This document shows, in pieces, positions 1-37,011 of a DNA stretch of 37,011 nt. The DNA comes from Sphingobacteriaceae bacterium (GTDB lineage Bacteria > Bacteroidota > Bacteroidia > B-17B0 > Aurantibacillaceae): assembly GCA_947453445.1 (NCBI GenBank), contig CANGGP010000033.1, positions 1 through 37,011 of the forward strand, written 5' to 3'. The number at the start of each line of letters is the position of its first letter. Positions within the stretch are counted from its first letter, which is position 1. Position numbers and translations under genes: made by a program. The notes below the pieces were generated by a model that had not been told where the DNA came from, did no database searches, and worked only from the letters and a program-made list of their open reading frames with translations.

Positions 1-660
1 CGTGCGCTTGCGCACAAAGCTCTTATGCACTAAAATCTTGATTTCTCAATTCACCCCGACTCGGCTCCTCACTCGCGCCATCTGGCTCATCGCTTCGCGC
101 GGCCCTTGGCAGGCCTGCGCACTCTATTTTCTATCCTTTTAGCTTTAGTGCATTCATTAAGTAACTTAAATTAATTAGCATGAGTATAGTTGATATAAAA
201 AAATTCAATTCACGCAGAGCTCCGCCGCGCCTTGCCAAGGCTAACGCGCGCGTACTTTCCGAAATTTTAAAATTGTCATTTTATTTAAACCTATTTTTTT
301 CACTCCTCCTACACACAGTTCTCAAATTCAAATAGTTTCAATCATCTCAATTACACGTGCGGTGGGCTTGGCAAGGCGCGATGCCGAAGCGGGTGAATTG
401 TTCTTTGGTAGAAAGACTGCAAAGTCCGCAATGGGCAGGCTTTGCGTAAGCTGTGGTTTCAAAGCTGCTGTGTGCGAGAGACAGTGTGATTGAATGCAGC
501 TTTGGTTACTTTGCTAGTCATTCAACAAAAAACAAGAGCGGGAAGGGTTCGCCGTGCCTTGTTTTCGTAAGAAATTTCTCGAAGGCCACTCTTGACCACC
601 ATTACCCGAAATCAGTTTAGGTAGCAGAAAATTACAGTAATTTCTTAAAGCAAATTGCGG
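1..660. repeat. GC-rich non-coding block with many inverted repeats
   Basis: No credible reading frame is visible in either strand. The block is clearly richer in G and C than the AT-rich DNA around it. Perfect inverted repeats seen are: GTGCGC-TT-GCGCAC at 2-15; CGCGCCTTGCCAAG at 226-239 against its complement at 367-380; GCAAAG at 419-424 against 440-445; CAAAGCTGC at 460-468 against GCAGCTTTG at 496-504; AAAACAAG at 529-536 against CTTGTTTT at 558-565. This looks like a structured RNA or a decayed repetitive intergenic element; which of the two cannot be decided from one copy. The left edge is cut by the window. Confidence 0.5.
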
Positions 661-853
661 CCTTACTTATTAACTTAAAGGTTCATAAACGCAATATGGA
701 AGAAATGCTCTCGTGCTAAAAAATGCTAATTAAAATTATCCCTGACACTAGTGATTTTCAAAAGTGGGGATATTAAAGGAAAATTGAAAAATATCTATCA
801 CAGTGACAATTTTTTTTAATGGCCGCACCAAAGGGGAGTAAATAGCACGAATT

Positions 854-880
854 AAAATAGGTGACTGTTGCCTATTTTTA
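854..880 (+). terminator. Possible intrinsic terminator (AAAATAGG hairpin)
   Basis: AAAATAGG at 854-861 pairs perfectly with CCTATTTT at 871-878 around a 9-nt loop. The 3' arm is T-rich, but no long T-run follows. It could end a transcript from the structured block upstream. No gene next to it supports it. Confidence 0.35.
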
Positions 881-1073
881 TTCACGCTTTTAACACAATT
901 ATCCAAGTTGCAATATTTGAAAGTCCACCAAAATTTCAGCTATTTAGTATCTTAGTTTTCGTAAAATTTATCCTTTCCCATCATTTCGGCTCATGCTCTA
1001 AAACACTCATAAAGTCGAGAATTAGCTCTATATGTTCGTTAAATTTGTTAGCTGTTTCTCCGCTTGGTTCCAC

Positions 1074-1105
1074 AAAGCCTCACAGAAATGTGGGGCTTTT
1101 TGATT
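1074..1105 (+). terminator. Intrinsic terminator hairpin
   Basis: The arm 1074-1084 (AAAGCCTCACA) pairs with 1089-1099 (TGTGGGGCTTT) with one G-T wobble and a GAAA loop, and the T-run continues past the stem. The T-run is on the plus-strand side, yet no plus-strand gene is recognisable upstream, so the transcript it ends is unknown. It lies downstream of, and points toward, the end of the minus-strand PAS gene. Confidence 0.55.
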
Positions 1106-1188
1106 TTTAATACGAGCCATTCTGTTTATTTTCTATTTTAAGGCATTCGCAACCGGGTTGGCGTCATAAAACTTTATTGCACCTGACA

Positions 1189-4100
1189 TTATTGAATTGG
1201 CTCAAAAGTTTGAGATTTGTTACTTATCGCCTTAATGATTTCATCAAATTCTTTCGCTGATTTCAAAATATACCCTAATAATTCCTTTAAATTACCGGGC
1301 ATTTCTTCATCAATATTAACTAAATCAATAAGTCCCATTAGGCGAGCCAAAGGAGCCCTAACAATATGCGATTGTATCCAAGCTATTTCTTGCAGTTGTT
1401 TGTTTTGCGCCTCAATTGCTTTTAAATGTATTACGCGTTCAGAGATGTCTTGCGATGCGCCAATAATGCGAACCGCATGGCCATGCTCATCTCGAACAAT
1501 ATATCCTTTGCTGTTTACATAAGAAAATTGCCCATTTTTATTTAGCATACGGTATTCATGTTCCCAATAATTGGTGAGCTGATTTTCGATTGCTTTTTGT
1601 TGTGTCAATTTAAAATCATTTAAATCTTCAGGGTGTATTAAATTAATCCAATCCTTCTCCGATTGCGACACCAAGCGTATTTCATTATCACTTGCATCAA
1701 TTTCTGATTGAATTAATTTTCCGGTTTTAATATCCATGTCCCAAATAGAATCATGCGTTGCCTTTGAAATTAGATTATACCGCTTATTGCTTTCCTCTAA
1801 TGCCAGTTGCGCCTTTTTACTTTCTGTGATGTCCATTTTTACAGCCAAGTAATTTTTAATGATGCCTTTTTTATCGATCACCGGTGCAATGGTGGCCGAC
1901 TCCCAATACAAATTTCCGTGCTTGTCTTTGTTATGGAATTCGCCGGTCCATTTTTTTCCGCCACTTATGGTTTCCCATAATTTTTTATATTCATGTGAAG
2001 GTGTTTCACCCGATTTTAATATTCTTGGGTTTTGTCCAATTGCCTCATCTATTGTATAACCCGTAGTTTTGGTGAATGATGGATTCGCGTATTGAATCGT
2101 ACCGTCCAAATTAGTAATCACAATTGTTACCGGGCTCTGCTCAACTGCTTCTGACAACTGCAACAACTTCTCCTCAGACTTAATTTTTGCAGTGATATCG
2201 GCATTAAAACCATACCAAGTAATACTGCCATCGGGCAGGCGCTCGGGGTTTGATTTTGAATAAATCCATTGCACTTCTTTTCCGGGAATTTGAACCCGAA
2301 ACTCACAGGTAAAAAAAGATAAATTTTTGGCGGATGTTTCTATTTCATTCAACACTCTTTCTGCATCATCAGGATGAATTACCTTTGCAATTGGCTCAAA
2401 ATTATCAACAACATCCTCAGGTTTGCACCCAAAAATATTTTCAATACCGTGAGATGCGATCGGTACATAATAACTACCATCAGGCCTTCTTGTGAATTGA
2501 TATATTAAATCGGAAACATTTAAGGACAACTTTTGAAATTCAATATCCTTCTGCCTCACCTTTGCTTCTGCTAATAACCTTTCAGTAATATCTCTAACCG
2601 ACCAAACCCGACCAATTGTTTCATTATTTAAAATCAATGGAAGTGAATTATGCTCAAGTGTAATTCCATCTTTAAATTTTAGCGTTTCAACTGTCACTTC
2701 TTTCGAATTCGATAGCAATTCAATGCTTCGCCTAAATGCATCTGCATCTTCGATGTGTTCATAAATAAAATCAAGTAAGCTACTTTCTGCTCCATTCTGA
2801 ATAATTGATTTTGGAATTTTCGTTAATTCTGAAAATCTATCATTCGCATATAAAACCTCCCCATTCAATCCTACGGCCAAAATACCATCATTGGTGGATT
2901 GTAATACAGCTTGCAAATACATCTGACTTTTTGTTAAGGCCAATTCTTGTTCTTTGCGTTGTGTAATATCTAAATAAGAACCAATTACACCATTAATTTC
3001 ACCCTGTCCGGTTAATAGTGGAATTTTATTTGTGAGTAATGTTATCGTCTTGCCATCTTTCGCACTTTGCGGTTCTTCAATATTTAATTTGGGAATTCCC
3101 TTTTTTATAATGATTGAATCATCGCTTTGGTAAAGTTCTGCTTGTGCCTTCCATTCCATATCAAAATCACTCTTACCAATAACCTCAGCAACAGAATTAA
3201 ATCCGGCATCTTTGGCAAAATATTGGTTGCAACCCAGGTAATTTAAATTCCTATCTTTCCAAAATACACGCACATTAATTGAGTTTAACACACCTTCCAA
3301 AACCTGTAAATATTCCAGCTGTTTTTCTTTTGCGCTTTTTCTTTCGGTTATATCATATAAAATGATCAATTGATTATTTTCAATTGAATCTCCAAGCCAA
3401 GCATTGCTAATTAAGATAAATTTTTTTTCGCCGTTTTTGCAAGTCACCTCGCACTCCATTGACTGGATGGGCGTACCAGTTCTTCTAAATTTTTCAAACT
3501 CCTCCACCCATTTCTTTTCAGTTTCTTTTCTATAATTTGGGTTAGGATAGGCCTTTTGAAACCAATGATTCACCGTTGGGATATCATTTATGGTGTACCC
3601 AAATAACTTTGTAAATGCTGAGTTAAGAAAAGTAATGTTGTCGTTTACGTCATTTATTGCCATCGGAACAGGCGTTGATTCAATAACCCCTTTCCACTTT
3701 TTTTCCATCGCTAAGCGTTGCTCCATTTGATGAACCTGTTCTGTAATATCACTGATGATTCCAAAAATGTGATTGTCCTCGCGATGAAAATCTGCTTTAG
3801 ATTGAAGCGTTAAAATAGCCCCATCCGATTTTCTTTTAATTTTATAGATCACATCGTATGGTTTGGCAACTGAAATAAGGTCTTTGAGCGCTTTATCTAT
3901 CAAATCATTGTATTCCGGCAACCGGCAACTTTGAACTTCCTCAATGGTTATTTTACCCTTGTTGAGTCCATAAATTCTTCGAGCGCCTTCAGATGCTGTA
4001 AATATCTTGGTTTGAATATTTAAATTCCAGTATCCAATGTTGGCAATTAGCTCCGTATTATTTAGAAAAAATTGATGCTTTAATAATTCATGTTCAGCAA

Positions 4101-4197
4101 ATTCTTTTTTATTTTTTAAATCAGCTAAGGCTTGAAGCAGCAGATTCCTCTCTTGTTCAAATTGCAATTTTTGACTTCTATGTTTCATAGTCCCCAT
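1189..4197 (-). CDS. Multi-PAS sensor protein ending in an orphan histidine-kinase DHp segment
   Basis: This protein is about 1000 residues of sensory PAS/PAC modules. Seven PAS units can be picked out, starting roughly at residues 45, 165, 295, 425, 550, 680 and 805; several are followed by the PAC-type ending DITE(R/S). The sixth carries the GQNPRILKSG motif common in redox or flavin-type PAS domains. The C-terminus (about 930-1000) resembles a HisKA/DHp helix pair with SHIVRAPLARLMGL as the H-box, but the protein stops about 60 residues later and has no N, G1 or G2 box of a catalytic ATPase domain. There is no signal peptide or membrane segment, so it is probably cytosolic. The ORF extends to a TTG at 4239; the ATG at 4197 (or 4188) is preferred, with TATCTTTT (one mismatch to TAnnTTTG) at 4226-4233. 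The partner kinase or regulator is not in the window. Confidence 0.85.
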   Translation of the reverse strand: MGTMKHRSQKLQFEQERNLLLQALADLKNKKEFAEHELLKHQFFLNNTELIANIGYWNLNIQTKIFTASEGARRIYGLNKGKITIEEVQSCRLPEYNDLIDKALKDLISVAKPYDVIYKIKRKSDGAILTLQSKADFHREDNHIFGIISDITEQVHQMEQRLAMEKKWKGVIESTPVPMAINDVNDNITFLNSAFTKLFGYTINDIPTVNHWFQKAYPNPNYRKETEKKWVEEFEKFRRTGTPIQSMECEVTCKNGEKKFILISNAWLGDSIENNQLIILYDITERKSAKEKQLEYLQVLEGVLNSINVRVFWKDRNLNYLGCNQYFAKDAGFNSVAEVIGKSDFDMEWKAQAELYQSDDSIIIKKGIPKLNIEEPQSAKDGKTITLLTNKIPLLTGQGEINGVIGSYLDITQRKEQELALTKSQMYLQAVLQSTNDGILAVGLNGEVLYANDRFSELTKIPKSIIQNGAESSLLDFIYEHIEDADAFRRSIELLSNSKEVTVETLKFKDGITLEHNSLPLILNNETIGRVWSVRDITERLLAEAKVRQKDIEFQKLSLNVSDLIYQFTRRPDGSYYVPIASHGIENIFGCKPEDVVDNFEPIAKVIHPDDAERVLNEIETSAKNLSFFTCEFRVQIPGKEVQWIYSKSNPERLPDGSITWYGFNADITAKIKSEEKLLQLSEAVEQSPVTIVITNLDGTIQYANPSFTKTTGYTIDEAIGQNPRILKSGETPSHEYKKLWETISGGKKWTGEFHNKDKHGNLYWESATIAPVIDKKGIIKNYLAVKMDITESKKAQLALEESNKRYNLISKATHDSIWDMDIKTGKLIQSEIDASDNEIRLVSQSEKDWINLIHPEDLNDFKLTQQKAIENQLTNYWEHEYRMLNKNGQFSYVNSKGYIVRDEHGHAVRIIGASQDISERVIHLKAIEAQNKQLQEIAWIQSHIVRAPLARLMGLIDLVNIDEEMPGNLKELLGYILKSAKEFDEIIKAISNKSQTFEPIQ

Positions 4198-4239
4198 AAT
4201 ATTGCATTTAATGCTTGATGCATTTAAAAGATAGTGCAA

Positions 4240-4557
4240 GTTAACTAGGCATTTCCTTATAAATATTGACCGAAGTCAGTTGTTATTCTATAAGAATAGA
4301 TTATCTGGTTAAAATTGTCATTTAAATGAACTTTCTTATGTTATTGCTCAGTAAAAAGGGTTTGAATTATCTCCATTGAAATTATAAGGCATTTACGTAA
4401 CATGAGATGGTTAATTCCCTTGCGCATGAATTCTTAATGATTAATGCTTCGTGTCGATTTTAGATACCATCCATAGTTCCCACTAAATCAAACATCACTT
4501 GTTCCAATCGAAAAGAAAATTGGAAATTTTTTGAATTTAAATCGATTTGCTTTTGGC
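4240..4557. other. Intergenic region with a small palindrome
   Basis: No gene was seen in these 318 bases. A palindrome TATTCT-ATA-AGAATA at 4284-4298 lies about 90 nt upstream of the PAS gene start and could be an operator. An AT-rich hairpin AAAATT-GGA-AATTTT near 4515-4530 lies just past the end of the ice-binding-like gene and could act as a weak minus-strand terminator. Confidence 0.3.
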
Positions 4558-5814
4558 TTAGAACTTTTCAATCACTACTTTTTTCGAAACAATTGAATTT
4601 GCATTTTTTATATACAAGAAATAAGTGCCTTCAGCATTGTTGGATAAATTAAACGCTTCTTGAAAAACATCTGATTGGTAAATGAGCTGTCCATACACAT
4701 TGTAGATTAAAATACCCGTAACGCCATTTTGATCGCCTTCATATGATAAATTAAACTTGCCACTACCCGGATTGGGAAATATACCTATCCCATCCAGTCG
4801 CTGCTTGCAATCGCTTAGGTAAACACTACTACTGTATTTAAACTGACCGTCGAAGTCGTATTGCTTTAATCGATAGTACATTAAAGCATCCAATGTTTGC
4901 CCATCCGTAAATGAATAGTTGCATGCGATAATCGAATTTCCTGCACCTAAAAGCCTGCCTATCTCCGTCCAATGCATAGCATCTGTACTTCGTTCAATAA
5001 AAAAAAACTGATTATTGTTTTCGGATGCTGTGCGCCAATTTAAAATCGCTGTTTGATTTTCACATCTCACACTAAACAAATACAATTCAATTGGTAAAGC
5101 CACATTACTGCTTATTGAAACGTGGTTATTACTAAGTGTTATTGCACCGGCTTTTGAAAGTACTTGACCATCTACAGTCGCACTATCCAATAAACTCATT
5201 GCTCCATTGATCAGTGCAATACCTTTAAATACGGATTGATTTCCCAAAGTCAACAATCCATTTATCTGCCAATAAACATGATTAAATAAAGCTGAATTAA
5301 TGAGCAACACATGTGATAAAGTTCCGGTTGACAAGGCACCATTTATTTTTAAAATAAAAATAGCATTGGGATTACCCTGTGCATCTAAAATTAAATCTCC
5401 ATTTAAGGTAGCGGCGGCACCAATACAATAAGTTTGAGGCGTAAGTGTTTGATTTCCTCCCAAAATTACACTGATGACAGAATCACAGGCAAGGCCTGTC
5501 AAATAGGTATAAGCAAGATCTACATCAATGGCCGCTTGTGCAGAAGTTGCATCCGCTACATGGCTTTGTCCAATAATTATCCCCGGCGGAAAACCGTTAA
5601 AGGCGCCTACATCGGTTCCAATATCACCTGTTACATTTGTTGTACCATTACTGTTAATGGCACCAACGGCGGTGTAAATTGCAAAATTGGCACAAGCGCC
5701 TAGTGGTGGTGTTTGTGAGAAGAAATTAGAAAAACAAAATGAACCAAATACAGTCAAGCAAAAAAATAAATCCTTTTTCAAAAGACAAATATTTAGTAAG
5801 ACTTTATTGCGCAT
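4558..5814 (-). CDS. T9SS-exported ice-binding-like (DUF3494) protein
   Basis: A hydrophobic signal segment (about residues 14-33) leads into a DUF3494/ice-binding-like beta-solenoid domain of about 200 residues. Recognisable are the opening LGACANFAIYTAVGAI, GDIGTDVGAFNGFPPG, and the repeated IFILKINGAL / VYWQINGLLTLG / FKGIALINGAMSL strands. After it come a beta-sandwich linker (residues about 245-335) and a T9SS type A sorting domain (IFPNPGSGKFNL, then GTYFLYIKN, then a KKVVIEKF tail). It should therefore be secreted through the outer membrane. Members of this fold bind ice in polar species, but the same domain occurs widely as a surface adhesin, so ice binding is only one possibility. 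The ATG at 5814 is preferred over the TTG at 5820. TAACTTTG (TAnnTTTG) at 5818-5825 is only 3 nt away, which would leave almost no leader. Confidence 0.85.
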   Translation of the reverse strand: MRNKVLLNICLLKKDLFFCLTVFGSFCFSNFFSQTPPLGACANFAIYTAVGAINSNGTTNVTGDIGTDVGAFNGFPPGIIIGQSHVADATSAQAAIDVDLAYTYLTGLACDSVISVILGGNQTLTPQTYCIGAAATLNGDLILDAQGNPNAIFILKINGALSTGTLSHVLLINSALFNHVYWQINGLLTLGNQSVFKGIALINGAMSLLDSATVDGQVLSKAGAITLSNNHVSISSNVALPIELYLFSVRCENQTAILNWRTASENNNQFFFIERSTDAMHWTEIGRLLGAGNSIIACNYSFTDGQTLDALMYYRLKQYDFDGQFKYSSSVYLSDCKQRLDGIGIFPNPGSGKFNLSYEGDQNGVTGILIYNVYGQLIYQSDVFQEAFNLSNNAEGTYFLYIKNANSIVSKKVVIEKF

Positions 5815-6053
5815 GCACAAAGTTAAATGGTATAGAAAAATTTAAATTATAGATGTGAAGGAAAAAGTTACATATATCAGACTAATTGCATTGTGGCATC
5901 AGCATCTATAATTTCAGTGATTTTAATGCAAGGAAACTATTCAATAACATCACGCCTAATCTTCTAAATAACACTCATTACCAAGCGAAAAAATATTTCA
6001 CTGATTACTAGATCAAGTTTTACACCAGTTAAATGAACCTTGTATTAAAGAAA

Positions 6054-6434
6054 CTAATTCCTTCCACGTTCATGCATCAATTTCTTTTTCTCTTTACTTA
6101 TGTTCAATTTTTCTTTTGCAACAATAGCCGGAAATACCGGATTTAAATCTCTTAATCTCTCAAGAATAATTTTACTGATTAGCCAATGCGCATACAATTT
6201 ATCATCGGCAGGCACTATATACCAAGGCGCAGATTTCGGGCTTGTTTTTTTTATTGCTTGTTCATAAGCTTTTTGATATGCTATCCAAAACCTACGTTCA
6301 GTGATATCTCTCGATGTAAATTTCCAGTGCTTTTCCTTGTGCTCAAGTCGGTCGATAAACCTTTTGCATTGTTCACTTTTTGAAAGATGTAAAAATATTT
6401 TAATGATTATTGCACCCACCAATGAATTAACCAA
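6054..6434 (-). pseudogene. Polyphosphate kinase 2 (PPK2), C-terminal remnant
   Basis: The 126-residue open stretch matches the C-terminal half of PPK2 enzymes, which transfer phosphate between polyphosphate and nucleotides. Conserved pieces are IKIFLHLSKSEQCKRF, EKHWKFTSRDITER, FWIAYQKAYEQAI, APWYIVPADDKLYAHW and LRDLNPVFP, in family order. PPK2 proteins are usually about 230-300 residues. The N-terminal half, with the Walker A, Walker B (FDRSWYNR-type) and lid, is missing. The frame opens directly after a TGA and has no ATG in the conserved part; the nominal start codon would be TTG at 6434. The sequence upstream (6435-7000) does not contain the missing half. This is a truncated gene, probably inactive, next to other decayed sequence. 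Confidence 0.85.
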
Positions 6435-6639
6435 TCATAAAATATAATCTGAGATGCATTTAACGCGAAGAACAGCCATTTTTAAGGCAAAAACCAAAGC
6501 AGTTCACATTCAACATGTAAAACAAACATTGTTGCAGGTTAAACAATTTGCAAGTGACAATTGGTTGAAAAACTGGTTGGAACAAACAAATAATTATAAA
6601 AATCACCCTTAAGCCGCTGGCATGTTAGCCTACAACACT

Positions 6640-7400
6640 GATGGCTTTTTTGCATAGTGCCGACAACATAGAAGGGCAAACTGTTTATTTGACATGGTAT
6701 TAATTTCAAATTTGAGCGCGGAGAATTGATGCATAAAGGTATGTTAAGGCCGCCGACGCAGAAACTATTATTATTTCAATTCGACCGAATGATTAAATTT
6801 GGCATGATGTGATTAATAACCATTTAAGAGGCCTATAAGCACCTGTCAATGATGTAATCTATAGGACCAACGAAAATACCAATTTGCCTGCCGCGATTTG
6901 TGCATACTAAATGCGGTACATGATTTTTGAAAACAAACTCCGCTTAACAAACAGCTTAACCATTAGCAACATTGCCATTGACAATGGGAAATTTAGGTGC
7001 CAGTTTTTGTGATTGGTTTTAAAGACAACAATATTTCACCTGCAGCCACCATATTTGTCAACACAGAATTGGTAAGCGGTGAGGTAGAATTTAATTTGGG
7101 AGATTCTGGCGATGAAATGGGCGCCATAAATGCCCAGGCAACAACAAATATGTTTACGCCTTAAGTGGCCAATTGGGAAAAGGTTTTGAACATTGGAAAA
7201 ATACCGTTACGTATTTTGATGGGAGCTAGTGGACCGTTTTGATAGAAGGATTGATTAAATTATCAGGTAATGAAATTAACGCCTTAAAAGTGCGGCAATT
7301 CGCTATACAACGACATAGAACCAGCGCTAGGCCGATATGCAAATGAGTTTGTAAAGATTTTATGCAAGTGATACAAGTTTATAGACAAAATTAGGAACAC
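6640..7400 (+). pseudogene. Decayed coding sequence, family not recognised
   Basis: Short protein-like open stretches follow one another in shifting plus-strand frames, broken by stops. One runs from 6997 to 7164 and includes NISPAATIFVNTELVSGE and NLGDSGDEMGAINAQATT. A second, in another frame around 7140-7210, includes YALSGQLGKGFEHWKNTV. A third, around 7237-7320, includes LIEGLIKLSGNEINALKV. This pattern suggests one gene inactivated by several frameshifts and stops. I do not recognise the family. The remnant sits between the truncated PPK2 gene and the first Crp/Fnr gene. Plain chance is possible, since no full domain can be rebuilt by eye. Confidence 0.35.
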
Positions 7401-7500
7401 AAAAAAAATAATGCTTGGCATTGCATGTTGGCTTCAAAAAAAGAATATATGTGATGTAAATTTTTTCATTAATCATAGAATACAATCTTAAATGAAAATG

Positions 7501-7508
7501 TATATTTG
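7501..7508 (+). promoter_or_regulatory. Bacteroidota promoter word TATATTTG
   Basis: TATATTTG is an exact match to the Bacteroidota -7 element TAnnTTTG, 16 nt upstream of the first Crp/Fnr gene. A half-site AATCAT at 7471-7476 lies 24 nt before it, at the place where full ATGATT-N2-AATCAT boxes sit before other genes in this window; its left half is degenerate. Confidence 0.6.
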
Positions 7509-7524
7509 AAGATAAGCATCGAAT

Positions 7525-8190
7525 ATGTTTTCCACCAAAATATTTAAAAAATACTGTTCAGAAGAGTGGATGTTGATTTTTGATTTAAATAAAAAAACAA
7601 TCAAAGTTAACGCCAATCATGTCATTTTTAATGCCGGAGATCCTGTAAAAGGCATTTACCTTATTGAAAAAGGCAAGGTTAAAGTTCTTTCCGAAATGGG
7701 CATAAACAACAAACGCATCATTCGTTTAGCGGGAAATGATAGCATAGTAGGCCACCGAGGCATACATTTTAAGAAATACCATATTTCAGCCGAAACACTT
7801 GAAAATTCAGTATTCACTTTCATTCCAATAGATATTTTTATCAAATTATTAAAGGCAAACCCCGACATGTCGCTTTACCTCATCAACTTTTTATCTGATG
7901 AATTAAAAGAAGCTGAGGAACGGATGAAGTACTTAAGTATTTTAGATCCGAAAATAAGAGTGGCCCTTGTTTTACTTAAAACCTTGGAGGTGTTTGGGTA
8001 TGCAAATAATAAAACCCAATTATTATCATTTACCTTAAAACGTAGCGATATTGCCAACATGGCCAACACCACATATGAAACAGTTATTCGCGCCTTGGCA
8101 TATTTGGAAGAGGCAGGACTGATTGTTCTGGTTGGCAAACAAGTAGCGATTAAGAACGAAAAAAAACTCCGCGTCTTTTCAAAGTACTAG
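7525..8190 (+). CDS. Crp/Fnr-family transcriptional regulator (first of two)
   Basis: This 221-residue protein has a cyclic-nucleotide-binding-type beta-barrel (about 20-120: INANHVIFNAGDPVKGIYLIEKGKVKVLSE style), a long dimerisation helix (about 120-150) and a winged helix-turn-helix (about 165-215). The recognition helix TYETVIRALAYLEE has the E-x-x-x-R arrangement of FNR/DNR-type proteins, which read TGAT half-sites. It has a single cysteine (residue 11), so an FNR-type [4Fe-4S] sensor is excluded. An NO-responsive, haem-type DNR role would fit the neighbouring N2O genes but is inferred from context only. It is separated by about 110 nt from a second regulator of the same family. Confidence 0.9.
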   Translation: MFSTKIFKKYCSEEWMLIFDLNKKTIKVNANHVIFNAGDPVKGIYLIEKGKVKVLSEMGINNKRIIRLAGNDSIVGHRGIHFKKYHISAETLENSVFTFIPIDIFIKLLKANPDMSLYLINFLSDELKEAEERMKYLSILDPKIRVALVLLKTLEVFGYANNKTQLLSFTLKRSDIANMANTTYETVIRALAYLEEAGLIVLVGKQVAIKNEKKLRVFSKY

Positions 8191-8222
8191 TGATTCAGTG
8201 ATAATTTATGTATTTTTAAAAT

Positions 8223-8236
8223 ATGATTTTAATCAT
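8223..8236 (+). promoter_or_regulatory. FNR-like operator upstream of second Crp/Fnr gene
   Basis: ATGATT-TT-AATCAT has perfect 6-bp arms. Relative to the classical anaerobox TTGAT-N4-ATCAA, only the outermost base of each half differs. A near match to the -7 element, TACCTTCG, starts 23 nt downstream at 8260. That puts the box about -41 from a likely transcription start, the usual class II activator position. It implies autoregulation or control by the first Crp/Fnr protein. Confidence 0.65.
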
Positions 8237-8303
8237 TTTTTAAATAATATACTAACCAATACCTTCGTAAATTATAATCCCGGGTGCATAATCCCCATTC
8301 CAT

Positions 8304-8897
8304 ATGTTTATCGATCACGACATTTTAATTACCTGGGGCGCAGTTGCTAAAAAGTATAAAAAAGGTGAGTTTATATTTCATGAAGGTGAAATGCCACAGA
8401 ACTTCCATCAAATTATTTCAGGAAGGGTTAAAATGTATAACACCAATGAAGATGGCAAAGAATTTACGCAGGCTGAATTTACTGCAGGTGAAAGTTTTGG
8501 TGAACCTCCCATTTTTATTGAACAAGCTTATCCTTCAACAGCAGTTCCTATTGAAGACACAGTGATCTTAAAAATTAAAAAAATGCGCTTCCTAGAATTG
8601 CTTGATGAATATCCGTCCTTGCAAAAAAAAATCATACAACTTTTTGCCAAAAGAATCTACAACAAAGCTATCACAGTAAGGGAAATCGTTAACAGTTCGC
8701 CCGAAGCACGTATTGTGGCTTTTCTTATGGCCTACAAGAAAAAAAACAACAAAGACCTTCAGGAGATTGAAATACCTTACACACGTCAAGAGATAGCTAA
8801 TTTTGTGGGATTGCGTGTTGAAACAGTCATACGCACCTTGCATAATATGCAAGAAAAAGAAACCGTAAAAATTTTACACCGAAAACTTTATTTTTAA
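8304..8897 (+). CDS. Crp/Fnr-family transcriptional regulator (second)
   Basis: This 197-residue protein has an N-terminal beta-barrel sensor (about 15-105, with GEFIFHEGEMPQNFHQIISG and GESFGEPPIFIE), a dimerisation helix, and a C-terminal HTH (TRQEIANFVGLRVETVIRTL, about 152-171). The recognition helix again reads ETVIR. There are no cysteines, so no iron-sulfur cluster; the signal could be NO through haem or an unknown ligand. It sits under an ATGATT-N2-AATCAT box and is followed after a single nucleotide by a membrane-protein gene, so the two are almost certainly co-transcribed. Sequence divergence from the first regulator is large, so this is not a recent duplication. Confidence 0.9.
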   Translation: MFIDHDILITWGAVAKKYKKGEFIFHEGEMPQNFHQIISGRVKMYNTNEDGKEFTQAEFTAGESFGEPPIFIEQAYPSTAVPIEDTVILKIKKMRFLELLDEYPSLQKKIIQLFAKRIYNKAITVREIVNSSPEARIVAFLMAYKKKNNKDLQEIEIPYTRQEIANFVGLRVETVIRTLHNMQEKETVKILHRKLYF

Positions 8898-8898
8898 A

Positions 8899-10131
8899 AT
8901 GTCGTTCAAGCCTAAATTTTGGATTCAAATTTCTTTGATTAATTTATTGATCATTTCCGTTTTGGGTCTCTTAATGCGATACAAAATAGGATTTGATTTT
9001 CCTTATCTCAACCAAAGAAACATACTTCATGCCCATTCACATTTTGCCTTTGCCGGTTGGATTACGCATTCTATCTATATTTTATTGCTCCAATATATTG
9101 CAAGTGAAGTACCTTCTTTTAAGTTTAAAACCTACCGAATACTTTTATTGATTAATTTATTTTGTGCTTATGGCATGTTAATTTCTTTCTTTTTTACAGG
9201 TTATAGCTCAATATCAATAGTACTTTCGTCCTTAAGCATTTTTAATAATGCTTTTTTAATATTCTTTTTATTCAAAGATTTTAATCAAATTCAAAAGTCA
9301 GAAACACCTATCCCTTGGTTCAAAGCAGGCTTAGTATTTAATTTAGTTTCTTCTCTGGGAACATTTTATTTGGCTTATATGATGTCGTCCCGAAACTTTA
9401 ATGAAAACTTATACTTGGCTTCAGTGTACTTTTATCTACACTTTCAGTACAATGGGTTTTTTATTTTTAGTTGCATGGGTTTTGCGCTAAATTCTTTGAA
9501 GCTTTTTATTCCAAGCTTCCAAAACAACAGAATGATTTTTATATTGTTTTTCAGCGCATGTATACCGGCCTATTTTTTATCCACTTTATGGACTAAATTA
9601 CCGCAATGGTTGTATTTATTCATAGTATTGGCAGCAATCTCCCAATTACTGGCTTGGTTTATGTTAATCAAACAAATACACAAAGCGAACAAAAGTGGTA
9701 ATCAACTCTCAAAGTTTTCAAGATTTTTGCTTCTTTTTGTAGCCATTGCTTTTACAATAAAGTTATTCCTACAACTTGGTTCAACGATTCCTGAAATTAG
9801 TAAATTGGCTTTTGGCTTTAGGCCTGTTGTAATTGCCTATTTACATTTGGTATTACTCGCCATTGTTTCTGTATTTCTACTCAGTCAATTTTATCTTTTG
9901 CAGCTGATTAACCCCAATAAACAAAACAAAACTGCTTTAATGATTATTCTGTTCGGCATTTTTATGAATGAGGTGGTATTAGGCATTCAAGGTATTGCTT
10001 CTTTTAGTTACTTGCCAATTCCATACATTCATCACGCATTGCTTATCATAGCACTTATCATTTTTTTCGGACTGTGTTTTCTCAATTTCAATCATACAAA
10101 ATACCGGGAACTAAAAAAGGGTATTCAATAA
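8899..10131 (+). CDS. Polytopic membrane protein, possible haem-copper-oxidase-I-like
   Basis: This 410-residue protein is strongly hydrophobic with about 11-12 transmembrane helices. The second helix begins LHAHSHFAFAGWITH, and further intramembrane histidines occur in FYLHFQYNG, AYLHLVLL and YIHHALLI. The clustered helix-bound histidines and the overall shape resemble subunit-I-like members of the haem-copper oxidase superfamily, which in Bacteroidota often sit beside denitrification genes. The full copper-B ligand set cannot be confirmed by eye. The start codon lies 1 nt after the Crp/Fnr stop, so it is expected to share the FNR-like control. Roles in NO or N2O respiration or haem handling are inferred from this context. 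Confidence 0.7.
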   Translation: MSFKPKFWIQISLINLLIISVLGLLMRYKIGFDFPYLNQRNILHAHSHFAFAGWITHSIYILLLQYIASEVPSFKFKTYRILLLINLFCAYGMLISFFFTGYSSISIVLSSLSIFNNAFLIFFLFKDFNQIQKSETPIPWFKAGLVFNLVSSLGTFYLAYMMSSRNFNENLYLASVYFYLHFQYNGFFIFSCMGFALNSLKLFIPSFQNNRMIFILFFSACIPAYFLSTLWTKLPQWLYLFIVLAAISQLLAWFMLIKQIHKANKSGNQLSKFSRFLLLFVAIAFTIKLFLQLGSTIPEISKLAFGFRPVVIAYLHLVLLAIVSVFLLSQFYLLQLINPNKQNKTALMIILFGIFMNEVVLGIQGIASFSYLPIPYIHHALLIIALIIFFGLCFLNFNHTKYRELKKGIQ

Positions 10132-10169
10132 TCAGTTGTTTTTTTGAGCTTCCAGTATTTTTTGAATTT

Positions 10170-10183
10170 ATGACTTGAATCAT
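10170..10183 (+). promoter_or_regulatory. FNR-like operator (one mismatch) upstream of fasciclin gene
   Basis: ATGACT-TG-AATCAT differs at one position from the ATGATT-N2-AATCAT boxes elsewhere in this window. It ends 44 nt before the ATG, exactly the distance seen between the proximal nos box and the cytochrome c start. TATTTTTA (10206-10213, one mismatch to TAnnTTTG) begins 22 nt downstream; an exact match TATTTTTG at 10188-10195 is closer to the box. Confidence 0.5.
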
Positions 10184-10227
10184 ATTTTATTTTTGCCAAT
10201 GTATTTATTTTTACAAAAAGTTAATTT

Positions 10228-10794
10228 ATGAAAAAATCATACTATTTTTTAGTAATCTCAGTGTCACTGGCGCTGCTTTCTTGCGGTACAGGCCAACAAG
10301 CAAGCACTGAAAACACAAGCAATCAGGGTGAAGTTAAGAATGAAACCTCAACAGTTGGTCAATCAGGGGTTCAGGATGAAACATCCAAACCAAACATAGT
10401 TCAAACAGCAGTTGGTAGTAAAGACCATAGCACCTTAGTTGCTGCGGTTAAAGCAGCCGGCTTAGTAGATGCATTGAGTAATGCTGGTCCATTTACTGTA
10501 TTTGCGCCTACCAACGTTGCATTTGAAAAATTACCGGCAGGAACTGTAGAGGGATTGTTAAAACCCGAAAAATTATCGGATTTAAAGAATGTATTGGAAT
10601 ACCACACATATGTTGGTTCATTAAAAACTGATTATATGCAAGATGGTCAGGACTTTGAAATGGTTAATGGCGGCAAGGTGAAAATCACGATTAAAGATGG
10701 TAAAGTATTTGTGAACGGTTCGGAAATAATTGCTTCGATAGCAACTTCCAATGGCATGATTCACGTGATTAACGATGTGTTGCTGCCAAAATAA
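10228..10794 (+). CDS. Fasciclin-domain lipoprotein
   Basis: This 188-residue protein has a lipoprotein signal (LALLSC, Cys at residue 19), a Ser/Thr/Gln/Asn-rich spacer (about 20-55) and one fasciclin (FAS1) domain to the end. Typical FAS1 pieces are LVAAVKAAGLVDALS, GPFTVFAPTNVAFEKLP, LKNVLEYHTYVG and the closing GMIHVINDVLLPK. FAS1 domains mediate extracellular adhesion or binding. The protein should be membrane-anchored on the periplasmic or outer side. The gene converges on the nos operon and has an FNR-like box at the same spacing as nos, so it may be induced with it. Its link to N2O respiration is unknown. Confidence 0.9.
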   Translation: MKKSYYFLVISVSLALLSCGTGQQASTENTSNQGEVKNETSTVGQSGVQDETSKPNIVQTAVGSKDHSTLVAAVKAAGLVDALSNAGPFTVFAPTNVAFEKLPAGTVEGLLKPEKLSDLKNVLEYHTYVGSLKTDYMQDGQDFEMVNGGKVKITIKDGKVFVNGSEIIASIATSNGMIHVINDVLLPK

Positions 10795-10910
10795 AAATCA
10801 ATTCAATCAAACGAATGCGCTTAAAATTTGGCAGTGCATTAAAATTATTTTAGTTTTTTCTAAAACCGCATAATTACTATTTTCATTTTGATTCGGTTTA
10901 TGATTAAATA

Positions 10911-10937
10911 AAAGGCGACCAAAAGTCGCCTTTTTTT
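10911..10937 (+). terminator. Intrinsic terminator after fasciclin gene
   Basis: AAAGGCGAC (10911-10919) pairs with GTCGCCTTT (10925-10933) around CAAAA and is followed by a run of T. An A-rich left flank may let it act on the opposite strand too, ending the nos operon after the haemoglobin gene. Confidence 0.85.
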
Positions 10938-11004
10938 GCGCTAATTTATACAGCAATTAATGCGCCTATTCAAAATCCATATTATAAACAAAAAGACCTT
11001 TAGT

Positions 11005-11376
11005 TCATTTAAACATTTTAATTTGCATCACTGTACTAATGCTTTGCGCTCTTTGTTTGATGGTGTCTGCATTCTCTCCCTCGAATAATTCATCAACAGT
11101 ATCATTAAAAAGTTTATTCCACTGCACAAAATCCTTAACCGTAAAAGGATTTTTAAGATGTAATGCCAAATGCTGTTGCATAGGATTACCACTGTAGTGC
11201 CCGCTATAAAACAAAATATTATCCCAAAAATCATACATCACAGGCAAGTGCTTTTCCCAATTAACTTTTACAACGTCAAGAAAAAAATAACCAATGGTTT
11301 TATCTACTTTTACTTTTTCATAAAATTGATTGACAAGTTTTTCAATGTCCTTTCGGTTCTCAATATCTTTTTTCAT
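11005..11376 (-). CDS. Group 3 truncated haemoglobin
   Basis: This 123-residue single-domain globin has the usual length for group III truncated haemoglobins. Family signs are LVNQFYEKVKVDKTIGYFF near the start, HLPVMYDFWDNILFYSGHYSGNP in the middle (shown here as the region about 43-65), the proximal-histidine segment HLALHLKNPF, and VQWNKLFNDTVDELF. It would bind haem and diatomic gases in the cytoplasm. It starts 2 nt after the nosY stop and so is the last gene of the nos operon. NO or O2 scavenging during N2O respiration would fit; that role is inferred. No FNR-like box was seen directly in front, as expected for an internal operon gene. Confidence 0.9.
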   Translation of the reverse strand: MKKDIENRKDIEKLVNQFYEKVKVDKTIGYFFLDVVKVNWEKHLPVMYDFWDNILFYSGHYSGNPMQQHLALHLKNPFTVKDFVQWNKLFNDTVDELFEGENADTIKQRAQSISTVMQIKMFK

Positions 11377-11378
11377 GG

Positions 11379-12146
11379 CTATAAATCTCTTCGTTTAAAT
11401 TTTATAAGTGAAATAAGGAATGGCACAATGGTCCACAATAACAGGATAACAAAAACAATAGATATGGCGAGATTGGTACCAAAAAAATGTTTAAAAATGG
11501 CTCCTGTATAGCCCATCATGGCCGACACATCTAAGTGCATTAAAATTAAAATTCGTGATAAATCAATCGGATTTAATGCACTTAATACCACCATCAATTT
11601 TTCAATTGGGTAATCGGAAAACTGAAAAAGTAAAAATAAAACCATTCCATCAAATAGGAGTGCAAAAAATAACCAAAGCATAATGGCAATGCCAATTCCT
11701 TTTGCTTTATCACGGGTAAAAACAGAACTTAAAAAAGCCAAAGCCACAAAAATGGCCGTTATAAAAACGCCTACCAAAATCATGATTAATCCCACATCAA
11801 ATGGCGCATAAACAAGCAGGGGTAAACCGGCTCCAATCACAAACGACAATACAAATGAAAACACCAAGCCTATAAACAAACAAAACCAAATTTTTGTTCT
11901 TTTAATGGGTTGACTCAACATCAATTCGATAAATTCGGCGCTGTTGTATAAATAAATGCATGAAAAAATCACCGACACAAGTGGCACTGTTAATAAAATT
12001 ACATTCAATAAACTTAAAATTCCCTTGGTGCTATTGTCTTCAAGATTAAATACACTCCACGAAAGCACTGCCAGAATCAAAGTATAAAATAGAACAATTT
12101 TATTCCTTAAAATATCAAGAATGACAAATTTAACAATGCGGTTCAT
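11379..12146 (-). CDS. nosY: NosY, ABC transporter permease of the nos system
   Basis: This 255-residue membrane protein has about six transmembrane helices and the ABC-2-type permease layout seen in NosY. It pairs with NosF, whose gene overlaps its start by 4 nt (ATGA at 12143-12146). In studied nos systems, NosD, NosF and NosY together are needed to build the CuZ copper-sulfide centre of NosZ in the periplasm, with NosFY energising or delivering a sulfur species. Motifs such as SAEFIELMLSQPIKRTKIW near residues 70-88 match ABC-2 permeases. Assignment rests on both sequence type and operon position. Confidence 0.9.
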   Translation of the reverse strand: MNRIVKFVILDILRNKIVLFYTLILAVLSWSVFNLEDNSTKGILSLLNVILLTVPLVSVIFSCIYLYNSAEFIELMLSQPIKRTKIWFCLFIGLVFSFVLSFVIGAGLPLLVYAPFDVGLIMILVGVFITAIFVALAFLSSVFTRDKAKGIGIAIMLWLFFALLFDGMVLFLLFQFSDYPIEKLMVVLSALNPIDLSRILILMHLDVSAMMGYTGAIFKHFFGTNLAISIVFVILLLWTIVPFLISLIKFKRRDL

Positions 12147-12853
12147 GACTTGGTATTTTTTAAAATATTGGAAATTGCTTTTGAGATTTTTATTTCACCA
12201 GTTGATTGTAATAGTTCAACCACACTCAAATGAAATAAAACATTCCCTTCCTGCATAAAAATAATCTGTGTGATTAAATCGTCTAGTTCACTCAACAAAT
12301 GTGAAGTGATAAGAATTAATTTTCCTTTTTCCTTTTCTTCAATAATTTTTTCTTTCAAAGTTTCCGCTGCCAGCGGGTCGAGGCCTGCAGTTGGTTCATC
12401 GAGAATAAAAATAGCGGGATCAAATAAAAACGCTAAGCTTGCACTAACCTTTTGGGTGGTACCACCCGACAATGCATGCATGCGCTGTTGTAACATTCCT
12501 GGCAATAAAAACTTATTCATTAACGCCTCATCAGGCAACCTTTTGGTGCTCCGAATTTCTTTCATCATTTCGATAATTTGACCAATTGTCATATTATCCG
12601 GATAACGACCAATTTGAGGCATGTATCCGATTTGCTCACGGTATAAATTTGTTTTTTCAATATTGAACCCGTTTACCTTAATGCTTCCCTTAGTCGGAAT
12701 AACCATACCAAGGATGCTTTTAATCAGTGTGGTTTTTCCACAACCATTTGGTCCAATCAGGGCAATGCATTCACCTTGGTTTAAACTTAAATTAATGCCG
12801 TTGAGTGCCTTTAATTTTCCAAATTGTTTATGCAAATTGTTAATTTCAATCAT
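12143..12853 (-). CDS. nosF: NosF, ABC transporter ATP-binding protein
   Basis: This 236-residue ABC ATPase is complete. The Walker A is GPNGCGKTT (34-42), the Q-loop is near YMPQ (77-80), the signature is LSGGTTQK (128-135, a variant of LSGGQ typical of NosF-like ATPases), the Walker B is IFILDEP (148-154), and the H-loop is in ITSHLLSEL. It powers NosY for assembly of the copper-sulfide site of N2O reductase. It overlaps nosD upstream (ATGA at 12850-12853) and nosY downstream by 4 nt each, so translation is probably coupled. Confidence 0.93.
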   Translation of the reverse strand: MIEINNLHKQFGKLKALNGINLSLNQGECIALIGPNGCGKTTLIKSILGMVIPTKGSIKVNGFNIEKTNLYREQIGYMPQIGRYPDNMTIGQIIEMMKEIRSTKRLPDEALMNKFLLPGMLQQRMHALSGGTTQKVSASLAFLFDPAIFILDEPTAGLDPLAAETLKEKIIEEKEKGKLILITSHLLSELDDLITQIIFMQEGNVLFHLSVVELLQSTGEIKISKAISNILKNTKS

Positions 12854-14085
12854 AAATTAAGGGCCTTCATAAGTGGTAGGTGATCTATAAAATTATCCGG
12901 CGTTAAACTTGGAATTATTTTTTCTGACTTATCAAGCAATGACACCATAAAACTTCTAAACAATAACATGGCAGGCGGATTTTTTTCTACAATAACCGAA
13001 AATAAACTTAAAGGATGATAAGGAACATCACCAATGGCGTCTTTGTTTAAATCGTATCCTTCATATTTATCCCAGTAATTTGCATTAAACGAATTTAAAA
13101 CCAAACTGCCATTGGTACTAACATCGAAAGTGTTTGACAAAAAATTATTGGCGGTTATTTCATTGTCCATACAGCTGGCTTGAATTTTCATAGCCCATCC
13201 GTTTAATTCAAACGTGTTTTTTTCAAGTTTAATTCTGTTTGTCCCTTCCATATAAATTCCAGTTGTGTTTCTTTTGAATGTGTTGCCCACAATATAACTA
13301 TCCGAAATTTCCTTCAACATCAATCCATATGCGGCATCGCCCCAGTTTTCTTCAAACCTATTGTTGAACATTTTTACTTTTTGGGTAAACATAACTGCAA
13401 CGCCAGCGCCATTGTTTTTAAACACATTCGATATGTAAGCATCGTTGTTTGAAAACATAAAATGCAACCCGTAGCGAATATTTTTTGCAGATCGATTTCG
13501 CCATATCACCGAATTCGTCACAAATTCAAAATAAATACCATCGCGGTGCCCGCTTACCTCATTGCCTTCAATCACCAAACTATCGCTTTTCCAGCAATGG
13601 ATACCATTTCCAATTTGTTGTTCTGCTTCGCCGTATGCAACTATCCTATTGTCTTTGATTAAACACTTTTTACAGTACTGTAAATAAATACCAAAAAAAT
13701 TATCATCCAATACATTTTGAATAATTGTAACATGTTGACTATCGTACACTTTTATTCCGCAGGGATCATTTAAGGTTGCAAACCCAGAATGCTGAATTTT
13801 AAAGCCCTTCACCAATACATTACATGCCTTGATAGATAGAACTTCAAATTTTTTTTGGCCATCCAATACAGGCAAATTTTCGCCAATTAAACTAATGGAA
13901 TGATCAATCACTAAGTTGCCTTCTTGATAAATGCCTGCTTCAACTATAATGCTATCACCATTTTTACAATGCGTTAAGGCCGTTTTAATGCACTTAATTT
14001 TGTGGTGTTTGCCAACATGAATCTTTTCTGCAAAAAAGGATGCCGTACTTAGCAAAAAAATGGCTATCAGAATCCGAGACATCAT
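12850..14085 (-). CDS. nosD: NosD, periplasmic beta-helix maturation protein
   Basis: This 411-residue protein has a signal peptide (ILIAIFLLSTASFF) and a right-handed parallel beta-helix of CASH type through about residues 30-340. The repeats are clear as asparagine-rich turns such as IEGNEVSGHRDGIYFEF, YISNVFKNNGAGVAVMF and YIVGNTFKRNTTGIYMEG. NosD works with NosF and NosY in forming the CuZ site of NosZ. The length fits NosD proteins. The start overlaps the nosL stop by 4 nt, and two adjacent ATGs (14085, 14082) are possible starts. There is a short unstructured tail after the helix. Confidence 0.92.
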   Translation of the reverse strand: MMSRILIAIFLLSTASFFAEKIHVGKHHKIKCIKTALTHCKNGDSIIVEAGIYQEGNLVIDHSISLIGENLPVLDGQKKFEVLSIKACNVLVKGFKIQHSGFATLNDPCGIKVYDSQHVTIIQNVLDDNFFGIYLQYCKKCLIKDNRIVAYGEAEQQIGNGIHCWKSDSLVIEGNEVSGHRDGIYFEFVTNSVIWRNRSAKNIRYGLHFMFSNNDAYISNVFKNNGAGVAVMFTQKVKMFNNRFEENWGDAAYGLMLKEISDSYIVGNTFKRNTTGIYMEGTNRIKLEKNTFELNGWAMKIQASCMDNEITANNFLSNTFDVSTNGSLVLNSFNANYWDKYEGYDLNKDAIGDVPYHPLSLFSVIVEKNPPAMLLFRSFMVSLLDKSEKIIPSLTPDNFIDHLPLMKALNL

Positions 14086-14531
14086 TGTTCCTGTTCAATC
14101 TCTTCCCAAACGAACATGCTTGCGCGCCAATATTCCAAATAAGCATTCGCGCTATCTTTATTTGTAAAAGCGGCAATGTTTCCACCCATGGGGCTGCCCA
14201 CAACATCACCTTTTACAAAAAACAAATTTTTTGCCTTTGCAAAATCATGTGGATAAAGGAAATCTTTGACATAGAACGCCGCTTGGTTTAATTTATCCTT
14301 TTGTTCATTGTGATAAGAAATTAAACAAGCCATGTCGTCAAACTTAAATACTTTACCCTTTTGGCTCACAATTTCACAGGCGAAACGTTTATCGGATATA
14401 CTCATTTTACAATTAAAGCATGCGTCTTTATTAAATTGAATTACTTCAGGTCCAGCTTCTCCACATGAAGTTAGCATAGTGAATAAAATAAAAAAGTTGG
14501 ATGCATAAAAGTATTTCAATATCCTACTCAT
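14082..14531 (-). CDS. nosL: NosL, copper-binding lipoprotein
   Basis: This 149-residue NosL-family lipoprotein has the lipobox LTSC with Cys23. The copper-handling region includes DACFNCKMSI (Cys38 and Cys41), followed by FKFDDMACLISYH and a C-terminal stretch with VVGSPMGGNIAAF. NosL is thought to deliver Cu(I) to apo-NosZ at the outer face of the cytoplasmic membrane or in the periplasm. It sits between the membrane protein gene upstream and nosD downstream, overlapping both by 4 nt (ATGA), which implies coupled translation within the nos operon. Confidence 0.93.
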   Translation of the reverse strand: MSRILKYFYASNFFILFTMLTSCGEAGPEVIQFNKDACFNCKMSISDKRFACEIVSQKGKVFKFDDMACLISYHNEQKDKLNQAAFYVKDFLYPHDFAKAKNLFFVKGDVVGSPMGGNIAAFTNKDSANAYLEYWRASMFVWEEIEQEQ

Positions 14532-15103
14532 GATGAAAATTTGTATTCTTTAATTACAGCTATCAACATACATAAACCACTGCCTATAAACAGCCAACCG
14601 CCAATATCAGGAATTGAATAAGCACCAAAATTGAGTAATTGTTTAAACCCTATTAATGGTGGTTGATATGCCATGTCTGGTATTATAATCGCAGCATGCG
14701 GATTTAAATCATGGCCATAATTGTATTCCCATCGCCAAAAATCGAACATGGCCACTACGCCAAATAAAACAAAAGTAAAGAGGAGTGCGTACAAAAGTTT
14801 TTTCTTACCCAAAACAGCCGTAATGATGGCAAATAAAGCGAAGAAAAAAATGATAAACCTTAAAATCGAGAACTCAACAAAATCAACAGTGTGCAAAGTT
14901 TTCATGCCTATGTAATGATTTAATCCATTGATAATTTCAACATCGCCGCCCAATTTATCGGCGTAAATTTTTAAGTTTAATCCCTCGGGGTATTGCGGAG
15001 CATCGAGATCAATTTGCCAAATTGGTGTAAACGCCGAACACACCAGTAAAGCAGATGATAAAATCAAAAGTATTTTTGACAATCCCGATAGTTTATTTTT
15101 CAT
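14528..15103 (-). CDS. nos-operon membrane protein, function unknown
   Basis: This 191-residue protein has about four transmembrane helices (near 10-30, 80-100, 105-125 and 160-182). A periplasmic loop after the first helix carries WQIDLDAPQYPEGLNLKIYA and INGLNHYIGM, and a second loop carries FWRWEYNYGHDL. Proteins of this type are regularly found between nosZ and nosL in clade II clusters; I do not know a proven function. The conserved His, Trp and Met-containing loops could bind copper or contact NosZ or NosL, but this is inference. It overlaps nosL by 4 nt and follows the terminator hairpin behind nosZ. Confidence 0.8.
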   Translation of the reverse strand: MKNKLSGLSKILLILSSALLVCSAFTPIWQIDLDAPQYPEGLNLKIYADKLGGDVEIINGLNHYIGMKTLHTVDFVEFSILRFIIFFFALFAIITAVLGKKKLLYALLFTFVLFGVVAMFDFWRWEYNYGHDLNPHAAIIIPDMAYQPPLIGFKQLLNFGAYSIPDIGGWLFIGSGLCMLIAVIKEYKFSS

Positions 15104-15124
15104 ATCTATCTTTTTAAAGAAAAA

Positions 15125-15155
15125 AAAGAGCAGTCATTACCAATCACTGCTCTTT
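15125..15155 (-). terminator. Intrinsic terminator between nosZ and accessory genes
   Basis: On the minus strand a 10-bp stem (arms 15146-15155 and 15125-15134, AAAGAGCAGT) with an 11-nt loop is followed directly by a run of T. It sits in the 70-nt gap between the nosZ stop and the membrane protein start. No promoter word is visible after it, so the downstream genes probably depend on read-through, giving more nosZ than accessory mRNA. Confidence 0.8.
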
Positions 15156-15173
15156 AATTTCAAGTTTCAGTTT

Positions 15174-17165
15174 TTATTTAGAACCGACTTCATTGGCTTT
15201 AGGCAGGTTGGTTCCTAAACTCCAAACCAAAGGAACATTACTACCTGAAGGCGATACACGAACATAACCTTGCATTTCTTGATGCAGTGCACTGCAAAAG
15301 TCAGTACAATAAATTGGTGTAATACCTACTCTATCCGGCACCCATTTTAAGGTGGTAGTTTCGCCCGGCATAATTAATAATTCGGCATTAACGGCCCCTT
15401 TCACTGCAAATCCATGGGGTACATCCCAATCTTGCTCTAAATTAGTGATGTGAAAATATACCTCATCACCCATTTTAATGCCTTCAATATTATCCGGTGC
15501 AAAGTGCGAGCGAACGCAAGTCATATATACATGCACCTGATTACCTTCTCTAACTACTTTGGCTTCTTGTTCACCTTTTGTCACATACTTGTGTTTATTG
15601 TCTTCAATTTTATAAATCTTTTGTGAATTCTTCTGAATTTTTTCCGCCAAAACTGCTTGCGCATAGTGTGGTTCACCAATGGTTGGGAAATCGAGAATCA
15701 TTTCCATTTTGTCGCCGCTGATGTCATATAACTGAGCACTTTGGGCTAACTCAGGACCAGTTGGCAAAAAACGATCCTTTGTAATTTTATTGTAAGCAAT
15801 TAAGTATTTACCGGTTGGATGCTTTGAATCTCCTTCTACAACGCACAAATGCCCAACAGAATAAAAGGTTGGTACACGGTCGAGTACTTTTAAATCTTTG
15901 ACGTTCCATTTTACAACCTCAGAAGATACGAAGAACGACGTGTATGCATTGCCATTTGAATCGAATTCAGTGTGTAAAGGTCCTAAGCCCGGTTTTTTTA
16001 CTTCCCCGTATAAAGCGGCTTCGTATTTTATAATTGGTAATCCGTCGAAAGCACCATCAAAAGCTTTTGCTTCGATGGCCTTTATCATTTTACTAAAACT
16101 AAATACCGGAATTAAGGCTGCAAGTTTTCCGCTACCAACAATGTACTCACCACTTGGATCAACATCACAACCATGGGGTGATTTTGGACAAGGCATCATG
16201 TAACAGATATCAGGAAAATCTTTAACGTTAAGCACGGTTACTTCATTTCTAATTTCGGAAGTGGCACTGTGTGTTGATTCGTTGTATTTATTGTGTGCGT
16301 ATTTTGCATTCACTTTTCTGCCTTTACCTGCTTTGATATATTCTTCCGCTTTTTTCCAATTCACTGCCATAATAAAATCCTTGTCTTTTTGCGAAGCATT
16401 TACTTCTAACAAAGTATTGGCTTGTTCGGTGTTATAACATGAAAAGAAAAACCAACCATGTGACACGCCTTTTCCGGCTCTACTTAAATCAAAATTAACC
16501 CCCGGACACTCCAATTGAAAAGCAATATCTAGTTTACCATCTTCTTTACCCACACTAATAAAACTCAAATAGCCTTTGAAGTTTTGTTTGTAAGTGTTAA
16601 TCGGCACATCACCGTTAACATTATCAGGAGGAACACTAAAGCGTGTACCTGCAACCACATATTCGGTGTTTTCAGTTAAAAAAGGAGAAGAGTGATTACC
16701 GGCGCTATTTGGCAATTCAATTATTTCTTCAGTTTTGTATGTTTTTAAACTGATGCGGGCCACACGGGGTGTGTTATTGGCATTTCCAAATACCCAGCGT
16801 CCGTCAGCATCGCCATTTGTTTTTGATAGTTGAACATGGTGTAAATCATCCCACGGCACAAAACCATGCGAAGTGTTTAACATGGGTTTTGTTTCTTCGC
16901 TATAACCCCATCCTTTTTCAGGATCCACCGAAAAAACAGGAATTACGCGAAACAAACGCCCACTTGGAATACCGTAAACCGACATTTGGCCGCTAAAACC
17001 GCCACTAACAAAATTGTACACCTCGTCATATTTTCCGGGCGCCACATAAGCTTTAATTGATGCATTACCCGTTACCGCATTACTGGCATTGTGGGGTTTG
17101 CAAGATTCTAAGGCAGCAGCGATAAGTGTACCGCCCACAACCAATGTAATGATATTTTTTTTCAT
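15174..17165 (-). CDS. nosZ: Nitrous-oxide reductase NosZ, clade II
   Basis: This 663-residue enzyme reduces N2O to N2. The N-terminal seven-bladed propeller binds the CuZ cluster: His109-His110 lie in DDLHHVQL, and more ligand histidines lie in NHSSPF, CPKSPHGCDVDPSG and GLGPLHTEF. The C-terminal cupredoxin domain has the CuA motif YCTDFCSALHQEM (Cys620, Cys624, His628, Met631). The signal lacks a twin-arginine motif and is of the Sec kind, marking clade II. It ends in LESC (Cys22), a near-lipobox with Glu at -2, so the enzyme may be lipid-anchored. It is preceded by a cytochrome c gene 5 nt upstream and followed by a terminator. No nitrite or NO reductase gene is in the window. Confidence 0.98.
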   Translation of the reverse strand: MKKNIITLVVGGTLIAAALESCKPHNASNAVTGNASIKAYVAPGKYDEVYNFVSGGFSGQMSVYGIPSGRLFRVIPVFSVDPEKGWGYSEETKPMLNTSHGFVPWDDLHHVQLSKTNGDADGRWVFGNANNTPRVARISLKTYKTEEIIELPNSAGNHSSPFLTENTEYVVAGTRFSVPPDNVNGDVPINTYKQNFKGYLSFISVGKEDGKLDIAFQLECPGVNFDLSRAGKGVSHGWFFFSCYNTEQANTLLEVNASQKDKDFIMAVNWKKAEEYIKAGKGRKVNAKYAHNKYNESTHSATSEIRNEVTVLNVKDFPDICYMMPCPKSPHGCDVDPSGEYIVGSGKLAALIPVFSFSKMIKAIEAKAFDGAFDGLPIIKYEAALYGEVKKPGLGPLHTEFDSNGNAYTSFFVSSEVVKWNVKDLKVLDRVPTFYSVGHLCVVEGDSKHPTGKYLIAYNKITKDRFLPTGPELAQSAQLYDISGDKMEMILDFPTIGEPHYAQAVLAEKIQKNSQKIYKIEDNKHKYVTKGEQEAKVVREGNQVHVYMTCVRSHFAPDNIEGIKMGDEVYFHITNLEQDWDVPHGFAVKGAVNAELLIMPGETTTLKWVPDRVGITPIYCTDFCSALHQEMQGYVRVSPSGSNVPLVWSLGTNLPKANEVGSK

Positions 17166-17170
17166 ATTTT

Positions 17171-17653
17171 TTATTTTAAACCGTCATTTTTGCGCATAAA
17201 TTCAAATATTTTCCTGGCCTGATCATCGTTTAAACTTTGATTGGGCATTCTCACCAAACACAACTCCAACATGGCTTGTGCTTCAGGATCTTTGTCAATC
17301 ATTGGGTCAGGATTTGTAATAAAATTGAGTATCCACTCACCGGCACGGCGTTTGGTTACATTTTTCCAGCCAGGGCCAACCAATTTTTCTTCTGTGTATT
17401 TGTGGCATGAATTACATTTAACTGAGGCGGTTGCTTCCCCCTCTTTCGCCATGGCTTCATCCAATTTGTCAGTTAAAACCAATGTTTCTGCAGTCCATTT
17501 ACCTTCTCCCCTTTTAGGATCATAATTTTCAGGATCAGGGACCATGCTTTTAACTTGTTCGCCGCCACCAGCCGCGCTTGATTTAGACCCACCGCCACAG
17601 CTAATAAGCACTGCTACCAATGAGAAAAGGGAAAAAATGAGTGTTTTTTTCAT
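17171..17653 (-). CDS. Mono-haem cytochrome c lipoprotein of the nos operon
   Basis: This 160-residue lipoprotein (LISC, Cys19) has a glycine/serine spacer and a class I cytochrome c domain. The haem motif is CNSCH (80-84), and the likely axial methionine is in LVRMPNQ (Met136). Conserved class I pieces include LVGPGWKNV and ARKIFEFMRK. It is the first gene of the nos operon, directly under two FNR-like boxes and TAAATTTG, and nosZ starts 5 nt after its stop. It is the obvious electron donor to the CuA site of NosZ; that is inferred from position and from similar clade II clusters. Confidence 0.93.
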   Translation of the reverse strand: MKKTLIFSLFSLVAVLISCGGGSKSSAAGGGEQVKSMVPDPENYDPKRGEGKWTAETLVLTDKLDEAMAKEGEATASVKCNSCHKYTEEKLVGPGWKNVTKRRAGEWILNFITNPDPMIDKDPEAQAMLELCLVRMPNQSLNDDQARKIFEFMRKNDGLK

Positions 17654-17666
17654 AAATATTTTTTAA

Positions 17667-17674
17667 CAAATTTA
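17667..17674 (-). promoter_or_regulatory. nos operon promoter -7 element (TAAATTTG)
   Basis: On the minus strand TAAATTTG matches TAnnTTTG exactly, 13 nt before the cytochrome c start. The proximal FNR-like box ends 23 nt upstream, the same spacing as before the second Crp/Fnr gene. Confidence 0.7.
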
Positions 17675-17697
17675 AAGGTCTAAGTTAAATTAATATT

Positions 17698-17711
17698 ATG
17701 ATTGTAATCAT
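17698..17711 (-). promoter_or_regulatory. FNR-like operator, proximal to nos operon
   Basis: ATGATT-GT-AATCAT lies inside a longer palindrome (17693-17716, 11-bp arms around GT). Its centre is about 41-42 nt from the predicted start of transcription, a class II activator position. Both Crp/Fnr proteins in the window have the matching ETVIR recognition helix. Confidence 0.75.
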
Positions 17712-17741
17712 AATATGAAATTTAGAAGCCATATTTAAAAT

Positions 17742-17755
17742 ATGATTATAATCAT
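17742..17755 (-). promoter_or_regulatory. FNR-like operator, distal to nos operon
   Basis: ATGATT-AT-AATCAT lies inside a perfect 22-bp palindrome (17738-17759). Its centre is 44 bp from that of the proximal box, close to four helical turns, so two dimers could sit on nearly the same DNA face. The rest of the gap to 17996 shows no gene. Confidence 0.7.
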
Positions 17756-17996
17756 ATTTATAATATTACCAATAAAGCATCTTAATGATTACATATCGAA
17801 TTTTCATGTTTATTCAATAAAAATGGCATTTCGATGATACAAAGTAACCTTTTGGGAATGACCAAAAAATAATGGCGAAAAACGTTTTTGTGAATGCTGG
17901 TGTGAATTTACTTCAGGTACATCTCGAAGTCTTTTTAATGGCATTAATTCTTAAGCTTTATAAAACTTCATACACGATTATATATGCACAAAAAAA

Positions 17997-18023
17997 AAGG
18001 TTGTCTCTTTTAAAGACAACCTT
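17997..18023 (-). terminator. Intrinsic terminator of the glycine-rich T9SS gene
   Basis: AAGGTTGTCT (17997-18006) pairs perfectly with AGACAACCTT (18014-18023) around a 7-nt loop. On the minus strand the stem is followed by a long T-run. It lies 24 nt after the stop of the gene starting at 20770. Confidence 0.85.
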
Positions 18024-18046
18024 CTAAAATAAAGTTTATTGCTAAT

Positions 18047-20770
18047 TTACTTACTCACCACAATCTTTTGGTTTATTTCTTTTTCGTGGCTTATGCCACT
18101 TACAAAATAAACACCATTTGACAAGCCGCTTACATGCATTTCAAAATGATTGCTTTCATCAAGTTTTAAGTTTTGAACCAATTGACCCAATGCATTCATG
18201 AGTTTTAATTCGATGGCTTGTTGCGATTGAATTTTGAAATCACCAGCACTTGGATTTGGATAAACAATTAACGCATCATTATTTTGAGATAATTCATTTA
18301 ATCCTGTACATGCATTTACTTTCACTTGAACTGATGCAGTACCTGAACAAGCGTTTGACCCTATACCAACCACCGAATAGTTGTATGTAGTTACCAAGCT
18401 TGAAGTCACAGCAAAAGAAGCGGTTGATGCACCTGTACTCCAGCTATAGCTTGTAGCACCAGATGCAGAAACACTATTGCTTTCGCCCTTACACATTGCA
18501 CTTCTTGATGCCACAGCCGTAACCGTTGGGTTAGGCAATACATTCACTTGAATTGATGCTGCACTTGGACAATTTACGCCGGCTGATGTAGTTAATGCCG
18601 TTAATGAATAAATGGTGTTAACAGAAGGTGTTACCAATATGCCTGCAGTTGTAAATCCATTGCTCCAATTGTATGTGTTTGCCTGTGATGCGCTTAATGT
18701 AGCAGATCCACCCGAACAAACAGCCGTATTACCTGATATACTAAGTGTTGGAATAAACACTGAAATTGCAATGGTTTCAGTTGTACTACAACCACTTGTA
18801 CTACCGGTAACTGTATAAATACTATTTGATGTAGGATTAACAGTAATTGAATTATTGTTTGAACTGTTACTCCAAGTATAAGTTGTTGCACCGCTTGCCG
18901 TTATATCAACCGGATCGCCTGAACAAACAAGACTTTTGTTGGCAAGCAATGTAATAGAAGGACTAGCCAAAGCAATTACCACTGCATTTGCAGCAGAAGT
19001 ACAACCAAATGAATTTGTACCAACAACCTGGTAATTGGTTGGTATATTTGGTGTAACGGTAATGGCTGAACCGGTTTGACTGCCAACCGACCAAGTATAA
19101 CTAAGCGCACCACTGGCACTTAAATTAACAGGTAAACCCGAACACAACGAAGTTAATGTTGGTGTTACAACAATCGTAGGAATTGGTAATGCATTTACAG
19201 CTACTGTTGCAACGCCGGCACATGTACCATCGGATGCAATTACAGTGTAAATTGTATTTACTTGCGGACTCACAAGCATACTGCCTGTTGTATTGCTCAC
19301 CGGAAACCATGTGTAACTGTTTGCTGCAGAAGCAGTGTTTAATGATGCAGTGTTTCCAGCACAAACAACGGTTGGTGATGCAATCAATGTAACCGGAAGC
19401 GGTGCAACCGAAATGGTTGTTATCGCCGTTCCTGTTCCACAACCATTTTGACCGATTACGGAATAACTACTTGTAACAGTTGGCGTAAAGCCTACACCGT
19501 TGGTTACGCCATTATTCCATGTATAAGATAAAGCGCCACTTGCTGTTAAGGTAGCTGTTTGACCCAAACATGCTTGGTTTGTGCTACTTGTTACAGAGAT
19601 AGAAGGTAAGCCATTTGAAACGGTAACAGTTAGTACTCTTGAAGTTGTACAATTTGAAGCAGATGTTGCCGTTAGTGTATAAGCAGTTGTAACTGAAGGT
19701 GAAACCACCACTGAAGAAGTGCTTGCACCTGTACTCCATGAGTAGTTACTTACAGCACTGGTTGTGAGTGTTACGCTTTGTCCGGCACAAATGCTCGGAT
19801 TTAAAGTATTTGAAGTTGATGGTACAAGTGAGATGTTACAAAGTTCAGTAATGATCACAAAACCGTTGCCGGTTACATCAGGACAATTAGTATAACCTGT
19901 TGCTCCAAACATGGCAGTTGAACCGCTGGTTACACCGCCCAAATAGGCCGATCCACCACCACCGGCTACACCGGCATTACTGGTTTGAACGCCACCTGCG
20001 CCACCTGCATATCCGCCGCCGCCGCCGCCGGCACTACCTGTTGAACCACTCGAAGAAGGTCCGGCAGATCCACCTTGTCCGCCACCTGTACCCGGTTGCC
20101 CGATAGATGAACCGGCACTGCTGCCGCCACCGCCGCCGCCTGTGTTTGTACCGTTAGCTGTGGTCACTGAACCTAAGCCCGGCGAAGCTCCGTTTGCACC
20201 GGCACCGCCACCACCTGTAGTGATGGCACCTGAGCTGGCAATATTATCACCATTTGCGCCAACAGCGCCACCGCCATTGCCACCTACTGCAACAGATTGA
20301 CTCATTAAGGTACTGCCATAATAAGCAGCACCACCACCACCACCTGCAACAATAATTCTATTTAATGCGCCTGTACCACCAACACGAATATCAGTAGCAC
20401 CGCCGCCACCGCCACCCGAACGACCAACAGCAGCACCGCCACCGCCGCCATTCCATCCACCGGCTCCTGCAGAGGCACTGGTACCTGTAGCAGGAAATCC
20501 TTTTCCGCCAACCAAAATATTTAAAAGCGTTCCGCTTGTAGTTACATTATATACACCTTGTGATAATCCACCCTTGCCTCCACCACCAAGTGAAGTAATT
20601 GATCCGCCATCGGCAGCCCAACATTTAATGCCCCAAACACCTACAGGTAATGTGAGTGTTTGTATTGCACCTGTGTATGCAAATGTGTAAGTTAATTGTG
20701 CATGCGATGTAACCGACAGAAACAAAGCAAGAACAAGCAATCCTTTAAACTTTAAATAATTTTTTTTCAT
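18047..20770 (-). CDS. T9SS-exported adhesin-like protein, glycine-rich domain plus 7 Ig-like repeats
   Basis: This 907-residue protein has a signal peptide (FKGLLVLALFLSVTSHAQ) and a glycine-rich domain (about 27-310). The latter has long Gly runs and the pieces GGGGGGATDIRVGG and RIIVAGGGGG, as in glycine-rich domains related to those of ALK-type receptors. Seven Ig-like repeats of about 75-80 residues follow. Each opens with a Cys-x-Gly type segment and a short strand such as LTASGALSYTW, and each ends in YTV-type strands. The end is a T9SS type A sorting domain (VYPNPSAGDFKI, GVYFVSG). It is predicted to be surface-exposed or secreted. Its repeat array is collinear with that of the gene at 33406-35787. 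High GC in the glycine segment simply reflects Gly codons. Confidence 0.85.
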   Translation of the reverse strand: MKKNYLKFKGLLVLALFLSVTSHAQLTYTFAYTGAIQTLTLPVGVWGIKCWAADGGSITSLGGGGKGGLSQGVYNVTTSGTLLNILVGGKGFPATGTSASAGAGGWNGGGGGAAVGRSGGGGGGATDIRVGGTGALNRIIVAGGGGGAAYYGSTLMSQSVAVGGNGGGAVGANGDNIASSGAITTGGGGAGANGASPGLGSVTTANGTNTGGGGGGSSAGSSIGQPGTGGGQGGSAGPSSSGSTGSAGGGGGGYAGGAGGVQTSNAGVAGGGGSAYLGGVTSGSTAMFGATGYTNCPDVTGNGFVIITELCNISLVPSTSNTLNPSICAGQSVTLTTSAVSNYSWSTGASTSSVVVSPSVTTAYTLTATSASNCTTSRVLTVTVSNGLPSISVTSSTNQACLGQTATLTASGALSYTWNNGVTNGVGFTPTVTSSYSVIGQNGCGTGTAITTISVAPLPVTLIASPTVVCAGNTASLNTASAANSYTWFPVSNTTGSMLVSPQVNTIYTVIASDGTCAGVATVAVNALPIPTIVVTPTLTSLCSGLPVNLSASGALSYTWSVGSQTGSAITVTPNIPTNYQVVGTNSFGCTSAANAVVIALASPSITLLANKSLVCSGDPVDITASGATTYTWSNSSNNNSITVNPTSNSIYTVTGSTSGCSTTETIAISVFIPTLSISGNTAVCSGGSATLSASQANTYNWSNGFTTAGILVTPSVNTIYSLTALTTSAGVNCPSAASIQVNVLPNPTVTAVASRSAMCKGESNSVSASGATSYSWSTGASTASFAVTSSLVTTYNYSVVGIGSNACSGTASVQVKVNACTGLNELSQNNDALIVYPNPSAGDFKIQSQQAIELKLMNALGQLVQNLKLDESNHFEMHVSGLSNGVYFVSGISHEKEINQKIVVSK

Positions 20771-22294
<1,524 letters not shown>

Positions 22295-22362
22295 AAATAA
22301 TGCAAAAGCCTTTGTTTATATACACGCAGGTTGTAATTTAGTAACATTAAAAGATAGGAATT

Positions 22363-23691
22363 ATGGATCCGTTGAAAGAAAAATTCAAATTAAAAGCCGA
22401 AGCTTTGTCGGCCGACATCAAAGATATTGTTAAGAATCACGGCGATCTTAAATTAGGCGAAATTACTGTAGCCCAAGTATACCAAGGTATGCGTGGCATG
22501 GTTGGCATGGTAACGGAAACCTCACGTTTAGATCCTGAAGAAGGTATTCGTTTTAGAGGTTATACAATTCCTGAATTGCGAAAGCAATTGCCTAAAGCAC
22601 CGGGTGGCACTGAGCCATTGCCTGAAGGTATTTTTTATTTAATGTTGGTTGGTGAATTGCCATCGCAAGATGATGTTACTTTTATTACAACAGAGTGGAC
22701 CAAGCGTAACAATGTACCAAAACACGTTTTCGACGTGATTGAAGCATTACCGGTTGATACACATCCGATGACACAATTTGTTGTAGGTGTAATGGCCATG
22801 CAACGTGAATCGGTTTTTGCCAAAGCTTATGCTAAGGGCATTAACAAAAAAGATTATTGGGATTATGTTTATGAAGACAGCATGAACCTGATTGCACGCT
22901 TGCCAAGAATTGCAGCATACATTTACCGTAGAAAATACAAAGGCGGCATTCACATTGAACCTGATCACAAATTAGATTGGGCAGCCAATTTTGCACACAT
23001 GTTGGGTTACGAAGAATTCGACATGAAACGTTTAATGCGTTTGTATTTAACCATCCATGTTGATCATGAAGGAGGTAACGTTTCTGCACACACAACACAT
23101 TTGGTTGGTTCTGCATTAAGCGATCCATACTTGGCATTTGCAGCAGGCATGAATGGTTTGGCCGGTCCTTTGCACGGTTTAGCCAATCAAGAGGTTTTAA
23201 ATTGGATTATGGAATTGAAAGAATCTTTGGGTGGTGGCTTACCTACCAAAGAACAAATTGCAGAATACATCAAGAAAACTTTAACTGAAGGCAAGGTTGT
23301 GCCGGGTTACGGACATGCAGTATTGAGGAAAACAGATCCACGTTTTGCAGCGCAACAAGATTTTTACAAAACTTACATTAAGCACGATGATATTTGTGAA
23401 ATCGTGCAAATGGTTTATGAAGTGGCGCCTCCTATTTTAGAAGGTACAGGGAAAATTAAAAATCCTTGGCCAAACGTGGATGCCCATTCAGGTGCATTAT
23501 TGGTTCACTATGGCATGCACGAATACGATTTTTATACTGTATTATTTGGTGTTAGTAGAGCATTGGGTGTATTGGCCAGTTTAATTTGGGATAGAGCTAC
23601 CAACTCACCAATTGAAAGACCCGGTTCATTAACCACCGAAAATATCAAATCAAAAATAAATGCAGCAAAAGAAGCTGCAGCAAAAGCTTAA
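22363..23691 (+). CDS. gltA: Citrate synthase, eukaryotic-like
   Basis: This 442-residue citrate synthase condenses acetyl-CoA and oxaloacetate. The catalytic parts are HVDHEGGNVSAHTTHLVGSA (first His region), GLAGPLHGLANQEVL, GYGHAVLRKTDPR (second His) and PNVDAHSGALL (Asp). Sequence features, including MRGMVGMVTETSRLDPEEGI and FRGYTIPEL near the N-terminus, resemble the mitochondrial-type enzyme more than the NADH-inhibited hexameric proteobacterial one; such forms occur in some Bacteroidota. The lysine/alanine-rich tail ends the protein. It probably shares a transcript with enolase and ends at a strong terminator. Confidence 0.95.
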   Translation: MDPLKEKFKLKAEALSADIKDIVKNHGDLKLGEITVAQVYQGMRGMVGMVTETSRLDPEEGIRFRGYTIPELRKQLPKAPGGTEPLPEGIFYLMLVGELPSQDDVTFITTEWTKRNNVPKHVFDVIEALPVDTHPMTQFVVGVMAMQRESVFAKAYAKGINKKDYWDYVYEDSMNLIARLPRIAAYIYRRKYKGGIHIEPDHKLDWAANFAHMLGYEEFDMKRLMRLYLTIHVDHEGGNVSAHTTHLVGSALSDPYLAFAAGMNGLAGPLHGLANQEVLNWIMELKESLGGGLPTKEQIAEYIKKTLTEGKVVPGYGHAVLRKTDPRFAAQQDFYKTYIKHDDICEIVQMVYEVAPPILEGTGKIKNPWPNVDAHSGALLVHYGMHEYDFYTVLFGVSRALGVLASLIWDRATNSPIERPGSLTTENIKSKINAAKEAAAKA

Positions 23692-23708
23692 TCAATTTTT
23701 CAATTTTT

Positions 23709-23737
23709 AAAGCCGATTCTTTCGAGTCGGCTTTTTT
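23709..23737 (+). terminator. Intrinsic terminator after citrate synthase
   Basis: AAAGCCGATTC (23709-23719) pairs with GAGTCGGCTTT (23724-23734) with one wobble pair and a TTTC loop, followed by T residues. Confidence 0.88.
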
Positions 23738-23793
23738 TATGTGTTTTTCTGTTAAAATTGATATTTTATCGACAAAAGTGAGTTTTTTATCGT

Positions 23794-23801
23794 TAAATTT
23801 G
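23794..23801 (+). promoter_or_regulatory. Bacteroidota promoter word TAAATTTG
   Basis: An exact TAnnTTTG match lies upstream of the STAS-like gene, in the gap after the citrate synthase terminator. Two short TTTTATCG-like repeats precede it (about 23764 and 23785). Confidence 0.5.
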
Positions 23802-23919
23802 AATCGTTAATGGGAGTGATTAAGCAATTCGTCCATTCCAACATGTTAAAGGCATGGTGGGCAAGCTAATTCTCAATTGCATACACAACAAAACAAATCA
23901 ACAAGGCGCGAAAAACAAA

Positions 23920-24342
23920 ATGAAAGTTACTTATTCAACCACCATCGAACTGCCATTTGCAAGTATTTACTTTAAGAAGGAAGGATATATTCATCTGCAT
24001 TTTAAGAATCACTCTACCAATTTGGAAGAAAGCAAAAAACTATTTGCCACCGTTCGCAAAAATTCACCTTGGGAAAAATGTCCTTTTTTAATTAGTGGAG
24101 AAGATTTTTCGAGTCAGGATAAAGAATCCAAAGCATTTAATACAAGTGCTGAAGTTAGCAAACACATGTCGGCACAAGCTTTTATCGTGTCGAATTCAAT
24201 ACAAAAAATTACAGTTAATTTTTTTGTAAAAATGTTCAAACCGGCAGTACCATTAAAGATTTTCACCAATGAGGCGGCGGCCATTCAATGGTTGATGTTG
24301 TATGTGCCCAATAATACTGAGGCTAAAAAACAAAAACAATAA
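23920..24342 (+). CDS. STAS/SpoIIAA-like (DUF7793-type) protein
   Basis: From the ATG at 23920 the protein has 140 residues. The frame is open back to an ATG at 23854, which would add 22 residues that do not look like the family. It has the alternating strand-helix pattern of STAS-like proteins: a first strand YIHLHFK, a helix with LEESKKLFATVRK, CPFLISGEDF, then AQAFIVSNSIQKITVNFFVKM and the closing VPLKIFTNEAAAIQWL. The last segment is typical of this Bacteroidota family. The biochemical role is not known; STAS-like proteins often bind partners in signalling. It is preceded by its own promoter word. Confidence 0.75.
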   Translation: MKVTYSTTIELPFASIYFKKEGYIHLHFKNHSTNLEESKKLFATVRKNSPWEKCPFLISGEDFSSQDKESKAFNTSAEVSKHMSAQAFIVSNSIQKITVNFFVKMFKPAVPLKIFTNEAAAIQWLMLYVPNNTEAKKQKQ

Positions 24343-24378
24343 TTAATATCCGGCTCTAATATTTGAACTTTATTCTCC

Positions 24379-24386
24379 TAAATTTG
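24379..24386 (+). promoter_or_regulatory. Bacteroidota promoter word TAAATTTG
   Basis: An exact TAnnTTTG match stands 19 nt before the glutathione peroxidase ATG. Confidence 0.65.
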
Positions 24387-24405
24387 TTCTACAATAAACA
24401 AACAC

Positions 24406-24981
24406 ATGAAAAAAATTTTTTATAAAGTTTCGAAAACCTTTGCATTCATAATCAGCATAATCAGCTTAATGAGCGCTTCTTCAAAAAAGTACACATCCCC
24501 TATTCCACCCAACAGTAAGATTTACGATTTTAAATTAAAAAGCATCGACGGCAAGGAGATGAGTTTATTACAGTTTAAAGGCAAAAAATTGTTGTTGGTG
24601 AATGTGGCCAGCGAATGTGGCTATACCCCGCAATACAAGAATTTACAAGCCTTACACGAAAAATACAAAGATAAATTGGTGGTGATTGGTTTTCCGGCCA
24701 ATAATTTTGGCGGTCAAGAACCGGGCAGCAGCGAAGAAATAAAAAGTTTTTGCTCTAAAAATTACCAAGTGTCATTTTTGATGATGGAGAAAATTAGCGT
24801 GAAAGGAAAAGACACACATCCTCTGTATCAGTGGCTTTGTAACAAAGAACAAAACGGTACTTGTGAAGATTCACCATCATGGAATTTTTGCAAATACTTA
24901 ATTGATGAAAACGGAAAAATCATTAAGTTTTTTAAAAGCAATGTTGATCCTTTAAGTACCGACATTACAAGTTTATTGTAA
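24406..24981 (+). CDS. Glutathione peroxidase-family thiol peroxidase
   Basis: This 191-residue protein has an N-terminal hydrophobic segment (about 10-25) that may be a signal peptide or anchor, then a glutathione-peroxidase/thioredoxin fold. The peroxidatic Cys71 is in VASECGYTPQYKNL, the second motif is VVIGFPANNFGGQEPGS (with Gln), and Trp/Asn are in SPSWNFCKYLID. It is the Cys rather than selenocysteine form and would reduce peroxides, probably with thioredoxin-type donors. The peptide suggests a periplasmic or membrane-facing location. Its stop region overlaps the end of the convergent rsmE gene by 9 nt. Confidence 0.92.
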   Translation: MKKIFYKVSKTFAFIISIISLMSASSKKYTSPIPPNSKIYDFKLKSIDGKEMSLLQFKGKKLLLVNVASECGYTPQYKNLQALHEKYKDKLVVIGFPANNFGGQEPGSSEEIKSFCSKNYQVSFLMMEKISVKGKDTHPLYQWLCNKEQNGTCEDSPSWNFCKYLIDENGKIIKFFKSNVDPLSTDITSLL

Positions 24982-25677
24982 AGGCTGAAGCAGCGATGCT
25001 GCCATGCAAACATACAAACCTGCTGTTTCGGTGCGCAATCGGGTTTGGCCTAAATCAATTGATTTTACTTGTTGCGCTTGCGCAAGCCTTAACTCTTCAC
25101 TTGTAAAATCACCTTCAGGACCAATCATCACCAAAGTGTTGTGTTCTAAGAATTGGATTGATTGAATGGGTGTTTTAATGTTTTGATGACAATGTGCCAA
25201 TAATTTTTGCTCACATGTATTTTGCTTAATAAAATTTTCGAAAGTCATTAAGGTATTTACTTTCGGAATATATGCTTGTAAGCTTTGTTTGGCTGCACTT
25301 TCAACAATCTTTTGGATGCGGTCGATTTTCAAATTAACCCGCTCCGAATTTTTGCATTGGATAAAAGTAATTTCATCCAAACCAATTTCCACACATTTTT
25401 CAATCATCCATTCAATGCGATCGATTTGTTTGGTGGGGGCAATGGCCAAGTGCAATAGGTAATTTCGCTTCGGCTGCAACACAGGTAGGCCAATTAATTG
25501 TACAGTACATGATTTTTCAGAAACCAAATCAAGAATTCCTTCAGCAAATAAACCTTTGCCATCAATTAAGGCTACCTTATCACCTGCCTTTTTGCGCAAC
25601 ACTTTACAACAATGCCAACTTTCTTCGGCTTGCATCAAGGCTCGGTTGTTTTCAAAATGCGCAATAAAAATATTCAT
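24973..25677 (-). CDS. rsmE: 16S rRNA (uracil-1498-N3) methyltransferase RsmE
   Basis: This 234-residue SPOUT-class methyltransferase matches RsmE in length. An N-terminal PUA-like part (about 1-70, with HCCKVLRKKAGDKVALIDG) precedes the SPOUT domain with the knot motifs VMIGPEGDFTSEEL and SIDLGQTRLRTETAGLYV, which bind S-adenosylmethionine. It methylates the decoding region of 16S rRNA. It lies 9 nt downstream of ruvX on the same strand and is probably co-transcribed with it. Its 3' end overlaps the 3' end of the glutathione peroxidase gene by 9 nt. Confidence 0.95.
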   Translation of the reverse strand: MNIFIAHFENNRALMQAEESWHCCKVLRKKAGDKVALIDGKGLFAEGILDLVSEKSCTVQLIGLPVLQPKRNYLLHLAIAPTKQIDRIEWMIEKCVEIGLDEITFIQCKNSERVNLKIDRIQKIVESAAKQSLQAYIPKVNTLMTFENFIKQNTCEQKLLAHCHQNIKTPIQSIQFLEHNTLVMIGPEGDFTSEELRLAQAQQVKSIDLGQTRLRTETAGLYVCMAASLLQPLQ

Positions 25678-25686
25678 GTTATAAAA

Positions 25687-26100
25687 TTAAAGATTGGCCT
25701 GCATATAATCTTGTAAAATAATAATGGCCGAAATACTGTCAACCATTTCTTTATTTTGACGATCCTTCTTTTTTAATCCACCGGCCAACATGGTTTGTTT
25801 GGCAATGGCACTGGTAAAACGTTCGTCGTAACGCTCAATGCGTTTATCAGGAAACTTCTTTTTTAAATTTTGCACAAAGGGATCGATAAATCGCGCGCTT
25901 TGACTTTTGTTGTTTTGCAAAGTTTTTGGTTCGCCAACCACAATAATATCAACAGTTTCTTTATTTAAATACTGCTCCAAAAAAACCATTAAATCTTTGC
26001 TGTGTATGGTATCTAAGCCACTGGCAATAATCCTTAATGGATCTGTCACTGCCAATCCAACCCTTTTACTGCCATAATCAATCGCTAGAATTCTTCCCAT
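25687..26100 (-). CDS. ruvX: RuvX/YqgF-family Holliday junction resolvase-like protein
   Basis: This 137-residue protein has the RNase H-like fold of YqgF. It opens with RILAIDYGSKRVGLAVTDP, has IIVVGEPKTL in the middle, FVQNLKKKFPDKRIERYDER and FTSAIAKQTM, and ends with DSISAIIILQDYM, supplying the acidic residues of the family. YqgF proteins act on pre-16S rRNA 5' ends and/or Holliday junctions. It precedes rsmE with a 9-nt gap, so both could be one rRNA-related operon. It is divergent from pfkA across about 29 nt, leaving little room for both promoters; TACTTTTA, one mismatch to TAnnTTTG, lies on the minus strand in this gap. Confidence 0.95.
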   Translation of the reverse strand: MGRILAIDYGSKRVGLAVTDPLRIIASGLDTIHSKDLMVFLEQYLNKETVDIIVVGEPKTLQNNKSQSARFIDPFVQNLKKKFPDKRIERYDERFTSAIAKQTMLAGGLKKKDRQNKEMVDSISAIIILQDYMQANL

Positions 26101-26129
26101 TAAAAAATAAAAGTACGTAAATTAGATTG

Positions 26130-27101
26130 ATGATTAAAAAAATAGGCGTTTTAACTTCGGGTGGCGATTCACCGGGAATGAATGCATGCATTAGAGCCAT
26201 TGTGCGTACAGCCAATTATCACCACATTGAAGTAATTGGATTTAAAAATGGTTATGAAGGTTTAATCGACAATGTATTTGTGCCTTTAAAACGCGAAAGT
26301 GTTTCGGGTATTATACACAAAGGCGGAACGATTTTAAAAACGGCGCGCAGCAAAAGATTTATGACTGATGAGGGGCTCAAGCAAGCCCAATCAAACATTT
26401 TGAAACATCAAATCAACGGCTTAATTATTATTGGAGGAGACGGCTCATTTAAAGGCGCCATGGCTTTAAACAATGGTTTGAATATTCCTATTGTAGGTTG
26501 TGCAGGCACCATCGACAATGATTTGGTGGGCACCGATTTTACAATTGGCTATGATACCGCCATCAATACCGTGGTTGAAGCGATTGATAAAATTAGGGAT
26601 ACAGCCGAAAGTCACGACCGTATTTTTGTGGTAGAAGTGATGGGGCGTGATGCAGGGCTAATTGCCTTACGCAGCGCCATTGCCAGTGGTGCCGAAGCTT
26701 TATTGATTCCTGAAATTAAAAATGATTTGGAAATGTTGGTGTCGAAAATAAAAAACTGGCGATCGTCAAAAAGCAGCAAAATAATTGTGGTGGCCGAGGG
26801 TGATGAAGCCGGGGGCGCTTATAAAATTGCTGAAGTCATTAAACGCGAATCGCCTGACTCAGATATTCGTGTGAGTATTTTGGGACATATTCAACGTGGC
26901 GGTAATCCAAGTTGTATGGAACGCGTGAATGCCAGCATTGTTGGTTATCATGCCGTGTTGGGATTACAAAACGGAGAAAGAAATAAAATGGTTGGCATCA
27001 TTAATAATGCTGTGGTGTTTACGCCCTTCGAAAAAGTGGTAAAGCATATCGACACAATTGATCCGGGATTAGAAAAAATGTTGGAAGTACTGAGTTCATA
27101 A
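26130..27101 (+). CDS. pfkA: 6-phosphofructokinase, ATP type
   Basis: This 323-residue PFK phosphorylates fructose-6-phosphate. The frame extends one codon to a TTG at 26127, but the ATG at 26130 gives the usual start MIKKIGVLTSGGDSPGMNA. The nucleotide motif is GGDGSFKGA and the catalytic loop is AGTIDNDLVGTDFTIGYDTA, with MGRDAGLIAL following. GGDGS together with GTIDND rather than GGDDT/KTIDND marks an ATP-dependent and not a pyrophosphate-dependent enzyme. Length matches bacterial PfkA. It is divergent from ruvX and ends at a strong hairpin shared with the convergent T9SS gene. Confidence 0.96.
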   Translation: MIKKIGVLTSGGDSPGMNACIRAIVRTANYHHIEVIGFKNGYEGLIDNVFVPLKRESVSGIIHKGGTILKTARSKRFMTDEGLKQAQSNILKHQINGLIIIGGDGSFKGAMALNNGLNIPIVGCAGTIDNDLVGTDFTIGYDTAINTVVEAIDKIRDTAESHDRIFVVEVMGRDAGLIALRSAIASGAEALLIPEIKNDLEMLVSKIKNWRSSKSSKIIVVAEGDEAGGAYKIAEVIKRESPDSDIRVSILGHIQRGGNPSCMERVNASIVGYHAVLGLQNGERNKMVGIINNAVVFTPFEKVVKHIDTIDPGLEKMLEVLSS

Positions 27102-27104
27102 AAA

Positions 27105-27132
27105 AAAGCCCAAACAGATGTTTGGGCTTTTT
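27105..27132. terminator. Bidirectional intrinsic terminator (pfkA / T9SS gene)
   Basis: AAAGCCCAAACA (27105-27116) pairs perfectly with TGTTTGGGCTTT (27119-27130). The 12-bp stem has A residues before it and T residues after it, so it can end transcription of pfkA on the plus strand and of the convergent T9SS gene on the minus strand. Confidence 0.9.
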
Positions 27133-27149
27133 GATTTGCTTATTGATTG

Positions 27150-30100
27150 TTATTGAACAATTATCTTTTGATGCATTTTTTGATCACCCTTTTCCCCAAC
27201 AATAAAATAAACACCCGGCAATAAACCACTTACCTTGGTTTCGAAACCGTTTGTTTCTTTAATACTGATGGCTTTTACTTCGCGGCCCAATTCATCAACA
27301 ATTTTTAAATTCATGGCAGCATCACTTTCGATGCTAAATTCACCATTGCTAGGATTTGGATAAACAATAAATACCTGTTGACTCAATGCATTTTCTTTAA
27401 TACCAATACAAGATTGGCTACGAACTTGCACCGTTGCCGTTCCGTCGCATCCATTGGCATCTGTTCCAACAACTGTATAGGTGCTTGAGTTAGCCGTTGG
27501 AGAAACCGGTACTGTTGAACCTGTTTGATTGGTGTTCCACAAATATGTTGCGCCACCACCTGCTGTTAAGTAGGCAGTTTCACCTTTACAAATTAGCGTT
27601 CTGTCAACAACAGCAGTAATAGTAGGATTTTGATAAATTCCGATTAATACTGTTTGGGTTGCCGCACAAACCACACCACTTAAAGTACCTGTACCGGTAC
27701 AAATGTAAATGGTAGGCACTGTTGGAGATACTGCAAATGAAGGGAAACCAGTTGAAGTATATCCGCCACCGGCCCATACATAAGCATTGTTACCTACTAA
27801 ACTACCTGAAGCATTGATGGTGATTGTACCGCCAACACATACTGCAGTAGGACCGGTAATTGCAAAAGTTGGAACAAAAACACCAACGGTTACCGTATTG
27901 GTGCGTTTACATTGCGTAGCAGTAAATGTTGCTGTAACACTGTAAACTGAAGTTGTTAAAGGACTAACTTGATTGGTGCGGGTTGAAGCACCGGTACTCC
28001 AGCTGTATGAAACACCGCTTAAAGATTGTGCGCTTAAAGTTGAATTCGCTGCCACACAAACCAGTGGTGGGTTAGAAGTAGCGGTAAATGTTGGTAATGG
28101 ATTTACCACCACAATTTGATTGGCGCCTGTTACGCAACCAAGGGTATTGCTACCGGCAACAGAATAACTGGTGGTTGTGGTTGGACAATCAACAACTGTA
28201 AGGCCTGATAAACTACTTGATGAGGCCGGTGTGGCTGTCCAAGTATATGAATTACCACCTGACACAGTTAATGTTGTACAGAATCCGTTACAGATTACAC
28301 TGGATGTTGGTACAATGCTGATGGTAGGATTTGCTTTTGTGGTGATTGACACTGTAGATGTGTTTGCACAAGTACCATTTGATGCAGTAAGGGTATATAC
28401 CACGCTTGCAGATGGAGAAACCACTACGCTTTGGCCTGTTACACCACCCGGTGCCCATGTAAAGGTTGCCGCCCCACCACCTTGTAATGATAAGGTGTTA
28501 TTGGCACAAACAATTGTGCTTGAAGCAATGATACTTAATCCCGGTAAGTTGTTAACCGTTAGCACAAATGTTTTAGTATCAACACAGTTGGCATTTGATT
28601 TAATTACTGTATAAGTTGTTGTAATGGTAGGGTTAACAGCAATTGTATTTGTATTGATATTACCCGGTAACCATGTATAATTCGTTGCTCCGGTTACCGA
28701 AATTGTAGCGGTTGCGCCAACACAAATGGCTGTTGGTGTTGAAGTTGGGAAGTTAGCAGGGGTTGTTACAACCGTAATACTTGAAATACCATTTACAGTA
28801 CAACCATTGGCAGCAGTAGCATAAACAGTGTAATCACCGGTTGTGGTAGGGAAAAATGCTAAACCATTGGTTACTGTGGTTGGTCCAATCCAAATATAAG
28901 TACTACCACCGGTGGCAGTTAATGTTGCAGTGTTACCTGAACAAATGGTTGGTGATGAGTTGGCAATGGTAATGCTTGGGCTAGGTAAAACGGTAACGTT
29001 TGAAACGGCAGAAGCAGTACAGCCGGCTGCAGAAGTTCCAATTACAGTATAATTGGTGCTTACTGAAGGTGTAACTGCAATGGCCGCCGAAGTGGCACCA
29101 TTACTCCATGAATACGTTGAAGCACCCGAAGCCGTTAAGTTTGTTGTATAAGTGGTACAAGTGGTAGGACTGGCAACAACAACAGTTGGGATGGGATTTA
29201 CAGTTAATGTATATGTTTTCACATTACTGCAATTTCCGGTTGTTCCGGTTACTGTGTAAATGGTGGTAACTGTTGGATTTACAGAAATTGAAGTTGTTGT
29301 TGCTGCTGTATTCCATGAATAAGTTGTAGCACCACTGGCTGAAACCACAGCGGTGGAACCGCCACATATTGCAGTAGGCGTGCTAATTACGGTTACTGTT
29401 GGTGTGGTTAATACGGTTAAACTTGTTGAGGCAGTAGCGGTACAAGAACCCAATGTTGATGCCGCAGTGGCTAAAACAGAATAAACGGTGTTTACACTTG
29501 GACTCACCGCAATTGAAGCAGCACTAACAGCAGTTGACCAAGAATAAGTATTGGCACCGGCAGCTGTTAAAGTTAAAGTGTTACCGCTACAAATTGTGTT
29601 GGTTGCAGGGCTTATGGCCACTGTTACGGCAGGATAAGCAAAAACTGTTTGTTGGGCCATGCCGTAACAACCATTTACAGAGTTTGTTCCAATGATAGAA
29701 TAAACTGTGGTAACGCTAGGGCTAACAGAAATAGATTGGGTGTTGGCCAAGGTACTCCATGAGTAAGTTTGAACACCACCGGATACTGATAAAGTTACAG
29801 CAACACCCGGACAAACTGAAGGGATAACCGCTGAGCTTAATGTAGCAGTTACAGGAACCGCTGAAGCACAATTGGAATTTAAAACACCCAAAGCATTTGT
29901 CCAGTTACTAGTGGTACCGGTTAAAGCATAGTTATTTAAAGTACAAGTATTTCCGTTAGATGTTAAATCGGTTAAAGTGGTTACGGTTGAATTGCTTCCT
30001 GCAGAGATACCTTGGTTAAAGTTATAATATGCAACTAAGCCCGGCTCATTTCCTGCCAATTGGCAACTTGCTCTGAAAGATACTTCAGAAGCACAAAGTG

Positions 30101-30608
30101 GACGGTTCCAAAAACGGAAATCGTCGATTGAACCATAAAAGTTTTCGGTACCAGCTTGGTTTGAACCAATGGCAAAACCACCCGCAGGGGTGTTAGGATT
30201 TGTTCCGGCATTATAAGTAAAAGTACTTACACCGTTAATGTATATAGAAAAGGTACTATTGCCCATTACCAATGAAACTAAATTCCAGCTACCGTTACTT
30301 AAGGTAATACCGGTTGGTACAGTGCCTAATCCACCATATATTAGTATAAGTGAGTTAGTACCTGCGGCCAAATACAATCCATAACCTGAAGTACTTGAGT
30401 TTCCATTATAGAATAAAAACTCATTCGCTGAGGTTGTTCCGGTTACATTCACTCTTGCTTCAACGGTTAAACTGCTGTTTTGCGTGCTCATGATTGATTT
30501 GGAACAATAATCATTTACACCGTCGAAGTTTAAGCAACTTGCCGTTTGTGAAAACGACTTAGTGCTTAGAAAGAAAATTGCCAATAAGGCAAGAGTAATT
30601 TTTTTCAT
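27150..30608 (-). CDS. T9SS-exported adhesin-like protein, LamG domain plus 11 Ig-like repeats
   Basis: From the ATG at 30608 the protein has 1152 residues and a signal peptide (KKITLALLAIFFLSTKSFSQ). A LamG/concanavalin-like domain (about 25-225: LNFDGVNDYC, TVEARVNV, GSIDDFRFWNRPL) is followed by eleven Ig-like repeats of about 75-85 residues, each beginning near a Cys with a strand such as LTAAGANTYSW. It ends in a T9SS type A sorting domain (VYPNPSNGEFSI, GVYFIVGEKG). It is probably a cell-surface or secreted adhesin. The frame is open up to 30668, but the promoter word at 30635-30642 rules out that start. Confidence 0.85.
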   Translation of the reverse strand: MKKITLALLAIFFLSTKSFSQTASCLNFDGVNDYCSKSIMSTQNSSLTVEARVNVTGTTSANEFLFYNGNSSTSGYGLYLAAGTNSLILIYGGLGTVPTGITLSNGSWNLVSLVMGNSTFSIYINGVSTFTYNAGTNPNTPAGGFAIGSNQAGTENFYGSIDDFRFWNRPLCASEVSFRASCQLAGNEPGLVAYYNFNQGISAGSNSTVTTLTDLTSNGNTCTLNNYALTGTTSNWTNALGVLNSNCASAVPVTATLSSAVIPSVCPGVAVTLSVSGGVQTYSWSTLANTQSISVSPSVTTVYSIIGTNSVNGCYGMAQQTVFAYPAVTVAISPATNTICSGNTLTLTAAGANTYSWSTAVSAASIAVSPSVNTVYSVLATAASTLGSCTATASTSLTVLTTPTVTVISTPTAICGGSTAVVSASGATTYSWNTAATTTSISVNPTVTTIYTVTGTTGNCSNVKTYTLTVNPIPTVVVASPTTCTTYTTNLTASGASTYSWSNGATSAAIAVTPSVSTNYTVIGTSAAGCTASAVSNVTVLPSPSITIANSSPTICSGNTATLTATGGSTYIWIGPTTVTNGLAFFPTTTGDYTVYATAANGCTVNGISSITVVTTPANFPTSTPTAICVGATATISVTGATNYTWLPGNINTNTIAVNPTITTTYTVIKSNANCVDTKTFVLTVNNLPGLSIIASSTIVCANNTLSLQGGGAATFTWAPGGVTGQSVVVSPSASVVYTLTASNGTCANTSTVSITTKANPTISIVPTSSVICNGFCTTLTVSGGNSYTWTATPASSSSLSGLTVVDCPTTTTSYSVAGSNTLGCVTGANQIVVVNPLPTFTATSNPPLVCVAANSTLSAQSLSGVSYSWSTGASTRTNQVSPLTTSVYSVTATFTATQCKRTNTVTVGVFVPTFAITGPTAVCVGGTITINASGSLVGNNAYVWAGGGYTSTGFPSFAVSPTVPTIYICTGTGTLSGVVCAATQTVLIGIYQNPTITAVVDRTLICKGETAYLTAGGGATYLWNTNQTGSTVPVSPTANSSTYTVVGTDANGCDGTATVQVRSQSCIGIKENALSQQVFIVYPNPSNGEFSIESDAAMNLKIVDELGREVKAISIKETNGFETKVSGLLPGVYFIVGEKGDQKMHQKIIVQ

Positions 30609-30634
30609 CATTTTTAATTGGTTTATCGAATAAA

Positions 30635-30642
30635 CAAACATA
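30635..30642 (-). promoter_or_regulatory. Bacteroidota promoter word TATGTTTG
   Basis: On the minus strand an exact TAnnTTTG match stands 26 nt before the ATG at 30608. It lies inside the longest possible reading frame, which shows that the true start is downstream of it. Confidence 0.7.
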
Positions 30643-30735
30643 GTGAAATTTTGTTTTACATCAGCCAATTTTTTAAATATTTCCTAATTTCTTCAATTTT
30701 TTGTTCTTTTATATTGCTTTCTGCAATATTTAATT

Positions 30736-31950
30736 ATGTCGAACAAAAAAAGTCCCATCGTTTTTATCTTTATTACCATCCTCATCGATTGTATCGGTTT
30801 GGGGGTAATCATCCCTACTCTTCCGTCTTTAATTAAAGAATTAAGCGGTGAAAACATTAGCGCTGCAGCCAGTTACGGTGGTTTAATGAATTTTTCATAC
30901 GCTTTTATGTCGTTTTTATTTTCGCCTATTTTGGGTGGATTAAGTGATAAATATGGCAGGCGGCCCATTTTACTTATTTCATTGTTTGGCCTTGGGATTG
31001 ATTATATTTTCTTGGCTTTGGCGCCCAGCATTTTTTGGTTGGTGATAGGGCGTTTAATTGCTGGTATTTGTGGGGCCAGTTTCACCACGGCTACGGCTTA
31101 TATTGCTGATATTAGCACAAGTGAAAATAGGTCGAAGAATTTTGGAATGATAGGCGCTGCCTTTGGTTTGGGTTTTATTATTGGTCCGCTTTTGGGCTCT
31201 TTATTTGGCGGCATGGGTACGCGGGTGCCTTTTGTGGCTGCATCAGTACTTACATTCATTAACTTTTTGTTTGGTTATTTTATATTGCCTGAATCTTTAA
31301 ACAGCACCCACCGCCGCGCCTTTAGTTGGAAAAGGGCTAACCCGCTTGGTTCACTCAAACATTTGTTCACCCACAAAGAAGTATTAAACATCATTCTCGT
31401 TCTGTTCTTTATTAACTTGGCCGGTCAGGCCATGCCTTCGATTTGGACCTTCTTTTGTGTTGAAAAATTTGGTTGGAAAGAAGGGATGATTGGTTTGTCG
31501 TTGGCTTTTGTGGGGGTATTGGTATCGGTGGTGCAAGGTGGATTGATTGGAAAGATTACAAAGTTATTGGGCGTTAAACAAAGTATTTTCATGGGGCTTA
31601 TTTTTTACACCCTCGGCTTTTTTTTATTTGCCTTTGCATCCCAAAGCTGGATGATGTTTGCAATTATGATTCCATATTGTTTGGGCGGTATAGCCATGCC
31701 GAACATTCAGAGCATTTTATCGGGACGTGTAGCGGCGAATGAACAAGGCGAATTACAAGGTGCCTTAACCTCTTTGGTAAGTGTAACCGCCATTATTGGG
31801 CCCTTAATTATGACACGAAGTTTTACCTTTTTTACAAAAAACCCTGAAGCATTGTATTTTCCGGGTATTCCATTCTTAATTGGCGGCGTTTTAACAGGAT
31901 TGAGCATCATCCTAAGTTTTTCGAGCCTCAAGAAGGTAAAAGTCGGTTAA
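30736..31950 (+). CDS. MFS transporter, TetA-like
   Basis: This 404-residue major facilitator has 12 predicted helices. The start VFIFITILIDCIGLGVIIPT and the loop 2-3 motif GGLSDKYGRRPILL (motif A) are typical of the tetracycline/H+ antiporter subgroup. Motif C-like glycines occur in GAAFGLGFIIGPLLG. It should be an inner-membrane proton-driven exporter. The substrate cannot be read from the sequence; many chromosomal TetA-like proteins do not give tetracycline resistance. It is divergent from the LamG/Ig gene. A weak hairpin (about 31953-31977) with trailing T residues follows its stop. Confidence 0.88.
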   Translation: MSNKKSPIVFIFITILIDCIGLGVIIPTLPSLIKELSGENISAAASYGGLMNFSYAFMSFLFSPILGGLSDKYGRRPILLISLFGLGIDYIFLALAPSIFWLVIGRLIAGICGASFTTATAYIADISTSENRSKNFGMIGAAFGLGFIIGPLLGSLFGGMGTRVPFVAASVLTFINFLFGYFILPESLNSTHRRAFSWKRANPLGSLKHLFTHKEVLNIILVLFFINLAGQAMPSIWTFFCVEKFGWKEGMIGLSLAFVGVLVSVVQGGLIGKITKLLGVKQSIFMGLIFYTLGFFLFAFASQSWMMFAIMIPYCLGGIAMPNIQSILSGRVAANEQGELQGALTSLVSVTAIIGPLIMTRSFTFFTKNPEALYFPGIPFLIGGVLTGLSIILSFSSLKKVKVG

Positions 31951-31993
31951 TTTCCCTGTTGGCAACTCGGGTTTTTATTGTGCTAAAAATCGG

Positions 31994-32001
31994 TATCTTT
32001 G
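31994..32001 (+). promoter_or_regulatory. Bacteroidota promoter word TATCTTTG
   Basis: An exact TAnnTTTG match lies upstream of the PLP-enzyme gene. It covers the TTG at 31999 that would give the longest frame, so translation must begin further on, at the ATG at 32014 or 32023. Confidence 0.75.
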
Positions 32002-32022
32002 CGCCTTAATTTAATGCATAAA

Positions 32023-33282
32023 ATGAAAGATATTTTCGAAAAGATAAAAACCAATTTAGGACCTATCGGCGAGCATGCAAAAGAATCGCACGGTTATTTT
32101 ACATTTCCAAAACTGAGTGGTGATATTAATCCGCACATGGATTTTCGCGGCAAGAAGTTATTAAATTGGAGTTTGAACAATTATTTGGGTTTGGCCAACC
32201 ATCCTGAAGTTCGTAAAGCCGACATTGACGGCGCCACTCAATTTGGCTTGGCGGCACCAATGGGCGCACGCATGATGAGTGGAAACTCTGATTATCATGA
32301 GGCTTTAGAGGCAGGCTTATCAAAATTGGTAAAAAAAGAAGATACCATTCTTTGTAATTTTGGTTACCAGGCCATGGTGAGTGCCATTGATGCCATTGTT
32401 GACCGACATGATGTAATTGTTTACGATGCCGAAAGCCATGCTTGTATTTTGGATGGTGTGCGTTTGCACATGGGTAAGCGTTATGTATACAAACACAATG
32501 ATATTGAAGATTGTGAAAAGCAGTTGGAGCGCGCCACAAAATTGGCTGAACAAACAGGTGGCGGCATTTTGGTAATCACCGAAGGTGTTTTTGGGATGCG
32601 TGGTGACCAAGGTAAATTAAAAGAGATCATTGCATTAAAAAAGAAATTTAATTTTAGATTATTTGTTGATGATGCACATGGCATTGGTACAATGGGCGCC
32701 AATGGTGGCGGCACAGGCGAAGAACAACATTGCCAGGATGGGATTGATATTTACTTTGGCACATTTGCCAAATCGTTTGCATTGATTGGTGGTTTTATCA
32801 GCTCAAGCAAAGAGATCATTACTTTTTTACGTTACAACATGCGTTCGCAAATTTTCGCGAAGAGTTTGCCAATGCCTTTGGTCATTGGTTTATTAAAGCG
32901 TTTAGAATTATTGAACAATCATCCTGAATACCGCACACAATTGTGGTCGGTAGCCAAAGCATTACAAAAAGGATTGGTGGATGCAGGTTTTGATATTGGT
33001 GTTACCAACACCATGGTAACGCCGGTTTACATGCGAGGTTCAATACCAGAGGCCACCAACATGGTGATTGATTTGCGCGAAAATTTTGGTATTTTCTGTT
33101 CAATGGTGGTTTATCCGGTGATTCCAAAAGGCATGATTATTTTGCGTTTAATACCAACAGCCATGCATACCATGGAAGATGTAAACTATACCGTTGAATG
33201 CTTTAGTAAAATAAAGGATAAATTGTATGGCGGCGAGTATGCTGCAGAACGCATTAAAGAAGGATTTGCGCAGAAACTATAA
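32023..33282 (+). CDS. PLP-dependent alpha-oxoamine synthase-family enzyme
   Basis: From the ATG at 32023 it has 419 residues. It belongs to the fold type I aminotransferases that join an amino acid to an acyl thioester (KBL, BioF and serine palmitoyltransferase group). Motifs are LNNYLGLANHPEV, ARMMSGNSDYHEALE, CNFGYQAMVSAIDA, VYDAESHACILDG, ITEGVFGMRGDQGKL, VDDAHGIGTMG (PLP Asp) and FGTFAKSFALIGGF (PLP Lys). In Bacteroidota such enzymes can make the sphingoid base of sphingolipids or the capnoid base of sulfonolipids (serine or cysteate palmitoyltransferase type), and BioF or KBL remain possible; the sequence alone does not decide. It has its own promoter and terminator. Confidence 0.88.
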   Translation: MKDIFEKIKTNLGPIGEHAKESHGYFTFPKLSGDINPHMDFRGKKLLNWSLNNYLGLANHPEVRKADIDGATQFGLAAPMGARMMSGNSDYHEALEAGLSKLVKKEDTILCNFGYQAMVSAIDAIVDRHDVIVYDAESHACILDGVRLHMGKRYVYKHNDIEDCEKQLERATKLAEQTGGGILVITEGVFGMRGDQGKLKEIIALKKKFNFRLFVDDAHGIGTMGANGGGTGEEQHCQDGIDIYFGTFAKSFALIGGFISSSKEIITFLRYNMRSQIFAKSLPMPLVIGLLKRLELLNNHPEYRTQLWSVAKALQKGLVDAGFDIGVTNTMVTPVYMRGSIPEATNMVIDLRENFGIFCSMVVYPVIPKGMIILRLIPTAMHTMEDVNYTVECFSKIKDKLYGGEYAAERIKEGFAQKL

Positions 33283-33300
33283 AAAAACACGCTTTAAATT

Positions 33301-33329
33301 AATCCCGGTTGAGAAAATCGGGATTTTTT
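33301..33329 (+). terminator. Intrinsic terminator after the PLP-enzyme gene
   Basis: AATCCCG (33301-33307) pairs perfectly with CGGGATT (33319-33325) around an 11-nt loop, followed by T residues. Confidence 0.82.
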
Positions 33330-33364
33330 GTTTAAGCCTATGGGTGCCATTTTAATATTTATTT

Positions 33365-33372
33365 TACATTTG
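33365..33372 (+). promoter_or_regulatory. Bacteroidota promoter word TACATTTG
   Basis: An exact TAnnTTTG match is 33 nt before the ATG of the T9SS gene at 33406. Confidence 0.65.
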
Positions 33373-33405
33373 TAATACATTTCGTTTAATCCAAATTTCT
33401 AACAC

Positions 33406-35787
33406 ATGAAAAAAAATCTACTCATTATTTTATCCATCGTTATTGGTAGCTTAGGCCTAAAGGCCCAATCGATACTTTACTCAAACACTTTTAGCACCAG
33501 TTTGGGTACTGCCACTGCTGTTAACGGTTCAAGCGGCAATTGGGTGTTTGCCAATGCATGTGCGCAAAGCAGTGCAACGGGTCACAGTGCCCCCGGTTCA
33601 GCTATGTTTCAAGGTTCGGGCTGTATTTATGGTAATGGTGGCAACATAGTTAGTGGTGATATGACTACACCAACGGTTTTGTTACCCCCTTTGGGTGGTA
33701 CATTAACATTTAATTATTTTATTTTAAATGAGTGTGGTTCGGGTACTTGTTATTACGATCGTCTGGCGGTTGCGGTGACAAACATGAGCACGAATGTAAC
33801 CACTACCATTACAGATTCATACACAGGCAATATAGCCAACACTTCGGGTTGGACACCTGCCAGCTTCAATTTGTCGAGCTACGGTGGACAACCAATTCGT
33901 GTTGTATTTACTTTTAATTCAATTGATGGTGCACTTAATAATTATGACGGCATTTATGTGGATGACATCAATATTCTTGGCGCTTGTTCAATCAACATGT
34001 TGGCTGTTTCAGGCGGTAATACTGTAAACCCAATGCTTTGTTCGGGCAACAGCTTAACACTTACCACCAATGCTGTGAGTGGTTATAGCTGGAGCAATGG
34101 TGCTACAACAGCAAGTATTGTTGTGTCGCCAACGGCTACTTCACTTTACTCGCTCTCTGCTACCAGTCCATCGAATTGTGTGGCTTCTTCGGTAATTACA
34201 GTAACAGTGAGTGGCGGTTTACCCGTATTAAGTGTTACAACCAATTCAAACAACATTTGCTTGGGTAAAACTGTGATTTTAACCGCGAGTGGCGCCAATA
34301 CTTACACTTGGACCAATGGCGTTATAAACGGCGTAGGATTTACACCAAGTGTTACATCCAATTATGTGGTAAGTGGTGCAAATGGTTGCGGTACTTCTAC
34401 AGCATTAACTTCAGTGACTGTAGCACCTTTGTCAGTTTCAATTTTAGCCAGTCCAACTGTGGTATGTTCAGGTAGCCAAGCCTTGTTAACTGTTGCAGCT
34501 GCGGCCAACAGCTTTACTTGGCAACCAATTAACAGTACTGTATCTAGTAATACTATTTTTGTTAGTCCTCAAGTTAATACAACCTATACTGTTGCAGCAG
34601 GCGACGGCACATGTATTGGTACAGCTACAGTGGCCTTGGTTGCCAAAGCAGTTCCAACCATTAATATCGCGGCCAGCTCTACTTTGGTTTGTCAAGGTGA
34701 CCCTGTAACGCTTACTGCCAGTGGTGCTTTAAGTTATACTTGGGGTCCGGTGACGTCCAATTCTAACAGCGTGGTGGTGAATCCAACTGCACCTACTTTG
34801 TATTCGGTAACGGGTTCAAATTCACTTTCATGTAATGCCGGCGCATTTATTGCCATCATCACCAATCCTAGTCCAACCATTAATTTAAACACTGCCAACA
34901 ATTTAATTTGTAATGGCGATGCAGCTACAATTACTGCAACAGGTGCTAATTCATATACTTGGAGTACAGGTGCAAACTCAAACAGCGTGGTGATTTCGCC
35001 AACTGTTTCAAGTATCATTTCTGTTTCCGGTACTAGTAATAACTGTGTGAGCAACCAAACGATTAACATTGATGTATTTACACCAAACATCAGTATTGCA
35101 GGTTCAACCAGCATTTGTGCCGGTAAGAGCACTACCTTGGTGGCCAGCGGTGCCAACACCTATAATTGGAACAATGGTATACCAACTGCTGTGAACATTG
35201 TAAGTCCTAACAGCACAACTGTTTATGTTTTAAGTACACTCACCAGCACCAGTGGCATTAACTGTTCAAGCACAAAAAGTGTTCAAGTGACAGTGAATCC
35301 GAATCCAACGGTAACAGCAATCAGCACACGTTCAGCGATGTGTAAAGGCGAAAATAATGTGATTACCGCAACTGGTGCAACATCATATTCATGGAACACT
35401 TCTGCTACCACAGCCTCTTTTGTGCTAACACCTAGCTTGGTAACCACCATGAATTATACTGTAATTGGAACAGGTGCTAACGGTTGTCAGAATACAGCAA
35501 CAGTTGCCGTAAAGGTAAATGCTTGTACCGGTTTGCAAGAATTAAACAGCAACTTAAACAGTTTAAATATTTATCCAAATCCGAACAATGGTGAGTTTAC
35601 TTTGAGTTCTACAAATACTGTAAAATTGGCTGTAATCAATCAATTGGGTCAGGTGATTAAAAACATCGAACTCAACGAAAACAATGCTTACCAAAGTAAG
35701 TTAAGCGGATTAAGCAGCGGCATTTATTTTGTGAAAGATTTGAGTAATGAACAAAACAATGCCATTAAGATTATTGTAAATAACTAA
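33406..35787 (+). CDS. T9SS-exported adhesin-like protein, jelly-roll domain plus 7 Ig-like repeats
   Basis: This 793-residue protein has a signal peptide (LLIILSIVIGSLGLKAQ) and a MAM/jelly-roll-like N-terminal domain (about 22-195: SGNWVFANAC, LGGTLTFNYFILNECG, GIYVDDINILGAC). Seven Ig-like repeats follow, and a T9SS type A sorting domain (IYPNPNNGEFTL, GIYFVKD) ends the protein. The repeats align one to one with those of the protein at 18047-20770: shared blocks include GVGFTPSVTSNYVV against GVGFTPTVTSSYSV, ASPTVVCSG against ASPTVVCAG, and STRSAMCKGE against ASRSAMCKGE. The two are therefore paralogues with different N-terminal heads. It is predicted to be surface-exposed or secreted. Confidence 0.87.
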   Translation: MKKNLLIILSIVIGSLGLKAQSILYSNTFSTSLGTATAVNGSSGNWVFANACAQSSATGHSAPGSAMFQGSGCIYGNGGNIVSGDMTTPTVLLPPLGGTLTFNYFILNECGSGTCYYDRLAVAVTNMSTNVTTTITDSYTGNIANTSGWTPASFNLSSYGGQPIRVVFTFNSIDGALNNYDGIYVDDINILGACSINMLAVSGGNTVNPMLCSGNSLTLTTNAVSGYSWSNGATTASIVVSPTATSLYSLSATSPSNCVASSVITVTVSGGLPVLSVTTNSNNICLGKTVILTASGANTYTWTNGVINGVGFTPSVTSNYVVSGANGCGTSTALTSVTVAPLSVSILASPTVVCSGSQALLTVAAAANSFTWQPINSTVSSNTIFVSPQVNTTYTVAAGDGTCIGTATVALVAKAVPTINIAASSTLVCQGDPVTLTASGALSYTWGPVTSNSNSVVVNPTAPTLYSVTGSNSLSCNAGAFIAIITNPSPTINLNTANNLICNGDAATITATGANSYTWSTGANSNSVVISPTVSSIISVSGTSNNCVSNQTINIDVFTPNISIAGSTSICAGKSTTLVASGANTYNWNNGIPTAVNIVSPNSTTVYVLSTLTSTSGINCSSTKSVQVTVNPNPTVTAISTRSAMCKGENNVITATGATSYSWNTSATTASFVLTPSLVTTMNYTVIGTGANGCQNTATVAVKVNACTGLQELNSNLNSLNIYPNPNNGEFTLSSTNTVKLAVINQLGQVIKNIELNENNAYQSKLSGLSSGIYFVKDLSNEQNNAIKIIVNN

Positions 35788-35812
35788 GTTTAGAATCTAA
35801 TCTTTTTAAAAC

Positions 35813-35841
35813 GCATCCATGCAAATGGGTGCTTTTTTTTT
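35813..35841 (+). terminator. Intrinsic terminator after the jelly-roll T9SS gene
   Basis: GCATCCA (35813-35819) pairs with TGGGTGC (35826-35832) with one wobble pair and a TGCAAA loop, followed by a long T-run that reaches the end of the convergent gre-like gene. Confidence 0.82.
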
Positions 35842-36304
35842 AGCTGATTTTTTCGATCAGGTAATTGTTGTTATTGAGTTGAATTGATTGTCCGGCTTGG
35901 GCCCCCATCATTTTTTGACCCAGCGGTGAAGCAGGAGAAATCACGAATATAACCGTGTTATCGATTAACACTTTACCCAAACCAAGTGCCATAAAAAAAA
36001 GTGCATTTGGTGTTTGTATGATGGCGCCTGTTTGCACTTGTGTGCTTGTAGAGGAGGGATCAATTTTAGTCAGTACACTGATTTGTTTTTCAATTTCGAG
36101 TAATTGATCGCCTAGGCTGGCTTGTTCGCTTTGCATTTTGGCGCGGGCAGTTTCGTGTTTATCGCCTGACGAGCTTTTGGTTTCGTTGAGCATTGAATCC
36201 TGTATTTGACGGATGGCTGCTTGGAGACCCTTTTGTTTTTGATTTAAGAGAGACAAACAAGCTTGCAGGATTTGTGTTTTGTTCAAGGTTGAAAATTTTG
36301 TCAA
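35840..36304 (-). CDS. GreA/GreB-like transcription elongation factor family protein
   Basis: This protein of about 150 residues has a predicted N-terminal coiled coil (about 8-85, with GDKHETARAKMQSEQASL) and a small C-terminal FKBP-like domain. The latter contains ISPASPLGQKMMGAQAG and ends in YLIEKI, which is the GreA/GreB C-terminal signature. GreA and GreB rescue backtracked RNA polymerase through acidic residues at the coiled-coil tip; here the tip is not obviously DE-rich, so activity is uncertain. No ATG is available at the start: the frame begins with TTG at 36304 or 36286, the second matching the family start (NKTQILQACL). It may bind RNA polymerase in another way. Confidence 0.75.
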   Translation of the reverse strand: MTKFSTLNKTQILQACLSLLNQKQKGLQAAIRQIQDSMLNETKSSSGDKHETARAKMQSEQASLGDQLLEIEKQISVLTKIDPSSTSTQVQTGAIIQTPNALFFMALGLGKVLIDNTVIFVISPASPLGQKMMGAQAGQSIQLNNNNYLIEKIS

Positions 36305-36378
36305 TGATAAAGTTTATTTTGGAGAAAAATAAAAGTTGGAAAGCGGAATTCTGTTCAATTTTTCCTTTTAAATGTTAC

Positions 36379-36393
36379 CACCCTTGAAGGGTG
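36379..36393. repeat. Short palindrome before the tandem repeat
   Basis: CACCCTT-G-AAGGGTG is a perfect palindrome. A second hairpin TTCCGAT-AAGC-ATCGGAA follows at 36419-36436. Both are part of a variant left arm leading into the first repeat unit. Confidence 0.6.
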
Positions 36394-36446
36394 ATTGGAT
36401 AGATCCTTCGCGTGAGGGTTCCGATAAGCATCGGAAGTAGCGAAAA

Positions 36447-37011
36447 GCCCGACCCCTGAAGCTGAGCGCATTGGATCTGATTCACGATGGCGCGAGCTTC
36501 AGGGGGCACGCCCAAAAAATTATAGAGGAATGATTTAATGCAATAGAACTTCAGATGTTGACGTGTTCGCAATTTGATAAATAGATTGTTTGCATGAGGG
36601 ATTGTAGCACGGCGGTAAGCCGGTGGCTTAACGAGCGAGCTGGTGCGTAAGCATAGGAATCTTTAGGGCCGAGGACTTGCAGCGGAAAGCCCGACCCCTG
36701 AAGCTGAGCGCATTGGATGTGATTCACGATGGCGCGAGCTTCAGGGGGCACGCCCAAAAAAAGAATGAAGAATGATTTAATGCAACAGAAATTCAGATGA
36801 TGATGTGTTCGCAATTTGATAAATAGATTGTTTGCGTGAGGGATTGTAGCACGGCGGTAAGCCGGTGGCTTAACGAGCGAGCTGGTGCGTAAGCATAGGA
36901 ATCTTTAGGGCCGAGGACTTGCAGCGAAAAGCCCGACCCCTGAAGCTGAGCGCATTGGATCTGATTCACGATGGCGCGAGCTTCAGGGGGCACGCCCAAA
37001 AAATTATAGAG
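36447..37011. repeat. Tandem repeat with 242-bp period (two full units and a part)
   Basis: The marker GCCCGACCCCTGAAGCTGAG occurs at 36447, 36689 and 36931, exactly 242 bp apart; copies differ at only a few positions, for example GCATGAGGG against GCGTGAGGG. Each unit contains a hairpin with 11-bp arms: CCCCTGAAGCT (36453-36463 in the first unit) and AGCTTCAGGGG (36495-36505). Another segment of the unit (GTAGCACGGCGGTAAGCCGG) is also rich in complementary parts. Short reading frames on the minus strand that contain GVPPEARAIVNQIQCAQL are only a by-product of the repeat. The array runs off the window. It is more GC-rich than the surrounding genes. Confidence 0.9.

Follow-up and report, generated by a model that had tools for sequence, protein, structure and literature searches.

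Tandem copies of a dispersed, folded repeat at a contig end in Bacteroidota, and the apparent place of Flavo-1 within it

Integron attC sites fold as single strands and have variable tops, like the repeat element described here, whereas their boxes differ from its conserved ends. REP sequences, as characterised in the passages cited here, are palindromes of 20-40 bp in which one foot carries the tag GTAG or CGTC (PMC3733652). The closest described relative is Flavo-1 (Rfam RF01705), which Weinberg 2010, in the passage dealing with this motif, judged to be probably RNA and probably not cis-regulatory (PMC2864571). According to the relevant passages of a transcriptome study of F. psychrophilum, Flavo-1 matches lie indistinctly in sense and antisense, many of them outside transcribed regions, and no function is drawn from them (PMC9723704); a further study ranks Flavo-1 among the most abundant bacterial sRNA families, giving no function where it does so (PMC9029176). 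Apart from these Flavo-1 papers, we found no description of the element in the published literature at title and abstract level (mostly open-access articles, bioRxiv preprints not included). RepRanger, in the part that gives REP counts for Flavobacterium, does not name it (PMC12306157).

The window, that is, the whole stretch of 37,011 nucleotides analysed here, is the entire contig C33 of a 153-contig assembly, and its right end falls inside a repeat. An earlier note, made from the letters alone, had described a 242-bp tandem repeat at this end, with an 11-bp-arm hairpin in each copy. Tandem Repeats Finder confirmed the repeat (period 242, 36439-37003, 2.3 copies, 95% matches), and a repeat search returned two full 242-nt copies that are 95% identical to each other. 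A stretch of 89 nt is present in three copies starting at 36439, 36681 and 36923 (spacing 242 + 242), of which the third is 100% and the middle one 92% identical to the first. The 11-bp-arm stem is present in the minimum-energy fold of unit 1. The natural unit is an element of 104-164 nt closed by a stem, followed by a 78-bp spacer. Its boundaries follow from the sequence and from R1, a covariance model of the complete element built from seven diverged copies of the same genome. The features at this end of the window are the following.

35840..36304, minus strand: GreA/GreB-like gene, left of the array (Pfam GreA_GreB 20 bits, cut-off 26.9)
36410..36513, plus strand: element E1, complete and short (R1 match 36407-36518, 61.8 bits, E 7e-11); P1 stem of GCGTG 36410-36414 with CACGC 36507-36511, then capped P2, P3 hairpin and CC
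36419..36436, plus strand: P2 cap hairpin of E1, TTCCGAT-AAGC-ATCGGAA (from sequence and fold)
36514..36591, plus strand: E1-E2 spacer (from sequence and R1 boundaries)
36592..36755, plus strand: element E2 (R1 match 36589-36760, 84.8 bits); P1 is GCATG/CACGC, with a single A.C mismatch
36756..36833, plus strand: E2-E3 spacer (from sequence and R1 boundaries)
36834..36997, plus strand: element E3 (R1 match 36831-37002, 89.4 bits, E 3e-17); P1 is GCGTG/CACGC
36923..37011, plus strand: 89-bp stretch at the assembly break, found again without change at 36439-36527 and as the opening 89 bp of contig C146
36551-36814, minus strand: 87-aa ORF inside the repeat, probably false

By the R1 boundaries, units 2 and 3 are longer than unit 1. 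The first unit, whose shorter left arm the earlier note pointed out, is a complete element, and the hairpin given as its own (36419-36436) caps one arm of the same structure. The repeat search reported no inverted repeats of at least 12 bp at 35800-37011, and R1 found nothing in the window outside the array.

P1 is a terminal stem that joins both ends of the element, TTTGC and GCCCAAA, and forms a three-way junction with the two arms P2 and P3. Read inwards, the order is TTT, the 5-bp P1, A, P2, a short joint, P3, P1 and CCAAA. P2 starts with a foot of 3 bp (GGG/CCC, GCG/CGC or GTG/CAC, and ACG/CGT in one copy), above which come TT/AA, GNA/GNA, a 2-bp helix, again GNA/GNA, an AAG/CTT helix and a variable cap. 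The internal loop of P2 is two-fold symmetric and reads 5'-GNA-NN-GNA-3' on both strands, around the covarying 2-bp helix. The P3 hairpin varies in length. Element size ranges from ~83 to 240 nt, the shortest copy having ~83 nt.

Across 109 distinct sequences the GNA contacts are near-invariant (G.A in 93/98 and 92/97, A.G in 83/91 and 87/98). The first pair of the 2-bp helix is GC in 74, AT in 13, CG in 4 and something else in 5, and the second is CG in 51, TA in 39, TG in 7, GC in 2 and another in 1. The last P1 pair of the 109 model-found sequences is distributed over GC (53), CG (21), TA (18), AT (11) and other (2), with no G.T at all. In a set of 89 distinct sequences from a pattern scan, standard pairs fill 92.9% of the paired cells vs 25-51% when the pairing is slid, 40 of the 44 pairs change on both sides, and compensatory cells number 350 vs 98.5 (sd 11.1) in shuffles, none of 500 being as high, counts that are raised by the relatedness of the sequences and by an alignment fitted to the model, which leans towards structure. 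Among the window copies, unit 1 folds with low energy both as RNA (z -4.3, 0/200 shuffles as low) and as DNA (z -4.1, 1/200), and the three-way junction of E1 is recovered alike in the two folds; the complementary strand also folds well (RNA z -3.5, 2/200). Unit 3 folds more weakly (z -2.2, 6/200), its best fold retaining P1 and P3 and losing the P2 foot, and a minimal copy of 85 nt folds no better than shuffles (z -0.7, 54/200).

A near-identical TTCCGAT..ATCGGAA cap is found in four otherwise unlike elements (C12:35577, C12:46124, C9:38891 and 36419-36436 of the window), which suggests that copies have exchanged caps. Contigs C64, C72, C110 and C125 of the same genome, G000 (L199, L209, L208 and L205), carry a variant of the element that starts with GCGTGAGGGGCACGAAGGG and has a shared upstream extension; in most of these four the extension holds a CTCTAAC..GTTAGAG hairpin.

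The element is dispersed. In its own genome R1 gives at least 60 matches at E up to 1 and at least 56 at E up to 0.01, lower bounds that come from 150 scored candidates of 951 and include the seven seeds. The scattered single copies for which the earlier note proposed a search thus exist, and its repeat family amplifying in place holds as a family, with local amplification fitting this site, but with 56 genome matches the unit is dispersed as well. For the analyses of own copies we used a set of 59, composed of 57 of the 60 R1 matches, three weak or partial ones being excluded, and two found by pattern. Beyond this genome, R1 matches were obtained in 41 of the 60 genomes searched, the own one included (53 candidates scored per genome). 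The genus is represented by 36 further genomes, of which eight have no match; the maximum is at least 48 copies. A survey of the phylum, with 10 candidates scored per genome, gave matches in 46 of 296 genomes. The pattern scan returned at least 118 stretches, in Flavobacterium, Chitinophaga, Pedobacter, Mucilaginibacter, Rufibacter, Marinifilum and other named genomes; 77 of the 80 loci among the matches listed have R1 matches, 90 in total. Exact pattern matches in viral contigs numbered zero, with a pattern that, being exact, would miss diverged copies. Contig-end copies in G124, G198 and G274 hinted at a position near rRNA, but no Rfam match came up at these places.

Pattern matches were also seen in two MAGs labelled Alphaproteobacteria and Planctomycetota (L258 and L312); L258 has no R1 match, L312 is a 3-kb contig, and wrong binning is likely. 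Another direct array, of three elements with the last two 268 bp apart, came from a scan of 91 loci and lies elsewhere in the own genome (L206, G000:C2:35322-36044).

Single sites differ between congeners. A mutS match was obtained in 38 genomes, and in the 30 loci compared from these the element is directly upstream of mutS four times (L430, the own locus, L433, L437 and L440). In L432 it is further from mutS, and in L447 the match is at chance level. In L438 and L439 nothing fills the gap upstream of mutS; in L437 and L440 a head-to-head pair occupies it. In G015 (L136) a copy precedes a gene that we named by eye as citrate synthase; this copy has no counterpart in the window.

Our preferred reading, held with slightly more belief than doubt, is that the array is a local case of a dispersed, mobile folded repeat that acts at the DNA level, and that Flavo-1 is a part of it. 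On sequence evidence, Flavo-1 appears to be the P2 half of the element in sibling copies, and would then be mis-filed as a stand-alone sRNA. The two share the P2 stem, including its paired GNA loops and a cap that can be exchanged, and both belong to Bacteroidetes, but in the alignment the RF01705 model (76 positions) ends at the 3' foot of P2, whereas the element continues to P3 and the closing P1, which are outside the Rfam model. One sibling copy scores 62.3 bits against RF01705. In the own genome, 2 of 13 listed matches reach the gathering score of 42 bits (C14:29586 and C48:21929), and eight further ones have E < 0.003, including the element on contig C146 (31.9 bits, < 42). The window copies are not among the RF01705 matches at E up to 5 and do not attain the cut-off, and against Rfam as a whole the window gave nothing at curated score; with E relaxed to 5, the matches that came up were weak and concerned unrelated families. 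As a control, 14 well-known genomes were searched, five of which gave RF01705 matches at E up to 1 and none a match over the cut-off. Four above-threshold matches were found in relatives, in 3 of 16 loci scanned (L142 twice, L143 and L146).

The best surviving alternative, rather unlikely in our judgement, is that the element is a structured RNA: Flavo-1 would be what it is filed as, an sRNA or leader that has undergone many duplications, and P1 and P3 would belong to the RNA molecule. Its standing as an Rfam sRNA and the two own-genome copies that pass the threshold are in line with this. The evidence from wobble pairs is divided. In the model-found set G.T occupies 19 of the 1347 cells of the core and 19 of the 278 variant ones, far fewer than in the SRP RNA of the same relatives (93/928 core and 47/168 variant cells; 30 loci, out of 54 relatives with a match). 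The pattern-found set, with G.T in 23 of 1133 core and 23 of 116 variant cells, has a variant share close to that of SRP RNA, as would be expected of an RNA; we gave this count less weight because the left side is fixed by the search pattern and 12 of the 23 variant G.T fall on one pair. In the variable hairpins G.T makes up 28 of 875, next to 107 other mismatches. In all three counts G.T exceeds A.C (19:5 in the model-found set, 23:5 in the pattern-found set and 28:9 in the variable hairpins). The fold therefore belongs to one strand, since a cruciform with equal strands would give parity; an RNA, too, would be compatible with this excess and with the folding energies.

The relation of the copies to genes is mixed, which argues against an RNA gene or leader. 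Among the 51 of 59 own copies with both neighbours called, the neighbouring genes are sense in 17, antisense in 9, convergent in 14 and divergent in 11 cases, on crude ORF calls that left eight copies lacking at least one of their two neighbours. Two of the 59 overlap a called ORF of at least 200 aa, so not every copy is plainly intergenic. The same lack of a consistent strand, often in untranscribed regions, is what the cited passages report for Flavo-1 in F. psychrophilum (PMC9723704). With respect to replication, the 9 and 8 listed copies of G254 and G159 have no clear strand bias, judged against a noisy GC skew from ten 15-kb samples per genome, one of which held two copies beyond the listed ones. 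We favour DNA over RNA because G.T is scarce in one of the two sets, orientation is mixed and copies occur in head-to-head pairs, and also because copy number ranges from 0 to at least 48 within the genus and the site upstream of mutS is filled or empty among congeners. From this we infer that single-stranded DNA is the active form.

One group of copies bears on both readings. In five congeners (L138, L139, L140, L141 and L153, drawn from the best-match loci of the 60-genome search) a copy stops 57-58 bp before ssb, the gene of the single-strand DNA-binding protein, which was recognised by eye. These copies lie on the strand of the gene, as an RNA leader would. Sequence between element and ssb is likewise conserved, and includes a TTAAGCTTAATTTTA block that looks promoter-like; placed between element and gene, it would speak against the RNA reading. 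Differences between species in the ssb copies fall on both sides at once in a P1 pair, in the 2-bp helix, in the P2 cap and in the P3 foot; the 2-bp helix of L153 contains one T.G. Such compensatory changes show selection on the fold at a fixed site. The ssb-upstream copies are the strongest hint of function that the comparison offers, and their kept structure would point to a local function rather than to mobility alone.

It is quite unlikely, in our estimate, that the core is the inside of old MITEs whose ends have decayed, with the fold as a passenger. The best case for it is G017, where the element is carried inside a transposon with terminal inverted repeats, a result that also counts in favour of our own reading of a mobile DNA repeat. 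Of 22 copies examined in this genome, 19 possess at least one of the two ends that delimit a longer unit of 228-358 bp, which has inverted ends, contains the core and is flanked by 8-bp target duplications. The flanking 8-mers match at 7-8 positions in 14 of 16 copies vs 3 of 240 swapped pairs (taking the best of nine registers in both sets; 3 of the 19 copies, without a placed end pair, were dropped). The transposase behind this carrier must be of a type that generates 8-bp duplications. In other genomes, too, some core copies are inside longer repeats, but the carriers differ from genome to genome, and the core occurs in genomes and copies without the G017 carrier. In many copies with unrelated flanks, similarity stops, as judged by eye, right at P1 and CCAAA. 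In 54 own copies the 15 bases ahead of P1 show no more than a T preference at the final three positions and, beyond these, a slight tendency towards A/G. Inverted ends like those of the G017 unit were not seen at the window array. Compensatory change that keeps the fold at a fixed site also argues against a mere passenger.

Movement as a REP/REPIN-type element by a Y1 (RAYT) transposase is very unlikely. The element resembles REP, BIME and REPIN sequences in being palindromic, dispersed and frequently paired head-to-head: close pairs, taken from loci picked by best match and not randomly, comprise 15 head-to-head, 9 direct and 0 tail-to-tail cases, so that the inverted pairing of a REPIN is present. 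One of the 15 head-to-head pairs (in G017) includes a transposon-borne copy, and G025 has five pairs separated by only 5-15 bp. The element is larger (~83-240 nt), however, and forms a three-way junction instead of one hairpin, and in place of a GTAG/CGTC tag at the foot of a 20-40 bp palindrome it has the ends TTTGC..GCCCAAA, with even the shortest copy reaching ~83 nt. In favour of this reading, the cited passages describe atypical flanking structures without GT[AG]G tag for RAYT subclass 2.6 of Bacteroidetes (PMC6006769). A few Y1 genes also share a contig with an element at a distance of ~2 kb, e.g. G009:C272 and G028:C384. Nevertheless, just 1 of 31 Y1 loci examined holds the element, and G045 and G051, both well-completed genomes, gave no Y1 match despite their 20 and 10 R1 matches. 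In the own genome, other repeats flank both Y1 genes. We thus found no RAYT association and rejected Y1 as a general partner.

The own Y1 genes lie at G000:C1:26379 (L091) and G000:C25:34709 (L090); one is flanked by GCGTAGGTTTCC..GGAAACCTACGC hairpins and one by TGCCTCTCTGAGGCA hairpins. In G050 the only copy found in the genome lies between a Y1 gene and, as recognised by eye, a gene for a DinB-type polymerase (L371, G050:C3:219330).

Returning to the reading of the array as a local case of a mobile DNA repeat, its place can be deduced from contig C146 (3525 bp), which opens with the same 89 bp, continues with one complete element (E4), whose P2 cap differs from those of the window copies, and then enters mutS, matched by the Pfam MutS domains. 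The GreA-like gene and mutS adjoin in four loci of relatives (L431, L432, L436 and L448), in which the GreA-like protein is 34-48% identical; the next gene is the aminotransferase-family gene of the window in L432, L436 and L448, and one resembling the window's secreted protein in L431. Because of this gene order, C33 and C146 are most likely adjacent, with the array filling the gap before mutS, and the array would therefore have at least four elements. Extension towards the array end thus adds one element. With the first and third 89-mers identical, a short-read assembly would presumably form a loop here and could not fix the true copy number. That the whole array is an assembly artefact is hardly credible: the contig does stop in the repeat and the 89-bp ends are identical, but the units are 5% different, E4 has another P2 cap and the element is present at dozens of other sites, so that the assembly doubt concerns the copy number of the array only. 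A copy in the gap before mutS was probably multiplied into the direct array by unequal exchange between copies.

If the DNA-level reading holds, one strand, whenever single, would fold into the conserved three-way junction, and a protein would recognise this folded strand, the symmetric loop suggesting a dimer. Such recognition might help the element to spread, or might give hosts a reason to keep certain copies, e.g. before ssb. Several results do not sit easily with this reading: the G.T share of variant cells in the pattern-found set, near that of SRP RNA; the scarcity of the element at Y1 loci, and the fact that we identified no enzyme for the core in the own genome; the absence of inverted repeats of 12 bp or more from 35800-37011; and the poor fold of the 85-nt copy. 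A bolder proposal, which we put forward as doubtful, is that the element represents a new class of structured mobile DNA across Bacteroidota, neither REP nor RNA gene, in which a putative dimeric protein reads the GNA-NN-GNA loop, and which uses unrelated carriers, pairs head-to-head and is kept by hosts at sites such as that before ssb. Should Flavo-1 prove to be one half of such a mobile element, Bacteroidota genomes would have to be annotated differently, the sense/antisense scatter of Flavo-1 would be explained, and the role of the element would become testable through a protein that binds the folded strand and through the host-kept copies.

Elsewhere in the window, a nitrous oxide reductase cluster occupies 11379-17653 on the minus strand, with the following genes.

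15174-17165, minus strand: nosZ-type gene (Pfam nos_propeller)
14082-14531, minus strand: NosL (Pfam)
12850-14085, minus strand: NosD (Pfam)
11379-12853, minus strand: ABC pair (by eye)
17171, minus strand: small c-type cytochrome-like ORF (by eye)

The window also encodes three long similar surface proteins (18047-20770, 27150-30668 and 33406-35787), the last of which has a Por secretion C-terminal tail by domain match; the other two were judged alike by eye from their translations.
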